In this document: in pieces, positions 1 to 64,000 of the stretch
Position numbering within the stretch: position 1 is the stretch's first letter
Layout of the letters: every line of letters starts with the position of its first letter
NCBI GenBank assembly: GCA_039028635.1
Contig: JBCCHV010000025.1
Coordinates: forward strand, 1-64,000
DNA from: Acidobacteriota bacterium
Lineage (GTDB): Bacteria > Acidobacteriota > Thermoanaerobaculia > Multivoradales > JBCCEF01
Length of the DNA stretch: 64,000 bases
Direction of reading: 5' to 3'
The notes under the pieces: generated by a model
Seen by the model: the letters and a program-made list of their open reading frames with translations, nothing else
The model's database searches: none
What the model was told of the DNA's origin: nothing
Translations under genes and position numbers: made by a program

Positions 1-370
1 CTGCAAGGCCGTAGGTCACTGAATCTGCGGCGTTATCCGCCGGCTGCACTCCTCGCAGTACGTCCAGTACGGCTGCGTCGCGGCACCAACGGATGCCTTG
101 CATCTCCAGCAACCTACGACCTTTCGCCACGAGATCCGATAAGAAGGACGGGCCAAGACAACGTAAAACTGGATTCACTTCCTTGCCAAAGCGCTATAGC
201 AACCCGCGTGCCATGGGAGCCTTCGCCGTTTTACAGGCGTTTTCGGCGATCAGGCCCGAAAAAGGTGTCCGAAAGATGTCCGGAAGATGTCCGGAAGACG
301 TCCGAAAGATGTCCGGAAAACGAGAAGCGCCTCAGGGAGTGGCGCCTCGTCCTCGGGGCGAAGACAGGTT
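1..370. other. Intergenic region at window start, structured, no gene
   Basis: No convincing gene is seen; the possible reading frames here are rich in Arg and Pro and lack ribosome binding sites. The first 125 bases contain an inverted repeat (arms 5-16 and 112-123, 11 of 12 positions complementary) enclosing smaller palindromes such as GCGG/CCGC and repeated GTAC, so it may be a repetitive palindromic element. A short tandem repeat lies at 267-321 and is listed separately. The left neighbour is outside the window. Confidence 0.5.
267..321. repeat. Five tandem copies of an 11-bp unit
   Basis: Five consecutive 11-bp units follow the consensus GTCCGRAAGAT with one or two changes per copy. Because 11 is not a multiple of three, the array shifts frame with each unit and is unlikely to be coding. 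It lies about 50 bases beyond the stop of the convergent PH-domain gene (stop at 371). Its function is unknown. Confidence 0.85.
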
Positions 371-1873
371 TCAGGACCAGCGGAAGCGCGTGCGGGCGGC
401 GTGGGCGGCGAGGTGGGTTTGGAGCTCTTCGGCGGTGGCCTTGGGCAGGAATCGAATGTGGAGGCGGTGGGCCGAGGCGCCGGCACCGGCGGTGTCGATC
501 TCGAGGTTGGCCATGCCCCATCGGCGGTCGAAGGGTGACTCGACCAGGGACACCGACTGGATCTTGCTGAAGCGGGCCAGGCTAGTGCGCCGAGTCCACC
601 AGCCGCTGCGATAGTAGATGCGCTCGCCGGATAGAGCATAGCCGCGGCGAACGACCTCTCGGCGCGCATCGATGACCACCAGCGCACCAAAGAGCAGCGA
701 CAGGCCCAGCAGCCAGGGGTTGATGAAGAACGCCGGGATCGACAGCAGGAACACCACCGCCAGGCCCCGACGAATCATGCGGGTGGAGGCTCGCGGGTCG
801 ATTCTCCGCCAGTCGACAGCGGCCAGGTCGGCTCCGGGCTCGACCTCCTCGAGGAAGGTCGCCAGGTTCACATTCGGCAACACCGGCGCGAGCCGTTGAC
901 GACTGGAGCCCCCCGGGCCTTCCTGCGAGCTGCCGGCGGTCTCGGCCGACACTTCGAGGCGGCCGAGCAGGCGATGCATGAACTTCTCGCGCACCGACAG
1001 CACCTGGATGCGATGGAGCGGCAATGAGGCCGCGACCTGCGTCACCAGGCCGCTCCGGGAGCGCAGCTCGCGCCCGACCTTCTCCAAGCGAAAGCCCCAG
1101 TACTTGAGGAACGACCAGACCACCGACAGCAGCCGCACCAGCACCAGGAACGCCGCGGCGAGGCCCGAGAACCGGAGAACCCAGGACAGCGCTCCGATCA
1201 GGTCGCGGGGCGCCGCCTCGGGCAAGTATCGGCGAACATCGGTGAAGGCACTGTCGACGAGATCGAACTGCCAGGCGAGACCCAGCATGGCGCCGACGAC
1301 CAGCATGCCGCGGTTGTCGACCAGCCCCTGGGCGACCAGGTCGCGCCAGTCGAGGGCGACCAGCTCGTCACCGGTCGGCTCCTCCTGGAGGACGCTCTCC
1401 GCCCCCTCACTCCCGATCGTGCCGGGCACCGGCGCTCCCTGGGCGGCCTTCTCGGCACGCACCCGGCGGCGCATCTCGTCCAGGGCCTGCAGCGACAGCA
1501 CCTGAAGCTTGGCCTCCGGCTCCTGGCCACCGGCGGTTTCGACGCGAACGTCCGCCACCCTCAGCAAGCGGTGCACAGGATTCTGCAGGGAGCCGATGTT
1601 GTGGATGCGGGAGTAGGGAATGTGTCGCTGATTGCGAAACAGCAGGCCGGTCTTGATCACCAGCTCCGATTCGTCGAAGCGATAGCGGTAGGTGAGGTAA
1701 CGCAGGATGGCGCTGAGGGTCGCCGGGATCACCAAGATCATCGCCCAGACTTCGTAGCGATTGCCGCCGCGAGCGGCGAACAAGACGATCAAGCCCGGCA
1801 GGATCAGCGAGCGGGCGCTGTTGAGCAGGCTGAACAGAATGGAGGTCGGATGGAGACGATTCTCAGACGGCAT
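371..1873 (-). CDS. PH domain-containing membrane protein, YdbT-like
   Basis: This 500-residue integral membrane protein carries three bacterial PH (bPH_2/DUF304) modules, near residues 60-130, 245-320 and 400-470. Each has the family pattern of a hydrophobic strand, a 'rsGl' turn and a conserved basic 'I..i.sv....R.lG' segment (for example HRIQVLSV and SKIQSVSL). Pairs of transmembrane helices precede the modules, near residues 15-60, 175-240 and 365-395. The upstream gene, also a PH protein, overlaps it by 11 bases, so the two are probably translationally coupled, as in ydbS-ydbT pairs of Bacillus. Members are linked to envelope stress or resistance to secreted antimicrobials, but the molecular role is not established. 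Confidence 0.85.
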   Translation of the reverse strand: MPSENRLHPTSILFSLLNSARSLILPGLIVLFAARGGNRYEVWAMILVIPATLSAILRYLTYRYRFDESELVIKTGLLFRNQRHIPYSRIHNIGSLQNPVHRLLRVADVRVETAGGQEPEAKLQVLSLQALDEMRRRVRAEKAAQGAPVPGTIGSEGAESVLQEEPTGDELVALDWRDLVAQGLVDNRGMLVVGAMLGLAWQFDLVDSAFTDVRRYLPEAAPRDLIGALSWVLRFSGLAAAFLVLVRLLSVVWSFLKYWGFRLEKVGRELRSRSGLVTQVAASLPLHRIQVLSVREKFMHRLLGRLEVSAETAGSSQEGPGGSSRQRLAPVLPNVNLATFLEEVEPGADLAAVDWRRIDPRASTRMIRRGLAVVFLLSIPAFFINPWLLGLSLLFGALVVIDARREVVRRGYALSGERIYYRSGWWTRRTSLARFSKIQSVSLVESPFDRRWGMANLEIDTAGAGASAHRLHIRFLPKATAEELQTHLAAHAARTRFRWS

Positions 1874-2456
1874 CGTCCTCGTCGACCTCGACCAGGTGGT
1901 CCCGAATCACGGAGGCGAGCTCATGAGTCAAACCCGGCAGAGCCACCCGGGCGTGATCGGTGCCGGCGGTGTGAATCAGCAGGGTGCCAAGACTGAAGGC
2001 GCGCTCGAGGGGACCCTGCGAAACGTCCGTGTGCTGGACTCGCGACCGCGGCACGGTCACCACTTCACGCCACAGCACGCCACGACGGATTTCGAGCTCG
2101 CGGGCGCCAACCCGATAGGAAGCGTAGCGATAGCTCAGCGCCGGCCAGAAGTGGGCTCGCAAGGCGATCAAGACCACCAGCAGGCCCCAGCCGCCGGCGA
2201 TCAGAGCGAACAACCCTCGCGGCATGCTGGAAAAGGCCATCACCACACTGCCGATGGACCAGACCACCGCGTGGACGACGACGTTGATCCAGTTGACCAG
2301 CCGCCGCACCGAAACGTAGCGCCGGTCGAGCTGCTGCCGGCCTTCGGGAAGGGCAGGCGACGAGTCGGCCGGCACCGTGGCTTCGGCCGCCGCCTCGCCA
2401 GCCGGAGGAGACATCGGTCGAGGTGCCGCCTCGGAGGGCGGTGGATGGTGGCTCAC
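1863..2456 (-). CDS. PH domain-containing protein, YdbS-like
   Basis: This is a protein of about 197 residues with a Pro/Ala-rich cytoplasmic N-terminus, two transmembrane helices (roughly residues 55-75 and 80-100) and one C-terminal bPH_2 module containing VGARELEIRRGVLWRE and VPRSRVQHTDVSQGP. It is the small partner of the three-module protein that follows and overlaps. I use a GTG start at 2456; an ATG at 2414 would give 183 residues. Neither has a good Shine-Dalgarno sequence, so the start is uncertain. The frame stays open well upstream, but that part looks non-coding. Confidence 0.75.
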   Translation of the reverse strand: MSHHPPPSEAAPRPMSPPAGEAAAEATVPADSSPALPEGRQQLDRRYVSVRRLVNWINVVVHAVVWSIGSVVMAFSSMPRGLFALIAGGWGLLVVLIALRAHFWPALSYRYASYRVGARELEIRRGVLWREVVTVPRSRVQHTDVSQGPLERAFSLGTLLIHTAGTDHARVALPGLTHELASVIRDHLVEVDEDDAV

Positions 2457-2552
2457 GGTCCGAGAATAGCAAGCTCTCGGAGCCTGCTGAAATCGCAGGC
2501 GAAAGACCGTGATCCCCTTCGCCACCGCCGCCTCGGCTGGTAGGGTCCCGCC

Positions 2553-2987
2553 ATGATTGCCCGCTACGCGGCTCGCTGGCTCCCGCTCGTCCTTCGCCTG
2601 GCTGGTGGCACCATGCTGCTGGCCTTCGGTGCCGCTTTGATGCCGACCGACTGGATGGCATCGACCCACCAACGCCTCGGCCTCGGCGACTTCCCGGCCT
2701 CGCCCCTGGTGGAGTATCTGACGCGCTCCATCTCCCTGATCTACGGCATCCACGGTGGCATCCTGATCCTCGGTGCGTCGGACATCCAGCGCCTGCGACC
2801 GATGCTGCGCTACCTGGGAATCTCGAATATCGGCCTCGGCCTCGCCCTCGCAGCGGTCGATCTCTACGCCGGATTGCCCTGGTGGTGGACCACCGTCGAG
2901 GCGACCTCGGTGCTCGGATTCGGTGTCCTGCTGCTGGTCATGCTCAGCGCCATCCCGGATCGCTGGCAGCAGGAAGCGGAGCGATGA
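2553..2987 (+). CDS. Small hypothetical membrane protein, four helices
   Basis: This is a 144-residue protein of unknown function with about four hydrophobic segments (near residues 12-30, 58-78, 88-105 and 115-133) and short polar loops. I recognise no family motif. Its stop overlaps the start of the following propeller gene by four bases (ATGA), so the two are likely co-translated. It could anchor or support the exported propeller protein, but that is inference from the overlap only. Confidence 0.7.
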   Translation: MIARYAARWLPLVLRLAGGTMLLAFGAALMPTDWMASTHQRLGLGDFPASPLVEYLTRSISLIYGIHGGILILGASDIQRLRPMLRYLGISNIGLGLALAAVDLYAGLPWWWTTVEATSVLGFGVLLLVMLSAIPDRWQQEAER

Positions 2988-4249
2988 CCAAACCCGCCTG
3001 CCTCGCCTTGATATTGGCCCTTGCCAGCAGCCTGCCGAGTCTCGCCGACTGGCCGCAGTGGCTCGGACCCGAGCGCAACGGCACCAGCGATGTCGCCCTT
3101 GCGGCCTGGGGACCGGAGGGCCCGTCCGTGCGCTGGAAGCACGCCGTCGGTGCCGGCTACTCGGCACCGGTCATCGCCCAAGGCAAGGTGCTGGTGTTCC
3201 ATCGGCAGGACGCCGACGATCTGCTCCAGGCCCTCGACCCGACGAACGGCAAGGTTCTCTGGAGCCACCGCCAGCGGTCGACCTACAAGGACGACTTCGG
3301 CTTCGACGAGGGGCCGCGCAGCACCCCGACGGTGGACGGCGATCGAGTCTTCACCTACAGCGCCGAGGGCCGACTGACGGCGATCGCCCTCGCCAGCGGC
3401 AAGGAGCTCTGGTCGGTGGACACCCACCGCCGCTTCGTCGCCGACGACGGCTACTTCGGCGCCGCCTGCTCCCCACTGGTCGTCGACGACCTGGTGGTGG
3501 TCAATGTCGGCGGCGAGAAGGGCGGCATCGTGGCCTTCGACCGCGGCAGCGGCGAAACCCGCTGGACCGCCACCGACCACGAAGCCAGCTACTCGTCACC
3601 GATCCTTCACCGCTACCGGGGTAAGGCCGAGCTGCTGGTCTTCACCCGCGAAGGGCTGGTCGCCCTCGCACCCGGGACCGGCAAGGTCCGCCTCGAGTTC
3701 CGGTGGCGAGCCCGCATCAAGGCTTCGGTCAACGCCGCGACCCCGATCCTGGTCGGAGACCAGGTCTTCCTGTCGGCCAGCTACGGCACCGGCGCCGTCC
3801 TACTCGATGTCTCCGGTGAAGCTGCCCGCGCCCTGTGGCAGGGTGATCGCTCGCTGACCAATCACTACGCCACCAGCGTCCACCACCGCGGCACCCTGTT
3901 CGGCTATCACGGCCGCCAGGAGGCGATGCCCGCGCTGCGCGCCATCGACGCCGCCAGTGGTGAGGTGCTGTGGAGCGTCGACCGCTTCGGGGCGGGATCG
4001 ATCTTGCGGGTCGGTGAAAAGCTGTTGATCCTGCGCGAGGCCGGCGAGCTGATCCTCGCCGAGGCGACGCCAGAGGCCTTTCAGCCCCTGGCCCGCCACC
4101 GCACCGCCCCCCGCATGCTGCCCTATCCAGCCCTTTCCGACGGCTTGCTCCTGGCGCGCAATCACGAGACCCTCTACGCCTTCGAGCTCCCCCTCGCCAA
4201 GGCACCTTCAACCGATGGCAACGCCAGCGATCAATCGTCGCCGAACTGA
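2984..4249 (+). CDS. PQQ-like beta-propeller protein, exported
   Basis: This 421-residue protein has an N-terminal Sec signal peptide (MTKPACLALILALASSLPSLA) followed by DWPQWLGPERNGTS, the typical opening of the exported PQQ-like/BamB-like propellers of Acidobacteria and Planctomycetes. Repeated blade motifs follow, such as LDPTNGKVLWSH, IALASGKELWSV, FDRGSGETRW and IDAASGEVLWSV (A.D..tG...W). No catalytic residues of quinoprotein dehydrogenases were identified, so a structural or binding role is more likely. The ATG at 2984 overlaps the stop of the previous gene. The 3' end runs 19 bases into the convergent VOC gene. Confidence 0.85.
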   Translation: MTKPACLALILALASSLPSLADWPQWLGPERNGTSDVALAAWGPEGPSVRWKHAVGAGYSAPVIAQGKVLVFHRQDADDLLQALDPTNGKVLWSHRQRSTYKDDFGFDEGPRSTPTVDGDRVFTYSAEGRLTAIALASGKELWSVDTHRRFVADDGYFGAACSPLVVDDLVVVNVGGEKGGIVAFDRGSGETRWTATDHEASYSSPILHRYRGKAELLVFTREGLVALAPGTGKVRLEFRWRARIKASVNAATPILVGDQVFLSASYGTGAVLLDVSGEAARALWQGDRSLTNHYATSVHHRGTLFGYHGRQEAMPALRAIDAASGEVLWSVDRFGAGSILRVGEKLLILREAGELILAEATPEAFQPLARHRTAPRMLPYPALSDGLLLARNHETLYAFELPLAKAPSTDGNASDQSSPN

Positions 4250-4692
4250 GCGAACACCAGCCAGTGGCCGCCGGGATCGCGCACCCCGATCTCCGTCGCT
4301 CCATAGAAAGTGGTGCGGCGCGGGAACACCAGATCGACCCCTTCGAGAGCCCGCTCGATGGCGGCGAGATCCTCGACTTCGATGTAGAGGGAGCTCGGTC
4401 CGGAGGCCTCGGCGATCGCCGGAATGTCGGCGGCGACGCTGGCTCGGGACTGCAGCATGAGCTCGATCCCCGGCCGTTTGAGGATCACGAAGGCGAGTCC
4501 TCCTTCGCCGGGGACCTCGTCGGCGACCTCGAAGCCGAGCCTCTCGACCCAGAACTCCAGACTCGGCTCGACCTTCTCGACCACCAGCAATGACGTCAAA
4601 CGCTTCACTTCGACCTCCTGCCCGCCAAGGGCCCCGGCCGACGCGAGGGTCGACACCAGAATCAACAGCGATGAGATGAGTGGCTTGGTCAT
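4231..4692 (-). CDS. VOC-fold (glyoxalase/bleomycin-resistance) protein with signal peptide
   Basis: This 153-residue protein shows the vicinal-oxygen-chelate pattern: a beta strand (LTSLLVVEKVEPSLEFWVERLGF), a second strand (GLAFVILKRPGIELML), and a second half ending in FYGATEIGVRDPGGHWLVFAQ. The final E.-RDPdGh segment is characteristic of the superfamily. The N-terminus reads as a Sec signal peptide (MTKPLISSLLILVSTLASAGA), which is unusual for VOC proteins and implies an envelope location. It overlaps the upstream AraC regulator by four bases. Substrate unknown. Confidence 0.8.
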   Translation of the reverse strand: MTKPLISSLLILVSTLASAGALGGQEVEVKRLTSLLVVEKVEPSLEFWVERLGFEVADEVPGEGGLAFVILKRPGIELMLQSRASVAADIPAIAEASGPSSLYIEVEDLAAIERALEGVDLVFPRRTTFYGATEIGVRDPGGHWLVFAQFGDD

Positions 4693-5471
4693 GCTCTCGA
4701 TCCTGACAGGATCGAATCCGCCGCGTCTTGGAAGAATGGAACCTCCCGCGCGGAGGCGAAGAGGAGGCGCAGGGACTCACCAGTCAACAGGCGCACTTCC
4801 CGAGCCATGTGGGCTTGATCGCAGTAGCCGAGGGCGAAGGCGTCGTCGGCCTGCGGCCGGCGGCCGGCGCAGTGCGCCAATAGGCGGCGAAGCCGCAGGA
4901 TGCGGGCCAAAGCCTTGGGGCCCACGCCGACAGTCTTCTGGAACCGCCGAGTGAGCTGCTGACGAGACATCCCCAGCTCATCGGCCACGGCAGCAACTCG
5001 GGTACCGCAGTTCAAGCGGGCCACCGCGCGAGCGATCGCCCGCGGCGGCGCCTCGACCCGCCCGATTTCGGCCATCATCTCGGCAGCCAGCCGTTGCACC
5101 ACCGGAGGCTGAAGGTCGGAGTCGCCGCGGGCGCCGCTGATCGCGACCTCGGCCAAGCGCTCCGCGCGCTCGTTCCAAGACTTCTGCAAGGGTTGCCGCT
5201 GATCGGTCAATGGTCGCATCGAGCCCCCCAACCAGGGCTGCGCCCCGCCGGGCCGAAAGCGCACCGCCACGAGCGTTCCGGAGCGAACGGCCGGAATCTG
5301 TCGCGCCACGGTCATCGTGCCGACCACCGACGCCGCGGCCTCGTCGAGCTCGATCAGGATGTCGGCGCAGCCGTCCGGCATCACCCGATGGGCGTCGCCG
5401 CGGCGCGCCAACCAGAAACACTCGACCCAAGCTCGTAGCGCAGCCGGCGGCAGATACTCGCGGTAGGACAT
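4689..5471 (-). CDS. AraC-family transcriptional regulator
   Basis: This 260-residue regulator has an N-terminal ligand-sensing region of the DUF6597 type (YLPPAALRAWVECFW, VMPDGCADILIEL, VRFRPGGA). A C-terminal two-helix-turn-helix AraC DNA-binding domain spans about residues 150-240 (VAAVADELGMSRQQLTRRF, VGVGPKALARILRLRRLL, ALGYCDQAHMAREVR). The stop overlaps the start of the exported VOC gene by four bases, so regulator and VOC protein form a two-gene operon, probably with an inducer related to the VOC substrate. The upstream 130 bases separate it from a divergent phosphoesterase gene. Confidence 0.88.
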   Translation of the reverse strand: MSYREYLPPAALRAWVECFWLARRGDAHRVMPDGCADILIELDEAAASVVGTMTVARQIPAVRSGTLVAVRFRPGGAQPWLGGSMRPLTDQRQPLQKSWNERAERLAEVAISGARGDSDLQPPVVQRLAAEMMAEIGRVEAPPRAIARAVARLNCGTRVAAVADELGMSRQQLTRRFQKTVGVGPKALARILRLRRLLAHCAGRRPQADDAFALGYCDQAHMAREVRLLTGESLRLLFASAREVPFFQDAADSILSGSRA

Positions 5472-5564
5472 GATCGCGCACGATCATAGCGGCCGAGGCA
5501 TGGACCGGACGGGTCGGCAGCACGGCACAGGAATGAAAGGCGCCAGAGAATCGTTTTGCCGGCT

Positions 5565-5570
5565 TACAAT
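5565..5570 (+). promoter_or_regulatory. Possible -10 element upstream of phosphoesterase
   Basis: TACAAT matches the sigma-70 -10 consensus at five of six positions and lies 30 bases before the phosphoesterase ATG. No clear -35 hexamer is visible at 16-18 bases upstream, so this is only a candidate. Confidence 0.3.
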
Positions 5571-5600
5571 TCGAGCGCCAATCACCAGCAAGCTTTCCCC

Positions 5601-6461
5601 ATGTCTCGCATCGCCATCCTCTCGGACATCCACGGCAACGTTCCCGCCCTCGACGCCGTCCTGGCGGACATCGCCTCTCAAGACGTCGACGAAACCCTGG
5701 TGGGTGGCGATCTCGTCGGGCGGGGTCCGCAGGGATCGGCCGTCACCCGACGCATCCGCGAGCTTGGCCTCGCCACCATCGGGGGAAATCACGAGGAGTA
5801 CCTCCTCGACTTCCGCCGCGGCAATATCCCGAGCTCTTGGCACCATGACGAAGAGTGGGCCGCGGCGCGCTGGATGGCCGCCGAGCTCACCTCCGAGGAC
5901 GTCGAGTACATCGCTGCCCTGCCCTTCTCGCTCCGCCGACCGGGCATGCGGCTGGTGCACGGCACTCCGGCGTCGAACCGCGACGGCATCGGACCGTGGA
6001 CCAACGAAGCCCGCCTCGAGGAGCACTGGAACGCAGTGCCGGAGGGGGTTCTGGTCTGCGCCCACACCCACCGCCCGCTGATCCGCCACGTCGCCCAGGG
6101 GATGATCGTCAACATCGGCTCCGTGGGCATGCCCTTCAACCGCGACCAGGCGGCCCAGTACGCCATCTTCGAGAGCACCTCCGACGGCTGGGAAGTCGAG
6201 CTGCGACGGGTGCCCTACGACCTCGAAGAGGTCTATCGCGCCTACGACCGCACCGGCTTCCTCGCCGACGGCGGCGTCACGGCGCGCCTTCTGCGCCTCG
6301 AGCTCGAGCACGCTTCGCCGCTGCTGGTGCCCTTTCTCGAGTGGGCGCGACGACAGCGTCTCGAGCCCTCCCTGGGCCATCTCGACCGCTTCTTCGAGTT
6401 CCATCGACCGGGCGAGTCCCTGCGCCACTTCTTCTCCCGCCTGCAGGAGATCGACGCCTAG
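5601..6461 (+). CDS. Metallophosphoesterase family protein, YfcE/MJ0936-like
   Basis: This 286-residue cytosolic protein carries the calcineurin-like phosphoesterase motifs in order: D-x-H (ILSDIHGN, residues 6-13), GD..G (VGGDLVGRG), GNHE (IGGNHEEY) and the paired C-terminal histidines (CAHTHRP), with NIGSVGMPFN typical of the YfcE-type subgroup. These ligate two metal ions for phosphodiester or phosphomonoester hydrolysis. I chose the ATG at 5601 because MSRIAILSDIHGN is the usual family start; upstream residues do not resemble the family. The final third (from about residue 200) has no motif I recognise. The substrate is not predictable. Confidence 0.85.
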   Translation: MSRIAILSDIHGNVPALDAVLADIASQDVDETLVGGDLVGRGPQGSAVTRRIRELGLATIGGNHEEYLLDFRRGNIPSSWHHDEEWAAARWMAAELTSEDVEYIAALPFSLRRPGMRLVHGTPASNRDGIGPWTNEARLEEHWNAVPEGVLVCAHTHRPLIRHVAQGMIVNIGSVGMPFNRDQAAQYAIFESTSDGWEVELRRVPYDLEEVYRAYDRTGFLADGGVTARLLRLELEHASPLLVPFLEWARRQRLEPSLGHLDRFFEFHRPGESLRHFFSRLQEIDA

Positions 6462-6558
6462 CAGGCTGCTGAGAAAGCCGCGTGGCGGCTTCAGCGCCTG
6501 CTGTTTATTTCAGGGGCGGCCGGCCAGGGGGGCTAAAAGTTCTTCAGCAACCTGCTAG
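6458..6558. repeat. About 100-bp inverted-repeat element
   Basis: The arms CTAGCAGGcTGCTGA (6458-6472) and the complementary TCAGCAaCCTGCTAG (6544-6558) pair with one mismatch. A nested hairpin (GCTGA...GCCGC / GCGGCTTCAGC) follows the left arm. The element overlaps the stop codon of the phosphoesterase gene and fills the gap before the alkaline phosphatase gene. It could be a transcription terminator or a short non-autonomous element; a U-tract is not evident. Confidence 0.6.
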
Positions 6559-6626
6559 CGTCCTTGCGACGATCGGCGAATACCGCGAGACTAGGCGTCC
6601 GATCACCGACCGAGAAGGAGAGCGAG

Positions 6627-7856
6627 ATGCCGACCGTCAGTCCGCAGCGGGTCATCCTGGGCGTCGTCATGGGAGTCCTCGCCCTCGGCTGGGTGCTCCT
6701 CGCCCTGTGTTTCTTCGGCGTCGAGCTGCCGCGCCCGTCGCACGGCGGAGGCGAGCCGATCGATGGTTCCCCCATCGACTTCGCGATCGGTGAGAGATCC
6801 CCACTGGCACAGCCGACTGGCACTGTCGAGGGCGAGCTCGCGAACCAGCCCCAGGCCACCGCGACACCGCGCAATCTCATTCTGTTCCTCGGCGACGGCA
6901 TGGGCTACTCCCACGTCGCCGCCGCCCGCGCCACCCGCCGGGGCGCCCGCCAACCCCTGCTCTTCGAGCGCTTGCCCTACTCGGCGGCGATCACCACCTT
7001 CTCCGCCTTCAGCCTCTACACCGACTCCGCCGCCGGCGCCACCGCGCTGGCCAGTGGCGTGGCGGTCCCCCCCGGGCACCTGTCCGTCGATGACCGCGGG
7101 CGTCCGGTGCGAACCCTGTTCGAGGCCGCCCGGGAGGCGGGCAAGGCGATCGGCCTGGTGACCGATTCGTACCTCTGGGACGCCAGCCCCGCGGCCTTCG
7201 TGGTGCACCGCGAGAGCCGCCGCGAGTATGGCCAGATCCTGGCCGATATGGCGACCTCCGGAGCCGACCTGCTGGTCGGCGAATCGTCCGACCACGAAGG
7301 CACCGAAGAGGCCGCCAGCGTCCTCCAGCGTCAGCATCGCCTGGCCGAGACCTGGAGCGATCTCGAGGCTTTGGAGTCAGCCGAGGAACCGGCTGCGGGC
7401 CTCTTCGCGGCCGGCACCATCGCCGACCGAGAGCAAGAGCCCACCCTGGCCCAGCTCACCGCCTGGGCGGTTCGCCGCCTGTCGCGCAATCCTGCCGGTT
7501 TTTTCCTCTTCGTCGAGACCGAGGAGCCGGACACGGGCTCCCACCGCCACCAGATCGATCGCGTCCTGAACGGCATCGCCGCCCTCGACGAAGCCGTCGC
7601 CGAGGGCCTCGAGGCTCCGGCCGATACCCTCGTCCTGGTGACCGCCGACCACGAAACGGGAGGTCTCGGGATCGTCGGCGGCAGCGCCGATTCGCCCCTC
7701 GAGGTCGCCTGGACGAGCACCAGCCACACCGCCGAACCGGTCCCTCTCTACGCCTGGGGTCCCGGTGCCTCACGCTTCACCGGTAGCCTCGAAAACACCG
7801 AGGTGGCCCGCCGCCTCGCCGACCTCTTCGGCTTCGAGCTGACGCCCTCGCCGTGA
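6627..7856 (+). CDS. Alkaline phosphatase family protein, membrane anchored
   Basis: This 409-residue protein has the PhoA-type metal centre: NLILFLGDGMG (Asp metal ligand), YTDSAAGATALASG with the nucleophilic Ser following Asp (near residue 134), VTADHETGGL and TSHTAEPVPLYAWGP, which supply the C-terminal His and Asp ligands. An uncleaved N-terminal helix (about residues 8-32) anchors it in the inner membrane with the domain outside. It hydrolyses phosphomonoesters, presumably for phosphate scavenging. The ATG at 6627 is preferred for its AAGGAG six bases upstream. Its stop overlaps the next gene by four bases (GTGA). Confidence 0.88.
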   Translation: MPTVSPQRVILGVVMGVLALGWVLLALCFFGVELPRPSHGGGEPIDGSPIDFAIGERSPLAQPTGTVEGELANQPQATATPRNLILFLGDGMGYSHVAAARATRRGARQPLLFERLPYSAAITTFSAFSLYTDSAAGATALASGVAVPPGHLSVDDRGRPVRTLFEAAREAGKAIGLVTDSYLWDASPAAFVVHRESRREYGQILADMATSGADLLVGESSDHEGTEEAASVLQRQHRLAETWSDLEALESAEEPAAGLFAAGTIADREQEPTLAQLTAWAVRRLSRNPAGFFLFVETEEPDTGSHRHQIDRVLNGIAALDEAVAEGLEAPADTLVLVTADHETGGLGIVGGSADSPLEVAWTSTSHTAEPVPLYAWGPGASRFTGSLENTEVARRLADLFGFELTPSP

Positions 7857-8089
7857 CGCACTGGATACGCCTCGCGCTGCAGCCGGCAGTGGTTCGCCGG
7901 GGCATCATGTACGGCATCTTCGTCGGCTTGATCCTCAACGCCATCAACCATGGCGGAGCGCTGCTCGCCGGCGACCTCGACACCTCGCGCGCCCTGCGCA
8001 TGACCCTGACCTTTTTCGTCCCGTACCTGGTATCCACCGCCTCGAGCGTTGCCGCCCTGCGTCAGCAAGAGCAAGGAGACTCATCGTGA
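7853..8089 (+). CDS. nrtS: NrtS-like small membrane protein
   Basis: This 78-residue protein has two transmembrane helices and matches the nitrate/nitrite transporter NrtS family pattern: an N-terminal amphipathic 'al.p.vvrRgi.yg.fVGliLnaINhG' stretch, then 'R...tf.vPylVst.Ssv'. NrtS proteins were described as small nitrate/nitrite transporters in cyanobacteria, and homologues occur widely. The GTG start overlaps the phosphatase stop, and its stop overlaps the SDR start, so three functions with no evident metabolic link are translationally coupled. Family assignment is from memory of the pattern. Confidence 0.7.
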   Translation: MTHWIRLALQPAVVRRGIMYGIFVGLILNAINHGGALLAGDLDTSRALRMTLTFFVPYLVSTASSVAALRQQEQGDSS

Positions 8090-8814
8090 CCACCACCACC
8101 AGCCCCGTCGCCATCATCACCGGAGCCAGCAGCGGGATCGGCGCCGCCGCCGCTCGCGAGCTCGCTGACGCCGGCTGCCGGCTGATGCTCGCCGCCCGCC
8201 GCGAGGACCGCCTCCAGGAGCTCTGCCAAGAGCTCGGTGGCGGCGCCCGCTACCACCTCACGGACGTCACCGACCGCGCCCAGGTCCAGGCCCTGGCCAC
8301 CGCCACCCGCGACGCCTTCGGACGCGTCGACGTGCTGGTCAACAACGCCGGCATCATGCCCCTGTCCTTCCTCGCCAAGGGCAAGGTCGCGGAATGGGAT
8401 CGCATGATCGACGTCAACATCAAGGGCGTTCTCTACGGCATCGACGCCGTCCTCGGCGGCATGCTCGAGCAAGGCTCCGGGCACGTCATCAACGTCGCCT
8501 CCGTCGCCGGTCACTGGGTGATGCCGTCGTCCTCCGTCTACAGCGCCACCAAGTTCGCGGTGCGCGCCATCTCCGAGGGCCTGCGGCAGGAAACCGTCGG
8601 CAAGGTGCGAGTGACCATCATCTCGCCGGGAGCGGTCACCACCGAGCTGACCCACGCCATCACCGACGAGGACGTTCGCGAGCGCTACCGCACGGTGCAG
8701 CTCACCCCCCTCGATGCCGAGGCCATCGGCCGGGCGATTCGCTACGCCGTCGAGCAGCCGGCGGACGTGGCGATCAACGAGATCGTGGTTCGCCCGATCG
8801 ACCAGGAACGGTAG
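8086..8814 (+). CDS. SDR-family NAD(P)-dependent oxidoreductase
   Basis: This is a 242-residue classical short-chain dehydrogenase. It shows the cofactor motif TGASSGIG near the N-terminus, NNAG near residue 85, the catalytic Ser in NVASVAG, and Y-S-A-T-K as the catalytic Tyr/Lys pair. The TG.......ARR pattern (AARREDRL) suggests NADP preference, and the closest general type is the YdfG/clavaldehyde-dehydrogenase-like group. The GTG start at 8086 overlaps the NrtS stop by four bases and follows a strong AAGGAG. Substrate unknown. Confidence 0.88.
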   Translation: MTTTTSPVAIITGASSGIGAAAARELADAGCRLMLAARREDRLQELCQELGGGARYHLTDVTDRAQVQALATATRDAFGRVDVLVNNAGIMPLSFLAKGKVAEWDRMIDVNIKGVLYGIDAVLGGMLEQGSGHVINVASVAGHWVMPSSSVYSATKFAVRAISEGLRQETVGKVRVTIISPGAVTTELTHAITDEDVRERYRTVQLTPLDAEAIGRAIRYAVEQPADVAINEIVVRPIDQER

Positions 8815-8846
8815 AGGTGCCGGAAAAACAGGCGGAAGCCCTCGGC

Positions 8847-10256
8847 TCATCCTTCGGCCACGAAGGCGAGACCGACCCTCGCTCCGCGGGCGACATTGAG
8901 CACCGGGTCAGTGCCCTGCGGAGCCATCCGAAGATAGGTGCCTCCGAAGCGCTCGCCGAAAGCGAAAAGCCCCCAGACCACGGCGTAAGGAGCCCAACCC
9001 CGCTCACCCTGCTGCAGAATCCAGGGCAGCGACTCGACGAACTCCTGAGCAATCCAGGCACCGTCTTCCAAGGCTTCATCGACCCGCCGGCGCCAGCTCT
9101 CGGCAGTCTCGAAGAGCCCCACATGGACATCGCCGCCGCCCAGCGATTGCGCCGCCTTCAGGACCATCCGCGACCGCTCTTCGAGGAGCAGGTCGCGCAG
9201 CTCCCGGGAGCGCCCGTCGTGCTCGACGGGCCCCGGCCGCACCCACCGGGTCCAGGGCACGAAGCGCCGCACCAGCCGGCGCTCGCGGTCGTCCAACCGG
9301 TCCGTTTCCTGGGCTTCCGAGAGCAGCGCCAGATTGCGCTTGTCGCCCAGAATGAGGCCCGAAAACCCTCCCATCAGGACCACCCGCCCCGCCTTGAAGG
9401 AGCGAAACAAGGCCGCACTGGTCACCGAATCACTCTGCTCGACCACCGCCTGGAAGCGGCGCCCCCGGGCCCACACCTCGCCGCGCCGAAACTCGACCTC
9501 AGAAACCCCGACCACTTCGACATGGCCACCGACCTCGCCGCGCCGCCGGCGCACCTTCGCGTACTCGGCGCGGTAGCGCTCGGGAGCGTGGGCGAGCACC
9601 GAGTTGATGCCTTCGTCCGCCACCAAGATCAACACGTTGACCTCGTCCGCCGCCAAGCGACGAGCCGCGGCAACCTCATCGAGGAGGTACTCGAAAAGGG
9701 TCTCCAGGGAGCTCGTGTAGCTGAGCTCGACACCGAGATCTCGAACCCAAGGGGCATGGATCGAGGAGCTCAAGTAGGGTTCGGCAAAGACCGTTTCTTG
9801 CCAGCCCCCGAGGCTCCCGAAGTTGAGCTCGAGGCACTGCAAGCCCGCCGCGGTCTCGACGAAATCACCACGGCACGGGGCCGAGGCGAGATCGTTGGGC
9901 TCGGCGAGGAAGAGGTCCGCTGACATTGCGTCGAGACCGTAGAACTCGGCCACCGCCCGGGGATCGCAGTCGAAGAAGCGCTGCGGGACGGAGCGCACCA
10001 GCCTGCCCAAGCCGACCACCGCCTCGACCTGCTCGGCGCGCCGCTGGGGGGAGATCAGCAGCGGCCAGGGCTGCAACCCGAAACCCTCCTCCGGAGGAAT
10101 GCCGGGGACGTTGGAGATCACCGTCGCCAGGGACGAGAAGAGATCTCCGAAGGTCTCGTGGCGTAGCCAGTCGGGACGGGCCTCCACCCAATCCAGAAAC
10201 CTACCGGCAGCCTCCGAATGACTCGTCTGTATCGCTCGTGCGCTGGGGTCGAACAT
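8847..10256 (-). CDS. Circularly permuted ATP-grasp-like protein, paralogue 1
   Basis: This 469-residue protein is related to the 474-residue product at 14184-15608. Segments resemble glutathionylspermidine-synthase-like, circularly permuted ATP-grasp enzymes (CP_ATPgrasp). These include an acidic loop GDFVETAAGLQCLELNFGSLGG (E.N, metal binding) in the first third, SGLILGDKRNLALLSE in the middle, then VLKAAQSLGGGDVHVG (nucleotide-binding Lys and Gly-rich loop) and WIAQEFVE near the C-terminus. Such enzymes form amide bonds through acyl-phosphates. No signal peptide is present. A GAGGAG lies seven bases before the ATG, and the 73-bp upstream gap is AT-rich. It is on the same strand as the GNAT and beta-barrel genes upstream. 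The substrate is unknown. Confidence 0.65.
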   Translation of the reverse strand: MFDPSARAIQTSHSEAAGRFLDWVEARPDWLRHETFGDLFSSLATVISNVPGIPPEEGFGLQPWPLLISPQRRAEQVEAVVGLGRLVRSVPQRFFDCDPRAVAEFYGLDAMSADLFLAEPNDLASAPCRGDFVETAAGLQCLELNFGSLGGWQETVFAEPYLSSSIHAPWVRDLGVELSYTSSLETLFEYLLDEVAAARRLAADEVNVLILVADEGINSVLAHAPERYRAEYAKVRRRRGEVGGHVEVVGVSEVEFRRGEVWARGRRFQAVVEQSDSVTSAALFRSFKAGRVVLMGGFSGLILGDKRNLALLSEAQETDRLDDRERRLVRRFVPWTRWVRPGPVEHDGRSRELRDLLLEERSRMVLKAAQSLGGGDVHVGLFETAESWRRRVDEALEDGAWIAQEFVESLPWILQQGERGWAPYAVVWGLFAFGERFGGTYLRMAPQGTDPVLNVARGARVGLAFVAEG

Positions 10257-10329
10257 GCCACGCTCCTCTGCTTCGGAATCGAGGCATCGATAAATAGCAC
10301 ATCACGAATACGCTATGCAATAAAGGGGG

Positions 10330-10833
10330 TCAGGCGGGAGCGCCAATGCCGTAGACGTCGAGGGTCTTGCCGTGGAGCTCGACCTGGCGCTCGAAGGACT
10401 CACCGAGCTTCTCGGCGACTCGGCGCGAGGCGCCGTTGGCGGGGTCGATCAGGCTGATCAGATGGCTTGCTCCGAGGGTCTCGAAGGCGAAGGCAATGGC
10501 CGCCCGACCGCCTTCGGTGGCGAATCCGGAGCCCCGTCCCCAGGGCGCCACCAGCCAGCCGACCTCGAGTCCCGGCCAGCCGGCCGGCCGGATCAGCCCG
10601 ATGCGACCGACCAACCGACCGCTCGCCTTCTCCTGCGCCGCCCACAACCCGTAGCCGCGCAGCTGCCAATGGCCCAGAATGGTCGCGATGGAGCGCCAGG
10701 CCTGCTCTTCGCTCCACTCCTGGTCGACGAGAAAGCGGCGCGACTCGGGATCGTTGAGGATCTCGCGGTACTCGGCGAGATCCGTTTCGCGGAACGGGCG
10801 CAGCAGCAGTCGATCGGTCTCGAGAGTGGTCAT
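10330..10833 (-). CDS. GNAT family N-acetyltransferase (RimJ/RimL type)
   Basis: This is a 167-residue Acetyltransf_3-type enzyme opening with TTLETDRLLLRPFRETDL. It has the acetyl-CoA-binding region (LEVGWLVAPWGRGSGFATEGGRAAIAFAF, carrying the R/Q-x-x-G-x-G/A-like loop) and the closing LISLIDPANGASRRVAEKLG. It transfers acetyl groups to an amino group of an unknown target. I chose the ATG at 10833 because GGAG is correctly spaced before it; an in-frame ATG at 10845 lacks a good site. That GGAG sits in the distal arm of a perfect hairpin (10834-10860). Confidence 0.85.
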   Translation of the reverse strand: MTTLETDRLLLRPFRETDLAEYREILNDPESRRFLVDQEWSEEQAWRSIATILGHWQLRGYGLWAAQEKASGRLVGRIGLIRPAGWPGLEVGWLVAPWGRGSGFATEGGRAAIAFAFETLGASHLISLIDPANGASRRVAEKLGESFERQVELHGKTLDVYGIGAPA

Positions 10834-10860
10834 CCGGGGCTCCATGAAATTGAGCCCCGG
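10834..10860 (-). promoter_or_regulatory. Perfect hairpin masking the GNAT ribosome binding site
   Basis: The arms CCGGGGCTC and GAGCCCCGG (nine pairs, nine-base loop) lie exactly between the beta-barrel gene stop (10870) and the GNAT start (10833). On the minus strand the distal arm contains the GGAG that precedes the ATG, so the folded RNA would hide it. There is no following U-tract, arguing against a simple intrinsic terminator. Confidence 0.6.
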
Positions 10861-10869
10861 AGTCTAACT

Positions 10870-11532
10870 CTAGAAGCGGTAGGACAGGCCCGCCGTCGCG
10901 ATCAGGGGATCGAGATCGATGGTCGAATCGCCGGGTTCGGAATCCTCGCCCTCGAGCTCCGCCACCAGATAGCGCAAGGAGGAGTTGAAGCCCCAACCGC
11001 TTGCCCCGACGGGCACATCGAGACCGACCTGGGCGCCATAGACGATGTCGTCCTCGAGCTCGACCCGCACACCCGGACCGAGACCGAGGTCGGCCGCGAA
11101 GACGGCATCGACGAAGGCTTCGAGATCACCATAGGTGGCGTGACCGACGAGGGGCCCGAAGTAGAAGTCCGCCCGCTCGCCGACATCGACGTGGTAGTTC
11201 AGGCCGAGGGTCACCGGAACGAAGCGAAAGTCGGTGACATCCACCGCCTCGAAGTTGAGGCCGGTGAGGTCGATCCGCGACTCGACCTCGGTGGTGAGAG
11301 CCGACAGCTCGACACCCCAGCGCTCGCCGTAGCGGCGCTCGATGGCGGCACCGAAACCGATGTCACCGGAAAGGTCGACCTCGAGGGTCTGACCCGGACC
11401 CGCATCCCTCAAGGAGCCGGAGGTCTTGAGATCGGTGCCGAAGAAGCGCACCGTCCAGCGGTCTTCGGCAACGGACGGTAGGGCGACGAGCAGGGCCAAC
11501 AGAAGACAAACAAGGATTTGCGAGCGTTGCAT
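10870..11532 (-). CDS. Outer-membrane beta-barrel protein, tandem copy B
   Basis: This 220-residue protein has a Sec signal peptide (about residues 1-22) and alternating beta strands rich in Gly and aromatics. It ends in LSYRF, the C-terminal aromatic signature recognised by the BAM complex. Size and strand pattern fit a small barrel of the OmpW/OprF-N type. It is nearly a copy of the upstream gene: I count about 26 differences over roughly 196 aligned mature residues. The intergenic gap is only 21 bases, so the two are co-transcribed. Ligand or channel function unknown. Confidence 0.8.
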   Translation of the reverse strand: MQRSQILVCLLLALLVALPSVAEDRWTVRFFGTDLKTSGSLRDAGPGQTLEVDLSGDIGFGAAIERRYGERWGVELSALTTEVESRIDLTGLNFEAVDVTDFRFVPVTLGLNYHVDVGERADFYFGPLVGHATYGDLEAFVDAVFAADLGLGPGVRVELEDDIVYGAQVGLDVPVGASGWGFNSSLRYLVAELEGEDSEPGDSTIDLDPLIATAGLSYRF

Positions 11533-11553
11533 GAATCTTCCTCGATCTGGTGA

Positions 11554-12216
11554 TTAGAAGCGGTAGGAGAGGCCGGCGGTGGCGATCAAGGGATCGAGAT
11601 CGATGGTCGAATCATCGGGCCCCTCGTCTTCACCGGCGAGCTCCGCCACCAGATAGCGTAGGGAGGAATTGAAACCCCAACCGCTTTCCCCGACGGGCAG
11701 ATCGAGCCCGATCTGGGCGCCATAGACGATGTCGTCTTCGAGCTCGACCCGGTCCCCGGGATCGAACCCGAGCTCGGTCACGAAGCCGACGTCGACGAAG
11801 GCCTCGAGATCGCCGTAGGAGGCCTGGCCGACGAGCGGTCCGAAATAGAGGTCCGCCCGCTCGCCGACATCGACGTGGTAGTTCAGGCCGAGGGTCACTG
11901 GAACGAAGCGAAAGTCGGTGACGTCCACCGCCTCGAAGTTGAGACCGGTGAGGTCGACCCGCGACTCGACCTCGGTGGTGAGGGCCGACAGCTCCACGCC
12001 CCAGCGTTCACCGAAGCGGCGCTCGATGGCGGCACCGAAGCCGACATCACCGGAGAGATCGATCTCGAGGGTCTGCCCCGGACCAGCATCCCTCAAGGAG
12101 CCGGAGGTTTCGAGGTATGAGGCGAAGAAGCGCACCGTCCAGCGGTCATCGGCGGCGGACGGTAGAGCGCAGATCAGGAACAGCAGCAGCAAACAGAGCG
12201 GACGCGACGAGTTCAT
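11554..12216 (-). CDS. Outer-membrane beta-barrel protein, tandem copy A
   Basis: This is the upstream member of a tandem duplication; it is 220 residues, equal in length to its partner when started at the ATG at 12216, which has GGAG eight bases upstream. It has a signal peptide (MNSSRPLCLLLLFLICALPSAA), a strand pattern typical of small outer-membrane barrels and a C-terminal LSYRF. Differences from the second copy cluster in the region after GDLEAFVD and near the C-terminal EGED loop, consistent with surface-loop divergence. A perfect 12-bp hairpin (12267-12293) precedes it. Confidence 0.8.
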   Translation of the reverse strand: MNSSRPLCLLLLFLICALPSAADDRWTVRFFASYLETSGSLRDAGPGQTLEIDLSGDVGFGAAIERRFGERWGVELSALTTEVESRVDLTGLNFEAVDVTDFRFVPVTLGLNYHVDVGERADLYFGPLVGQASYGDLEAFVDVGFVTELGFDPGDRVELEDDIVYGAQIGLDLPVGESGWGFNSSLRYLVAELAGEDEGPDDSTIDLDPLIATAGLSYRF

Positions 12217-12890
12217 GGGAATCTCCCTCGGGAAGTTCGGCCTTCGCAAGACAAGCCTGGGAAGATGGGGTCCCGGCAGCTTGCCGGGACCCCGCGATCA
12301 CGGCCACTCCCGCACACCGGAAGCAGCACCGCTCCTTCATCGCAAGGCCAGTGCCACCGCTCGATGCCGTGCCCGAGGCAGCGCAAACCGCGTCGAATCA
12401 ATCGCTTGGACCGATCACAAAGCCGAGCCATGGAACTTGCCGCAACCTCACGCCTGTGCTCGATTCCTGACAGGCGTCACTTCCAGCCCTCGCCCGGCGA
12501 AGCAAGAGGCCACCTCCGACAACCCTCCGGGGGCTCCTCGGCGCCCTTTCCGAGGGGCCTCGAAATCGAAGCGGCACCCCGGCACCGGTGCACCCCTTTA
12601 TCGGAGAACTTAGAAATTTCAATATCAGGAATCCGATACACGCCAGCTCTCGGAAATAAGTAAACGACAGCATTCGCGTGATCAGACAGATTCATTGGAA
12701 CCCACCGGGGCGGTGGGTCTCCGAGCCGGAACGGCGGACGGCGTCGATTCCGAGCTTGCGGCGGAGCCCTCGAGGCTCTTGGTCAACCAATTCGGTCGTG
12801 GTGTGGCGGCAGGTTTCTCCGTGCCGCGAAGGGAAAGCTGTACCTCGCCCCCGCACCACTGCCACTCGCTGCGATCGTGGAGAACGTTCG
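12217..12890. other. 670-bp intergenic region between divergent genes
   Basis: No gene is supported; short frames on both strands lack ribosome binding sites and family resemblance. The left side holds a perfect hairpin at 12267-12293. Bases about 12590-12680 are markedly AT-rich for this genome and are the likely promoter zone, but I could not settle on one -35/-10 pair. The right side leads into the GGAG and ATG of the secreted-protein gene at 12891. Confidence 0.5.
12267..12293. repeat. Perfect 12-bp hairpin upstream of beta-barrel genes
   Basis: The arms GGGGTCCCGGCA and TGCCGGGACCCC pair perfectly around a three-base loop. The hairpin lies about 50 bases upstream of the first beta-barrel ATG on the minus strand, so it could form in the 5' leader. 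No U-tract follows on either strand. Confidence 0.7.
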
Positions 12891-14060
12891 ATGCAGAAGA
12901 TCCGTTCGAGGACATACCTTTGGGGTGTGATCGGAGCCTTGGCTCTCAGCACCCTTCTCGCGCTCAACCCCGCTTCGGCCGACGAAGCACCCACCATCAA
13001 GGTCGACCTACCGGTCACCACCCAAGCGCCGCTCTGGCCGCCTTCGGTGATCACCAACCAGGAGGGTGACTTCGTTCTCCTCGGGGTTGGCCTGTTCACC
13101 GCCAACGGTTTTCCGGGCTTTCCCTTCTTCGATCAGAAGCTGGTGATCTCGAAGGACTCGCGGCCACCGATGGATCCCTTCGGCAACCCGATCCGCAACA
13201 ACTGGTTCCTGGCGCCTTACGACATCGTCCGGCCCCTCGACCTGCGCGCCGGCAGCCCGGACCTCGACATGGTGCTCTACAACCTGTCGATCGGGCCGCC
13301 GGAGGACGGTAGCAACGTCGCCCGCATCCCGGCCGCCGGCGATTCGGCCTACAACCTCCTGACCGCCGAGTACCCGTGCCCGGACACCTGGCCGTCGCCG
13401 GAGCAGAAAGCCAACTTCTCGCTGCCGCGCTTTCCCCTCCATCAGTTCCCGATCCAGGGCTTCCAGGGCGACGGCGTCGGCTACGACGTGGTCACCGGCG
13501 AGGTCTACGACCCGATGGCGAGCGCCGGTCCGGGCTGTGGTCGCGGTTGCTCCGGCGAGGATCTCCTCGATTTCCGGCCACGCAGCGAGCCGATCACCCT
13601 TGGCGACTGGATTCAGGCCAAGGCCAAGATCTTCATCACCCTCACCGACTGGAGTGACGAAGCCGGCGGATACACCGCGGCGATCTTAGACTTCCGCTTT
13701 CGCAACATGATTCCGGGCGGGGTCTACACCGTTTGGACGGTGCGCAACCGGCAGCCGCCGGGGAGCGAGCTGATCGCCCGCGCCGACCCGATCGGCATTC
13801 CCAACATCATCGTCGCCAACGACAAGGGCAGGGCACGGGTCAAGATCAAGTCCACCAACCCCTTCCCGGATCCGGCGACCGACTTTCTCGGCGAGCGAGT
13901 CACCGGCGTGATCGTCGACTTCCACCTCGACTACCAGACCTGGGGTGCCTGCGGGGCGCGCTACGGACCGGGCGTCGAAACGGTCACCCATCTGAGCTCC
14001 TTCATCAAGGGCAACACCGACTTCACGCCCTTCGTGACGGTGCCTCCGGTCGCCCCCTGA
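12891..14060 (+). CDS. Secreted protein of unknown function
   Basis: This 389-residue protein has a clear Sec signal peptide (a hydrophobic run after MQKIRSRTYLWG, cleavage near PASA/DEAP). The mature part has several Gly/Pro-rich and beta-prone stretches, a cysteine cluster (GPGCGRGCSGEDLL) and a C-terminal domain with FRNMIPGGVYTVWTVRN and VTGVIVDFHLDYQTWG. I do not recognise the family. The ATG at 12891 is preceded by GGAG eight bases upstream. A strong hairpin follows the stop at 14109-14135. It is expected to be periplasmic or extracellular. Confidence 0.75.
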   Translation: MQKIRSRTYLWGVIGALALSTLLALNPASADEAPTIKVDLPVTTQAPLWPPSVITNQEGDFVLLGVGLFTANGFPGFPFFDQKLVISKDSRPPMDPFGNPIRNNWFLAPYDIVRPLDLRAGSPDLDMVLYNLSIGPPEDGSNVARIPAAGDSAYNLLTAEYPCPDTWPSPEQKANFSLPRFPLHQFPIQGFQGDGVGYDVVTGEVYDPMASAGPGCGRGCSGEDLLDFRPRSEPITLGDWIQAKAKIFITLTDWSDEAGGYTAAILDFRFRNMIPGGVYTVWTVRNRQPPGSELIARADPIGIPNIIVANDKGRARVKIKSTNPFPDPATDFLGERVTGVIVDFHLDYQTWGACGARYGPGVETVTHLSSFIKGNTDFTPFVTVPPVAP

Positions 14061-14108
14061 GGGGACGACCCGGCGACCGAGCGGTCCTGCGACAAGCCTC
14101 GGCCGCCC

Positions 14109-14135
14109 GGCGGGGCGCTCCACGAGCGCCCCGCC
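14109..14135. terminator. Hairpin terminator candidate between convergent genes
   Basis: The arms GGCGGGGCGCTC and GAGCGCCCCGCC form a perfect 12-bp stem with a three-base loop, midway between the stop of the secreted-protein gene (14060) and the stop of the convergent ATP-grasp gene (14184). The run of T residues that would define an intrinsic terminator is weak on both strands. Confidence 0.55.
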
Positions 14136-14183
14136 CTTCACTCCACACTGTCTTGCTGACAACCGCAGGGCCGCGAGCTTCGC

Positions 14184-15608
14184 CTACTCCGATTCGACTT
14201 CGAAGTAGAGACCGATCCGCGCCCCTTGGACGAGGTTGAGAACGCCGCGCCCCTCGCTCTGTCGCGGTGCCGAGCGCAGGAAGCCACCGCTGGCACCATC
14301 GCCGAGATCGAAGAGCCCCCAGACGACGTCGTGGGGCTGCCAGCCGCCACCGCGAGCCAGGGCCGGCGACGGCACCGTCGGCAGGTACTCCTGAACGATC
14401 CACTGACCATCGTCGAGGGCGTCCGCCACCGCCTGACGCCATTCCTCCGGCGAGGTACGACAGCCGATGTAGATCTCGCGTCCGCCGTAGCCCTGACCGG
14501 ACTTGATGATCAGCTCCTCGCGCGCCTGCTCCACCCACTCCGGTAGAAACACCGCTTCGCCCTGCCAGGTGGCCTCGTGGGGTCCGAGCTGGCGGGTCCA
14601 AGGCACCACCTGGCGAATCAGCTCGCGCTCGGCCTCGTCGAAGCGGTCCGACTCCTGGTGGGTCGACATCAGAGCGAGCCAGCGCTTGTCGCCGAAGATC
14701 ATCGACAGAGGACCGGTGAGGAGATGGACGGAGCCGGCCTTGAAGGCGCGGAAAAGAGGCCGGCTGGTGACTTCCGTGTCCTGCTCGATGACGGCGTGAA
14801 TCGCCGTCTCGCCGCAGCGCACCTGGCCGCGCCGAAAGGTCAGATCGGCATTGGGAGCGACCAGGAGCTGCCCTCTCAAGGCCGGATTGACCGCTCCGAG
14901 GGCGCGGCGATAGAGATCTTCGTAGAGACGCTGGGGATGAGTCTCGGCCACCGACAGCCCCGACTCGGCGACCAGGATCAGCAGGTTGATCTCGGAGCCC
15001 GGCGGATCGATCGCCTCCCGAGTGCTGCGCACGGCGTGCTCGAACATGCGTTCGACGGTGTCGTCGAAGTGGGCGCGGAGGCCGTTCTCACTCAGAAACC
15101 GGCGCCAGACGGGCAGCTCCTCGTAGAGCCGTCCATAGGCGATGTTCTGCCAGCCCCCGACGGCGCCAACGTTGAGCTCGATGCAGCGCAGCCCCTCCTC
15201 GGTCAGCAAGTAGTCACCGCGGAACAGGGCGCTCGAGACCCCGTCCGGCTCGCTCAGCACGAGATCGAAGAGCAGCTCGCTGCCGACGCCGAGAAAGTCG
15301 AAGAGGGCCGCCGGATCGGAAGCGAAGAAGCGCTCCGGCAGGCTCCTCAAGAGTTGCGACAAGGCATGGTTCCAGCCCCACCACCGGCGGTGCGTCGCGG
15401 GTTCGACCAGCGCCGGCCAGGGCTGGAGCGGCGCGGGATCGTCGCGCTCCATGGCGAGAATCCGGGGCACCTCGCGATGAATGGCCTCGAACCAAGGGGC
15501 ATAGGAGGCCTCGGCGAGCAAGTCGGCGTTCGATTCGGCCCAATGCAGGCGCTGGCGCTCGGCCGCACCGAGGGCCGCGGGAACCTCGCGGGAGAGTTGC
15601 TTCGGCAT
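14184..15608 (-). CDS. Circularly permuted ATP-grasp-like protein, paralogue 2
   Basis: This 474-residue protein is similar along its whole length to the product at 8847-10256. It has GDYLLTEEGLRCIELNVGAVGG (acidic E.N metal loop), LSMIFGDKRWLALMSTHQE, IIKSGQGYGGREIYIG (nucleotide-binding Lys plus Gly-rich loop) and WIVQEYLP. This order matches circularly permuted ATP-grasp ligases related to glutathionylspermidine synthase, which activate a carboxylate as acyl-phosphate and join it to an amine. It has no signal peptide. Its upstream gap (15609-15738) is unusually AT-rich. The two copies lie 4 kb apart, and I see no obvious peptide or amine substrate gene beside either. Confidence 0.65.
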   Translation of the reverse strand: MPKQLSREVPAALGAAERQRLHWAESNADLLAEASYAPWFEAIHREVPRILAMERDDPAPLQPWPALVEPATHRRWWGWNHALSQLLRSLPERFFASDPAALFDFLGVGSELLFDLVLSEPDGVSSALFRGDYLLTEEGLRCIELNVGAVGGWQNIAYGRLYEELPVWRRFLSENGLRAHFDDTVERMFEHAVRSTREAIDPPGSEINLLILVAESGLSVAETHPQRLYEDLYRRALGAVNPALRGQLLVAPNADLTFRRGQVRCGETAIHAVIEQDTEVTSRPLFRAFKAGSVHLLTGPLSMIFGDKRWLALMSTHQESDRFDEAERELIRQVVPWTRQLGPHEATWQGEAVFLPEWVEQAREELIIKSGQGYGGREIYIGCRTSPEEWRQAVADALDDGQWIVQEYLPTVPSPALARGGGWQPHDVVWGLFDLGDGASGGFLRSAPRQSEGRGVLNLVQGARIGLYFEVESE

Positions 15609-15738
15609 CGCCCCTCTCTACGCAAGAGGATCACCAAAAGTTCATTGCATTTCTATATTCAAATTAAAAAACATCTTCGAGAGGACAGCACGCTCGCCCC
15701 GGCGACGATCCGGGCCGAGCGCACTGGTGGAAATCTCT

Positions 15739-16938
15739 CTAGAGCAGGAGTCCCGCGATGGTCGCGGTCTGGAAACAGGCGAGGGATCCCGCCACCATCG
15801 CCCGCAGGCCGAGGCGCGCCAGGTCTCGCTTGCGCTCCGGCGCGATGCCGCCGATGCCGCCGATCTGAATCGCGATCGACGAGAAGTTGGAGAAGCCACA
15901 AAGGGCGTAGGTGGCGATCGTCCGGGAGCGCTCCGAGAGACCGCCATCGGCCATCATGTCCTGTAGCTGGACAAAGGCGACGAACTCGTTGGCGACGGTC
16001 TTGACGCCGATCAGGGAGCCGACTTCGACGGTCTCTTCCCAGGGCACCCCCATCACGAAGGCAAGGGGCCGCAGGGCGTAGCCGAGGATCAGCTCGAGGG
16101 TCAGATCCGGGAACCCGAACAGGCCGCCGACCTTACCGAGGCCGGCGTTGAGCATGGCGATCAGAGCGAGAAAGGCCAGCAGCATGGCGCCGATGTTGAG
16201 GGCCAGCTTCATCCCCGAGCCGGCCCCTTCGGCGGCAGCATCGATGACGTTGGCCCAGGGCCGCTCGACCTTCAGCTTGACGGAGCCGGCGGTCAAGCTC
16301 TCTTCGGTCTCCGGAAACATGATCTTGGCCATCACCAAGGCCGCCGGCGCCGACATCACGCTGGCGGCGATGAGATGGCCGGCCGAGACCCCCATGCCGA
16401 CATAGGCCGCCAGCACTCCGCCGGCGATGGTGGCAAAGCCACCGGTCATCACCGCCATCAGCTCGGAACGGGTCATCGCCGAGACATAGGGTCGGATGAG
16501 CAGCGGTGCCTCCGTCTGGCCGACGAAGATGTTGGCCGACACGGAGAGCGATTCGGCACCGGAGGTACCGAGCAGAAACATCATGGCGCGAGCGAAAATC
16601 CGCACCACCCACTGGATCACCCCGAGGTAGTAGAGCACCGTGATCACACTCGAGAAGAAGATGATCGTCGGCAGCACCTTGAAGGCGAAGAAGTGGTCGG
16701 TGAAGTTTTCCCCGAAGATGAACTGCGAGCCGGCGTCGGAGAAATCGAGGAAAGCGGTGACGTACTGCGTCGCCACCTCGAACAGCCGCTGGCCGGCGGT
16801 GGTCTTCAGGATCAGCAGAGCGAGGGCGAACTGAATCCCGGTGCCGACGGCGACGATGCGCCACCGAATCGCCCGCCGGTTGATCGACAGCGCCCAGGCC
16901 AGCGCCAGGATGACGACGACGCCGAGCAGCCCGATCAC
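15739..16938 (-). CDS. nupC: Concentrative nucleoside transporter, NupC/CNT family
   Basis: This 399-residue polytopic membrane protein has the CNT-family signatures: FKVLPTIIFFSSVITVLYYLG, NIFVGQTEAPLLIRPY (G-Q-T-E-A, nucleoside-binding), MTGGFATIAGGVLAAYV and, near the C-terminus, KTVANEFVAF and YALCGFSNFSSIAIQIGG. It takes up nucleosides with Na+ or H+. Its start overlaps the hflC stop by four bases, so it is the third gene of an hflK-hflC-nupC operon, an unexpected partnership. Confidence 0.9.
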   Translation of the reverse strand: MIGLLGVVVILALAWALSINRRAIRWRIVAVGTGIQFALALLILKTTAGQRLFEVATQYVTAFLDFSDAGSQFIFGENFTDHFFAFKVLPTIIFFSSVITVLYYLGVIQWVVRIFARAMMFLLGTSGAESLSVSANIFVGQTEAPLLIRPYVSAMTRSELMAVMTGGFATIAGGVLAAYVGMGVSAGHLIAASVMSAPAALVMAKIMFPETEESLTAGSVKLKVERPWANVIDAAAEGAGSGMKLALNIGAMLLAFLALIAMLNAGLGKVGGLFGFPDLTLELILGYALRPLAFVMGVPWEETVEVGSLIGVKTVANEFVAFVQLQDMMADGGLSERSRTIATYALCGFSNFSSIAIQIGGIGGIAPERKRDLARLGLRAMVAGSLACFQTATIAGLLL

Positions 16939-17867
16939 GGAGTGCTTCCCTTGAGGAAGCGGTAGAAATCTCCATCCGTCGACAGGATCAGGGAGGTATC
17001 CCCGTTGACCGTGCCGGTAAAGGTCTCCATGGTCTGCAAGAACTCGTAGAAGTCGCGGGAATCGCGCGACTGATCGTAGGCCCCGGCATAGATCTCGGTG
17101 GCCTCGGCGTCGGCCCGGCCGCGGATCTCCTGCGCCTGGCGATAGGCCTCGGAGCGGATGCGCTTGAGCTCGCGCTCCTTCTCACCGCGAATCCGCGACG
17201 CCTCGCCATCGCCCTCGGACCGGAAGCGGGTGGCGATGCGCTTGCGCTCGGAGATCATGCGGTCGAAGACCTTGTCGCGCACCTCTTCGATGTAGTTGAT
17301 GCGCTTCAGGCGCATGTCGAGGATCTCGATGCCGAGATCGCCGGTGCGTTCCTGAGCGGCGGCCAAGATCTCCTGCCGAATCTGCTCGCGGCCGGCATCG
17401 ATCACCTCGAGCTGGGAGGTGATCTCCGGGGTCGATTCGTCCTGGGCCGGTTGGCGATTGCCGGTACGCACCACCTCGACGAGGTCGTGCTTGGCGATCG
17501 CGTTGCGAGTCTCGCCGTCGAGAATGTCGTCGAGGCGGGTTTGAGCACGGCGCTCCGTTCCCAGGCGCTGGAAATAGAGCAGCGGATCGGAGATGCGCCA
17601 GCGGGCGTAGGTGTCGACCAAGATCAGGCGCTTGTCGCGCGTCGGCAGCTCGTTGACCTCGCCGTCCCATTCCAGGAAACGCCGATCGAAGCGATGCACC
17701 TTTTGCAGGAAGGGCACCTTCATCTTCAGGCCGGGCTCGGTGATCGGATCGCCCACCGGGCGGCCGAACTGGGTGATGATCGCCTGCTGGGCCTCGTTGA
17801 CCACGAACAGACCATTGGCCACCAGCAAGATGACGACGAAGACGAGGATCAGGATTCCGGCACGCAT
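16935..17867 (-). CDS. hflC: Protease modulator HflC
   Basis: This is a 310-residue SPFH/band-7 protein with an N-terminal membrane anchor (about residues 4-22), then VVNEAQQAIITQFGRPVG and GLKMKVPFLQKVHRFDRR, and a C-terminal charged coiled coil (EGDGEASRIRGEKERELKRIRSEAYRQ split by Ala-rich turns). With HflK it forms the large periplasm-facing assembly that encloses and modulates FtsH. Its ATG overlaps the hflK stop by one base (TAATG). An ftsH gene is not in this window. Confidence 0.92.
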   Translation of the reverse strand: MRAGILILVFVVILLVANGLFVVNEAQQAIITQFGRPVGDPITEPGLKMKVPFLQKVHRFDRRFLEWDGEVNELPTRDKRLILVDTYARWRISDPLLYFQRLGTERRAQTRLDDILDGETRNAIAKHDLVEVVRTGNRQPAQDESTPEITSQLEVIDAGREQIRQEILAAAQERTGDLGIEILDMRLKRINYIEEVRDKVFDRMISERKRIATRFRSEGDGEASRIRGEKERELKRIRSEAYRQAQEIRGRADAEATEIYAGAYDQSRDSRDFYEFLQTMETFTGTVNGDTSLILSTDGDFYRFLKGSTP

Positions 17868-18886
17868 TACGGAGTACCTCCGGCCTTGGTGACTTCATTG
17901 AGCTGCAGCAGCGGCAGCAAGCCCTCGACCCGCTCATCCACCACCACGGTGCGGCCGGCGGCCGGGAGGACATCCCCCAAGGTCTCCAGGTAGAGGCGCT
18001 TGCGAGTCACTTCCGGCGCCTTGCGGTACTCCCCGTAGAGGGCTGTGAAACGGGCCCCGTCGCCGCGCGCCCGGTTGACCCGATCGAGGGCATAACCCTC
18101 GGCCCGCTCGATCGTCTGCAGCGCCTCGCCCTCGGCTTTCGGCACTTCGCGGTTGTACTCGCTCTCGGCGGTGTTGATCTTCTCTTCCTTCTCCTGCTCG
18201 GCCTGGTTGACCTCGTTGAAGGAGGCCCGAACCGGCTCCGGAGGCTTGACGTTTTGAAGCACTACCTGCTCCACCTTGAGGCCGGTCTCGTACTGCTCGC
18301 AGAGGGCCTGAAGCCTCTGCTCCACCAGGCCGGCGAGCTCTTGACGACCAACGGTGATGACCTCATTGACGGTGCGGTCCCCCACCACCTCCCGCATCAC
18401 CGCTTCGCTCATGGCGCGGAAGGTCGCCTCGACGTTGCGCACCCGGAAGAGGTACTGCGCCGGGTCGACGATGCGGTACTGCACCACCCACTCGACGTCG
18501 GCGATGTTGAGGTCGCCGGTGAGCATCAGCGACTCCTGCTTGAAGGCCGAGCCGCTGTACTGGGTCCGCACGCCGGCGCGTTCCGTGCGATAGCCGAATT
18601 CCGCCTTGAGCTGCCGCTCCACCGGCACTTTGATCACGGTCTCGATGGGGAGCGGCATCTTGAAGTTGAGGCCCGGCTCGGCAGTGCGGACGTACTCGCC
18701 GAAGCGCATCACCACACCGACCTCTTCGGGATCGATGGTGTAGAAGGAAGTGGCCACCGCCAGGATGACCAGCACGAGGATCACGAAGACTTTGCCCGGA
18801 AAGCGGCCGCGGAATTTCTTGAGGCGCTCTTCGAGGTCCGGGAAGTCCAACACCGAATCGCCGGAACTGCCATTTGTTTGAGTCAT
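17867..18886 (-). CDS. hflK: FtsH protease activity modulator HflK
   Basis: This 339-residue SPFH/band-7 protein has a short cytoplasmic N-terminus (DFPDLEERLKKFRGRFPG), one transmembrane helix (about residues 32-50), VDPEEVGVV-type strand (TIDPEEVGVVMRFGEYVRT) and a band-7 domain with LTGDLNIADVEWVVQYRI. A coiled-coil tail rich in Glu, Lys and Ala follows. I start at the ATG at 18886 (MTQTNGSS...); 13 further residues upstream look unrelated. It is the first gene of the hflK-hflC-nupC operon. Confidence 0.9.
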   Translation of the reverse strand: MTQTNGSSGDSVLDFPDLEERLKKFRGRFPGKVFVILVLVILAVATSFYTIDPEEVGVVMRFGEYVRTAEPGLNFKMPLPIETVIKVPVERQLKAEFGYRTERAGVRTQYSGSAFKQESLMLTGDLNIADVEWVVQYRIVDPAQYLFRVRNVEATFRAMSEAVMREVVGDRTVNEVITVGRQELAGLVEQRLQALCEQYETGLKVEQVVLQNVKPPEPVRASFNEVNQAEQEKEEKINTAESEYNREVPKAEGEALQTIERAEGYALDRVNRARGDGARFTALYGEYRKAPEVTRKRLYLETLGDVLPAAGRTVVVDERVEGLLPLLQLNEVTKAGGTP

Positions 18887-19155
18887 TTTCGTCCGCAGCC
18901 TACCGGAGTCGTCAGCCCCAGGCAAGACGCCGGCCGCACCATCCCGTCAGGGCCTCGTCGGCGCGGGCTCGGGCGACGGCAGAGGCTCGCGCGGACCGCA
19001 TCGTCATCCGCCTCGGCGGGCCGCTCAGCGAGGGTATTCCGTCCAGCCCGGCCTTGACGCGAATGCCAAGACTGGCAGATCATGAAATAGACAACCCCCG
19101 GTTCTCCCAAGTCCCGCCGCCGCGGGAGGCCTCATCTTCGAAAAGGAGAACCCCT

Positions 19156-19680
19156 ATGCGTCGACTTCCCACCCTGCTCTCTCTTTGCTTCCTGATCGGC
19201 CTGGCTTGCTTCGCCGGCAGCGCCGCCGCCAGCGATGCCGACTTCGCCCTCGAGCACGTCGCCCTGGTCGATGGTGGTAACCGGATCGAGGGCTCCCTGC
19301 GCCTCACCGGTTGCGATGCCGGCGAGGTCGGCCAGGCGACCGTCGCCGTCGAGCACGAGGGTCGAGTCCTGGCCGAGCAGACCTTCGATCTCGCCGCCAT
19401 CTTCAGCGACACCGACGGCGGCGATCCCTGCGCCAACACCTCGAACGACAAGTGCGACACCCAAACCTGTCCCGACGCCATCATCAATGGCAAGAAGCGC
19501 AAGGGCACCTGCGAGCCCAGCATCGTGCTGTGCGTCTGTGACTACGGCGTCGTCGGCATCGACATCCACGTGCCGTGGGAGAACGTGCCGCAGCGGGCCC
19601 GACTGGAGGTGGTGGTCGATCCTCAGAACCAGGTCGCCGAGGTCTCCGAGAGCAACAATCGACAGATCCTGACCCGTTGA
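19156..19680 (+). CDS. Small secreted CARDB-like protein
   Basis: This 174-residue protein has a Sec signal peptide (RLPTLLSLCFLIGLACFAGSAAA) and an immunoglobulin-like region that ends in the CARDB-type signature DPQNQVAEVSESNN. A cysteine-rich insertion (CANTSNDKCDTQTCP ... CEPSIVLCVC) could form disulfides or bind a metal. Such domains mediate adhesion or binding in the envelope. A strong AAAAGGAG precedes the ATG at 19156. No functional link to its neighbours is apparent. Confidence 0.7.
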   Translation: MRRLPTLLSLCFLIGLACFAGSAAASDADFALEHVALVDGGNRIEGSLRLTGCDAGEVGQATVAVEHEGRVLAEQTFDLAAIFSDTDGGDPCANTSNDKCDTQTCPDAIINGKKRKGTCEPSIVLCVCDYGVVGIDIHVPWENVPQRARLEVVVDPQNQVAEVSESNNRQILTR

Positions 19681-19741
19681 TCACATGCCGGGAGCCGTTT
19701 CGAGCGGCTCCCGGACTTTCTGTCCCAAGGAGCGAGCCCCG

Positions 19742-20665
19742 ATGCACCCCGACCCGGGCTCGCCCGATCCCATCGAGCCAGCTCTCGGCCCAAGGGGCTA
19801 CACTCCGTTGGTGAGTCGTCGAATCTTCAATCGGCGCCGCTTCCTGGCCGGGAGCGCCGCCCTGCTGCTGTCGCCCGCATCGCAGACGGCGGGCAGGACT
19901 ACGCAAGCCTCCTCGGCGGAGGCCATCTTCAAGGCCGCTGGCGTGACCGGCGCCTTCTGCCTCCAGGAGCTGGCGACCGGTGAGCAAACGGTCGTCTTCC
20001 CAAGGCATGTCGACCTGCCGTTCCGGCCGGCTTCGACCTTCAAGATCCCCAACACCTTGATCGGCCTCGCCACCGGCGTCATTCCGAACGCCGAGCTCGA
20101 ACTCCCCTGGGACGGTCGCCGGCGGCCCTTCGTCGAGGCCTGGAACCGTGATCACGATCTCGAAAGCGCGATGAAGAACTCGGTGCTGTGGTACTTCGAA
20201 GAGATCGCGCGGCGGGTGGGCCTGGCCGCCTATCGCGAATACCTGACCCGCTTCGACTACGGCAATCGCGACCCCAGCGGTCACCCGACGAGCTTCTGGC
20301 TAGCGGGAAACTTGCGGATCTCGGTGCGCCAACAGGCGAGCTTCCTCGCCCGTCTTCTGAACGGCGCTCTCGACGTGCCGCAGCGCCATCTCGAAGTGGT
20401 GCGCCAGATCCTGCCGTCCGCCGTGCAGCGAGGCACCACCGTACGCGCCAAGACCGGTCTCTGCGAACAGGGTGACCGGCGCGTGGGCTGGCAAGTGGGC
20501 TGGATCGAGCGCCACCGCCCAACCCACAGCTTCGCTGCCGTCGTGCTGGGAGACACTGCAGGCGCCTGGCGCGAAAGTCCGACTTTCGCAGCGCGACGGC
20601 AAGTGGCACCGCAACTCCTGCACCATTTCGGCCAGCTACCCGCGGAGCTTCCAGCCTTGCGCTGA
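19742..20665 (+). CDS. Class D beta-lactamase (OXA-like)
   Basis: This 307-residue serine beta-lactamase of the penicillin-binding-protein fold has the active-site S-T-F-K (residues 98-101, carboxylatable Lys 101), an NSVLWYFE segment (the S-x-V motif reads S-V-L here), Y-G-N (RFDYGNRD) and K-T-G (RAKTGLC), the class D set. The N-terminus holds RRRFLAG followed by a hydrophobic run, suggesting Tat export. The ATG at 19742 has AAGGAG seven bases upstream; a GTG at 19810 would place the arginines nearer the start. No integron or insertion sequence is nearby, so it is probably intrinsic. It may hydrolyse penicillins or carbapenems, which cannot be predicted here. Confidence 0.85.
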   Translation: MHPDPGSPDPIEPALGPRGYTPLVSRRIFNRRRFLAGSAALLLSPASQTAGRTTQASSAEAIFKAAGVTGAFCLQELATGEQTVVFPRHVDLPFRPASTFKIPNTLIGLATGVIPNAELELPWDGRRRPFVEAWNRDHDLESAMKNSVLWYFEEIARRVGLAAYREYLTRFDYGNRDPSGHPTSFWLAGNLRISVRQQASFLARLLNGALDVPQRHLEVVRQILPSAVQRGTTVRAKTGLCEQGDRRVGWQVGWIERHRPTHSFAAVVLGDTAGAWRESPTFAARRQVAPQLLHHFGQLPAELPALR

Positions 20666-20803
20666 CTCCGCGCACCGGCCGAGCTTCACTCCTCAGCAGG
20701 GCAGATCGCCGTAACGCGACTCCTGGCCGCAAGGCTCGAGGGCCTCGTCAGCCTGATCCGGGGAGCGCGCAGTCGCGCCCTCACCGAGCACAGTCCAACC
20801 GTC

Positions 20804-21667
20804 TCAACGACTGCGAGCGGAAACGAAAGCACCGGCGAGAATCAACGCCGCCCCGACAAAAAACCAGCCGTCCGGCACCTCGGCGAAGAAAAGCATGCCC
20901 CAGAGCCCGGCAAAGGCCACCTGCAGGTAGGACAGGGAGGTCGCCTTGCCGGCCGGCAACAGCCGGATGCCGCGGGTCAGATAGACCTGGCCGAGCTGGG
21001 TCGCGATGCCGACGCCGAGCAGGATCAGCCACTCGAAACCGTGCGGCCAGACTCCGTGTTGCCACACCCAGGGCAGCGCCAAGGGCACGGTCACCAGCGG
21101 GAAGTAGAGAATGATCACCATCGAGTGCTCACTGCCGCTCAGGCGGCGCACCAGAACATAAGCGAAGGCGCTGAACAGGGCGCCACCGCCAGCGGCGGCC
21201 AGGGCCAGCGGCGGCAAGTCGGCGGCCGCCGCCCCGAAGAGGAAAGATGGCCGCGCCACCGCCAGCACGCCGACAAGACTCAAGGCGAGGGAGAAGACCA
21301 GCGACGAGCGCACCACCTCGCCCAGAAACCAGGCCGCGAAAAGGGCGGTCAGCATTGGGTGGAGGTACTGGATGACGGTGGTTTCAGCGAGCGGGAGCTG
21401 GGTCACCGCGTAGTAGAAGCAGGTCAATCCGAGAAAGCCACAGAGGCCTCGCAGAAGGAGCCACGCGGGCTGGTTGCCCCAGGGCGAAACTCCGGCCCGA
21501 CGCACCAGGGCGTAGCTCAAGACCAAGGAGACGATCGCCCGAGCCAGCACGATCTCCTGACTCGGCAGGCGCTCCCCGGCGACCTTGACCAGAGCGCTCA
21601 TGACGCTGAACCAGAAGGCGCTCGCCACCATCGAGCGCACGCCGCCCCTGACCGCCGATGTGTTCAT
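20804..21667 (-). CDS. DMT-superfamily transporter, EamA type
   Basis: This 287-residue protein has ten predicted helices in two EamA repeats (about residues 10-140 and 150-285). The first repeat contains QEIVLARAIVSLVLSYALV and PLAETTVIQYLHPMLTALFAAWFLGE, the second GIATQLGQVYLTRGIRLLPAGKATSLSYLQVAFAGLWGMLFFAEVP. These are the usual inner-membrane exporters of amino acids or other metabolites, and the substrate is not predictable. It stands alone on its strand, with 138 bases of non-coding DNA separating it from the convergent beta-lactamase gene. Confidence 0.88.
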   Translation of the reverse strand: MNTSAVRGGVRSMVASAFWFSVMSALVKVAGERLPSQEIVLARAIVSLVLSYALVRRAGVSPWGNQPAWLLLRGLCGFLGLTCFYYAVTQLPLAETTVIQYLHPMLTALFAAWFLGEVVRSSLVFSLALSLVGVLAVARPSFLFGAAAADLPPLALAAAGGGALFSAFAYVLVRRLSGSEHSMVIILYFPLVTVPLALPWVWQHGVWPHGFEWLILLGVGIATQLGQVYLTRGIRLLPAGKATSLSYLQVAFAGLWGMLFFAEVPDGWFFVGAALILAGAFVSARSR

Positions 21668-21735
21668 GGTTTTCGGGCACCAACGCCGAGATCAGGAAGG
21701 CCGTCGACACCACCGGACAACCAACTCCTCGACGC

Positions 21736-21784
21736 AAAAAAAAAGCGGCCCTCGAAACCACCCAAGACAGGTGGCTTCGAGGGC
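21736..21784 (-). terminator. Intrinsic terminator downstream of rpsD
   Basis: On the minus strand a 15-bp stem (GCCCTCGAAGCCACC against its complement, one G-U pair) with a short loop is followed by nine consecutive U residues (T-run complementary to 21736-21744). It lies 59 bases beyond the rpsD stop. This is the clearest rho-independent terminator in the window. Confidence 0.92.
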
Positions 21785-21842
21785 TCGAAAGTGAGCTACT
21801 AACGACTTGAATGGCGAGAAACTAGGGCTCGGAGGAGAACGC

Positions 21843-22448
21843 CTAGCGAGAGTAGAACTCGATGACCTTGGAGAGGTCACAAATTACCGGCACCTCGCTA
21901 CGTTCCGGCATCCTCTCGAATTGAATCGTCATTTTGTCGATGTCGACCGACAGGTAGTCGGGATGGCCGGTGCTCGACTGAATCGCGTCTCTGAAACAGA
22001 GAATCTTCTGGCTGGACGGACGCACCCGCACCAGATCACCGGGCCGTACCCGATAGGACGGCACATCGACCTTGCGGCCGTTGACCTCGAAATGGCCATG
22101 GCCAACGTACTGCCGCGCTGCATAAATCGAACGGGCGAAACCTCCGCGAAGCACCACCGCGTCCAGCCGAGTCTCAAGCATCGCGACCAGGTTGTCCGCC
22201 GTGTTGCCCTTCTTTTGCATGGACCTCTTGAAGTAGGTCTTCATCTGACGCTCGTGGACGTTGTACTGCGCCCGGAGCCGCTGCTTCTCGACCAGCTGCT
22301 CCTTGTAGCCCGAAGGCCGGCGCCGGCGTCGATTGGGTCCCTGTTGTCCCGGCGGATAGGGCCGCTTTTCCATAATCCTCGCAGCCTTCGGAGTCAGGGC
22401 AAGCCCCAACGCCCGAGACAACCGCACCTTTGGACCGTTGTACTTCAT
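21843..22448 (-). CDS. rpsD: 30S ribosomal protein S4, zinc-cysteine-free form
   Basis: This 201-residue S4 binds 16S rRNA early in small-subunit assembly. It has the RNA-binding N-terminus (KYNGPKVRLSRALGLALTPKAARIMEKRPYPPG), the RQ.KTYF-type helix (HERQMKTYFKRSM) and the S4 domain (LETRLDAVVLRGGFARSIYAARQYVGHGHFEVNGRKVDVPSYRVRPGD). The N-terminal cysteines that hold zinc in the C+ form are absent, so this is a C- form. It stands alone rather than with rpsM-rpsK-rpoA-rplQ. A GGAGG lies seven bases before the ATG, and its own terminator follows. Confidence 0.95.
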   Translation of the reverse strand: MKYNGPKVRLSRALGLALTPKAARIMEKRPYPPGQQGPNRRRRRPSGYKEQLVEKQRLRAQYNVHERQMKTYFKRSMQKKGNTADNLVAMLETRLDAVVLRGGFARSIYAARQYVGHGHFEVNGRKVDVPSYRVRPGDLVRVRPSSQKILCFRDAIQSSTGHPDYLSVDIDKMTIQFERMPERSEVPVICDLSKVIEFYSR

Positions 22449-22503
22449 TCTTCAACCTCCAAGAGCACCCACCCATCAGGGGTTCGGCCTCTTCCAGCGT
22501 TAT

Positions 22504-22518
22504 TGAGACGATGTCTCA
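22504..22518. promoter_or_regulatory. Short palindrome in rpsD upstream region
   Basis: TGAGAC-GAT-GTCTCA is a six-base perfect inverted repeat 56 bases before the rpsD start. Farther upstream on the minus strand is a consensus -35 hexamer TTGACA (22556-22561), with an AGAATA at a long 19-base spacing, so a promoter close to this palindrome is plausible. The palindrome could be an operator or leader structure. Confidence 0.35.
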
Positions 22519-22632
22519 TTAACTGGTGTTTATTCTGGACCGAAACAGTCCGATTTGTCAACCGTCGAGCTGTGAAGGACTTTTCCAACGCGTCGTCACA
22601 ACCGCGACCACTGCTTGCTAAGCTATTCGGCA

Positions 22633-23244
22633 ATGAGTTTTCCCAAGCCCTTCTATCGCTGGCGACCGCATCCTTGGCACGGTCTCGATGTCGGTCCGGA
22701 TCCACCGCGGGTGGTCCATGCCTATATCGAGATGACGCCTTTCGATCTGGTCAAATACGAGATCGACAAGACGACGGGATATCTGGCCGTCGATCGGCCG
22801 CAGCGATCCTCCTCCCAGCCCCCGGCCCTCTATGGGTTCGTTCCTCGCACCTTCTGCGGTGAAGAGGTCGAGCGTTTGTCGCCCCAGGCGACGCAAGGGG
22901 ATGGCGATCCGCTCGACCTCTGCGTACTTTCCGAAAGGCCCATCGACCGCGCCGAGGTCATCGTCAAGGCGCGAGTGGTCGGAGGCCTCCAGATGGTTGA
23001 CCAAGGAGAAGCAGACGACAAAATCATCGCTGTCCTCGAAGGAGACAACCTGTGGGGACATGCCGCGGGCCTGGCGGACATTCCCGAAATCCTGGTCGAG
23101 CGACTGCGCCACTATTTTCTGACCTACAAGCTGGTCCCCGGTTCCGAGACCGGAGTTTCCATCGAACAGGTCTATGACCGCGAGCACGCCGAAGCGGTGG
23201 TCGCGGCCTCGATGCGAGACTACGCAGCCGAATTCGGCGCCTGA
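22633..23244 (+). CDS. ppa: Inorganic pyrophosphatase, family I
   Basis: This 203-residue enzyme hydrolyses pyrophosphate in the cytosol and pulls biosynthetic reactions forward. Family I motifs are visible: [26 protein letters not shown], and the signature [10 protein letters not shown], whose aspartates bind the metal ions; Lys and Tyr in HYFLTYK belong to the C-terminal site. The ATG at 22633 fits the family; a TTG at 22615 would add six residues. There is no clear Shine-Dalgarno sequence, so the message may have a short leader. It is divergent from rpsD. Confidence 0.9.
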
Positions 23245-23498
23245 GGTCGCCGCCGAAGAGCCCTACGGAAGATCTCGCGAATCCCCCGTAACCACCCTCC
23301 GACGTCCGCTCGGACGCCACCAGCAAGCCCCTATTCTACGTCCTTCCGGGCCCGAGTCCAGTTTTTCCATAGACCCCCGCAGGTTCACCTTTCGTATAGG
23401 TGTTTGTGAGGGCACCTCAGAAGAGGGCTCTCGGCGGAAGCAAAAGACCGGAGATTCGGTGCCCGCACCGCACTCCTTGTACGAGGATTCGAACCCCT

Positions 23499-24371
23499 AT
23501 GGCAGTCACTCCCGAGAAGAAGCCTCACGAACGCCTAGTCCTTCCGTCCCTCGCCGTCGCCGGCAGTGTCGGCCTGCTGGGCCTCTTGCGTCACCAGTTC
23601 CAAAGCCGCCAGATCTTCGAGCCACAGGGCCTTCCGGAGGTCGATGCGCCGCCCAGCCCCTTCGGACCGCAAGCGCAGGATCAATGGTTCGAGAGCCGCG
23701 ACGGACGACGCCTCCACGGTTGGTGGATCGTCCACCCCCGAGCCCGCGGCACGGTGCTCTTCTGCCACGGTAATTCCGGCAGCATCGGCCACCAGATCGC
23801 CCTTCTCGAACGCCTCCGGCCGCTGCGCATGAACTTCTTCCTGTTCGACTACCGGGGCTACGGCCAGAGCGCCGGAACGCCGAGCGAGAAAGGCGTCTTC
23901 CTCGACGTTCGCGCCGCCTGGGACCATCTCACCGGACCCCTCGGCCAGCCCGCCGAGCAGATCATTCTGTTCGGCCATTCGCTCGGCGGCGCCATCGCCA
24001 TCGACTGCGCCCTCGACCGCCCGGTGGCCGGCCTGGTGGTGCAGTCGAGCTTCACCGATATTCGCGGCATGGCGCGAGTGCGCTTCCCTCGCCTGCCGGC
24101 TTGGGTGGCTCGCAATCAGTTCCGCAGCCGCGACAAAGTGCAGTCCTTGAGCGTCCCGAAGCTCTTCATCCACGGTATGCGCGACCGCACCATTCCACAC
24201 CAGCTCGGTGTCGAGCTCTACGAAGCGGCGACGGCTCCCAAGCAGCTCTTTCTCGTCCCGCGAGCCAACCACCGCAATGTCGCCCTGCGCGGCGGCCGAG
24301 GCTACCTGCGCCAGCTCATGCGGTTTCGGGATCAGCGCCTGCGGGCGACCACCAGCGCGACGGCCTCGTGA
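23499..24371 (+). CDS. Alpha/beta hydrolase, BEM46/YhhN-type membrane-anchored
   Basis: This 290-residue hydrolase has an N-terminal hydrophobic segment (about residues 13-30) that probably anchors it. It shows the oxyanion-hole motif LFCHGNSGS, FLFDYRGYGQS, nucleophile elbow LFGHSLGGAIA (Ser), a late Asp in FIHGMRDRTIP and His in RANHRN, completing a Ser-Asp-His triad. This pattern is typical of the BEM46-like family (Hydrolase_4), with unknown substrate. The start at 23499 is the first ATG that fits. The small WYL-like gene overlaps its stop by four bases. Confidence 0.85.
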   Translation: MAVTPEKKPHERLVLPSLAVAGSVGLLGLLRHQFQSRQIFEPQGLPEVDAPPSPFGPQAQDQWFESRDGRRLHGWWIVHPRARGTVLFCHGNSGSIGHQIALLERLRPLRMNFFLFDYRGYGQSAGTPSEKGVFLDVRAAWDHLTGPLGQPAEQIILFGHSLGGAIAIDCALDRPVAGLVVQSSFTDIRGMARVRFPRLPAWVARNQFRSRDKVQSLSVPKLFIHGMRDRTIPHQLGVELYEAATAPKQLFLVPRANHRNVALRGGRGYLRQLMRFRDQRLRATTSATAS

Positions 24372-24712
24372 AGCCCGAGGCCCGGATCGGAGCCATCCCC
24401 GAGCGGGTGATGAACTCGAAGGTCTGCTCCGCCATCGCCGGACAGCGCCAGATTCGGTTTTTCTACAAGGGCGGCTACCGGGTCGGCGAACCCTTCGCCC
24501 ACGGCCAGAGCCGGGACGGATCGGAGCTCGTTCTGGTCTACCAGACCGATGGCCACAGCTCCTCGGGAGCCGCCCTCGGATGGCGGACCTTTCGCCTCGA
24601 ACGCCTGTGGGAGCTCGAGGTGCTGGAGGCGACCTTCGACCCTGAGCGACAAGGCTTCGACCCCTTCATGCTGCCGATGAGCCGCGTGTGCTGCCAGTGC
24701 AGCGAGGCCTGA
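24368..24712 (+). CDS. Small WYL-like domain protein
   Basis: This 114-residue protein resembles the short stand-alone relatives of WYL domains: SAIAGQRQIRFFYKGGYRVGEPFAHGQSRDGS (split here by the turn KGGYR) then LVYQTDGHSSSGAALGWRTFRLERL. WYL domains usually sense ligands or nucleic acids in regulators, but here no DNA-binding domain is fused. The GTG start at 24368 overlaps the hydrolase stop; an ATG at 24409 is an alternative. The C-terminus ends in a Cys-rich CCQC. Confidence 0.65.
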   Translation: MKPEARIGAIPERVMNSKVCSAIAGQRQIRFFYKGGYRVGEPFAHGQSRDGSELVLVYQTDGHSSSGAALGWRTFRLERLWELEVLEATFDPERQGFDPFMLPMSRVCCQCSEA

Positions 24713-24763
24713 TCGAGCTGCGATTCGGCTATCATTTCCAAAGTTCCGGCCCGTCCGCACGCC

Positions 24764-25486
24764 ATGAAGCCCTTTCACCTCCTCCTCGGCCTGTTGCTCC
24801 TGCCGGGCGCCGCGACGCCGATCGAAGGCCAGAGCCTCAAACCCAGCCGGAGCTCCCTCAACTCCCAGAATCACCAGGCCCGGGATCACGACTTCACCTT
24901 TCTCCGCAACCCGGCCCAGGTCGCCCGCTTCGTCGAACGCGGCTGGCTGGTGCCGATCACCGGCAATCGCGACTATCGCCTCGACGGCGTTTCGTTTCCT
25001 TACGGTCGGCCCGAGGTCCGCCTGTTCGTCGAGCGACTGTCCCGTCAGTATCGTGCCGCCTGCGGCGAGCCACTGACCGTCACCAGCCTGACGCGACCGC
25101 GCAGCCACCAGCCCTGGAACGCCTCACCGCGCAGCGTTCATCCCACCGGCATGGCCCTCGATCTCCGCCGCAGCCGCAGCCGCGACTGCCGGCGCTGGCT
25201 CGAGCGCACGCTGCTCTACCTCGAAGGTCAGAAAGTGCTCGAGGCCACCCGCGAGCGCTGGCCGCCGCACTATCACCTGGCGATCTTTCCGCGCCCCTAC
25301 CGCCAGTACGTCGCTGGCCTGCGCAATCGCGGCGACGCCAAGACCTACCGCGTCGCCTCCGGCGACACGCTGTGGAAGATCGCTCGCAAGCATCGCACCG
25401 AGGTCGAGGTCCTACGGCGCCTCAATGACCTCGATTCGAATCGCATTTTTCCGGGGCAGATGCTGAAGGTCCCGAGCGACGACTAG
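24764..25486 (+). CDS. Exported M15-like peptidase (DUF5715-type) with LysM domain
   Basis: This 240-residue protein has a signal peptide (about residues 1-22). The central domain (about 70-185) resembles D-Ala-D-Ala carboxypeptidase-like M15/DUF5715 proteins, with SLTRPRSHQPW, the metal-binding H-P-T-G-M-A-L-D-L motif and a distal H-Y-H-L. The C-terminal LysM (about 190-237) reads YRVASGDTLWKIARKHRTEVEVLRRLN and binds peptidoglycan. It likely trims or remodels the wall. It is separated from the next gene by 126 bases with no visible feature. Confidence 0.82.
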   Translation: MKPFHLLLGLLLLPGAATPIEGQSLKPSRSSLNSQNHQARDHDFTFLRNPAQVARFVERGWLVPITGNRDYRLDGVSFPYGRPEVRLFVERLSRQYRAACGEPLTVTSLTRPRSHQPWNASPRSVHPTGMALDLRRSRSRDCRRWLERTLLYLEGQKVLEATRERWPPHYHLAIFPRPYRQYVAGLRNRGDAKTYRVASGDTLWKIARKHRTEVEVLRRLNDLDSNRIFPGQMLKVPSDD

Positions 25487-25612
25487 TTCGTGCGACCTTT
25501 CGCCGAACGATCCAGAGAAAAAAGACGCGCCAGAGCCCCCTCTCGATCCGCCGAGGCCGGCGATTGATACTGTTGCGGTGAGTTTTCTGCGGTTTCTGGG
25601 GAGGAGCCTCAA

Positions 25613-26779
25613 GTGTCACAGCGACTTTCGGTAGCAGAGCTGGCGAATCTCTACGGTTTTCCGGAGAAGGTCGACGGCAAGGGCGAGACCATCGGCATCA
25701 TCGCCCTCGGCGGCGGCTACTACCCGGAGGATGTCGAGCTTCTCTTTCGCAGCCTCGGTCAACCGGCCCCCAAGATCGTCGACGTCAGCGTGCCCGGCCA
25801 CCAGAGTCGCGGCACCAACCGACCGGTGAGCCGCGAGATACTGCAGCAGCTCGTCAAGGCCTTGGCCGAAGGCTCGGCACCGCCGCCCGACGCCATCGCC
25901 ACCCTCGAGACTTCGATGGACGTGCAGATCGCCGCCGCCTTCGCGCCGGGCGCCGATCTGGTGGTCTACTTCGCGCCCAGCGCGGACGCCGAGGGCTTTC
26001 TCTACACGCTGCTCACGGCGATTCATGATTCGACCCACCGGCCTTCCGTCATCTCCCTGAGCTGGGGCTGGCCGGAGCCCGAGGAGATGGCCGACGGCCA
26101 GGCCAAGGCCGGGGTCATCCAGGCCGTCGACGAGCTCTTCGCCCTCGCCTCCCAGAAGGGCATGACCCTCTGCGCCTCGTCCGGAGACACCGGTTCCGGC
26201 GTCGGCCTCCCGGCGGCCGACGAGGCCACCGCCATCGATTGGGTGCAGTTTCCCGCCAGCAGCCCCTATGCCCTGGCCTGCGGCGGCACCTCCCTCGATG
26301 GCGCCGGCCTCGAAGAGGTGGTTTGGTCGGTCGACGTCGGCGGCACCCTCTACGCCAGCACCGGTGGTGCCTCGAAGCTGTTCGATCGCCCGGAGTGGCA
26401 GCAGCGCATCGTCTGCTCGACCCTCCCCGGCCTCGGCCGCGGCGTTCCGGACGTCGCCGGCCTCGCCGATCAACGCTCCGGCGTCACCTTCTATCTCGGC
26501 GGCGCCGAGCAAGGCTCCGCCGGCACCAGCGCCGCCGCCCCACTGTGGGCTGCCCTCATCGCGCGCCTCAACGAGGCCCTCGGCCGCCGCCTCGGTCACG
26601 TCAATCCACGCCTCTACCGCATCGCCAAGGACGATCCGTCGATCTTCCGCGATGTCGTGGCGGGCTCGAACGGCGGCTTTCGCGCCAGCCTCGGGTGGGA
26701 TCCCGTCACCGGCTGGGGCAGTCCCCACGGCGAGAAGCTCCTCGCCGCCCTTGCCGCCGACCTCGAGGCGTTTCCTTAG
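25613..26779 (+). CDS. S53 family serine peptidase (sedolisin) lacking propeptide
   Basis: This 388-residue protein comprises the catalytic domain only. It has Glu and Asp of the triad in L-E-T-S-M-D (about residues 100 and 104), the oxyanion Asp in SSGDTGSG (about 191) and nucleophile Ser in G-T-S-A-A-A-P (about 305), plus the C-terminal calcium site (IFRDVVAG ... GWDPVTGWGSP). Sedolisins normally have a signal peptide and a propeptide of roughly 170-200 residues; both are missing here and the product starts directly at LSVAELANLYGFP. A strong GAGGAG precedes the GTG at 25613. It may act in the cytosol or need another route out. Confidence 0.88.
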   Translation: MSQRLSVAELANLYGFPEKVDGKGETIGIIALGGGYYPEDVELLFRSLGQPAPKIVDVSVPGHQSRGTNRPVSREILQQLVKALAEGSAPPPDAIATLETSMDVQIAAAFAPGADLVVYFAPSADAEGFLYTLLTAIHDSTHRPSVISLSWGWPEPEEMADGQAKAGVIQAVDELFALASQKGMTLCASSGDTGSGVGLPAADEATAIDWVQFPASSPYALACGGTSLDGAGLEEVVWSVDVGGTLYASTGGASKLFDRPEWQQRIVCSTLPGLGRGVPDVAGLADQRSGVTFYLGGAEQGSAGTSAAAPLWAALIARLNEALGRRLGHVNPRLYRIAKDDPSIFRDVVAGSNGGFRASLGWDPVTGWGSPHGEKLLAALAADLEAFP

Positions 26780-26870
26780 CAGGGGGGCTAAAGGCGCCCC
26801 CCTCGGCCGCACGCACGTGTCGTGCGGCCTCACCCCCGTCCTCAGCGGCTCTGCCGCTGCCTCGCGGCTT

Positions 26871-26914
26871 CGCGCTCGGTAGCCATCTGCTTCCAAAGCA
26901 GACGGCTGCTTTCT
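26871..26914 (+). repeat. Direct repeat, copy 1
   Basis: The unit begins CGCGCTCGGT, continues through an imperfect hairpin (ATCTGCTT/AAGCAGAC) and ends GGCTGCTTTCT. It matches the second copy at 27040-27084 at most positions; the hairpin arms show compensating differences, which hints that structure is conserved. Confidence 0.65.
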
Positions 26915-27039
26915 TCGTCCTGCCGAGGATACTGGCGCCACCGTCGGGCTGCGTTGCTCGGCATCTCGCGCATGTCGCGCGCCTCACGGCAGCCCAGGTA
27001 CGCCCGACCTCGGCGGCGAGGCCGCCGCCTCGCGCTGAT

Positions 27040-27084
27040 CGCGCTCGGTGGCCGTCTGCTGCTCTAGCAGACGGCTTGCTTTCT
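27040..27084 (+). repeat. Direct repeat, copy 2, with perfect hairpin
   Basis: The second copy of the 44-45 base unit contains a perfect 10-bp stem (27051-27060 with 27066-27075) around a five-base loop, followed by TTGCTTTCT. It lies about 165 bases after copy 1 and could double as a weak rho-independent terminator. Confidence 0.65.
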
Positions 27085-27259
27085 CTCACCAACTTTTCGA
27101 GACCTCGAGGCACTCCTCGGCCGGGTGGCCGCATCTTCGGCTCAGCGGCGCCGCGGCTTGCTTGCTTCCTTCGAGTTGCCCTTCTGGAGGTTGTTTGTCC
27201 CGCTCGTGGCCGGTTGGCGACACGGATCCAGGGGATGGGGCCTGCGCCCCGCCGCGACC

Positions 27260-27784
27260 ATGGATTCTTCACCTCGCCTTTCGACCCGCCGCCTGCTGCT
27301 GTGGCCTTCGACCCTCGCGCTCGCCGAGGCCGAGCTCGAAGGTCGGGAGAGCCTGGCGAGAGGTCTCGGCGCCGCGGTGCCGAGGCACTGGCCGCCGCCC
27401 CTCCACGACCGGCGCTCGATGGCGTACAACCGCCTGTTTCTGCGCGACAACCCGGAGTCCGTCGGCTGGGGACTGTGGTATTTCCTGCGCCCGACGGGCG
27501 ATCGGGGGCTTCCCGAGCTGATCGGAGGCGGCGGCTTCCAGGGCCTTCCGACATCCGCCGGTACGGTCGAGATCGGTTACTCGATCCTGCCCCACCATCA
27601 ACGCCAGGGATTCGCACCGGAGGCGGTCGAAGCGCTGGTCCGTTGGGCCTTCGAGCAGCCCCGGGTGAAGCGGGTGACGGCCGAAACCCGACCGGACTCG
27701 CGACCGTCCATCCGAGTTCTCGAGAAGTGCGGTTTCCGCCAATGCGCGGCGGCAGAGATCCTGCTCTTCGAGCGCTTGCCCTGA
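27260..27784 (+). CDS. GNAT family N-acetyltransferase
   Basis: This 174-residue Acetyltransf_3-type enzyme has LSTRRLLLWP at the N-terminus, GTVEIGYSILPHHQRQGFAPEAVEALVRWAF with the acetyl-CoA loop (Q-R-Q-G-F-A), then VTAETRPDSRPSIRVLEKCGF. The substrate cannot be told. I chose the ATG at 27260, which fits the fold, though no clear ribosome binding site precedes it; the extra upstream residues look spurious. A hairpin terminator follows at 27813-27837. Confidence 0.82.
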   Translation: MDSSPRLSTRRLLLWPSTLALAEAELEGRESLARGLGAAVPRHWPPPLHDRRSMAYNRLFLRDNPESVGWGLWYFLRPTGDRGLPELIGGGGFQGLPTSAGTVEIGYSILPHHQRQGFAPEAVEALVRWAFEQPRVKRVTAETRPDSRPSIRVLEKCGFRQCAAAEILLFERLP

Positions 27785-27812
27785 AGGCGGCTTTCGCTGC
27801 GGAGGTGAACGG

Positions 27813-27837
27813 CCAGAGGGCGCGGAGCGCCCTCTGG
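27813..27837. terminator. Hairpin terminator between GNAT and mscL
   Basis: The arms CCAGAGGGCGC and GCGCCCTCTGG form a perfect 11-bp stem with a GGA loop, 28 bases after the GNAT stop and 48 bases past the convergent mscL stop. U-tracts are lacking, so termination may be partial. Confidence 0.55.
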
Positions 27838-27885
27838 TGAGGAGCCGAGCAACGGCCCCTCGTCGTCGGCCGATGGGTCGGGTCG

Positions 27886-28305
27886 CTAACGCTTGAGGGA
27901 GTCGCGAATCTCCTGCAGCAAGACGACCTCCTCGGAGGGCTTGGGCGGCTCGGCCGGCGCTTCCTCTTCCTGTTTGCGCGCCTTGTTCATGGCCCGCACC
28001 ATCATGAAGATGACGAAGGCGATGATCACGAAATCGAAGATCGTCTGGATGAAGCTGCCGTAGTTGATCGTCGGCGCCCCGGCTTCCTGGGCGGCAGCGA
28101 GGGTGTCGTAGGGAACGTCCCCCAGGTTGATGAACAGCTTCGAGAAATCGACTCCGCCGAGCATCTTGCCGATCGGCGGCATGATGACGTCATTGACCAG
28201 CGAGCTGACGATCTTGCCGAAGGCACCACCGATGATGATGCCGACCGCCATGTCGATCGCATTGCCCTTGACCGCGAACTCCTTGAACTCTTCCATCATG
28301 GACAT
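27886..28305 (-). CDS. mscL: Large-conductance mechanosensitive channel MscL
   Basis: This 139-residue channel opens under membrane tension to release solutes on hypo-osmotic shock. It has the N-terminal amphipathic helix ([19 protein letters not shown]), TM1 ([22 protein letters not shown], the pore-lining gate), a periplasmic loop, TM2 ([18 protein letters not shown]) and a charged cytoplasmic bundle. The ATG at 28305 has a perfect AAGGAGG seven bases upstream. It begins a 5-kb cluster that holds two further mechanosensitive-channel genes. Confidence 0.95.
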
Positions 28306-28470
28306 GAGAAACCCTCCTTCCCCGCTCTGCAGGGTGCGTTCAAACTGCGTTTTCCGCGCCGCAGTCCAGCCGTCGCGGAATCCTCGAACGTCCAGTCTTC
28401 GGCCCGAGGCTCGGCCCTCCGCCCACGCGGCGGTCTGACCTCGAGGCCCGAAGCCGGGCACCAGCGTCGT

Positions 28471-29334
28471 CTAGAAGCTCACCACCAAAGCGACTGAAAA
28501 GATGGAATCCAGATCGTCCAGCTCGACCAGCACCGTCTGGGAGCCGGGTGACGCCACTGGGGTCACCAGGTCGACTTCCGTCAGGGCTGGCTGATTGTCG
28601 TAAAGCAGTTGCAAGCTGGTCTTGAGAGCCAAGCGCTCGCTCATCGCCACGGCCAGCGCTAGAGTCGTGTCGGCCCGATAGTCGGAAGTCTCATCGAAGT
28701 TGGTATCGATCGCCAGGACGTTGGTGAACGTGGTGCTCTCCGTCAGCAGGCGCCGATAGTCGTAGGACAATCGCAGGCCGAGATAACCATCGTCGGAATT
28801 TTCGCCTTCGAAGATATCATCTTGCTTGGTGTAGGTAAGGCCGTAGTCGGTGCGCAGGGCGGTGGTTTCGTCGTCGAACCAAACATTGCCGACACCGGCG
28901 ATACCGACGTAACGGTTCTCGAAGCCGGCGAACTCGTTGCGCTCCCAACGAGCCCCGAAAAACCAGAAAAATGCATCCGTCAGATGGCGGTCGTAGCGCC
29001 CGGCGAGCAGGTAGTTCTCCGCCGTCAGGTCCGACTCCGAGTCCTCCCGCACCCGAAAGCCGCCGGTGCCATCGCCGATCGCGGTACGCGGCGTCACCGT
29101 CGATTCGGCCCGCAAGGCCGCCGCCACCAGCTCGAATCGAGCCTTCTCCCACTGGTGCTCCAGGACATTCCGCAGGCCGAGGGTTTCGGCCTCGGCGTTG
29201 CCCCCGGTCGCAACATAGGTGAGCTCGGCGACATCCGACCAGCCAAGCTTTCTTTCCTCCTCCTCGGCCCCGGTCAGTCCGGGGAACAGCAACACTCCCA
29301 ACCAGAGTGCGGTCCACTTCAGGCTCTGCTTCAT
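28471..29334 (-). CDS. DUF481 family outer-membrane protein
   Basis: This 287-residue protein has a signal peptide (about residues 1-23) and the DUF481 pattern: an N-terminal ELTYVATGGNAEAETLGLRN strand pair, GARWERNEFAGFENRY, and FSDDG-like turns, ending in VALVVSF with a terminal Phe, as expected for a BAM-inserted barrel. In proteobacteria, DUF481 proteins such as YdiY are induced by envelope or acid stress. It sits between mscL and the MscS operon on the same strand. An AGGAG precedes its ATG. Confidence 0.8.
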   Translation of the reverse strand: MKQSLKWTALWLGVLLFPGLTGAEEEERKLGWSDVAELTYVATGGNAEAETLGLRNVLEHQWEKARFELVAAALRAESTVTPRTAIGDGTGGFRVREDSESDLTAENYLLAGRYDRHLTDAFFWFFGARWERNEFAGFENRYVGIAGVGNVWFDDETTALRTDYGLTYTKQDDIFEGENSDDGYLGLRLSYDYRRLLTESTTFTNVLAIDTNFDETSDYRADTTLALAVAMSERLALKTSLQLLYDNQPALTEVDLVTPVASPGSQTVLVELDDLDSIFSVALVVSF

Positions 29335-29433
29335 GATCTGTCTCTCCTCGAGCTACGAGCAAGGGCTGCTACCCCCACCGCAGGCAGGGGCTCGTCGTTG
29401 TTCCCAAGGAGGCCGTAACCGCCGAACGGCGGT

Positions 29434-30258
29434 CTACTGGCGAGCGACGTCTTCCAAAAAGACGCTGTTGGCGATGGCGACCGTCCGTCCCTCGTGCTCG
29501 AGGAGCGTCTGAGTCGGCCCGATGACCTTCAATACACCCCGCTCGCCGCGAATCTCCATCTCGTCTCCGACTCGGAAGATCTTGCGAGCGTAGAAACCGG
29601 CCAGGATGCTGCGGGTGATGTCCCGAGTTCCCAGGCCCAAAGACAGACCGAAGGCCAGGGCCAGACCGGCGAGGCAACAGAGAGTAACAATTCGAATGAT
29701 CTCTGTCTCGATGCGGAGCTGACTCAGGGCCATGATCCCGGCCACGAACAGAATCAAGGCCGAGGCCAGGCTGCCGAGGGAGGATCCGAAGTCGATACCG
29801 GCGCCGGCCGCCATCCGCCCCACGGCACGACCCGCCACCTGCCCTCCCAGGCTTCCGAGAATCAGAATCACCACCGCCGCGACGAGCCGCGGAAGATAGG
29901 CGAGGAAGGCTCCCATCGCCTCGGCGACGGCACTCAGCCCCAGCGCCTCGGCCGCCGTCCGCGCGAACAGGAAGAGCAGCAGGAAGTAGATAACCCGCGA
30001 CACCAGGCGATGGGCCGGTGCCGAGATGCCGAGCCTCTCGAGGCTCTTGTCGAGACCCAGCTTCGCCATCAAGGTATCGAAGTGAAGGCGCCGCAGGGCG
30101 CCTCGCAGGATCCACTCGCAACACTTGGCGACCAGCAGCGCCAACACCAGGAGAAGAAGCCCGAGGAGCACTCGCGGCAGGGCGGCAACGGTCGAGCGCA
30201 AGGCACCATCGAAGGCCACCAGCAATTGATCGCCCAGGGCGACGGTCTCATCCATCAT
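29434..30258 (-). CDS. MscS-family mechanosensitive ion channel, short form
   Basis: This 274-residue channel has several helices (about residues 25-45, 85-105, 115-145, 160-185), the pore-helix region LAGLALAFGLSLGLGTRDITRSILAGFYARKIFRVGDEMEI and the beta domain ERGVLKVIGPTQTLLEHEGRTVAIANSVFL. It ends right after the beta domain, so the C-terminal alpha/beta part of the MscS cage is missing. The start overlaps the end of the upstream 75-residue gene by 11 bases, linking it to the sigma factor gene. Confidence 0.85.
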   Translation of the reverse strand: MMDETVALGDQLLVAFDGALRSTVAALPRVLLGLLLLVLALLVAKCCEWILRGALRRLHFDTLMAKLGLDKSLERLGISAPAHRLVSRVIYFLLLFLFARTAAEALGLSAVAEAMGAFLAYLPRLVAAVVILILGSLGGQVAGRAVGRMAAGAGIDFGSSLGSLASALILFVAGIMALSQLRIETEIIRIVTLCCLAGLALAFGLSLGLGTRDITRSILAGFYARKIFRVGDEMEIRGERGVLKVIGPTQTLLEHEGRTVAIANSVFLEDVARQ

Positions 30259-30475
30259 CGTTCTTCTCCTCGGGGGAACCCATCAGGTCGAAGGTGGCAC
30301 CGAGGAGCTCCCGGGTGATTTGGGTCACGGCGGACCACGAAAGGCCCACCAGATCCGCCGCCAGGTGGCGGCGCTCGATACGTTGCCGAACCTGCTCTAC
30401 GAAGCCCTCCCGCGGCGGCTCGCGCAGATCGCCCAGCAGACTGATCGGCTCGCCCATCGCGTCGTCTCGGGTCAT
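30248..30475 (-). CDS. Small protein between sigma factor and channel (anti-sigma candidate)
   Basis: This 75-residue soluble protein has no clear domain. It includes the amphipathic segment EPPREGFVEQVRQRIERRHLAADLVGLS, similar in style to short anti-sigma-factor N-termini ('P..gf...v..ri..r'). The ATG overlaps the sigma factor stop by four bases, and its stop overlaps the channel start by 11 bases, so its position is that of an anti-sigma factor or a small linker. Its function is inference from the location. It shows no zinc-binding HxxxCxxC motif. Confidence 0.6.
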   Translation of the reverse strand: MTRDDAMGEPISLLGDLREPPREGFVEQVRQRIERRHLAADLVGLSWSAVTQITRELLGATFDLMGSPEEKNDDG

Positions 30476-31053
30476 CCTTCCACCTCCCGCCGGTAGCGTC
30501 GGCGAAACTCTTCTCGGCCACGTTTGATTCTCATTTTGACCGCCGAAAGCCCGACGCCCAAAGTGTCGGCGATCTGCTGGTAGCTGAGGCCATCGGCATC
30601 GCGCAACACCAGGGGCACCCGCAAGGTGTCGGGCAACTGGCGCAAGATCGCCGCGATGCGTCGCCGATCGCGCCGCGACACCACCTCCTGCTCGGCCCGC
30701 GACGGCACCTGCATCTGCGGCGCCACGGCCACCACCTCGTCCTCCAGGGACACCGCATTCCGGAGCTTGTTCTTCTCCAGGAAGTTGAGGCAGTGGTTGA
30801 TCTTGATGCGCTGGACCCAGGTCCCGAAACGTGCCCGGCCCTCGAATCCGTCGACACCGAAGAAGGCCTTCACGAAGACCTCCTGAGCAAGGTCCCGAGC
30901 CTCCTCCGAGCCGCCCGTCAGGTAACGGCAATTGGCCAGCACCTGGGCCTCGTGGCGCGCCACCAGAATCTCGAAAGCCCGCAAGTCTCGGTCTTCCGCC
31001 TGCCGCCAGCGCTCGACCAGCTCTTCATCGGGAAGGTCTTCGAGCGAGCTCAT
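30472..31053 (-). CDS. ECF-type RNA polymerase sigma factor
   Basis: This 193-residue sigma factor has region 2 (about 20-90) with RDLAQEVFVKAFFGVDGFEGRARFGTWVQRIKINHCLNFL and region 4 (about 130-185) with LPDTLRVPLVLRDADGLSYQQIADTLGVGLSAVKMRIKRGREEF. It directs polymerase to a specific regulon. The ATG at 31053 has GGAG five bases upstream. Genes follow with four- and 11-base overlaps: a 75-residue protein and an MscS channel. A perfect 22-bp palindrome lies 25 bases before its start, toward the divergent channel gene. Confidence 0.9.
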   Translation of the reverse strand: MSSLEDLPDEELVERWRQAEDRDLRAFEILVARHEAQVLANCRYLTGGSEEARDLAQEVFVKAFFGVDGFEGRARFGTWVQRIKINHCLNFLEKNKLRNAVSLEDEVVAVAPQMQVPSRAEQEVVSRRDRRRIAAILRQLPDTLRVPLVLRDADGLSYQQIADTLGVGLSAVKMRIKRGREEFRRRYRREVEG

Positions 31054-31077
31054 CAACTCTCCAGACCGGGCACAACA

Positions 31078-31099
31078 CAAAAAGTCACGTGACTTTTTG
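31078..31099. promoter_or_regulatory. Perfect 22-bp palindrome (operator candidate)
   Basis: CAAAAAGTCAC is immediately followed by its exact reverse complement, centred on CACGTG. It lies between the divergent sigma factor gene (start 31053) and the 618-residue channel-like gene (start 31258), close enough to affect transcription from the sigma promoter. With no spacer and complete symmetry it looks like a binding site for a dimeric regulator; a bidirectional terminator with flanking A and T tracts is the alternative. Confidence 0.75.
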
Positions 31100-31257
31100 C
31101 GCAACGACTTGTCTGAGGAAATGGAGGTGCTCCCCATGGGCGAATTCGCCCCGCGGGAGAACCCATCACGATCGACATGAATCGGCACCGACGAGCCGGG
31201 TCGAGCTCGACCACTGGTCGGCCGCCGAGTTTCCGAATGCCATGGAGGTTCGAAGAG

Positions 31258-33114
31258 ATGAGGATGATGACCATCGCAGGAAGAGTCCTGCTCCTCGCGG
31301 TTCTGATCTGGTGTCTGCCCATGACCTTGGCGGCCCAGGAGCCCGACCCCGGCGCGACCGCCGGAACGTCCGTCAGCAGTGCAGAGGTCGACAACCCGAC
31401 CGCCCCGGCGACAGCCCCCGATCCAGCACCAACGGATCCCGCGGCGACGGCGGACCAGGATCCCTCGGTGGTGGGGACGGTGGTGGGTGGCGCCCAGCGG
31501 ACCGCGAGCTCGAGCGTCGGAGCCGTCGGTGAAGCGGTCAGCGAGACCGCCGGCGCGGTCAGCGGCGGCCTCGCCGAGGTCGCCAGCCAGGGCAAGGCCC
31601 AGTGGCGCGAGGTCCTGATGCCGATGGGCCAGCGCTTCGCGGCGGCTTTTCCGTCGGTGGTCAAGGCCATCGCCCTGCTGCTGTTGTTCTGGCTGGTGGC
31701 GCTGCTCGCCGGCGCAGCGGTGCGTAAGGTCCTGAGCTTGACCGACAAGGACGAGAAACTGGCTCGCGATTGGGGCCTCGAAGGCTTCCTCAAGCGCAGC
31801 GACGGTAGCGAGCGCAAAGTCGACGACATCGCGGGCACGGTGGTCAAGTGGATCATTCTGCTCTTCGGCTTCGTCGCCTTCTTCAACGCCCTCGATCTCG
31901 AGCTGGTCGCCAGCCCGCTCCAGAACGTCCTCAACACGGTCACCGGTGCGGTGCCTTCGTTGCTCAAGGCGGCGGTCATCCTACTCGCCTACTGGGCGAT
32001 CGGCAGCGTCGTCAAGCTGGCGGCGACCAAAGGCCTGGGCGCCCTCGGCTTCGACCAGCGCGCCGGCCGCTTCCTGCCGCCACGGGAAATCAAGGGCGAA
32101 ACCGTCGGCCCGAGTGCGCTGGTCGGCCGGCTGCTGTTCTACATCATCCTGCTGCTCGGCATCCTGCCCTTCCTGCAGGCCCTCGGCCAGGAGTCGCTGG
32201 TCGCTCCGCTGCGCGACATGATGGCCAAGGTGCTGGGCTTCATCCCCAACATCGTCGCCGCCCTGATCCTGCTCTTCGTTGGCAAGATCATCGCCACCGT
32301 GGTGCGCGAGATCGTGACCAACTTCCTCGCCGCCACCGGCATCGACGGAGTCGCCGAACGCTTCGGTTTCGGTCAGGGAGAGAAAACCAAGAAGGTCTCG
32401 GAGATCGCCGGTGCGGTCGCCTTCTTCTTCATCATCATCCCGATTCTGGTGGCCGCCGTCGACAGCCTCAAGGTACAGGCCATCTCCGATCCGGTGAAGA
32501 GCACCCTGGAACAGTTGATGGCCGCGATTCCCTTGATCTTCGTCGCCTTGGTGGTGATCGCCGTCGGCTACTACATCGCCCGCGCCGTGCGCGGCTTCGT
32601 CGAGTCGTTCCTCTCCGGTGTCGGCTTCGACGGCCTGCCGAAACGCCTTGGTTTGAGCTTTCTCGAACCGCGCGATGGCGCCATGTCGCTGTCCGCCATC
32701 GGCGGCACCGTGGTGATGGCGGTCATCCTGTTGCTCACCGCCGAGCAGGCCCTCGCCACCCTCGGCCTACACCAGCTCTCGGACCTGGTCGGAGGCCTGC
32801 TGGCGTTCCTGCCGAGCCTGGGAATCGGCCTGGCGGTGATTCTCGCCGCCCTCAGCCTGGGCCACTACGTCTCGGAACTGCTCGGACGGGTCCTGGCGAG
32901 CTCGGCCCATCGCGCGATCGTTCAGGCGGTGGCCAAGTGGGCAATCGTCTTCCTCGGCTTCAGCATGGGCCTGAACCAGCTGGGAGTGGGTCAGGAAATC
33001 ATCGTCATCGCCGTCTCGGCGGTGCTCGGTGGCGCCGCCCTGGCGCTCGGCCTGGCCTTCGGCCTGGGCGGCCGAGAGAAAGCGCGCGAGATCATCGATC
33101 GCGGCAATCTGTAG
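31258..33114 (+). CDS. Large MscS-helix-repeat membrane protein (CmpX-like)
   Basis: This 618-residue protein has a signal-like N-terminus (about residues 5-25), an Ala/Pro/Asp-rich linker, and at least three repeats of a helix pair with a conserved 'ki...v..iiG.fi....l....l..al.' pattern. Examples are VVKWIILLFGFVAFFNALDL, FFIIIPILVAAVDSLK and AKWAIVFLGFSMGLNQLG, each alternating with P-x-hydrophobic helices such as VPSLLKAAVILLAYWAIGSVVK. It ends with the pore-like GGAALALGLAFGLGGREKA. These are the conserved TM helix repeats of CmpX-type proteins. It lacks a MscS beta domain. The ATG at 31258 has GGAGG upstream. Confidence 0.82.
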   Translation: MRMMTIAGRVLLLAVLIWCLPMTLAAQEPDPGATAGTSVSSAEVDNPTAPATAPDPAPTDPAATADQDPSVVGTVVGGAQRTASSSVGAVGEAVSETAGAVSGGLAEVASQGKAQWREVLMPMGQRFAAAFPSVVKAIALLLLFWLVALLAGAAVRKVLSLTDKDEKLARDWGLEGFLKRSDGSERKVDDIAGTVVKWIILLFGFVAFFNALDLELVASPLQNVLNTVTGAVPSLLKAAVILLAYWAIGSVVKLAATKGLGALGFDQRAGRFLPPREIKGETVGPSALVGRLLFYIILLLGILPFLQALGQESLVAPLRDMMAKVLGFIPNIVAALILLFVGKIIATVVREIVTNFLAATGIDGVAERFGFGQGEKTKKVSEIAGAVAFFFIIIPILVAAVDSLKVQAISDPVKSTLEQLMAAIPLIFVALVVIAVGYYIARAVRGFVESFLSGVGFDGLPKRLGLSFLEPRDGAMSLSAIGGTVVMAVILLLTAEQALATLGLHQLSDLVGGLLAFLPSLGIGLAVILAALSLGHYVSELLGRVLASSAHRAIVQAVAKWAIVFLGFSMGLNQLGVGQEIIVIAVSAVLGGAALALGLAFGLGGREKAREIIDRGNL

Positions 33115-33122
33115 GGCTATCG

Positions 33123-33184
33123 GGGGCTCTCGAGAGTCCCCGGTGGTCGCATATCGAACAGCCCTCGGGAAACCGAGGGCTGTT
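33123..33184. terminator. Tandem hairpins downstream of the CmpX-like gene
   Basis: A first hairpin (33123-33141) centres on CTCTCGAGAG with flanking G/C runs. A second one (33157-33184) is a perfect 12-bp stem (AACAGCCCTCGG with its complement) closed by a GAAA tetraloop. Both lie between convergent genes ending at 33114 and 33202. The second stem ends in TGTT, giving a modest U-run on the plus strand. Confidence 0.7.
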
Positions 33185-33201
33185 GCCTTCGCGGCTCTGG
33201 T

Positions 33202-34188
33202 TCAGGTCGCGACCTGGCCCGAGAGGCGGCCGACGGCGGCCAGACGCGGAGCGATCTCGGAAGGCGGCGCCCAGCCCGAGGCCGACTCGAGGCGGTCACC
33301 GAAGAAGACCAGCGAAACTCGCTCGTTGACGGCGATCGGTACCACCATCACGCCGGTCGGGCGGCGGCCGAGCCACTGCGACAGGGCGCCGTGTACCGGC
33401 GACGGATCGAGCGGCCCCCAGAAGGGTATCTTCTCCGCCACCACCCGGCGCAACACGGAGGGCTCCTGCAGCGAGACCCTGAGCTCCCGAACGCGATCAT
33501 CGCCCCCTTCGATCCCGCGCTGGCCGACGCCTCGCAGCTCCCCTCCAACGCGCTGAAAGAGCAAGCAGCGCTGAAAGACGTCGGCTCCGACCTCGAGAAT
33601 TCGCGAGCTCATCTCGGCCGTCACCTCGGTACCGGCCAGCTCCTGGCGCAAAATGCCGAGGGTCGCCCCCGGCTCTTGTCGGCTGCTGCGCAGGCGGTCC
33701 ATCACCCGCTCCACGATCTCGTCCGTCGGCAGGCCTTCGGCGACCACGAAGTCGGTCAGATCGACCCCCATCTCGCCGCGTTCCGGGATTTCCAGGGGCT
33801 CGAACTTGAACAGGCCGTCGCTCCACTGGAACATTACGGCGAGGGTCTGCTCGACCTGCTCCCGCAGCACCGACAGCACGGTCGCTTCGTCGATCACCCC
33901 CATCTCCAGGAGCAGACTTCCGAGGCGCTGCTCTTCGAGCGCCGTGCTCTGCCGAACCAGCGCCTCTTGCAGGATCTCCCGGCTGACCAGACCCCGCATC
34001 AGCAGGATCGAGCCGAAGGTCTCGCGCGCCGCATTGGTCGCGGAGTAGATGATCTGTCCATCGCGGAACACCAGCAGGCCTTGATCCTCGGCCCGACGGA
34101 TCAACAACTTACCGGAGAAACCGTTGGTGGCAACGAGCTGCAGCAGGTGCGGTAGCGCGACTTGCGCAAGACTTCCCGAGAGGCTCAT
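33202..34188 (-). CDS. DUF4388 (PATAN-like) domain protein
   Basis: This 328-residue cytoplasmic protein starts with the DUF4388 signature: LSGSLAQVALPHLLQLVATNGFSGKLLI, then GLLVFRDGQIIYSATN and FGSILLMRGLVSREILQEAL. A second helical region (about 90-160) with LGSLLLEMGVIDEATVLSVL and FQWSDGLFKFEP resembles the continuation often seen after DUF4388. The C-terminal 120 residues are unassigned. In Myxococcota and Acidobacteria such proteins act in signalling linked to motility or development, often beside receiver domains, but no kinase is adjacent here. A strong AGGGAGGG precedes the ATG. Confidence 0.8.
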   Translation of the reverse strand: MSLSGSLAQVALPHLLQLVATNGFSGKLLIRRAEDQGLLVFRDGQIIYSATNAARETFGSILLMRGLVSREILQEALVRQSTALEEQRLGSLLLEMGVIDEATVLSVLREQVEQTLAVMFQWSDGLFKFEPLEIPERGEMGVDLTDFVVAEGLPTDEIVERVMDRLRSSRQEPGATLGILRQELAGTEVTAEMSSRILEVGADVFQRCLLFQRVGGELRGVGQRGIEGGDDRVRELRVSLQEPSVLRRVVAEKIPFWGPLDPSPVHGALSQWLGRRPTGVMVVPIAVNERVSLVFFGDRLESASGWAPPSEIAPRLAAVGRLSGQVAT

Positions 34189-34571
34189 GACACCCTCCCT
34201 AATTCCCCATTCAACAGACCAAGACCCAGCGGTGCTCAAGGTAGAACGACCTTCAAAAGAATTCTGATCATAGCGATCCACAAAGTCACAGCTCAAGGCC
34301 TCTAAGAATTCCCGCACACCCTAATCAATCCTCGGGGGCCAAAAGACAAATCGCGCAGCTTTCCCACCGAGGACAAAATATGCATAATCATCTCTAAGTT
34401 GAAACGTATAGCCGCCACCACAACCCAGGCTGCCAACAGCCCGAGATGAAAGCCCCGCGGGTCAAGCCCATGGGTCCTCCGGCGCGCCGCCAAGGCGAGT
34501 CGAGGAGGCGATGCCGACCCTCACCACCGGCTGTTAATGTACGGCGCTCGATATCGTCCGACACCGAAGCC
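34189..34571. other. Intergenic region upstream of proB
   Basis: The 383 bases between the divergent DUF4388 and proB starts contain no supported gene. Bases about 34360-34415 are AT-rich and likely hold a promoter, but no confident -35/-10 pair was identified. No hairpin stands out. The proB start itself has no good ribosome binding site. Confidence 0.45.
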
Positions 34572-35723
34572 ATGCCCAACCGATCCTCCAGCACCGATCG
34601 GCCGACCGTCGCCCGCTCGCGCCGCACCGTCATCAAGCTCGGAACCAGGGTCCTGACGGATGACGACGGCCGGCTGGTGCAGAGCCGGCTGCTGGCGGTC
34701 GCCGAAGCGGTCGCCACCCTCCTCGACCGCGGCACCGACGTCCTGTTGGTGAGCTCCGGCGCCGTCGGCCTGGGCAAGGACATGCTCGGCCTCGAATATG
34801 TCCCGGAAGAGCTCAAGGAGCGCCAGGCTTGCGCCGCCGTTGGCCAGAGCCGGTTGATGTCCCTGTGGCGGGAAGGCTTCGCCCATCTCGGCCACACCTG
34901 TGGCCAGGTCCTGCTGACCCAGAGCGACTTTCAAGACCGACCGCGCTACCTCAACCTGCGCAACACGCTCAACACGCTGCTGCGCTGGGGAGTGATCCCG
35001 GTGATCAACGAAAACGACGCCGTGTCGACGGAAGAGCTGGCCTTCCTGGCCGGCGCCCGGCGGCGCGTCTTCGGCGACAACGACAAGCTCTCGGCGCTGG
35101 TCGCCACCGACCTCGACGCCGATCTGCTGGTGCTGTTGACGGACGTCGCCGGTGTCTTCGAGCGCGACCCTCGCCGAGACCCGGAGGCCCCGCTGCTCGC
35201 CTGCATCGACGACCCCGAGAGGCTGACCGCCGAGGCCGGCGACAGCGGCTCGGAGATCGGCCGCGGCGGCATGCGCAGCAAGGTCGAAGCGGCGACCATC
35301 GCCAGCCGCGGCGGCTGCGATGCGGTGATCGCTTCCGGCAAAGACCTGATGGCGCTGCCGAAGGTGCTGCGGGGTGAGAGTGAAGGCACTTGGTTTCCGG
35401 CCCGGCCGGGCCTCGCCGCCCGGCGCCGCTGGATCGCCTTCGCGGTCGCGCCGCGCGGCATTCTGCGCCTCGATCCCGGTGCCATCGATGCGGTACGCCA
35501 TCGCGGCGCTTCGCTCCTCGCCGCCGGAGTCCACGCCGTCGAGGGAGCCTTCGAGCGCGGCGACGTCGTCGAGCTGCGCGCCGCCGACGATTCTCTGATC
35601 GGCCGCGGCATGGTGTTCTGCGATGCGCGGACGGCCCGGCGCTGGTGTGCCGGCGACCCGCCCGACGGTATCCGCAATCACGATGCCCTCATCCATCGCC
35701 GTCACCTCGCCCTCGAGAGCTGA
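34572..35723 (+). CDS. proB: Glutamate 5-kinase
   Basis: This 383-residue enzyme catalyses the first step of proline biosynthesis, phosphorylating the gamma-carboxylate of glutamate. The amino-acid-kinase domain (about 15-265) shows VIKLGTRVLT, LLVSSGAVGLGKDMLG, PVINENDAVSTEE, FGDNDKLSALVA and SEIGRGGMRSKVEAA. A C-terminal PUA domain (about 280-365) is marked by GAIDAVRHRGASLLAAGV. The ATG at 34572 is chosen because the frame upstream is not family-like. proA follows 34 bases downstream, forming a proBA operon. Confidence 0.93.
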   Translation: MPNRSSSTDRPTVARSRRTVIKLGTRVLTDDDGRLVQSRLLAVAEAVATLLDRGTDVLLVSSGAVGLGKDMLGLEYVPEELKERQACAAVGQSRLMSLWREGFAHLGHTCGQVLLTQSDFQDRPRYLNLRNTLNTLLRWGVIPVINENDAVSTEELAFLAGARRRVFGDNDKLSALVATDLDADLLVLLTDVAGVFERDPRRDPEAPLLACIDDPERLTAEAGDSGSEIGRGGMRSKVEAATIASRGGCDAVIASGKDLMALPKVLRGESEGTWFPARPGLAARRRWIAFAVAPRGILRLDPGAIDAVRHRGASLLAAGVHAVEGAFERGDVVELRAADDSLIGRGMVFCDARTARRWCAGDPPDGIRNHDALIHRRHLALES

Positions 35724-35757
35724 CGCCCGAATTTCCCGAGTCCCGGAGAGCCATGCC

Positions 35758-37047
35758 GTGAGCCCAGACCTCGCATCCCTCGCCCAAGCCGTTCGGCAGG
35801 CCCAACGCCAGCTCGGCAGCGCCGCCGGTGAGCGGCGCAGCGCCGTGCTCCACCGCCTTTCCCAGTTGCTCGACGAGCGCGCCGACGACCTGCTGGCAGC
35901 CAACCGCCGCGACCTCGAGGCGGCACGCCGGCGCAACCTGGCGGCCCCCCTCCTCGGGCGTCTCGCCCTCGATGGCGACAAGCTCGCCACCCTGCGCGAA
36001 GGCATCGCGGAGCTCGCTGACCAGGACGATCCCATCGGCCAGCCGGTACGGCGCACGGAGCTCGACGATGGACTGGTGTTGCGTCAGGTGAAAAGCCCCC
36101 TCGGAGTCCTCCTGATCATCTTCGAGAGTCGACCCGACGCGGTCATCCAGATCGGTTCTCTGGCGCTGCGCTCGGGCAACGGGGTGATCCTCAAGGGCGG
36201 CTCCGAAGCGGTGCATTCGAACCGCGCCCTGATCGCCTGCCTGCGCGCCGCCCTCGAAGCGGAGGGACTGTCACCGGAGGCGATCTGCGGCGTCGAGGGG
36301 CGCGAAGCGGTGCATCAGCTCCTCGAGCTCGACAGCCTGATCGACCTGGTGATTCCCCGTGGCTCGGCGGCGCTGGTGCGCTCGATCCAGGAGAGCAGCC
36401 GGATTCCGGTGTTGGGTCACGCCGACGGCATCTGCCACCTCTACCTCGACGCCTCCGCCGACGTCGCCATGGCGACCCGCCTCGCCCTCGACGGCAAGTG
36501 CGGCTATCCGAGCGCCTGCAATGCCACCGAGACCCTGCTCGTCCACCGCGACTTCCTGCCGCGCCTGGGAGCGGTGGGCTCGGCCCTCGCGGCGGCCGGC
36601 GTCACCCTGCGCGCCGACGGCGAAGCCAAGGCCCATCTGGAGAGCGCCGAGGATGCCAGCGCCGACGACTGGGGAACCGAGTTCGGCGATCTCACCCTGG
36701 CGGTGCGCACCGTCTCGGACCTCGACGAGGCGATCGAGCACATCCATCGCCACGGCAGCGCCCACACCGAGGCCATCGTCACCGCCGATCCCGACCAGGC
36801 CAGCCGCTTCCTCGAGCGCGTCGACGCCGCCTCCGTGTTCGTCAACGCCAGCACCCGCTTCGCCGACGGCTACCGCTACGGCCTGGGGGCCGAGGTCGGG
36901 ATCAGCACCAGCCGCATCCACGCCCGCGGCCCGGTCGGCGTCGAAGGGCTGTTGACCACTCGCTGGCTGCTCGAAGGCCAGGGCCAGACCGCCGGCGACT
37001 ACGGCGCCGGCAAGCGCGCCTTCCGCCACCGGCCACTGCCGCTCTGA
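35758..37047 (+). CDS. proA: Gamma-glutamyl phosphate reductase
   Basis: This is a 429-residue enzyme, the second in proline synthesis, reducing gamma-glutamyl phosphate to glutamate semialdehyde with NADPH. Family signatures are PLGVLLIIFESRPDAVIQIGSLALRSGNGVILKGGSEA, IPVLGHADGICHLYLDA, the catalytic Cys in YPSACNATETLLVH, and the C-terminal TRFADGYRYGLGAEVGISTSRIHARGPVG. The GTG start at 35758 has CGGAG nine bases upstream. The gene ends three bases before the convergent peptidase stop. Confidence 0.94.
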   Translation: MSPDLASLAQAVRQAQRQLGSAAGERRSAVLHRLSQLLDERADDLLAANRRDLEAARRRNLAAPLLGRLALDGDKLATLREGIAELADQDDPIGQPVRRTELDDGLVLRQVKSPLGVLLIIFESRPDAVIQIGSLALRSGNGVILKGGSEAVHSNRALIACLRAALEAEGLSPEAICGVEGREAVHQLLELDSLIDLVIPRGSAALVRSIQESSRIPVLGHADGICHLYLDASADVAMATRLALDGKCGYPSACNATETLLVHRDFLPRLGAVGSALAAAGVTLRADGEAKAHLESAEDASADDWGTEFGDLTLAVRTVSDLDEAIEHIHRHGSAHTEAIVTADPDQASRFLERVDAASVFVNASTRFADGYRYGLGAEVGISTSRIHARGPVGVEGLLTTRWLLEGQGQTAGDYGAGKRAFRHRPLPL

Positions 37048-37050
37048 TCC

Positions 37051-39639
37051 CTAACGCCAGGGGGCTGTCGAGTCGACCAGCGGAGCGAGGAAAAGGGCGT
37101 TGAGGTAGAGGCGATTGGTGCCGTACCAGAAGCCTCGGAAGTTGGCCGAGTCACTCATTCGCACCACCACGCCGCGCCCCAACCGGGTGGCCACCACCGC
37201 CGCACTTCCGGCGATCTGGTTGCGCCGCTGGCGCGAGGCATAGCCCGCCAGCAGTGGCGACTCGCTGTAGCGGGCCACCGTCGAGTAGGCGTCGGCCGGC
37301 GGCCGCAGCACATGGGTCGTGGTCCGGAAGCTGGGCAACATGGCGTTGCGGAAACCGAAGGCGAGGGGATGGGTGAGATCGAGCTCGGTGGCGAAGATCG
37401 CACCGCTGATCTGCTCCGCCTGCCGATCGCGGTCGTAGTCACCGTAGGGGCGACGCCCCTCGCCGACATTGCCGGCCACCGCCGCCTCCTGCTCGTCGAG
37501 CTCGAGGAGCTGGCTGCCGGCCCAGCGCGCCGCCCGCCGGGTGGCGACCACGATGCCGCCGCGCCGCACCCAGCGCCGGATCGCCTCGACGGTTTCCTCC
37601 GGGAGCCGTTTGTAGTCGCCGTCGACCATCAGCAGATGGGTGTAACGATCGAGATCGACGCCGGTGAGCCGCGACCCTTCGACCAGCGGCAGCTCGACGC
37701 CGGTGCGGTGGTCGAGAAGATGCCAGATCTCCCCCGCCTCGTAGGCCGCCACGCCGGGGCCGACCAGCAGCAGCGGCTTGGGCTGACGCAGCACCTGCGA
37801 GCTCGGGCTCCCGAGATCGATACCGGCCGCCGTCAGGCCGCTCGAGACCCGGTCCACGGGCACGCCGTAGCGGCGACCGACTTCGGCCAGCCGGGGTCCC
37901 AGGGAAGCTTCGGCTCCCGCCGTTGGAATCACCACGGTGCCGGCCGCGAAGGCGCGGCGTCCGCGGGCGGTCTCGACCTCGAAGGGCTTCTCGGCGACCC
38001 GCAGACCGACGCCCTCGCGCAGCAGCTCATAGACCGCTCGCGGCGCATAGTAGGCCGACCAGTCGAGCAGGTAGGCATAGGGCTCGGCCGACGCAGGCTC
38101 GAGCTCGAAGGCCGGCTGAGAGCTCTCTGCGACCTTCGCCGCCAGCAGATCCGCGGCCAGATCTCGCCGCGGCACCTCGGCGGAGCGCAACCCGAAGGCC
38201 AGCGGAAGGGTCCAGGCCGAGACGTCGTAGAAGGTCGAGTCGACGAACTCTTGGCGCCGCTCGAAGAGGGTCTTGACCAAGCGGTACTGACGCTGTTCGA
38301 CAGGCACGACGAAAGAGTCCGCCGGTGAGAAAGTCTCTCCCCGCAAGCTCACGGAACGACCGAGTCGGTGCACCTCGACGCCGTGCTGCAGAAGAATCTC
38401 CACCAGGTGGTGGCCGCGAGCGACATCGCCATCGTGGGACAAGACATAGGCCGCCACCTCATCCTGTCGGGCCAACTGCAGAGCCGAGCGATCGAACTCG
38501 CGGCGATAGTCCAGCAGGGCGGTGCCCTTGGCCTGGGCCGCCGCGATCATCGACAGGGAGGTCAAGAACTGGTTGTGCACCGCCTCCGGAAAGGTCAGCG
38601 GTCCGCGGGAGGTATCGCGCTGATGCCCGCGCACGGTGGCCTGCTCGAAGAGCACACCGACCCCGCCGATGAGGTCCGGATAGGTCGAGCCCTTGCCGGG
38701 ATAGAAGTCGTCGAAGGTCTCCTCGGTGAAGTAGAGGCGACCGAAGCGATCGAGGGCGGCGGCGTGAAAGGTGGCGATCTCGCGGGTGAGCTCGAGATTT
38801 CGATCCGGGGTCAGGGGGTTCTGCCGCGTCGGCACTCCCGGCTGGAAGAAATAAGTGCTGTCGGCACCCATCTCGTGGTAGTCGCCGGAGAGGTCCGGTC
38901 GCCAGCGCTGCACCGTGCGGACGCGAGCCCGCGACTCCGGGTGCTGCAGCAGGAGCCAGTCGCGATTGAGGTCGAACCAGTAGTGGTTGGTGCGACCGCC
39001 GGGCCAGACCTCGAGGTGCTCGCGATGGAAGCGGTCGCCGACCGTTTGGCGACCGCGATGCATGTTGGCCCACTGCGCAAAGCGGCCGAGGCCGTCGGGA
39101 TTCAGGCAGGGATCGATCAGGATGATCACTTCGTCGAGCAGGCGATCGATCTCCTCGCCCTGCGCCGCCGCCAGGTGGTAGGCCACCAACAGCGAGGCGT
39201 TCGACCCACTGGCCTCGTTACCGTGGATGCTGTAGCCCAGCCAAAGCACCGCCGGAGCGCCCTTCGGCGGCCCTCCGGGCGCCAGTCGGGCCTGCCGGAT
39301 CTCCTCGAGGCGGGCGTGGTTGCGCGGCGACGTGATGGTGAGCAGAATCTGCGGTCGCCCTTCGTGGCTGTAGCCCTGGGTCTCGACCGTCATGCGGTCG
39401 GAACCCGCCGCGAGGCGCGTCAGGTAGTGCACCAGGGCATCGTGACGGACGTGCCAGGTGCCGACCTCCCAGCCGAGGTGGGATGCCGGGGTCGGCACCT
39501 CGGGATCGTAAGCCTGCCCGGCCGGCAGGTACTGGAAAGTCGCCGAGGCGGCCAGTCCGCGAGCCGGTTCGTCGGCGAAGGCCGGGACCAGCGACAGACA
39601 GAGTCCGAGGGCGAGCATCAGGGCGAATCGATTCTTCAT
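37051..39639 (-). CDS. M14 family zinc carboxypeptidase, exported
   Basis: This 862-residue protein has a signal peptide (about residues 1-22). The M14 domain (about 60-370) has zinc ligands in H-G-N-E-A-S-G (His and Glu near 138-141) and D-Y-H-E-M-G (His near 256), with DPCLNPDGLGRFAQWAN and HYWFDLNRDW, the usual substrate-binding Arg/Asn region. The remaining half contains a DJ-1/GATase-like segment (LLMVDGDYKRLPEETVEAIRRWVRRGGIVV). This large exported architecture is common in Acidobacteria and Bacteroidota. It probably removes C-terminal residues from environmental peptides. Confidence 0.88.
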   Translation of the reverse strand: MKNRFALMLALGLCLSLVPAFADEPARGLAASATFQYLPAGQAYDPEVPTPASHLGWEVGTWHVRHDALVHYLTRLAAGSDRMTVETQGYSHEGRPQILLTITSPRNHARLEEIRQARLAPGGPPKGAPAVLWLGYSIHGNEASGSNASLLVAYHLAAAQGEEIDRLLDEVIILIDPCLNPDGLGRFAQWANMHRGRQTVGDRFHREHLEVWPGGRTNHYWFDLNRDWLLLQHPESRARVRTVQRWRPDLSGDYHEMGADSTYFFQPGVPTRQNPLTPDRNLELTREIATFHAAALDRFGRLYFTEETFDDFYPGKGSTYPDLIGGVGVLFEQATVRGHQRDTSRGPLTFPEAVHNQFLTSLSMIAAAQAKGTALLDYRREFDRSALQLARQDEVAAYVLSHDGDVARGHHLVEILLQHGVEVHRLGRSVSLRGETFSPADSFVVPVEQRQYRLVKTLFERRQEFVDSTFYDVSAWTLPLAFGLRSAEVPRRDLAADLLAAKVAESSQPAFELEPASAEPYAYLLDWSAYYAPRAVYELLREGVGLRVAEKPFEVETARGRRAFAAGTVVIPTAGAEASLGPRLAEVGRRYGVPVDRVSSGLTAAGIDLGSPSSQVLRQPKPLLLVGPGVAAYEAGEIWHLLDHRTGVELPLVEGSRLTGVDLDRYTHLLMVDGDYKRLPEETVEAIRRWVRRGGIVVATRRAARWAGSQLLELDEQEAAVAGNVGEGRRPYGDYDRDRQAEQISGAIFATELDLTHPLAFGFRNAMLPSFRTTTHVLRPPADAYSTVARYSESPLLAGYASRQRRNQIAGSAAVVATRLGRGVVVRMSDSANFRGFWYGTNRLYLNALFLAPLVDSTAPWR

Positions 39640-39731
39640 GGGTGTCTCCCGGTAGGCGCCGGAATCGTACCAGCGACCGCCACACTGCGCGGCTATCAGC
39701 CTTTAGGCCCCTGAAAACAAACTGCCGGCCG

Positions 39732-41096
39732 CTAGGCAACCCAGATTGTCTTGACGTTGGTGAACTCGCGAATCCCCCAGGCGCCGAGCTCTCGCCCCCA
39801 ACCCGATTCCTTGACGCCGCCGAAAGGCAACCGGGGATCGGAACGCACGAAGTCGTTGACGAAGCAACAGCCGGCTTCCAGGTGTTCGAGGGCGAGCGCC
39901 GCGGCGCGCTCCTGGTCGCGGCTGAAGATCGCCGCTCCGAGACCGAAAACGGTGTCGTTGGCGACGGCCAGGGCCTGCCCTTCGTCGGCCACCGGAATCA
40001 CCGCCGCCACCGGGCCGAAAAGCTCCTCGTCATAGGCCGCCATGCCGGGACCGACACCGCCCAGGACGGTGGCCGGATAGAACGCCCCCGGCCCTTCCGG
40101 CAGCTCGCCACCGAGCAGACAGCGCGCCCCGGCGGCGAGGCTGGTGGTGACCTGGCGGTGCAGATCGTCGCGCAGGTCGTGCCGCGCCTGCGGCCCCAGG
40201 CGGGTGTCCTCGTGGCGCGGATCACCCATCGCGACGGACGCCATCTGCGCCACCAGACGCTCCTCGAGCTCGGCCCGTCGCGCCGCCACCACCACGAAGC
40301 GCTTGGCGGCGATACAGCTCTGGCCGCTGTTGATCAGCCGGCTGACGGCGCCGACCCGGGCCGCGAGCTCGACATCTGCGTCCTCGAGAACCACGTAGGG
40401 GTCGCTGCCGCCGAGCTCCAGAACGGTCTTCTTGAGGGCCCGGCCGGCGCGCTCCGCCACCGCCTTGCCGGCGGGAGTGCTGCCGGTCAGGGTCACCGCC
40501 GCCACCCGCCGATCGTCGATCACCGCACCGACCCGGCGACTTCCCAGGCGCAGGGTGGTGAACAACCCCGGCGGCGCCCCGGCGGTCGCAAACAATCGCT
40601 CGATCTCGAGGGCGCAGCCGGTGACGTTGGAAGCGTGCTTGAGGAGCGCCGTGTTGCCCGCCATCACAGCCGGCGCCGCGAAACGAAACACCTGCCACAG
40701 CGGGAAGTTCCACGGCATCACCGCCAACACCGGGCCGAGGGGTCGATGGGCGACGAAGCTGCGCCGCGCCTCGGTCGCGACATCCACCGACGCCAGGTCC
40801 GCCTCGCCGTGCTCGGCGTAGTGCTCGCACACCCAGGCACACTTCTCGACCTCGGCCCGGCCCTCGGCCACCGGCTTGCCCATCTCCGTCGCCATCAGGC
40901 GCGCGAGGGCCTCGGCACCATCTCGCAGGTTGGTGGCGACCCGCCGCAGCAGTCCCTGCCGGATCTCGAAGGAGGTCCGCCGCCAGGCCTCGAAGGCGCG
41001 GTGGCTGGCCGCCAGGGCATCTTCCAGCTCGGCCGGCGTCAGCTCGTCCCAACGAGCGATCTCTTCTCCGCTGGTGGGATCGACGCTGACCAGCAT
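39732..41096 (-). CDS. NAD(P)-dependent aldehyde dehydrogenase, succinate-semialdehyde type
   Basis: This 454-residue enzyme oxidises an aldehyde to the acid. Key motifs: VMPWNFPLWQVFRFAAPAVMAGN, FTGS-like LTGSTPAGKAVAERA, the general base Glu in LELGGSDPYVVL, catalytic Cys in NSGQSCIAAKRF and EELFGPVAAV. Overall it is closest to the YneI/Sad succinate-semialdehyde dehydrogenases. The ATG at 41096 overlaps the preceding lipoprotein stop (TGATG); a GTG at 41099 is an alternative. The pairing with a lipase-like gene suggests aldehyde detoxification or lipid turnover. Confidence 0.88.
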   Translation of the reverse strand: MLVSVDPTSGEEIARWDELTPAELEDALAASHRAFEAWRRTSFEIRQGLLRRVATNLRDGAEALARLMATEMGKPVAEGRAEVEKCAWVCEHYAEHGEADLASVDVATEARRSFVAHRPLGPVLAVMPWNFPLWQVFRFAAPAVMAGNTALLKHASNVTGCALEIERLFATAGAPPGLFTTLRLGSRRVGAVIDDRRVAAVTLTGSTPAGKAVAERAGRALKKTVLELGGSDPYVVLEDADVELAARVGAVSRLINSGQSCIAAKRFVVVAARRAELEERLVAQMASVAMGDPRHEDTRLGPQARHDLRDDLHRQVTTSLAAGARCLLGGELPEGPGAFYPATVLGGVGPGMAAYDEELFGPVAAVIPVADEGQALAVANDTVFGLGAAIFSRDQERAAALALEHLEAGCCFVNDFVRSDPRLPFGGVKESGWGRELGAWGIREFTNVKTIWVA

Positions 41097-42529
41097 CACT
41101 CGCCCTCCAGCGGGCGGCGCGGCGATTCGAGGAGCCAGAAGAGCAGGTTGTTGGTGAAGGAGGGATCTCGGGTGATGCGCAGATGGCTATTGAACAGGAA
41201 CAGGGTGTCCTCCCACTGAACCGGCGACACCAGCGTCGGCGACCAGCGACCGCCCTCGCGTTCGTCCATCAGGGCACTGCTGCGCAGCACCTTCCCATCC
41301 CCCGGTCCGAAGGCGACGTCGACCACCCGTCGGCGCTCGGAATCGACCCGCACGGTGCGGCTGGTGGGCACGGCGTCACCGGTGATCAGGTAGAGCTCGA
41401 GAGCGGCCGGCGGCCGCGCCGGCCGGTCGAGGGCGGCGGTGAAGGCGCGGGCCCGTTCGAGGCTGCGGCGCTGGTGGTCGAGTGCGATGCGACGGCGTTC
41501 GTCGGGATCTTCGATGGCGGGCAGGATGGCGGCCAGCACATCCGCCTCGGCGGGATCCGCGAGACCCCAGCCGCGCGCTACCCAGAGCTCCGGATCGAAC
41601 AGGTCGGCAATCGGTCCGTCGCCTTCCAGCACCGCCCCGAAGCGGCTGCGCGGCAGCAACTGATAGCCGGAGGGAAAGGTCCCCAGCACCGCGGCCCGGT
41701 AACGCGGCACCAGGGGGCCGAACTTCTTGCCCTCGATCAGCTGGCGCACGGCCTCGACGGTGCCACCGTTGGGCGGCGCCACCAGCACCGCGCGCTCGAC
41801 GTACCGGCTGCCGGCCCAGGTGACCTCCGGCAACGTGCCATCGGTGGCCAGGTCGCCTCCGCCATAGCGCAAGAAGTAGCGCGCCAGCACGGCGCCCATC
41901 GAGTGCGCCACTAGGTCGAACCGGACGTCGTAGTCGGCAATGCCGTAGCGGCGCTCGATCTCCCCCTGGACGTAGGCTCGCTTGTCCTCGATGAAGGCCT
42001 CCAGGCGACGGGCGTTCTCGACGTTGTCGCGCCGCCAGTCATAGGGAAATTGGAAGCAGGTGAAGTGGTTCGCGCCATAGTCGACGGCGGTGGCCTCGTC
42101 GCGATAGCCACCGACGCCGAGGGACTCGAGGATGTGGAAGTAGGCCTTGAGCTGGATCGGCAGGCCGAAGAGACGGACTTCGAGGTGGTCCAGCACTCCA
42201 ACCGCCTCGACGTCGTCGCGCAGCTCGTCGAAGGGCACACCATAGGCCATCGGCAAGGCCGCCAGCAGCTGACCATCGGGACGGCGACCGCTCGCCCAAT
42301 CGCCGCCGAAGGTTCCCCACACGGTGCGACCGGTGGCGGTGTCCTCGAGGCGCGAGCCGGTCATGCCCGGAATCACGATGACGGGATTGCGCTGCGGCGA
42401 ATCGTGGCGCGCGGTACGGCCGTAGATCGCCGCCAGGTCCGGCTTGGGTCCTCCCCAGGGAACACACCCGGCGAGCAACAGGCACGGCAGGATCCAGCGC
42501 AGCAGAGGGTTCGAGAATGGTCGTAGCAT
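41096..42529 (-). CDS. LCAT-like acyltransferase/lipase, lipoprotein
   Basis: This 477-residue protein has a lipobox signal (LLRWILPCLLLAGC, Cys about 22) placing it on a membrane surface. The lecithin-cholesterol acyltransferase-like domain contains NPVIVIPGMTGSRLED, FQFPYDWRRDN, the nucleophile elbow VAHSMGAVLARYFL and VERAVLVAPPNGGT. The late Asp and His of the triad probably lie in LITGDAVPTSRT and a downstream segment, though I could not fix the His. It likely acts on phospholipid or wax-type esters. It overlaps the aldehyde dehydrogenase start. Confidence 0.82.
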   Translation of the reverse strand: MLRPFSNPLLRWILPCLLLAGCVPWGGPKPDLAAIYGRTARHDSPQRNPVIVIPGMTGSRLEDTATGRTVWGTFGGDWASGRRPDGQLLAALPMAYGVPFDELRDDVEAVGVLDHLEVRLFGLPIQLKAYFHILESLGVGGYRDEATAVDYGANHFTCFQFPYDWRRDNVENARRLEAFIEDKRAYVQGEIERRYGIADYDVRFDLVAHSMGAVLARYFLRYGGGDLATDGTLPEVTWAGSRYVERAVLVAPPNGGTVEAVRQLIEGKKFGPLVPRYRAAVLGTFPSGYQLLPRSRFGAVLEGDGPIADLFDPELWVARGWGLADPAEADVLAAILPAIEDPDERRRIALDHQRRSLERARAFTAALDRPARPPAALELYLITGDAVPTSRTVRVDSERRRVVDVAFGPGDGKVLRSSALMDEREGGRWSPTLVSPVQWEDTLFLFNSHLRITRDPSFTNNLLFWLLESPRRPLEGE

Positions 42530-42653
42530 CGATCGAAGTCAATAACTTTAGCAGCCTAGGGGCGCGGGATAAGCTTCGTGGGTTTCTTACTTTTGGATTG
42601 GTTGCCGCGCTCCGTTCGCCGAGCGGTAGCCGTTTCGTCAGCGAGGGATTGCG

Positions 42654-43475
42654 ATGACCGATACCAGCGCCTGCCCGATCTGCGCTCAACCGCTGGAAAA
42701 CGCCGACTGCAAGCTCTGTCCGAATTGCAACAGCCCACTCCACGGATTCGACGGCTGGGCGGCGCGCAACGGAACGCTGGTCAGTCTGTTGCGCTATGTC
42801 GCCACCGCCCTGCTGGTGCCCTTCGCGCTGTGGATCGTGTCCTCGACCTACAGCAGTCGCGAGCAGGAGCGCGACGCCATCGCCCGCAAGCACGACGAGG
42901 TGTCCAAGATCATGCCGCGGACCGCTGCCGCCATCGATCTGCTGCAGGATCCATGTCTCAACAACAAGCCGGCGACCTGCCTCGACCGGATCGACGAAGG
43001 CTTTGCCGAGTACGTGCGGGCGACTCAGGAGCTCGAAGCCACCGTGACGCGCAATTTTCCCCACCTTCAGCCCACCAGCGAGCTCCTCGCCAGCCTACAG
43101 CGCGATCTAGCCATCGGCATTTCGCGGGTCTGGTCCGAGTACCGCGACTGCACCGAGAGCCGGCCGACCCTCACCTGCGTCGAGGAGATTCGCAAGCAGC
43201 CCTTTCCGCAGCTCGCGGTGGCCCATTTTCTGATCGATTTCCTGCATTGCGCGGTCCACGAGGAGCTCTCCGAGAGCGGTGTCTTCTCCGACAACCTGGT
43301 GTGTCGACGGACCATCGAAAGGCACCGCGAAATCGCCCTCGAGCGCCCGACCCGGATCATCGAGAAGTTCGAGGGCGCCGCCCTGCGACCGAAGCTCGCC
43401 GAGATCGCCATCGCCATCTGGTGCGAAGAGATGGTGCCCAGTACCGGCTGGGACGACCGCGGGCTCTGCTCCTGA
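42654..43475 (+). CDS. Zinc-ribbon membrane protein of unknown function
   Basis: This 273-residue protein opens with a double-CxxC zinc ribbon (CPICAQPLENADCKLCPNCN), then a single transmembrane helix (about residues 47-65, LLRYVATALLVPFALWIVSSTY). The remaining 200 residues are mostly helical, with many cysteines (DPCLNNKPATC, RDCTESRPTLTC, LHC, VCRR, WCEE) that could form disulfides outside the membrane. I do not recognise the family. It lies 24 bases before the TTG start of an MFS transporter gene. Confidence 0.7.
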   Translation: MTDTSACPICAQPLENADCKLCPNCNSPLHGFDGWAARNGTLVSLLRYVATALLVPFALWIVSSTYSSREQERDAIARKHDEVSKIMPRTAAAIDLLQDPCLNNKPATCLDRIDEGFAEYVRATQELEATVTRNFPHLQPTSELLASLQRDLAIGISRVWSEYRDCTESRPTLTCVEEIRKQPFPQLAVAHFLIDFLHCAVHEELSESGVFSDNLVCRRTIERHREIALERPTRIIEKFEGAALRPKLAEIAIAIWCEEMVPSTGWDDRGLCS

Positions 43476-43499
43476 CCGCCATCTTCGGGACCCCCGGTT

Positions 43500-44789
43500 T
43501 TGAGCGCTGACAAGGTCGGGTACCTCGAGCTCCTGCGCACCAATCGCTCCTACCGGCGGTTGTGGCTCGGCGATATCGCCTCCCTGCTGGGGGACTGGTT
43601 CAACACCATCGCCCAGTACACGCTGATGCGCCAGCTCACCGGCTCGACCCTCGCCTTGGGGCTGGTGTTCGTCACCAAGATGCTGCCCTTCGCCCTCGCT
43701 TCGCCGGTCGCCGGGCTGCTCACCGACCGCTGGAATCGCCGTCGGCTGATGATCGCCGCCGATCTGGTGCGAGCCTTGGTGGTGCTCGGATTTCTCGCCA
43801 TCGACGGTGCCGAGGATCTGCCGTTGTTCTATGCCCTGTCCGCCCTCCAGGTGATGATCGGCGCCTTCTTCATCCCGGCTCGCAGCGCTTCGATCCCCAA
43901 CATCACCAGCCCCAAGGAGCTGCTCACCGCCAACGCCCTGTCGGCCGCCACCTGGTCCGTCCTCCTCGCCCTCGGCGCCGCCCTCGGCGGCTTCGCCACC
44001 GATCGCCTCGGCACCGACGCGGTGTTCCTGATCGACAGCGCCAGCTATCTGGTTTCGGCGTTCTTCATCTGGCGCACGGTGATTCCGCAAAGCACCGACG
44101 CCCCTTCCCACGGACCGGTGATTCGCACCGCCTGGAACGACATCGTCGCCGGCTGGCGACACCTGCGGGACTCACCGCGCATCGGTCGGATCGCCCTCAC
44201 CAAACCCGCCTGGTCTCTCGCCGGGGCCGGCCTGGTCTACCTGCTGGCGCTGGTCGGCGAGGAGCTGATGCCGGCGGCGCCGGCGGTCGGCATGGGAGTG
44301 CTCTTCGCCATTCGAGGCCTCGGCACCGGCTGTGGACCGATCGCGGCCCGCACCCTGTTCCCGGACGAGCGCCGCTGGCCCGCCCTCATCGGTAGCGGCA
44401 TCGTCGCCAGCGGCTTGGCCTACATCGTTCTGGGTCAGCTCCCGTGGACCCTGTGGATTCTCCTGCCCGTGTTCCTCGCCCACACCCCGAGTGGCGCCAA
44501 CTGGGTGCTGTCCACGGTCCTGCTGCAGAAGCGCACCGCCGATCGCTTTCGCGGACGGATCTTCTCCACCGAGTGGCTCCTGCTGACGCTGGTCGACACC
44601 GTCACCATCCTCGCCGCCAGCCTGCTTCTCGAGCTCGAGGTCCTCAGCCTACGAGGGGCGATCACCGCCTTCGCCGGTCTCCAGATCCTCACCGGGATCG
44701 CCTGGTGGATCTGGATCGTGCCCGCCGAGCGGGCCCAGGCGGCGCCCTCCGAGAGCCCGCTCGAGGACGCCCACGATCCGCCGTCCTGA
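43500..44789 (+). CDS. MFS transporter, DHA3-like
   Basis: This 429-residue transporter has 12 predicted helices and the MFS loop-2 motif (LLTDRWNRRRLM) after helix 2. Other family features are GDWFNTIAQYTLMRQLTGSTLALGLVF, the N-terminal signature of the TSS/DHA3 type, and FIPARSASIPNITSPKELLTANALSA. It may export drugs or metabolites. The start is a TTG at 43500 with the MSADKVGYLELLRTNRSYRRL opening usual in this family split by helix 1; the ribosome binding site is weak. Probably co-transcribed with the zinc-ribbon gene. Confidence 0.86.
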   Translation: MSADKVGYLELLRTNRSYRRLWLGDIASLLGDWFNTIAQYTLMRQLTGSTLALGLVFVTKMLPFALASPVAGLLTDRWNRRRLMIAADLVRALVVLGFLAIDGAEDLPLFYALSALQVMIGAFFIPARSASIPNITSPKELLTANALSAATWSVLLALGAALGGFATDRLGTDAVFLIDSASYLVSAFFIWRTVIPQSTDAPSHGPVIRTAWNDIVAGWRHLRDSPRIGRIALTKPAWSLAGAGLVYLLALVGEELMPAAPAVGMGVLFAIRGLGTGCGPIAARTLFPDERRWPALIGSGIVASGLAYIVLGQLPWTLWILLPVFLAHTPSGANWVLSTVLLQKRTADRFRGRIFSTEWLLLTLVDTVTILAASLLLELEVLSLRGAITAFAGLQILTGIAWWIWIVPAERAQAAPSESPLEDAHDPPS

Positions 44790-44877
44790 GCCCGCCCTCG
44801 GCATCGCGGGTCGAGCATGAGCAGCGCCCTCGGAGGCCTCCCTCCGGGCGGCGCGGCACCTTCAGGCCGGCGCGTAA

Positions 44878-44886
44878 TGCTAAGAT
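44878..44886 (+). promoter_or_regulatory. Possible extended -10 promoter of the C25 peptidase gene
   Basis: TGCTAAGAT fits an extended -10 (TG-N-TAtaaT with one change pair) 67 bases upstream of the peptidase ATG. A convincing -35 is absent, as is common for extended -10 promoters. A purine-rich AAAGGAGG follows downstream at about 44894, which may belong to the leader. Confidence 0.35.
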
Positions 44887-44952
44887 ACCCAACAAAGGAG
44901 GCGAAATTCCGCCCATAAGCCTCCTCCTCCAGAAGCCAAGCAGGAGCAATCG

Positions 44953-47900
44953 ATGCGATCACCAGCGCCGGGAACCGAGAGCTACTCCACTCACGGACAT
45001 ACGTATATATTCCGATCTCTTCTGATCGCCGCCTGCCTCCTCAGCACCGGTTTCCTGGTACCCCGGGCCTTCGCAGTCACCGTCGTCCAGGACAACACCA
45101 GCGCCGGAAGCATCGATGGCTCGACCGCTTGCGGCGGCAGTGAGTTGACGCGAACCTTCCTGGTCAGCGAGAGCTTCTTGCTCGAAGACATCGACCTGGG
45201 CTTCAATGCCACTCACCCCAACCGCGGAGACATTCGCGTCACCCTGCAGTCGCCAGCCTCGACCTCGGTGGTGGTGATCGCCGAGTCGGCCGACGCCGAC
45301 AACGACTACGACCTCGCCCTCGACGACGACGTCGCCGCCGCTCTCGACGACGGCACCGCCGACTCCACTGCCGCCCCCAACTACCACCTCGACCGCAGCG
45401 CCAGCCCGAGCAATGCCCTGCGTTCCTTCGTCGGCGAGAACGTCAACGGCACCTGGACCCTGCTGATCTGCGACACCGTCGGCGGCACCAACGACGGCAC
45501 CTTCCAGAGCGCCCGCCTGACCCTGCGCGGCCCCGACGCGGCAGCTGCGGCGATCGATTGCGTCAACCCCGGCAACGATGGCGACCAGGCCAGTCTCTCG
45601 GGGGTCGTCAACGAGTACTACGCTCCAGCGGCGAGCGCTCCCGCCGGCGACACCAGCCTGCGCCTGACCTCGGCCACCGGACTGGCCGCCGGCGACAAGG
45701 TGTTGGTGATCCAGATGCAGGACAGCTCGATCGACGCCAGCGACACGGACGCCTACGGCGACGGCGTCGCCGGAGTCCCGGCCCGCGGCAGCCTGACGGA
45801 CCGCTGGACCGGCTTCTACGAGTTCGTCGGCGTGGCCTCGATCAGCGGGGCGGCGCCGGACATTACCGTCGGCCTGAGCAGCGCCCTGCAGAACAGCTAC
45901 TGGAATCGCGGTCGCTCCACCTTCCAGGTGATCCGCGTGCCGCAGTACGCCAACGTCACCCTCGGCGGCAGCATCACCGCCTCGCCGTGGAACGGCAGCA
46001 CCGGCGGCGTGGTGGTCTTCGAGGCCGCCGCCAGCCTCGACTTCAACGGCCAGACCATCGACGTCGACGGCGACGGCTTCCGCGGCGGTGTCAGCGGCGA
46101 CACCGTCGATCCGCCCAACGATACGGGCTTCGTCCGCACCAGCCTCGACGACGGAGCCGCCAAAGGCGAAGGCACCGTCGGCACTCCGGCCGGTTCCGGA
46201 GGACCGGGCTATCCCAATGGCGATCTCGCGCGCGGCGCCCCGGGCAACGCCGGCGGCGGCGGCAACGAGCACAACGCCGGCGGCGGCGGCGGCGGCAACG
46301 GCGGCATCGGCGGTACCGGCGGCGACACCTGGATCGGCGCCCCGCAGCAGCCCTACGGCGGCTTCGGCGGCACGGCCTTCGCCGCCAGCCATCGGCGGGT
46401 GGTGCTGGGCGGTGGCGGCGGCGCCGGCGCTTCCAACAACGACTCTCTGCCGGCCGGCGGACCCGGGGGTGGCCTGGTCATCGTGCACGCCTACGAAGTC
46501 ACCGGAACGGGCACCATCTCGGCCGATGGCGTGGCCGGCGACGACTCCTTCCAGGACGCCGCCGGCGCCGGCGGGGCCGGCGGCTCGGTGGTGCTCGCCG
46601 CCCTCAACGGCTCCCTCGCCAACCTCACCATCGAGGCCCTCGGCGGCAACGGCGGCAACGCCACCTTCAATGCCGGCGATCGCCATGGTCCCGGCGGCGG
46701 CGGCGCCGGCGGGGCGATTTTCTACTCCTCCGGCGTCGGCACCCCCACCACCTCCGTCGCCGGCGCCGCCGGGGGCAGCTACCTGCCCGATGCGGTGCCC
46801 TATGGGGCCACCGCCGGCCAGCCGGGGACGGTGGCGACCTTCGCCAACACGGAGATCATCTGCTCCACCTTGCCGGTCACCCTGTCATCCTTCGCCTCTC
46901 GCCGCGGCCGTCATGGCTGGACCTTCGAATGGACCACCGTCACCGAAACCGCCAACCTCGGCTTCGACCTCTTCGGCAAGGACGATGGCCAGTGGCGGCG
47001 ACTGACCCGGCAGCCCGTGGCGAGCCACCAGATCGACTCCCTGGTGCCAGGCCGATATGCCTTCGAAAGCGATGATTCCGCGGCCTTCGAGGCCTTCCTG
47101 CTGGTCGATACGGACATTCGCGGTCGCCAGCAACACCACGGTCCCTTTGGCCCGCTCGAGAGCTACGGCCGACCACCAGCGGTGAAACCGATCGACTGGC
47201 AGGCGGTCGCGGCCCAGCGGCAGAATCGCTCTGCCGAAGCGAGAGCGAAGCGTGACGCCATCGTCGGCCTGCGGGTCGACGCCGACGGCATCTACCGGGT
47301 TCGCCACGAGGACTTGCTCGCCGCCGGCTTCGACTTCGCTGGCGTCGAGATACACCGCTTGGCCTTGAGCGATCCCAATCACGGGCTGGTGCCGGTCTTC
47401 GTCCAGGGCTCTAGCCACAATCGCCGGCGTTTCGGCCCCGGCGGCTACGTCGAGTTTCTCGGCCGCGGCTTGGCGGACAGCCTCTACACGACCAGCCGCC
47501 TCTACCACCTGTTCGAAGCCGACCATGCGCTGGCGGTACGGCTCGAGGATGGCCGACCGCGACAGCGCCAACCGATGCGCAGCTACCGCGCCAACCAGGA
47601 AGTCCACCGCGACCGGCTCTACAGCTTCGCCGCTCCCCACGGAGACCCCTGGTACGAGGCCGCCATCCTGGCCCGTCGCGGCGAGGCCAGTGCCACCTTT
47701 CCGATCACCGTCGACGCCCCGGCTTCGGCGCGCGACGCCGTTCTCGAGATCGACCTCTGGGGCGTCACCGACTGGCCCGGCCTCGCGCCCGATCACCACC
47801 TCGAGGTGCGCTTCGACGGCCAGTGGCTGGGGGAGCTGTGGTTCGACGGGCTGGAGGCGCGCACGCTGCGCTTTCCCATCCCCGCCGGCCTGCTGGTCGA

Positions 47901-49299
47901 GGGAGATCATGAGGTCGAGATCCGCCTGCCCGGCGACACCGGCTTCGATTTCGACCTCATCCACCTCGACCGCTACCGCCTGCGCTACCAGCGCCGCTTC
48001 GTCGCCCGACAGGACGCCCTGACCTTCCCCGGCCGCGGTCGCGACATCGAGATCAGTGGCCTGTCCGCAGATCAGGTGGTGGTCTACTCGGGGGCCGGCA
48101 GCCGGCTGAGGGGTCTGGCAGCGACTCGTCGCGGGTCCGCAGACTTCCGCCTGCGGCTCTTCGCGCCGGCCGGTCGCGACCTGGTGGTGGCCGGACCGCA
48201 GGCCCTCGCCTCACCGACCCTCGAGGCCGTCCACCGCCCCGCCGACGATCTCTTCGCCGGCCCGACCGACTATCTGGTGATCAGCCACCCGGATTTCCTC
48301 GCCGGCCTCGACGAGCTGGTGGCGGCGAAACGGGCCGCCGGCCTGCGCGTCCGGGTGGTCGACGTGCGCGATCTCTACGCCCTGTTCTCGGGCGGCGTCT
48401 TCGATCCCGACGCCATCCAGGCCTACATCGCCCGCGCTCACCGCCGCCTGGGAGTGCGCTACGTGCTGCTGGTCGGAGGAGATACCTACGACTATCTGGA
48501 TCACCTCGGCCAGGGCTCGATCAGCTTCATCCCGACCCTCTACACCGCCACCGACGAGATCGTCCGCTTCGCACCGGCGGATCCGCTGTTCGGCGATGTC
48601 GATGGCGACGGCGTGCCGGAGGTCGCGGTGGGGCGATTCCCGGTTCGCACCACCACCGAGCTGGCGGTGGTGATCGAGAAGACCCTGAATCAACGGTCCG
48701 ACCGGACGACGGCGACCTTCGTCGCCGACGACGCCAGCGACCGAGCCCTCACCGGCCTCAGTCGACGGCTCACCGGTCTGCTCCCGGAAGCCTGGCAACA
48801 TCAGCTCATCAGCCTCGACGAGATGTCCACCGAGACCGCCCATCGCCACCTGCTGGCGGATCTCACGGCCGGTCGCGCCCTGATCAACTTCGTCGGCCAC
48901 TCGAGCCCGACCACCTGGACCTTCGACGGCCTCCTCGCCAGCGGCGACATCGACCGCCTGACGCCCGGAGGAGGGCCTTCGATGGTGATTCAGTGGGGTT
49001 GCTGGAACACCTATCACGTAGCCCCTACCTACGACACCCTGGGGCATCGATTCCTGCTCGCCGAAGGCGCCGGAGCGAGCGCCGTCGTCGGCTCGTCGAC
49101 CCTCTCCAAGGTGAGCTCCGACCGTATTCTGGGGCCGGCCGTGCTGGAACGGCTGATGATCCCGGGAACCACCCTCGGAGAAGCCATGGTCGCTGCCAAG
49201 GGATCGCTGGCGGGACGCGCCGGCGAGCTCGCCGACGTCCTCGCCGGCTGGACCTTGTTGGGAGATCCCGCCCTGGTCCTGGTCGACGACGGCCAGTAG
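44953..49299 (+). CDS. Gingipain-like C25 peptidase with P-domain and Gly-rich region
   Basis: This 1448-residue exported protein has a signal peptide (about residues 20-42), an N-terminal proprotein-convertase P-domain (about 45-195, FVGENVNGTWTLLICDTVGGTNDGT), a linker with beta repeats, and a Gly-rich stretch (about 410-620). An LPVTLSSF segment (about 640) is followed by an Ig-like region and the C25 caspase-like domain (about 1090-1440), with His in INFVGHSSPTTW (about 1316) and Cys in VIQWGCWN (about 1350). The aspartate-calcium repeat DVDGDGVPEVAVGRFPV is retained. It is probably secreted and cleaves proteins after Arg or Lys, but the specificity is a guess. An AGGAG precedes the ATG by six bases. 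Confidence 0.85.
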   Translation: MRSPAPGTESYSTHGHTYIFRSLLIAACLLSTGFLVPRAFAVTVVQDNTSAGSIDGSTACGGSELTRTFLVSESFLLEDIDLGFNATHPNRGDIRVTLQSPASTSVVVIAESADADNDYDLALDDDVAAALDDGTADSTAAPNYHLDRSASPSNALRSFVGENVNGTWTLLICDTVGGTNDGTFQSARLTLRGPDAAAAAIDCVNPGNDGDQASLSGVVNEYYAPAASAPAGDTSLRLTSATGLAAGDKVLVIQMQDSSIDASDTDAYGDGVAGVPARGSLTDRWTGFYEFVGVASISGAAPDITVGLSSALQNSYWNRGRSTFQVIRVPQYANVTLGGSITASPWNGSTGGVVVFEAAASLDFNGQTIDVDGDGFRGGVSGDTVDPPNDTGFVRTSLDDGAAKGEGTVGTPAGSGGPGYPNGDLARGAPGNAGGGGNEHNAGGGGGGNGGIGGTGGDTWIGAPQQPYGGFGGTAFAASHRRVVLGGGGGAGASNNDSLPAGGPGGGLVIVHAYEVTGTGTISADGVAGDDSFQDAAGAGGAGGSVVLAALNGSLANLTIEALGGNGGNATFNAGDRHGPGGGGAGGAIFYSSGVGTPTTSVAGAAGGSYLPDAVPYGATAGQPGTVATFANTEIICSTLPVTLSSFASRRGRHGWTFEWTTVTETANLGFDLFGKDDGQWRRLTRQPVASHQIDSLVPGRYAFESDDSAAFEAFLLVDTDIRGRQQHHGPFGPLESYGRPPAVKPIDWQAVAAQRQNRSAEARAKRDAIVGLRVDADGIYRVRHEDLLAAGFDFAGVEIHRLALSDPNHGLVPVFVQGSSHNRRRFGPGGYVEFLGRGLADSLYTTSRLYHLFEADHALAVRLEDGRPRQRQPMRSYRANQEVHRDRLYSFAAPHGDPWYEAAILARRGEASATFPITVDAPASARDAVLEIDLWGVTDWPGLAPDHHLEVRFDGQWLGELWFDGLEARTLRFPIPAGLLVEGDHEVEIRLPGDTGFDFDLIHLDRYRLRYQRRFVARQDALTFPGRGRDIEISGLSADQVVVYSGAGSRLRGLAATRRGSADFRLRLFAPAGRDLVVAGPQALASPTLEAVHRPADDLFAGPTDYLVISHPDFLAGLDELVAAKRAAGLRVRVVDVRDLYALFSGGVFDPDAIQAYIARAHRRLGVRYVLLVGGDTYDYLDHLGQGSISFIPTLYTATDEIVRFAPADPLFGDVDGDGVPEVAVGRFPVRTTTELAVVIEKTLNQRSDRTTATFVADDASDRALTGLSRRLTGLLPEAWQHQLISLDEMSTETAHRHLLADLTAGRALINFVGHSSPTTWTFDGLLASGDIDRLTPGGGPSMVIQWGCWNTYHVAPTYDTLGHRFLLAEGAGASAVVGSSTLSKVSSDRILGPAVLERLMIPGTTLGEAMVAAKGSLAGRAGELADVLAGWTLLGDPALVLVDDGQ

Positions 49300-49383
49300 C
49301 CCGGCCCAGTCGGAACGGCGCCTTCGGCGGTTTTCCCGCGCCGCGAATCCCCTCCCCCTGGCGGGCCCAGGGAAGTCGTTGCG

Positions 49384-49389
49384 TATACT
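49384..49389 (+). promoter_or_regulatory. Possible -10 element of the TPR lipoprotein gene
   Basis: TATACT matches the -10 consensus at five of six positions, 70 bases upstream of the ATG. No -35 hexamer is apparent at the expected distance. Confidence 0.3.
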
Positions 49390-49458
49390 CGTGGGCGACA
49401 CCTTCGAGAAAAAGAGTCGCCTCACACGAGACGTTGGATTGCCGGGGAGACCACCGCT

Positions 49459-51156
49459 ATGTTCCGTCTACGACCGCTGTCGATCTGTATCCTGCCGTTG
49501 GCCATCGCCTGTTCTTCGGGCGCTCCAGACATGCCACCGGGCCCGCTCTCGGCGGCCGAGAAGGAGGCCCTCGTCGCCGAGGCCGACTCACCGCTGTTCG
49601 AGGGCATGGGCAATCACCACCACCCGATCACCACCTCGCACCCTGGCGCTCAGCGCTACTTCGATCAAGGCATGGTGATCGCTTTCGCCTTCAACCACGC
49701 CGAGTCGATCCGTTCCTTCAAGGCGGCCCAGCGCCTCGACGACGACTGCGCCATGTGCTTCTGGGGCGAGGCCCTCGCCACCGGCCCGAACATCAACGTC
49801 ACCAGCAACGGCAAGGCGGTGATGAGCCCGGACGAGCGCACCGCCGCCTTCGCGGCCCTTCAGCAGGCGATCGCCCGCAAAGACCAGGTGAGCACCAAGG
49901 AACAGGACTACATCGACGCCCTGGCGACGCGCTACGACGGCGATCCCGCCAGCGATCGCGAGCCCCTCGACCGTGCCTATGCCGAGGCCATGGCCGCACT
50001 GGCGGCGAAGTACCCGGAGGACGACGACGCCCAGTCGCTCTACGCCGAAGCGGTGATGAACACCATGCCCTGGGACTACTGGCTCGACGGCGAGAATCCC
50101 AAACCGGAGACGGCGCAAGTGCTGGCCACCCTCGAAGGGGTGCTCGAACGCTCGCCGGAGCACCCCCTCGCGCTCCACCTCTACATCCACGCCGTCGAGG
50201 CCTCCTCCAAGCCGGAGCGCGCCGAAGCCGCCGCCGATCGCCTCGCCGATCTCGTCCCCGGGGCGGGGCACCTGGTCCACATGCCGGCCCACATCTACTG
50301 GCGCGTCGGGCGCTACCACGACGCCGCCGAGGCCAACGTCCGGGCGGCGGCGGTGGACGAGGCCTATATCGCCCAGTGCAACGCCCAGGGCTTCTATCCG
50401 GCCCTCTACTACCCGCACAACATCCACTTCCTGTGGGCCGCCTCGAGCATGGAAGGGCGCAGCGCCATCGCCCTCGAGGCCGCCCGCAAGGTGGCCGCCA
50501 ACGTCCGCCTCGAGATGATCGAGGAGTTTCCGCCGGTGGAGTTCTTCCACACCATTCCGCTACTGGCGCTGACTCAATTCGGCCAGTGGCAGGCGGTCCT
50601 GGAAGAGCCCCAGCCGCGAGCCGACCTCGAGTTCTCGAACGCCATCTGGCACTACGTGCGCGCCACCGCCCAGGCCCGTCTCGGTAATCTCGTCGCGGCG
50701 CGCGCCGAGCAGACGGCGCTGCAGCCGCTCCTCGCCACCGACAAGGTGCTGGCCCTCGATGGCTCGGACTACCCGGCGAGCACCCTCCTCGCCATCGCCG
50801 ATGCCCTGGTGGCGGGCGAGATCGCGCAGGCGGCGGATCGCCTGCCGGAGGCCATCGAGCACTACGAGCGTGCCGTCGAGCTTCAGGATGGGCTGCCCTA
50901 CATGGAGCCGCCCTTCTGGTACTACCCGACCCGCCAATCCCTCGGCGCCGCGCTGCTCGCCGCCAGCGAAGGGGCGCAGGCGGAGGCGGTCTATCGCCGC
51001 GACCTGAAGGACTACCCGCGCAACGGCTGGTCCCTCTTCGGGTTGATGCAGAGTCTCGAGCAGCAGGGCAAGGCAGAGGACGCCGCCGCCACCCGCCAGC
51101 GCTTCGAACGGGCCTGGGACCTGGCGGACATCGAGCTCACCAGCTCGCGGCTGTAA
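49459..51156 (+). CDS. TPR-repeat lipoprotein
   Basis: This 565-residue protein has a lipoprotein signal (ICILPLAIACSSG, Cys about 18). It then has HPITTSHPGAQRYFDQGMVIAFAFNHAESIRSFKAAQRLDDDCAMCFWGEA, a hallmark of a TPR family widespread in Acidobacteria, with further TPR helices around residues 200-290 and 430-560 (AIEHYERAVEL). The repeated HMPAHIYWRVGRYHDAAEAN and NIHFLWAASSMEGR are conserved in that family. Its role is unknown; a scaffold or a metal-related role is possible, given the His/Cys content. A terminator hairpin follows. Confidence 0.8.
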   Translation: MFRLRPLSICILPLAIACSSGAPDMPPGPLSAAEKEALVAEADSPLFEGMGNHHHPITTSHPGAQRYFDQGMVIAFAFNHAESIRSFKAAQRLDDDCAMCFWGEALATGPNINVTSNGKAVMSPDERTAAFAALQQAIARKDQVSTKEQDYIDALATRYDGDPASDREPLDRAYAEAMAALAAKYPEDDDAQSLYAEAVMNTMPWDYWLDGENPKPETAQVLATLEGVLERSPEHPLALHLYIHAVEASSKPERAEAAADRLADLVPGAGHLVHMPAHIYWRVGRYHDAAEANVRAAAVDEAYIAQCNAQGFYPALYYPHNIHFLWAASSMEGRSAIALEAARKVAANVRLEMIEEFPPVEFFHTIPLLALTQFGQWQAVLEEPQPRADLEFSNAIWHYVRATAQARLGNLVAARAEQTALQPLLATDKVLALDGSDYPASTLLAIADALVAGEIAQAADRLPEAIEHYERAVELQDGLPYMEPPFWYYPTRQSLGAALLAASEGAQAEAVYRRDLKDYPRNGWSLFGLMQSLEQQGKAEDAAATRQRFERAWDLADIELTSSRL

Positions 51157-51170
51157 AGACCGACAGTCCG

Positions 51171-51206
51171 CACCGCCCGCGATGACGATCGCCGTCGCGG
51201 GCGGTG
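51171..51206. terminator. Hairpin downstream of the TPR lipoprotein gene
   Basis: The arms CACCGCCCGCGA and TCGCGGGCGGTG pair perfectly over 12 bases around a 12-base loop, 15 bases after the TPR stop. A T-rich run (CTCTTTTCTCT) lies about 20 bases farther downstream, not directly after the stem. Confidence 0.55.
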
Positions 51207-51308
51207 TCGGTATAAGGTCTGGGCCTCTTTTCTCTGTCGCAACCCGAAACGTCGTGCAGCGAATCCTCCGTCCAATCTTTCTTGCCGCTCGCCGCTGGAC
51301 CGCAAGCC

Positions 51309-53036
51309 ATGGCCGCTAGCCCGGCGGCCCTGCGCCGACTCTGGCTCGACCTCGCCGCGGCGCCTTCCAGGCCCTTCAGCCGCCGCGAGGGCATCCTCCT
51401 GGCGGTGATCCCCGCCGCCGGAGCCCTGCTGCGCGTCCTCTACCAGCGCCAGCGCTCTTTCCTCGGCGACGAGCTCGGCACCCTACGCTGGATCGAGGAG
51501 AGCTACGGCTTCCTCCTCCGCCACTTCGACACCTGGCTGACGATGAACTACTTCCTGGTGATCGAGAAGGCGATGGTCGAAGCCTTCGGCAGCGAGCGCT
51601 GGGTGCTCGTCGCCCTGCCCTGGCTCTTTGGCGTCGCCACCATTCCCCTCACCGCTTTGCTCGCGCGCCGTTTTCTCACCTCCGAGGCGAGTCTCGCCGC
51701 CGGCCTTTTGATCGCCTTCAACCCCTACCTGATCCACCAGTCGGTCACCATCCGCTCCTACGCCCTGCTCGCCGCTTTCGCCATCCTGGCCCTAATCCTC
51801 TTCTGCCGCTGGTTGCGCCATCGCCGCTGGCGGGACGGCTGCTGGTTCGCGGCCTGCGCCTTGCTGCTGGTGCTCGCCCACCCCAATGGCGCCTATCCAC
51901 TCGCCGCCCTCGCCCTCCTCTACCTGCTGAGCGACGACATCTGGCGTCGCGGCTGGAGGAGCGCCGTGACCCTCGTCGTGCCATCCGTCCTCGCCGTTCT
52001 CGGCGGGTTCCTCGCCTACCGCGCCCTACTCGGCCCGATGGCGCGAGCCGGCGAGCGCTTCCACGACCAGGCGCCCACCGGCCTGGGCTATCTCTCGCCG
52101 GTCTGGTCCGACTTCTTCGCCGCTGGTTTTTGGGGCTGGCCGACGCTCGCCCTCCTCGGCCTCGCCGGCTGGCGCGCCATCGCCCACCGCAGCAGTCTCC
52201 AGCTCGCCCTCGGACTGGTCCTGATTCCGCCCATCCTTCTCGCCCTCCAAGGCATCTCTCACTACCCCTGGGGGGTGGCACGCTTCCTGGTGTTCGTGCT
52301 GCCGCTCCTGATCATCCTGCTCGCCGCCGGCCTCAAAGGCACCGTCGGCGTCGGCCAACGGCGAGGATTGGTGCTCCCCCTGGCGGTGGCGCTGGCTCTC
52401 ACCTGGGCTCCGAACCTGATCGAGCGCTGGCAGGACCAAGCGCAGTATCCCTGGGACACCCTGCGCCAGCACCTCCTCAGCGAGAGCCGGGAGACTCCCA
52501 CTCTGGTCCTGGCGACCGACCTCGTCACCACCCACAGCCTCGACCCCCGGCCCGCGGCGGCGACCTACGACTGGCTCCTGCTCAGCAAGCTCGAGCGCAC
52601 CACGGCGGCTCTCCCCGAGCAGCTCTTCCTGGTGCTACGAGATGTGGCACCCACCTGTGGTCGCGAGATCCGCGCTTTCCGTCGCCTGACGGTGATTCGC
52701 CTGCAGGCCTCCGACCGCGAGGCGGCCTACCGGGAAATCGAGCGGTGCTTGTTTGATCTGGTGGTCGGTCGCTGGCCCGTCGAGGCTCGCTATGAAGCGA
52801 TCTACGCCCACCTGCTCGACCTGGCGCAGCGCCGCGGCGACGCCGACGCCGTCGCCCGGTATCACGATCTCCAGACGGCCACCGCCGCCCTCGACGACCG
52901 CCGGCGCTGGACCACCCAGAGAATGCACCAGCTCGACGCCGAACGAACCTCCCGGATCTGGCAACGGCGCTGGAAGAACCGCCCGCGCGACACCAGCCGC
53001 GCCCCCCTTGCCAGAGAGGGCGTTGAGACTCAGTAG
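51309..53036 (+). CDS. GT39-like membrane glycosyltransferase
   Basis: This 575-residue protein has about 10-12 helices. The N-terminal loop QRSFLGDELGTLRW has the acidic pair typical of ArnT/PMT glycosyltransferases that use lipid-linked sugars, and WVLVALPWLFGVATIPLTALLARRF and AGLLIAFNPYLIHQSVTIRSYALLAAFA follow the same topology. The C-terminal 190 residues are soluble. It may glycosylate lipid or protein. I use the ATG at 51309 rather than a TTG 27 bases earlier. Its end overlaps the convergent DUF1330 gene by seven bases. Confidence 0.8.
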   Translation: MAASPAALRRLWLDLAAAPSRPFSRREGILLAVIPAAGALLRVLYQRQRSFLGDELGTLRWIEESYGFLLRHFDTWLTMNYFLVIEKAMVEAFGSERWVLVALPWLFGVATIPLTALLARRFLTSEASLAAGLLIAFNPYLIHQSVTIRSYALLAAFAILALILFCRWLRHRRWRDGCWFAACALLLVLAHPNGAYPLAALALLYLLSDDIWRRGWRSAVTLVVPSVLAVLGGFLAYRALLGPMARAGERFHDQAPTGLGYLSPVWSDFFAAGFWGWPTLALLGLAGWRAIAHRSSLQLALGLVLIPPILLALQGISHYPWGVARFLVFVLPLLIILLAAGLKGTVGVGQRRGLVLPLAVALALTWAPNLIERWQDQAQYPWDTLRQHLLSESRETPTLVLATDLVTTHSLDPRPAAATYDWLLLSKLERTTAALPEQLFLVLRDVAPTCGREIRAFRRLTVIRLQASDREAAYREIERCLFDLVVGRWPVEARYEAIYAHLLDLAQRRGDADAVARYHDLQTATAALDDRRRWTTQRMHQLDAERTSRIWQRRWKNRPRDTSRAPLAREGVETQ

Positions 53037-53329
53037 CGCCCGGCCAGCACCGCCACCCGGGAGCGCGAGGCCGACCGCCGGTAGCGCGCGATGGCCTGGT
53101 AATCCGGCGAGGTGTACCAGCGGCGCAGCTCACGGCGACTGGGAAAACGAATCAGCACGGTGCGACGGGCCGGCCAATCGCCTTCGAGCACTTCCGGCGC
53201 ATCGTCCACCACCATGACTTCCCCCTGATAGTCGGCGAAGATGCGGTCAAAGCCCGCCAGATAGCGGTCGTAGGTCGCCGGATCCTCGATGTCGATGAGG
53301 GCGAGAAAGTAGCTTGGTTGGTCTGCCAC
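53030..53329 (-). CDS. DUF1330 family protein
   Basis: This 99-residue cytosolic protein of the dimeric alpha-beta barrel fold has the DUF1330 pattern: YFLALIDIEDPATYDRYLAG, GEVMVVDDAPEVLEGDW and RTVLIRFPSRRELRRWYTSPDYQAIARYR. The start is a GTG at 53329 with a perfect AGGAGG seven bases before it; the longer frame upstream lacks any resemblance. Function of DUF1330 proteins is unclear, perhaps stress or detoxification. Confidence 0.85.
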   Translation of the reverse strand: MADQPSYFLALIDIEDPATYDRYLAGFDRIFADYQGEVMVVDDAPEVLEGDWPARRTVLIRFPSRRELRRWYTSPDYQAIARYRRSASRSRVAVLAGRY

Positions 53330-53450
53330 GGGATGACCTCCTGAGCGTCCACCGACTCCGAAGAACGCCTTTACAGGGTCGACCCTAGCGGCCGAGCTCA
53401 GCCTCGCGCCAGCGACAGTCGGGCCCGATCTCAGCCGGAACAGAAGTCCA

Positions 53451-54917
53451 TCAGGCCCGCAGGTGACGACACAGGCGGCCGAGGGTCTCGACCGCCGCCG
53501 CAATCTCGTCGCTCCAGGGATTGCCGCCGCTGATCCGCACGTACTCGCCGAAACGACCACTCGGCGAGTAGATATCGCCGGGCAAGATGCCGATGCCCTC
53601 TTCGAGGGCGGCACGGTAGAGCTCGAGGCCGGAGACCCCCGCCGGGAGCTGGAGCCATAGCACACAGCCGCCGGCCGGCCGGGAAACCCGCAGGCCGGCG
53701 GGGAAAGCCGCCACCACCGCCTGGCGAAGCTGATCCAGCTGCGCCTCGACGCGGCGGTTGACGGTCACCACGAAACGGTCGAACTGGCCGCTCTCGAGGT
53801 ACTCGGCAACGATCGCCTGAGGCAGCACTGCATTCGAGACACTGGTCAAGCCCTTGAGAGCGGCGACGCGAGCGCCGAATCGCCCGGGCGCCAGAAAGCC
53901 TAGGCGATAGCCGGGCCCGATGAGCTTCGAGAAGGAGGAGCACAGCAACACCGAGCCGTGACGGTCGAAGGAGCTCAAGGTACGGGGCCGCGATGGCCGC
54001 TGGCACAGCTCGCCGTAGACGTCATCCTCGATGATCGCCACCCCGCGCTCTTCGGCCAGCGCCACGATCTCGCCCTTGATGCCCTCTTCCAGGACGTAGC
54101 CCAGAGGATTGTGGCCATTGGGCATCAGCACCAGGGCGCGCACCGCCGGCCGCGCCAGGGCCCGGCGCAGAGCCGCGATCTCCGGCCCGCGCTGCGGACA
54201 GCAGGGCACCTCCACCACCCGCAGGCCGAGGGCCGCCAGGATCTCCAAGAGGCCGTAGTAGGTGGGGGTTTCCACCACCACTTCGTCACCGCGCCGCGCC
54301 AACGCCCGCAAGGCCAGGCTGAGAGCCTCCGTCGCTCCGTTGGTGATCAGTAGCTCCTCCGGCGCCACCGACGCCCCGCCGAGGGCGAGGCGCCGCGCGA
54401 TCTGCCGCCGGAGACGTCTGGAAACCTGCGGGTTGTCGTAGTCCGAGCCATGCTCCGGATAAGTCCGCAGGGCCCGCCGAGCGCAGCGGTTGAGGGCCGC
54501 CGTCGGCAGCAGCGACCGATGCAGCTTGGCGATCCCCAGGGGCACCAGATCCGAAAGTTGGGCGCGGCTGACGACATCCCCGCTCAAGGCTTCGAGGGCC
54601 AAAGAGAGGGGCCGCGAAGCGGCCGGCGGCGCTGCCGCCTCGGGCAACTTGTCGTACCGCGGGTCGGCGCCCGGACCCCGGACGTAGAAGCCCGATCGCG
54701 GCCGCGCCTCGAGCAGGCCGCGACGCTCGAGCAGCAGGTAGGCCTCGAGCACCGTTCCCACGCTCAGGCCACGATCCCGCGCCCGACGCCGCAGGGAGGT
54801 CAGCCGGTCTCCCCGTTGCAGGGCTCCGGCAGAGATCTGGCGTTCGATCTCCTCGGCCAGCAGGCGGTAACGCGGACCGTTCGGAGGAGTGAGGGAACCC
54901 GGCAGGGGAGGAGTCAC
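53451..54917 (-). CDS. MocR-type regulator: GntR HTH plus aminotransferase domain
   Basis: This 488-residue regulator fuses an N-terminal winged helix (about 15-80: RLLAEEIERQISAGALQRGDRLTSLRRRARDRGLSVGTVLEAYLLLERRGLLEARPRSGFYV) to a fold-type-I aminotransferase-like domain with the PLP lysine in CSSFSKLIGPGYRLGF and AIIEDDVYGE. MocR proteins sense PLP or amino-acid-derived ligands and control neighbouring genes. It starts with GTG at 54917, 97 bases from the divergent PLP decarboxylase, which it likely regulates. Direct repeats lie in that gap. Confidence 0.9.
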   Translation of the reverse strand: MTPPLPGSLTPPNGPRYRLLAEEIERQISAGALQRGDRLTSLRRRARDRGLSVGTVLEAYLLLERRGLLEARPRSGFYVRGPGADPRYDKLPEAAAPPAASRPLSLALEALSGDVVSRAQLSDLVPLGIAKLHRSLLPTAALNRCARRALRTYPEHGSDYDNPQVSRRLRRQIARRLALGGASVAPEELLITNGATEALSLALRALARRGDEVVVETPTYYGLLEILAALGLRVVEVPCCPQRGPEIAALRRALARPAVRALVLMPNGHNPLGYVLEEGIKGEIVALAEERGVAIIEDDVYGELCQRPSRPRTLSSFDRHGSVLLCSSFSKLIGPGYRLGFLAPGRFGARVAALKGLTSVSNAVLPQAIVAEYLESGQFDRFVVTVNRRVEAQLDQLRQAVVAAFPAGLRVSRPAGGCVLWLQLPAGVSGLELYRAALEEGIGILPGDIYSPSGRFGEYVRISGGNPWSDEIAAAVETLGRLCRHLRA

Positions 54918-54922
54918 GATTC

Positions 54923-54935
54923 GACTGTACCAGTC
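54923..54935. promoter_or_regulatory. MocR operator candidate, palindromic half
   Basis: GACTG-TAC-CAGTC is a perfect inverted repeat whose CTGTACCAGT core recurs 31 bases later as CTGTTCCAGT (54956-54965). Two copies about three helical turns apart between divergent MocR and decarboxylase genes fit the tandem sites bound by MocR regulators. Confidence 0.5.
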
Positions 54936-54955
54936 AAAGGAGCGATTTTCTGCAT

Positions 54956-54965
54956 CTGTTCCAGT
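54956..54965. promoter_or_regulatory. MocR operator candidate, second repeat
   Basis: CTGTTCCAGT repeats the upstream CTGTACCAGT with one change, in the same orientation, 31 bases away. It lies 50 bases before the decarboxylase ATG. Confidence 0.45.
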
Positions 54966-55014
54966 TCACCATCGCCCGCTAGGGTGTTCTTCGGAGAACA
55001 CTCGAGGAGGAGCC

Positions 55015-56427
55015 ATGAAGGACTGGACGACGGAGCGCTACCTCGGCCTTCTGGAGCAGGCCGCCGGCTATGCCCGCCGCTACATCGAACAGGTCGAGGA
55101 TCAGCCGGTCTTTCCCGCTGCCACCGCCCGCCGGCGCCTTGCCGAGCTCGACGGGCCGCTACCCGATTCCCCCTCGAGCCCGGAGGCGATGCTCGCCTTG
55201 CTCCACGAGGTCGGCTCTCCCGCCACCGTCGCCCAGACCGCCGGCCGCTACTTCGGCTTCGTCAACGGCGGTGCCTTGCCCCCGGCGGTGGCCGCCCGCT
55301 GGCTCGCCGACGTCTGGGACCAGAACGCCGCCCTCGACGTCATGTCGCCGATCGCCGCCCGCCTCGAACTGCTCTGCGAGCGTTGGTTGGTCCAGCTCTT
55401 CGGGCTGCCACCGAAGACCGCCGCCGGCTTCGTCACCGGCACCTCGGCCTCGCTCCTCTGCGGCATCGTCACCGCCCGCGACAGCCTGCTGCGGCGCCAG
55501 GGCTGGGACGTTCACGGCCAGGGCCTCTACGGTGCCCCGGAGATTCGCGTCGTCGCCGGCAGCCAGGCCCACGCCGCGGCCCGCCGTGCCCTGTCGCTGG
55601 CGGGCCTCGGCAGCGAGCGCGTCGAATGGGTCGAGGTCGACGACCAGGGTCGCCTGTTGCTCGAAGACCTGCCGACCCTCGACGACCGCACCCTGGTCCT
55701 CGCCCAAGCTGGCAACGTCAACAGTGGCGCCTTCGATCCGGTGGGCGAGGTCTGCCGGCAAGCCGCCGCCGCCGGCGCCTGGGTGCACGTCGACGGCGCC
55801 TTCGGCCTGTGGGCCGGCGCCTGCCGCGAGACCGCTCACCTCTACGCCGGCATCGAGCGCGCCGACTCCTGGTCCGTCGACGCCCACAAGACCCTCAACG
55901 TGCCCTACGACTGCGGCATCATTCTCTGCCGCCACCGCGGCGAGCTCGCCGCCAGCCTGCGGGCCGACGCCGCCTACCTCGCCAGCGAAGGCGAGCGCCA
56001 AGCGATGCACCACACGCCGGACATGTCGCGGCGAGCCCGCGCCGTCGAGCTGTGGGCGTGCCTGCTGACCCTCGGCCGTCGCGGCATCGACGATCTGGTC
56101 TCCCAACTCTGCGGCCGGGCCCGCCAGCTCGCCGCGGAGCTGGAAGACGCCGGCTTCGAGATCTGCAACCGGGTGGTGTTCAACCAGGTCCTGGTGCGCG
56201 GCGAGGACGACGCCCAGACCAGCGCCACCCTGCGCCATCTCCAGGACTCCGGCGAGTGCTGGTGCGGCGGCACCACCTGGAGGGGTGACCCCGCCATCCG
56301 GGTCAGCGTGTGCTCGTGGGCCACCACCGAAGGCGACATCCGGCGCACCGCGGCCGCCTTCGTTGCGGCTCGCCGCGCCGCCGAAGAGGACCCGAGCGCG
56401 AGGAATGCACCCGGAGGAGAGACCTGA
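55015..56427 (+). CDS. PLP-dependent decarboxylase (group II, aromatic/glutamate type)
   Basis: This 470-residue fold-type-I enzyme carries the group II decarboxylase landmarks: GRYFGFVNGGALPPAVAARWLADVWDQN, TGTSASLLCGIVTAR (PLP phosphate), WVHVDGAFGLWAGAC (Asp contacting the pyridine N) and the Schiff-base Lys in SVDAHKTLNVPYDCGI. The substrate is an amino acid, not predictable further. GAGGAGG lies directly upstream of the ATG. The gene is divergent from the MocR regulator, and a GNAT gene follows with one-base overlap (TGATG). Confidence 0.88.
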   Translation: MKDWTTERYLGLLEQAAGYARRYIEQVEDQPVFPAATARRRLAELDGPLPDSPSSPEAMLALLHEVGSPATVAQTAGRYFGFVNGGALPPAVAARWLADVWDQNAALDVMSPIAARLELLCERWLVQLFGLPPKTAAGFVTGTSASLLCGIVTARDSLLRRQGWDVHGQGLYGAPEIRVVAGSQAHAAARRALSLAGLGSERVEWVEVDDQGRLLLEDLPTLDDRTLVLAQAGNVNSGAFDPVGEVCRQAAAAGAWVHVDGAFGLWAGACRETAHLYAGIERADSWSVDAHKTLNVPYDCGIILCRHRGELAASLRADAAYLASEGERQAMHHTPDMSRRARAVELWACLLTLGRRGIDDLVSQLCGRARQLAAELEDAGFEICNRVVFNQVLVRGEDDAQTSATLRHLQDSGECWCGGTTWRGDPAIRVSVCSWATTEGDIRRTAAAFVAARRAAEEDPSARNAPGGET

Positions 56428-57143
56428 TGAGCAAGAGCCCACGCCAGAATCACCTCGGCCAGCCCATCGGCCCCGCCGTCGAAGGCTGGCGGCCACCGCC
56501 GCCGCCACCACGCGAGACTCTCATCGGACGCTGGTGCCGCCTCGAGCCCCTCGACCCGCAACTCCACGCCGACGATCTCTTCGCCGCCTACGCGCGGCAT
56601 CCGGACGAGCGCCACTGGACCTACCTCGGCTACGGCCCCTTCACCTCGAGCGAAGATCTCCAGGCTTGGATGGCGATCACCTGCCTCGGCGACGACCCGC
56701 TGTTCTACGCCATCCGCAGCGCAGACGGTGCCGGCGGCCACCGACCGGCCGGCGGCCTGGCCTCCTACCTGCGCATCGATCCTGCGATGGGCGTCATAGA
56801 AGTCGGCCACCTGTCCTTCGCGCCCGCTCTGCGCCGCACCGCCGCCGCCACCGAGGCCATGTACCTCATGATGCGCCACGCCTTCGCCCTCGGTTACCGG
56901 CGCTATGAATGGAAGTGCGACGACCTCAACGCCGCCTCCCGCCGCGCCGCCCTGCGCCTCGGTTTCCGCTACGAGGGAACCTTCCGCCAGGCCAGCATCT
57001 ACAAGGGCCGCAACCGCGACACCGCCTGGTACTCGATCCTCGATCGCGAATGGCCCGGCCTCGAAGCCCGCTTCCAGCGCTGGCTGGCGCGCGACAACTT
57101 CGACGCCGACGGACGGCAAAGAAAGGGCCTGGGCGAAGTCTGA
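56427..57143 (+). CDS. GNAT family acetyltransferase
   Basis: This 238-residue acetyltransferase has a Pro-rich N-terminus (QNHLGQPIGPAVEGW, RPPPPPPRETLIG), then the Acetyltransf_3 core RWCRLEPLDP, GVIEVGHLSFAPALRRTAAATEAMYLMMRHAF and YEWKCDDLNAASRRAALRLGFRYEGTFRQ. This matches the widespread GNAT type that starts with 'N.lGqpiG'. It overlaps the decarboxylase stop by one base and may acetylate the amine produced, which is inference. Confidence 0.85.
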   Translation: MSKSPRQNHLGQPIGPAVEGWRPPPPPPRETLIGRWCRLEPLDPQLHADDLFAAYARHPDERHWTYLGYGPFTSSEDLQAWMAITCLGDDPLFYAIRSADGAGGHRPAGGLASYLRIDPAMGVIEVGHLSFAPALRRTAAATEAMYLMMRHAFALGYRRYEWKCDDLNAASRRAALRLGFRYEGTFRQASIYKGRNRDTAWYSILDREWPGLEARFQRWLARDNFDADGRQRKGLGEV

Positions 57144-57314
57144 CGCCACCTCCCGGCAGGCCCCAAGGTCACAGCCTCGGCTCCCCCTGTGACGCGATTC
57201 ACTCCCCCTTCTCGCAACTCCCGAAAGCGAGGCCGCGACCTTGCCCGAGCGCTCCGCGAGCGCCGTCGGCCTCCACCAACTCGGACCGCAAGGACCGACA
57301 ACCAGGGAGTTTCC

Positions 57315-60300
57315 ATGTCCGATTGCGTGAATCACTCCGGGTCGTCACAACGACCTACCGCTAGGCGAAAGCTCATCCCCACCTCTGCAACCACAACCAC
57401 CAGCCGCCAACGGCGGAAGCCGATGGCCTCCACCGGCACCGCCCTTCTTCTAATGACCGCTCTGCTGGCGCCGATGACCGCCAGCGCCCAGACCCCCGCC
57501 GAGCTCGAGCAGTCCCCCCTCGAGTCGCTGCGCGGCTTCCGCAGCAACGAACCGTTTCTGACCGCCGACGGGGTCGAGGCGATCAACACCAGCAACGGCA
57601 ACCTCAACCTTTCGGTGCCCTTGGGTCAGGAGTATTCGGTGGGGCCACTTCTCAAATATCGCCTGGCCGCCACCTACAACTCCGACAACTGGAACCACGT
57701 CGTCTTGGACTGCCCGACGTCTCAGAACTGCGGCACCTACAAGCCGGTGACCTTCGCCGTCCCCAACCCGCAGAGCAACGCCGGCCTGGGCTGGGAGGTG
57801 CACTTTGGCAAGCTCTACGCGCCCGATCCGCCGGCCCAGGCCGAGTGGTACGAGAAGGACGCCTGGCCCAATCCCACCGATGGCCAAGCGGACCAGCTCA
57901 GCCGCTGGCTCTACGTTTCTCCCAGCGGCGCCTCGCATCATCTCTATCGTCTCGAGGGCCGGCCGGGCATCGCCGGCGGCGTGCGCTACTCGAAGGACGG
58001 CAGTCAGCTGCGCATGGTGCCGATCTCCGCCAGCACCATGGAAGTGCAGCATCCGGACGGCGTGGTCTCGGTGTTTCGCAAGACCACGGCCTGGGCCGGA
58101 ACGCTGCTCTGCGGCCGTGCCGGCATGACCTGCTGGCGCTTTCACGAGATGCGCGATCCCTACGGCAACTGGGTGCGAGTCACCTACTCCGGCAGCGGCG
58201 CCGTCGAGACCTGGACCATCACCGATCGGGTAGGACGCCTGCACACCATCAACTTCGCCATCGATGACGCCTCGGTGGGCCGCGGCGACGCCATCGGCAA
58301 CCAGGTGCGCACCCTCGAAGGCGACGAGATCGGCGACCTGCGCCGGGTGGTGACGGACGTCAATCTGGCGGCCTTCGGCGGCCAGACCGCGACCTACAAC
58401 TTCCACTACGACTACCCGCGCATCAGCCGCGGCTGCCCCAACAACACCGACGAGGACGGCAACATCCTGGGGCCGGACAACCACCGCATTCGAGTGCCGA
58501 TGCTCAGCGCCATCGACTTTCCCGAAGGCCAGGGCTTCGAGTTCGACTCCTACACGCCGTCGGCCCTCGGCTGCAGCAAGCTCAGCGGCAAGGTCCACAC
58601 CATGATCACGCCGAGCCAGGGCAAGACCGGCTATCGCTACGGCAACTGGTCCTTCCCCACCCGCTGCTCCTACCTGCGTCCGATCCCGGAGCCCGCCGTG
58701 CCGGAGCCCTTTCATCAAAACCGCTTCGGAATCCTCAGCAAGATCGCCTACGGCGAGGACGGCGTCACCCAGGAGGGCCGCTGGGAGTATCGCGACTACC
58801 TGGTGGGCTCGCCGCAGCCGGCGGGTCTCGATTGCCAGCGCTACGACTACCGCCGCACCGAGGTCAAAGAGCCGGTGATCGACGGCCGCTTCACCCGCCA
58901 AGTCTTCTACAACAATCTCTACGAGGGTCCGCTCGATCCGGTAGCAACGACTCCCATCGACCAGCCCCAGGTGACCGACTCGGGCCTGCCCTTCCGCAAG
59001 GACGCCCGCATCGGCACCAGCCCCGACAACTATCGCTTCCTGTCGCAGGAAACCCTCGCCTGCGTCCCCAACGGCTCCTGCGGCAAGGTGCGCTCGAAGT
59101 ACGTCCGTTACGAGATGGAGTTCCGCCAGGAGTGTGAGCGTAGCCGGCTGCTGCAGGAGCCCGCCTCTTGCTATGCCGCCAACCCGGTGCTCGCCGCCGA
59201 GCGCACCGTCTTCCATGACGACGGCGGTCGCTACATCGAGCGCCAGACGCTGGAAATCGACGGTGTCGGCAATGCCCGGGTCGACATCGTGCGCGACAAC
59301 TTCGAAGGCGTCCAGCACAGCATCAAGACCTCGACCACCCACGAGGTGACCGGTCAGCGATTCACCGCCAACCCCACCACCGGCTACTTCGATCTCGGCA
59401 TTCCCTCGACCTTCATGCCCGGAGTGTCCGACCGCTGGATTCTCACCGACTACAGCCGGCAAGAAGTCAAAGCGCGGACCAACGGCGTCGACGGACCGGC
59501 CTACGTCACCCTCTACCAGTTCAACGACCAAGGGTCGCTGACCTGCACCCGCCGACTGCTCAACCCCGCCGGCGTGGGCCCCAAGGACCTGGTCACCAAG
59601 CTCCACGTCGATCCCGCCACCGGACTGGTGACGCGGGAAACGGTCGCCGGCGGCGACCAGGGAGGATTGGGAACCAGCCTGTGCTCGGTGAACGGCTCGG
59701 CCGCCGCCGGTACCCGCTTCGAAACCCACCACGAGCACTCCCATTTCGCCCTCTCGGAGAGCTTCGTCCCGGGCTATCCCCACAGCTATGAAGCGCGCAT
59801 CGACCGCAACACCGGTCTGCCCAACCGCCTCTACGACCCGACGGGCCAGTGGGTCGACCTCGAGTTCGATCGCCTCGGCCGCGTCGTCGAGATCGAACCG
59901 AGCCCGAACCTGCGGCAAGCCTGGACCTCGGTGGATTACCTCAACCCCGCCGGCCAGACGGCGAGCGTCGAAGTCCAGTTGCGGGCTCCCGGAAGTACCG
60001 CCGTCCTCGACGAAGTGACGCAGGACTTCGACCATCGCGGCAGGCTGGTCCGGGAGATCCTCCGTCGCCCCACCGGCTCAACCAGCTGGGGTCTCTCCGA
60101 GCGGCGCTTCGAGTTCGACGTGCTGAGCCGCATGACCCGGGAGACCACCCTGCAAGCCTCCGGCGCGGTCGACCGCGACTGGGCGACCCTCTACCAGGAC
60201 TTCGATGCCTTCGGCCGCGCCCGCCGCATCGTGCGACCGGACCTCACCGTCGAGGATGTCGAGTACCGAGGCGTGCGCGAAGTGCTGCGCTCCTACGACG

Positions 60301-62696
60301 TTCGCACCTCCGAAACCGCCTTCACGCGCAAAACGGACTCCGTCGTCTACAACGCCCAGGGCCAGGAGATCCGATCCTCGAACCCGCTCTTCCGCACCGC
60401 CAGCCGCTACGACATGAACGGCAAGCGTTGGGAGATCCGGCGTACCGACCTGGTATCGCCGGGAAGCCCGACCCAGGTGCGCCACTTCGGTTGGGACAAC
60501 CGCGGCTTGCTGCAATGGGAAGACTTCCCCGAGGTCGGAACGAACGGCTTGAACGGACGCGTCACCTACGTGCGGGACGCCCTCGGCAACCCGCGCTCGA
60601 GGCACGACGGTCAGCACCTCCTGACCTACCACTACGACACAGGCGGACGCCTCCTCGAGACCCGCGAAGGTGGCCTAGTGATCACCTCTCAGACCTGGGG
60701 TACCGGCACCGGCCTGGCGGACCTGAGCCGCGGCAAGATCAAGACCGCGGCGCGCTACAACTACCCGCCGCGCGACATCGAGCCGTTCCAGTTCGTCGAG
60801 ACCTACACCTACGGTGGGCGCCTCGGCGCGATGAGCCATAAGCGGCTACAGCTCCGGTTCCCGAACCGGCCGACGAGCGATCCGACCCGCTTCGGCGCCA
60901 CCTTCGACCAGACCTGGAGCTATGACGCAACCGGCCGCCGCACCGGCATCGGCTATCCGCGATGCGTGACGACACCGCAGACCGGCCAGCAATACTGCAA
61001 CGATGCCGGCGACCTGCAGGGCCCGACCCACGACGTTTCGCTCACCTATGCCGCCGGCGAGGCGACGGCGGTGAGCTCCACCTCGGGGGTGTCGGCGAGC
61101 TATCTCTACCACCCCAACCTGCAACTCTCCCAGGCAGACTACGGCAATCGCTCCTACACCACCTTCGGGCAAGGTACCCGGGGCTTGGTGCGAGCCGATC
61201 GCATTCGCACCTACCAAGGAGACCTGCAGCCCGGCACCAGCCGCAGTCTGCTGTTCGACAGCGGCCAGTTCCTTTACGACGGCGCCGGCAATCCGTGGGC
61301 CATCGGCAGCGATCGCTACACCTACGATCTCGCCGGTCGCCTGCTCTCGGGCACGGTCCTGAAAGCCGGCCCGACGCGCCGGGAGGACTACACCTACGAC
61401 GCCTTCGACAATCTGTTGACGGTGCGCCGCGACAGCGGCGCCCTGACCCGCTTCAACGTCGACGGCAACAACCGGGTGCGCGGCTTCGGCGGTCTGATCG
61501 ACTCCCACTACGACGGCGCCGGCAACCTGATCCAGAAAGGCCTCGGCAGCCCGCCGGCCCAGGAGATCGAGTACGACGCCCTCAACATGCAGTCCGCCTT
61601 CCGGCTGACGGACTCGGCCGGAACCCACGAGTCGATCTACCTCTACGGGCCCGGCAACTACCGCGTGATGGTCTTCGAGGGCGACACCGGCCGGCGCTAC
61701 TGGAACCTGCGGGACAGCAACGGCAAGACCCTCCGGCGCCTCTCGGTGGTCGGTTGGGGCCCCTACCAGGGCCCGACCTCACCGGGCGAGCAGTGGGTTC
61801 ACGAGCAAGACCTCGTCCATGGACCGGACGGCCTGTTCGCCACCATCGGCACCGGCTCGGTGGCGCGCTACTTCCACCGTGACCACCTCGGCTCGACCCG
61901 CCTCAACACCAACGGCGTCGGCCTGCGCACCTACGAAGCGGCCTTCTACCCCTACGGCGACGAGATCAAGCTCTTCGGTGCCGGCCCCGGCGAGCGCGAC
62001 TCGAAGTTCACCGGCCACGAGCGCGACCTCCACGGCCGCAGCGACTACATGCTCGGGCGCTACTACCATGTGCCTTTCAAGCGCTTCACCTCCGTCGACC
62101 CGGCGCGGGATGGCTGGAATCTTTATGGGTACGTCAAGGGCAATCCGGTCAAGTATGTCGACCCCGATGGGAGAGAGACCTCCCTAGCCATGGCCCTTGA
62201 GCGTGACATTCGGGCGCTCCAGAGCGGCGAGATCACCACCCAGGAGTACCAAAACAACATCGAAGCCCGAGCGGCTGGAGGGGCCGCCGGATTGGTGGTA
62301 GTCGTCGCAGGAAAGGTCGTTGCGGGGGCTGTGGCAGGCTCGGGAATAAGGGCGGCAGTGAGAGGCTTCAGAGCAAGGATTGCAAGGGCTTTCTCGCGAG
62401 GAACCAAGAAGACTGACGTCCCCAAACCCTCCCTAAATTCTGAGCAGGCCAAGAATCTTGCAAGGTTCAACAAGAAGCTCCCCCGAGGAGCAGAGAAGAC
62501 TACTGTTCGGGACCTTCCCGGCGGCGGCAAGGCATTTAAGGCAGAAGTGCCAGGGCGAGTTCCAGGCTCAAAGGCCGTATACGAGAAGCAGATCAATGCC
62601 GCCGGTGAGACCGTCGGATTCACCAAGACAACCTTGGATCCTGCCGGAAAGATTGTTCATATCAAAGACAAACTGACAGGATTGGTAAGCCAATGA
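57315..62696 (+). CDS. RHS/YD-repeat protein, Sec-exported, with variable C-terminal toxin-like tip
   Basis: This 1793-residue protein has a signal sequence (MASTGTALLLMTALLAPMTASAQ at about 37-59, after a basic N-terminus; an ATG at 57423 would start exactly there). The N-terminal domain has VEAINTSNGNLNLSVPLGQ, a typical RHS entry. Many YD repeats (YDGAGNLI, YDAFDNLL, YDLAGRLL) build the shell. The RHS-core end reads YMLGRYYHVPFKRFTSVDPARDGWNLYGYVKGNPVKYVDPDG, and the final 170 residues are a distinct domain with a hydrophobic Gly-rich patch and KAVYEKQINAAGETVGFTKTT. It is followed by an overlapping small gene, as expected for toxin and immunity protein. Confidence 0.85.
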   Translation: MSDCVNHSGSSQRPTARRKLIPTSATTTTSRQRRKPMASTGTALLLMTALLAPMTASAQTPAELEQSPLESLRGFRSNEPFLTADGVEAINTSNGNLNLSVPLGQEYSVGPLLKYRLAATYNSDNWNHVVLDCPTSQNCGTYKPVTFAVPNPQSNAGLGWEVHFGKLYAPDPPAQAEWYEKDAWPNPTDGQADQLSRWLYVSPSGASHHLYRLEGRPGIAGGVRYSKDGSQLRMVPISASTMEVQHPDGVVSVFRKTTAWAGTLLCGRAGMTCWRFHEMRDPYGNWVRVTYSGSGAVETWTITDRVGRLHTINFAIDDASVGRGDAIGNQVRTLEGDEIGDLRRVVTDVNLAAFGGQTATYNFHYDYPRISRGCPNNTDEDGNILGPDNHRIRVPMLSAIDFPEGQGFEFDSYTPSALGCSKLSGKVHTMITPSQGKTGYRYGNWSFPTRCSYLRPIPEPAVPEPFHQNRFGILSKIAYGEDGVTQEGRWEYRDYLVGSPQPAGLDCQRYDYRRTEVKEPVIDGRFTRQVFYNNLYEGPLDPVATTPIDQPQVTDSGLPFRKDARIGTSPDNYRFLSQETLACVPNGSCGKVRSKYVRYEMEFRQECERSRLLQEPASCYAANPVLAAERTVFHDDGGRYIERQTLEIDGVGNARVDIVRDNFEGVQHSIKTSTTHEVTGQRFTANPTTGYFDLGIPSTFMPGVSDRWILTDYSRQEVKARTNGVDGPAYVTLYQFNDQGSLTCTRRLLNPAGVGPKDLVTKLHVDPATGLVTRETVAGGDQGGLGTSLCSVNGSAAAGTRFETHHEHSHFALSESFVPGYPHSYEARIDRNTGLPNRLYDPTGQWVDLEFDRLGRVVEIEPSPNLRQAWTSVDYLNPAGQTASVEVQLRAPGSTAVLDEVTQDFDHRGRLVREILRRPTGSTSWGLSERRFEFDVLSRMTRETTLQASGAVDRDWATLYQDFDAFGRARRIVRPDLTVEDVEYRGVREVLRSYDVRTSETAFTRKTDSVVYNAQGQEIRSSNPLFRTASRYDMNGKRWEIRRTDLVSPGSPTQVRHFGWDNRGLLQWEDFPEVGTNGLNGRVTYVRDALGNPRSRHDGQHLLTYHYDTGGRLLETREGGLVITSQTWGTGTGLADLSRGKIKTAARYNYPPRDIEPFQFVETYTYGGRLGAMSHKRLQLRFPNRPTSDPTRFGATFDQTWSYDATGRRTGIGYPRCVTTPQTGQQYCNDAGDLQGPTHDVSLTYAAGEATAVSSTSGVSASYLYHPNLQLSQADYGNRSYTTFGQGTRGLVRADRIRTYQGDLQPGTSRSLLFDSGQFLYDGAGNPWAIGSDRYTYDLAGRLLSGTVLKAGPTRREDYTYDAFDNLLTVRRDSGALTRFNVDGNNRVRGFGGLIDSHYDGAGNLIQKGLGSPPAQEIEYDALNMQSAFRLTDSAGTHESIYLYGPGNYRVMVFEGDTGRRYWNLRDSNGKTLRRLSVVGWGPYQGPTSPGEQWVHEQDLVHGPDGLFATIGTGSVARYFHRDHLGSTRLNTNGVGLRTYEAAFYPYGDEIKLFGAGPGERDSKFTGHERDLHGRSDYMLGRYYHVPFKRFTSVDPARDGWNLYGYVKGNPVKYVDPDGRETSLAMALERDIRALQSGEITTQEYQNNIEARAAGGAAGLVVVVAGKVVAGAVAGSGIRAAVRGFRARIARAFSRGTKKTDVPKPSLNSEQAKNLARFNKKLPRGAEKTTVRDLPGGGKAFKAEVPGRVPGSKAVYEKQINAAGETVGFTKTTLDPAGKIVHIKDKLTGLVSQ

Positions 62697-63043
62697 GCGA
62701 TACGCTTGATCGCAAATCCGTACTTGAAGACCTTCTGGCTCTCCGACGACCCTTGGCTGCTGTAGAAGCCAAGCTGCGTCGGTTCGATTGGGATTGCAAG
62801 GAGCCGTTGGTGAGTCTTGGCTCGGTGGCTGTCGAATCGGTTCTGACTTCGTTCGTGACTGGAAATCTGACTCCCAACGAAGTAGAGAACTGGGCAAACG
62901 CCATTGAAAGCAGGGACGATATTGATACCCCTGATCAAAAGGCCCTTGAAATCTTGCACTCCCTTGCAAACCCTGCTCTCGAGGGTTCTCTCAGTGTCAG
63001 TAAAGCCACCAGGATGATCCGAGACTTAAAGAGAAGGATCTAG
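62693..63043 (+). CDS. Immunity protein candidate for the RHS toxin
   Basis: This 116-residue, mostly helical, soluble protein includes RFDWDCKEPLVSLG, SVLTSFVTGNLTPNEVENWANAIESRDDID and a helical end. I recall similar small proteins with W-A-N-A-I-E-x-R-D-D-I next to polymorphic toxins, but I cannot name the family. The start overlaps the RHS stop by four bases (ATGA). Its low GC (27 of 60 at 62881-62940) matches the RHS tail and differs from the host. The stop overlaps the convergent TPR gene by four bases. Confidence 0.7.
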   Translation: MSDTLDRKSVLEDLLALRRPLAAVEAKLRRFDWDCKEPLVSLGSVAVESVLTSFVTGNLTPNEVENWANAIESRDDIDTPDQKALEILHSLANPALEGSLSVSKATRMIRDLKRRI

Positions 63044-64000
63044 AAAGAATCCGGTCGCGGCGGGGTGAGCTCCACCCACGCCGCGACCTCGTGTTTCAGG
63101 CCCTCGTTGTCCTTCCAGGTGCTCTTCTCCACCTGATCGAGGGCCTGCCACATCATCTCGCGGCCCTCGGCGTCACCCAGGCAGTCGCGGGCGTAGCCCC
63201 AACCCCACAGCGATTCGGTACGGCTGAAGTCGCCCTCCCGGCGTTCGGCGTCGAAGGCCCGATGAGCAGCCTCGAGCAGGTCCGCCGCCTCGCGACAGCG
63301 GCCGGCGCGACTCAGGGCATGGCCCAAGGTCATGCGCGGGTAGGCCAGGTCGATGGAGTCGGCGGCGAAGGAGCGCTCGGCGATGACCAGGGAGCGCTCG
63401 AAATGGTCGATGGCGACCGCCAGGTCCTCTCGCCGCCGGGCGACGTGGCCGAGCCCGGCGTGGATGATCGCCAGCACCATGTGGTCGTCCGCGAGCAGCA
63501 CATCCTGCATCGCCAAGGCTTCGCGGTAGTGGCCCTCGGCGAGGTCGTCCTGGTGGCGCAGGGTGTAGGAGCTGGCGAGATCCGTGAGGGTCCACATCAT
63601 CTGCTCGTGGGCATCGCCGTAGACCCGTTTCTGGCGCTCGAGGAGGGCGCGCAGCTTGGCCGGCTCCTCGGCAGCCTGCGCCGGATCGAGAGTGGATTCG
63701 ACGTGAAAGAGCAAGCGCTGCACTTCGAAGATCTGCGGATGCAGCTCGCCATGGGCCAGCGTCAGCCGGTCGACGGCCTGCGCCAGCTGCCCCCGGGCGA
63801 CTTCGAACTGGCCGCGCTTGAAGGCCGCGCTGCCGAGCTCGAAGGCGACCAAACCGGCGAGCCCGGGGGCCAGCGAGGAGCTTCGGCCGCTGGCGGCGAG
63901 CAGGGAGCGCAGCTCGGCCTCGCCCGCATCGAGCTTTCCTCGCGCCATCAAGGCTCGCCCGAGGAGGACCCGCCCCTCGTCCACCATCGCTTGGTGACTC
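63040..64000 (-). CDS. TPR protein, C-terminal part (5' end outside window)
   Basis: About 320 residues are visible, all helical with TPR periodicity, for example HYREALAMQDVLLADDHMVLAIIHAGLGHVARRREDLAVAIDHFERSLVIAERSF and LAYPRMTLGHALSRAGRCREAADLLEAAHRAF. The frame stays open to the window edge, so the start lies outside. In Acidobacteria such TPR tails often follow a Ser/Thr kinase domain in one protein, which is plausible but unseen. Its stop codon overlaps the immunity gene stop. Confidence 0.75.
   Translation of the reverse strand, partial: SHQAMVDEGRVLLGRALMARGKLDAGEAELRSLLAASGRSSSLAPGLAGLVAFELGSAAFKRGQFEVARGQLAQAVDRLTLAHGELHPQIFEVQRLLFHVESTLDPAQAAEEPAKLRALLERQKRVYGDAHEQMMWTLTDLASSYTLRHQDDLAEGHYREALAMQDVLLADDHMVLAIIHAGLGHVARRREDLAVAIDHFERSLVIAERSFAADSIDLAYPRMTLGHALSRAGRCREAADLLEAAHRAFDAERREGDFSRTESLWGWGYARDCLGDAEGREMMWQALDQVEKSTWKDNEGLKHEVAAWVELTPPRPDSF

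Follow-up and report, generated by a model that had tools for sequence, protein, structure and literature searches.

We found that an ECF sigma factor, a small CfrX-like protein and a CmpX-type channel are encoded together in the window, by which we mean the whole 64,000-nucleotide stretch of DNA analyzed. With moderate confidence, we interpret the three as a co-inherited, translationally coupled signalling unit that would govern a SigX-type envelope-tension regulon, because the gene order is conserved across the phylum, the trees of the sigma factor and the channel are congruent, and one motif is found before sigma factor, repeat-channel, mscL and DUF481 genes. What experimental support there is comes from SigX of Pseudomonas, which is induced by low salt (PMC3875570) and controls cfrX-cmpX, and whose mRNA rises with valinomycin (PMC7641640).

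Architecture of the locus

The sigma factor gene (30472..31053, minus strand) encodes a protein of 193 amino acids. Regions 2 and 4 are the only sigma70 regions in the protein (Sigma70_r2, 1.5e-12; Sigma70_r4_2, 1.2e-13; TIGR02937 also above cut-off in the Pfam/NCBIfam searches), which makes it a sigma factor of the ECF type, and its recognition helix reads LSAVKMR. It overlaps by four bases (ATGA) the gene for a CfrX-like protein of 75 amino acids, a putative anti-sigma factor or adaptor (30248..30475, minus strand). That gene in turn overlaps by 11 bases the gene for a CmpX-type channel of the MscS family (274 amino acids; 29434..30258, minus strand). Divergent to this operon is the gene for a 618-amino-acid protein with five MS_channel_1st_1 (PF05552) repeats in Pfam, here called the repeat channel (31258..33114, plus strand). 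Just beyond the channel gene, on the minus strand, are genes identified with Pfam for a DUF481 outer-membrane barrel (28471..29334) and for mscL (27886..28305), both probable outer members of the system. All of this layout, including the two overlaps and the positions of mscL and DUF481, had been given in a preliminary description of the sequence and was confirmed. The locus suggests a SigX-like mechanosensitive channel sigma-factor module.

We classified the channel from its identity to CmpX, its match to MscS, a structural model and its place in the tree. The window channel is 35% identical to Pseudomonas CmpX over 226 amino acids, and both proteins are 274 amino acids long. Pfam detected PF05552 in it (8e-12), and in a profile search of the PDB it matched residues 24-168 of E. 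coli MscS, which correspond to TM1-TM3 and the beta domain. It therefore has TM3 and the beta domain, the combination taken here to mark the MscS family. In the model (mean pLDDT 80) there were long helices and a beta domain and no alpha/beta cage; MscS ranked first in a Foldseek comparison with this model, with a poor overall superposition (TM about 0.26). PF00924 (MS_channel_2nd) was not reported for the channel by Pfam, nor at the locus in a search of the genome.

Conservation of the gene order and congruence of the trees

Using the channel as a query through the order, class and phylum, we found 22 close homologues from 11 families of the phylum, which we call clade A. The system is spread patchily, being present in 16 of the 396 sampled genomes of the phylum, many of them drafts and the window's own genome among them, and it was absent from the one congener sampled (G001, which is without the sigma factor). 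At every clade A locus whose contig reaches the sigma factor gene (21/21) the order was sigma factor, small protein, channel, so that the conservation in related genomes on which the preliminary description had staked its reading was borne out. Among the 20 clade A loci measured, about half have overlaps of exactly 4 bases at both junctions. The recurring order and overlaps exceed what is expected by chance. At one locus (L122) the open reading frame of the small protein is interrupted, and in three genomes there is a stop inside the channel gene.

The neighbouring genes were linked to the system at some loci: repeat channels at L044, L045, L047 and L127; mscL at L044, L047, L115, L118 and L121; and DUF481 at L045, L046, L116 and L127. 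At another clade A locus (L114), a gene for an OprF-like porin is directly upstream of the sigma factor gene.

Two further groups of loci were recognized. Clade B, which is more distant, comprises eight loci with the order sigma factor, protein of 110-128 amino acids, CmpX-like channel; most of them have a repeat channel in the vicinity. Clade X contains SigX of Pseudomonas, for which 80 Pseudomonas and Azotobacter loci were fetched by means of OprF. In our sample of Pseudomonadota, CmpX homologues at E <1e-50 have a sigma factor gene after them, and those for which the upstream side was inspected have a small CfrX-like open reading frame before them. The Pseudomonas order cfrX-cmpX-sigX was also found at a locus from another lineage of the window's phylum (L129). 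No CmpX was found in plasmids and no OprF in viral contigs.

In a tree of 79 ECF sigma factors, clades A (n = 21), B (n = 8) and X (n = 16) each formed one group (support 100/97, 100/98 and 100/98, respectively), apart from the other ECF sigma factors of the window genome. The channel tree had the same three groups with the same members (100/100, 100/99 and 99/97). The window sigma factor did not fall inside the ECF102 (SigX) clade, since A and X are each separate at the values given above; a single sigma factor clade of A and X was not rejected (AU p 0.517), nor was one of A, B and X (AU p 0.395). The sigma factor of the window is outside the SigX clade as sampled, yet its system is of the same kind. 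The three clades also have a recognition helix in common: SA[VTA]KMR was present in nearly all sigma factors of A and B and in most of X, and in no other ECF sigma factor compared.

The small protein and its counterpart in clade B

The 75-amino-acid protein matched no Pfam family, and neither did its relatives. Its sequence contains no cysteine, and a zinc-finger match was found in 0 of 20 family members. We compared the family by profile with a diverse set of CfrX proteins, which gave a tentative match (score 26 over 46 columns; E = 3.6e-4 for a single comparison). Against the C-terminal half of the middle proteins of clade B the score was 32 (54 columns). The maximum in 150 column shuffles was 17.1 for the CfrX comparison (none of the 150 as high as the observed score) and 17.7 for the clade B comparison. 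The direct comparison of the small proteins of clades B and X was weak (score 15.6, 1/150 shuffles). When the CfrX profile was made from Pseudomonas sequences only, the 75-amino-acid family was not matched significantly; the diverse set was needed.

The AF2 model of the 75-amino-acid protein has a helix at residues 9-15 and a long helix at residues 25-64, and no PDB neighbour was found for it. The C-terminal helix of the small proteins is hydrophobic or amphipathic, and in most members it carries too much charge to be a clear transmembrane segment. The element that the small proteins share is likely a basic helix with a hydrophobic helix following it. Docking, to the membrane or to the channel, could be the role of this shared element, and the part that binds the sigma factor would vary by clade. 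The middle protein of clade B carries HxxxCxxC, and zf-HC2 was detected in 7/8 at E <0.1, three of these above the curated cut-off. From these motif and domain matches we identify it as a zinc-finger anti-sigma factor in the slot of the 75-amino-acid protein.

A candidate promoter and the predicted regulon

We found a candidate promoter, GTGAC(TT)-N17/18-GTC(T), upstream of operons in all three clades. In the window there are two such sites back to back, with -35 boxes that form the palindrome AAAAAGTCACGTGACTTTTT: a putative sigma-dependent promoter of the sigma factor operon (31061..31088, minus strand; GTGACTTTTTGTGTTGTGCCCGGTCTGG, spacer 17) and a putative promoter of the repeat channel (31089..31116, plus strand; GTGACTTTTTGCGCAACGACTTGTCTGA, spacer 17). 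A scan for sigma-70 promoters gave no site. We infer that the motif acts as a promoter.

The motif was first spotted in upstream regions that were later counted, so the counts before sigma factor genes are exploratory and partly in-sample: 14/21 in clade A against 0.45 expected from Markov shuffles, and 5/8 in clade B against 0.18. The strict motif was absent directly before the sigma factor gene at 7/21 clade A loci. Among X loci, of which most are from closely related Pseudomonas, it was upstream of cfrX in 83/87 (4.6 expected); the locus with the Pseudomonas order in the window's phylum has it, and L232-L234 and L236 are without it. For repeat channels linked to the sigma factor the count was 10/12 (0.38 expected), compared to 1/6 for copies without a sigma factor. 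The motif preceded 4/6 linked mscL genes (0.19 expected) and the DUF481 gene at L045 and L046. The window's own repeat-channel site, with a few more, was already known when these counts of repeat channels, mscL and DUF481 were made. It preceded none of 37 other ECF genes from this genome and P. citronellolis.

A stricter form, GTGACTT-N15/16-GTCT, occurs at six sites in the 6.28 Mb genome, two of them in the window, and the reversed control occurs at none. Outside the window, one strict site precedes a DUF4388 gene. Three others (C7, C9 and C21), located within coding regions or at the start of a gene, look fortuitous. Elsewhere, among genomes that have the system, strict sites are found before mscL, DUF481, DUF937 and genes for an FHA-EAL protein and a DUF4332 protein; some of the sites there, for example before an aconitase gene and a response-regulator gene, may be due to chance. 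In the single-contig genome G203, strict sites precede a PF05552 repeat channel and a DUF937 gene, both unlinked, and the gene for an OprF-like porin (Pfam OprF, 31 bits; TSP_3; OmpA-type C terminus) directly upstream of the sigma factor gene. There were no strict sites in the congener without the sigma factor.

The preliminary description had asked of the regulon that it include these channels, which the motif before repeat channels and mscL favors as a prediction. Its broader proposal, a tension or osmotic-stress regulon in which the small protein or the channel reports to the sigma factor, gains good support as a hypothesis from the order, the trees and the motif. The window's own mscL and DUF481 genes have no motif copy of their own.

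A possible route from membrane tension to transcription

While the cell is unstressed, the small protein would keep the sigma factor inactive; its hydrophobic C-terminal helix would hold it at the membrane, where it would probably be docked on the channel. Membrane tension, for example upon hypo-osmotic shock, would alter the channel and release the small protein's hold. The sigma factor, once free, would transcribe from GTGAC(TT)-N17/18-GTC(T) promoters. In the window these would serve its own operon and the divergent repeat channel; in relatives they would serve mscL, DUF481, DUF937 and OprF-like porin genes as well. The signal would thus flow from the channel to the sigma factor. That the channel directly holds the anti-sigma factor, lets it go upon stretch without proteolysis, and so commands other tension valves is a more tentative proposal. 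We are equally guarded about its reach: such a tension-to-transcription switch might span at least two phyla and three clades, with a zinc anti-sigma domain retained in one of them. Several observations are counterpoints to this mechanism. Overexpression of cmpX in P. aeruginosa left sigX and cfrX expression unchanged (PMC10965496), and the 75-amino-acid protein has no zinc anti-sigma domain and resembles CfrX at profile level. The patchy spread of the system and the clade A sigma factor genes, mscL and DUF481 genes that have no motif also weigh against it.

The main alternative, which we consider somewhat unlikely, is that the channels are outputs. The small protein would be an anti-sigma factor able to sense the state of the lipids or the membrane on its own, and the sigma factor would be released from it. 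The protective valves then made would be CmpX, the repeat channel and MscL, with no signal sent by CmpX. A hydrophobic or amphipathic C-terminal helix could indeed sense the bilayer unaided, the repeat channel and mscL resemble targets, and SigX targets were unaltered by the overexpression of cmpX in P. aeruginosa. What this leaves unexplained is the strict match of the sigma factor and CmpX trees and the channel gene adjoining that of the small protein at every locus, whereas the other putative targets move freely among loci.

It is improbable that the small protein is instead an accessory subunit or assembly factor of the channel, and that the sigma factor is controlled by transcription (positive autoregulation) or by another input only. 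The 75-amino-acid family has no recognizable anti-sigma domain and the small protein adjoins the channel in clade X too (cfrX-cmpX-sigX), both in favor of such a role, but the zinc-finger anti-sigma factor with a related C-terminal half in the same slot of clade B argues against it. A fortuitous operon, in which unrelated envelope genes are chance neighbours, would fit the patchy spread and the absence from the sampled congener and is very unlikely given the order kept at 21/21 loci, the congruent trees, the common motif and the unlinked site before the repeat channel of G203.

A signalling unit of sigma factor, small protein and channel bears on several questions about Pseudomonas: the control of SigX, the role of CfrX as an anti-sigma factor and the shape of the promoter. 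The comparison contributes to these a candidate promoter and a signature in the recognition helix. It also adds a clade with a zinc-finger anti-sigma factor in the CfrX slot and a set of tension valves as the predicted regulon. Direct control of a sigma factor by a channel becomes testable, and the subject moves beyond Pseudomonas to a second phylum.

Comparison with known systems

The window channel shares with E. coli MscS the TM1-TM3 core and the beta domain; it differs in having extra N-terminal transmembrane helices and no cytoplasmic alpha/beta cage.

Among anti-sigma factors, those of the CnrY type (class II) are short, with two helices and without a zinc domain (see also PMC7406223). 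The 75-amino-acid protein has these same properties, a likeness of predicted helix layout alone, its model being without a fold match. Zinc-finger anti-sigma factors (ZAS, class I) are represented in the same slot by clade B, where the C-terminal half aligns with the 75-amino-acid family and the HxxxCxxC domain, absent from the 75-amino-acid protein, is present.

The closest known system is that of Pseudomonas, in which SigX (ECF102), CfrX (84 amino acids, a putative anti-sigma factor) and CmpX have been discussed as a mechanosensing complex with OprF (PMC8999054). The preliminary description, which knew of no ECF group with these partners, was therefore wrong on this point. There are differences: the order is cfrX-cmpX-sigX in Pseudomonas and sigma factor, small protein, channel in the window; the neighbours are cmaX and oprF in the former and the divergent repeat channel, mscL and DUF481 in the latter; and the window sigma factor belongs to a clade of its own. 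The promoter consensus of SigX has been described as lacking a precise definition (PMC7641640), and a SigX logo was published by Schulz et al. 2015 (PMC4362757), so it is not certain that the motif is new for Pseudomonas; the logo, which is a figure, may already show it. In a scan of five Pseudomonas loci, the motif was absent from the region upstream of oprF. The region upstream of cfrX has GTGAC-N17/18-GTC in common with the window system, and this Pseudomonas site is a predicted SigX promoter. The earlier view of CmpX/SigX as a partial parallel was right in that the parallel exists. It is much closer than partial, with a homologous channel of 274 amino acids, an adjoining small partner of detectable, profile-level similarity, the same GTGAC -35 element and the same SAxKMR recognition helix.

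Promoter motif and neighbouring genes

In the predicted sigma promoter of the window, only ~10 bases separate the end of the putative -10 element from the start codon of the sigma gene (31053-31066), so the sigma transcript would be almost leaderless. The divergent repeat channel gene, which encodes a 618-residue protein, is adjoined by a DUF4388 gene on the minus strand (33202-34317) whose product matches the MshE-type c-di-GMP-binding motif at 38.8 bits, slightly above the cut-off. A second DUF4388 gene, elsewhere in the genome, bears the promoter motif (locus L281). The motif was also found at DUF937 genes at two loci (L282 and L294), divergent from the sigma gene in one genome and unlinked to it in another; DUF937 is possibly a new regulon member. 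By eye, the sequence of a plus-strand ORF at 25613-26779 was judged to encode a sedolisin-like (S53) protease.

Comparison with the Pseudomonas SigX-CfrX-CmpX system

A GTGAC-N18-CGTC site conserved in Pseudomonas just past the cmaX stop codon (3089-3117 of the Pseudomonas locus, L133) is a candidate for the putative proximal cfrX promoter, to which published TSS data point through a 5'UTR of 13 nt (PMC7641640). Within the phylum of the window, one genome (L129, oriented 6049-7797, match region on the minus strand) has the Pseudomonas gene order, small protein-cmpX-sigma; its small protein is DPFE-type and CfrX-like, and a GTGACTTTT...CGTC site is also present. In L114 and L283, the motif precedes an OprF-like porin gene directly upstream of a clade A (window-type) sigma gene. 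The porin, encoded at 8956-10695 of L114 on the minus strand, has an OprF domain, TSP3 repeats and an OmpA-type end. This placement of the porin resembles the oprF-sigX neighbourhood of Pseudomonas.
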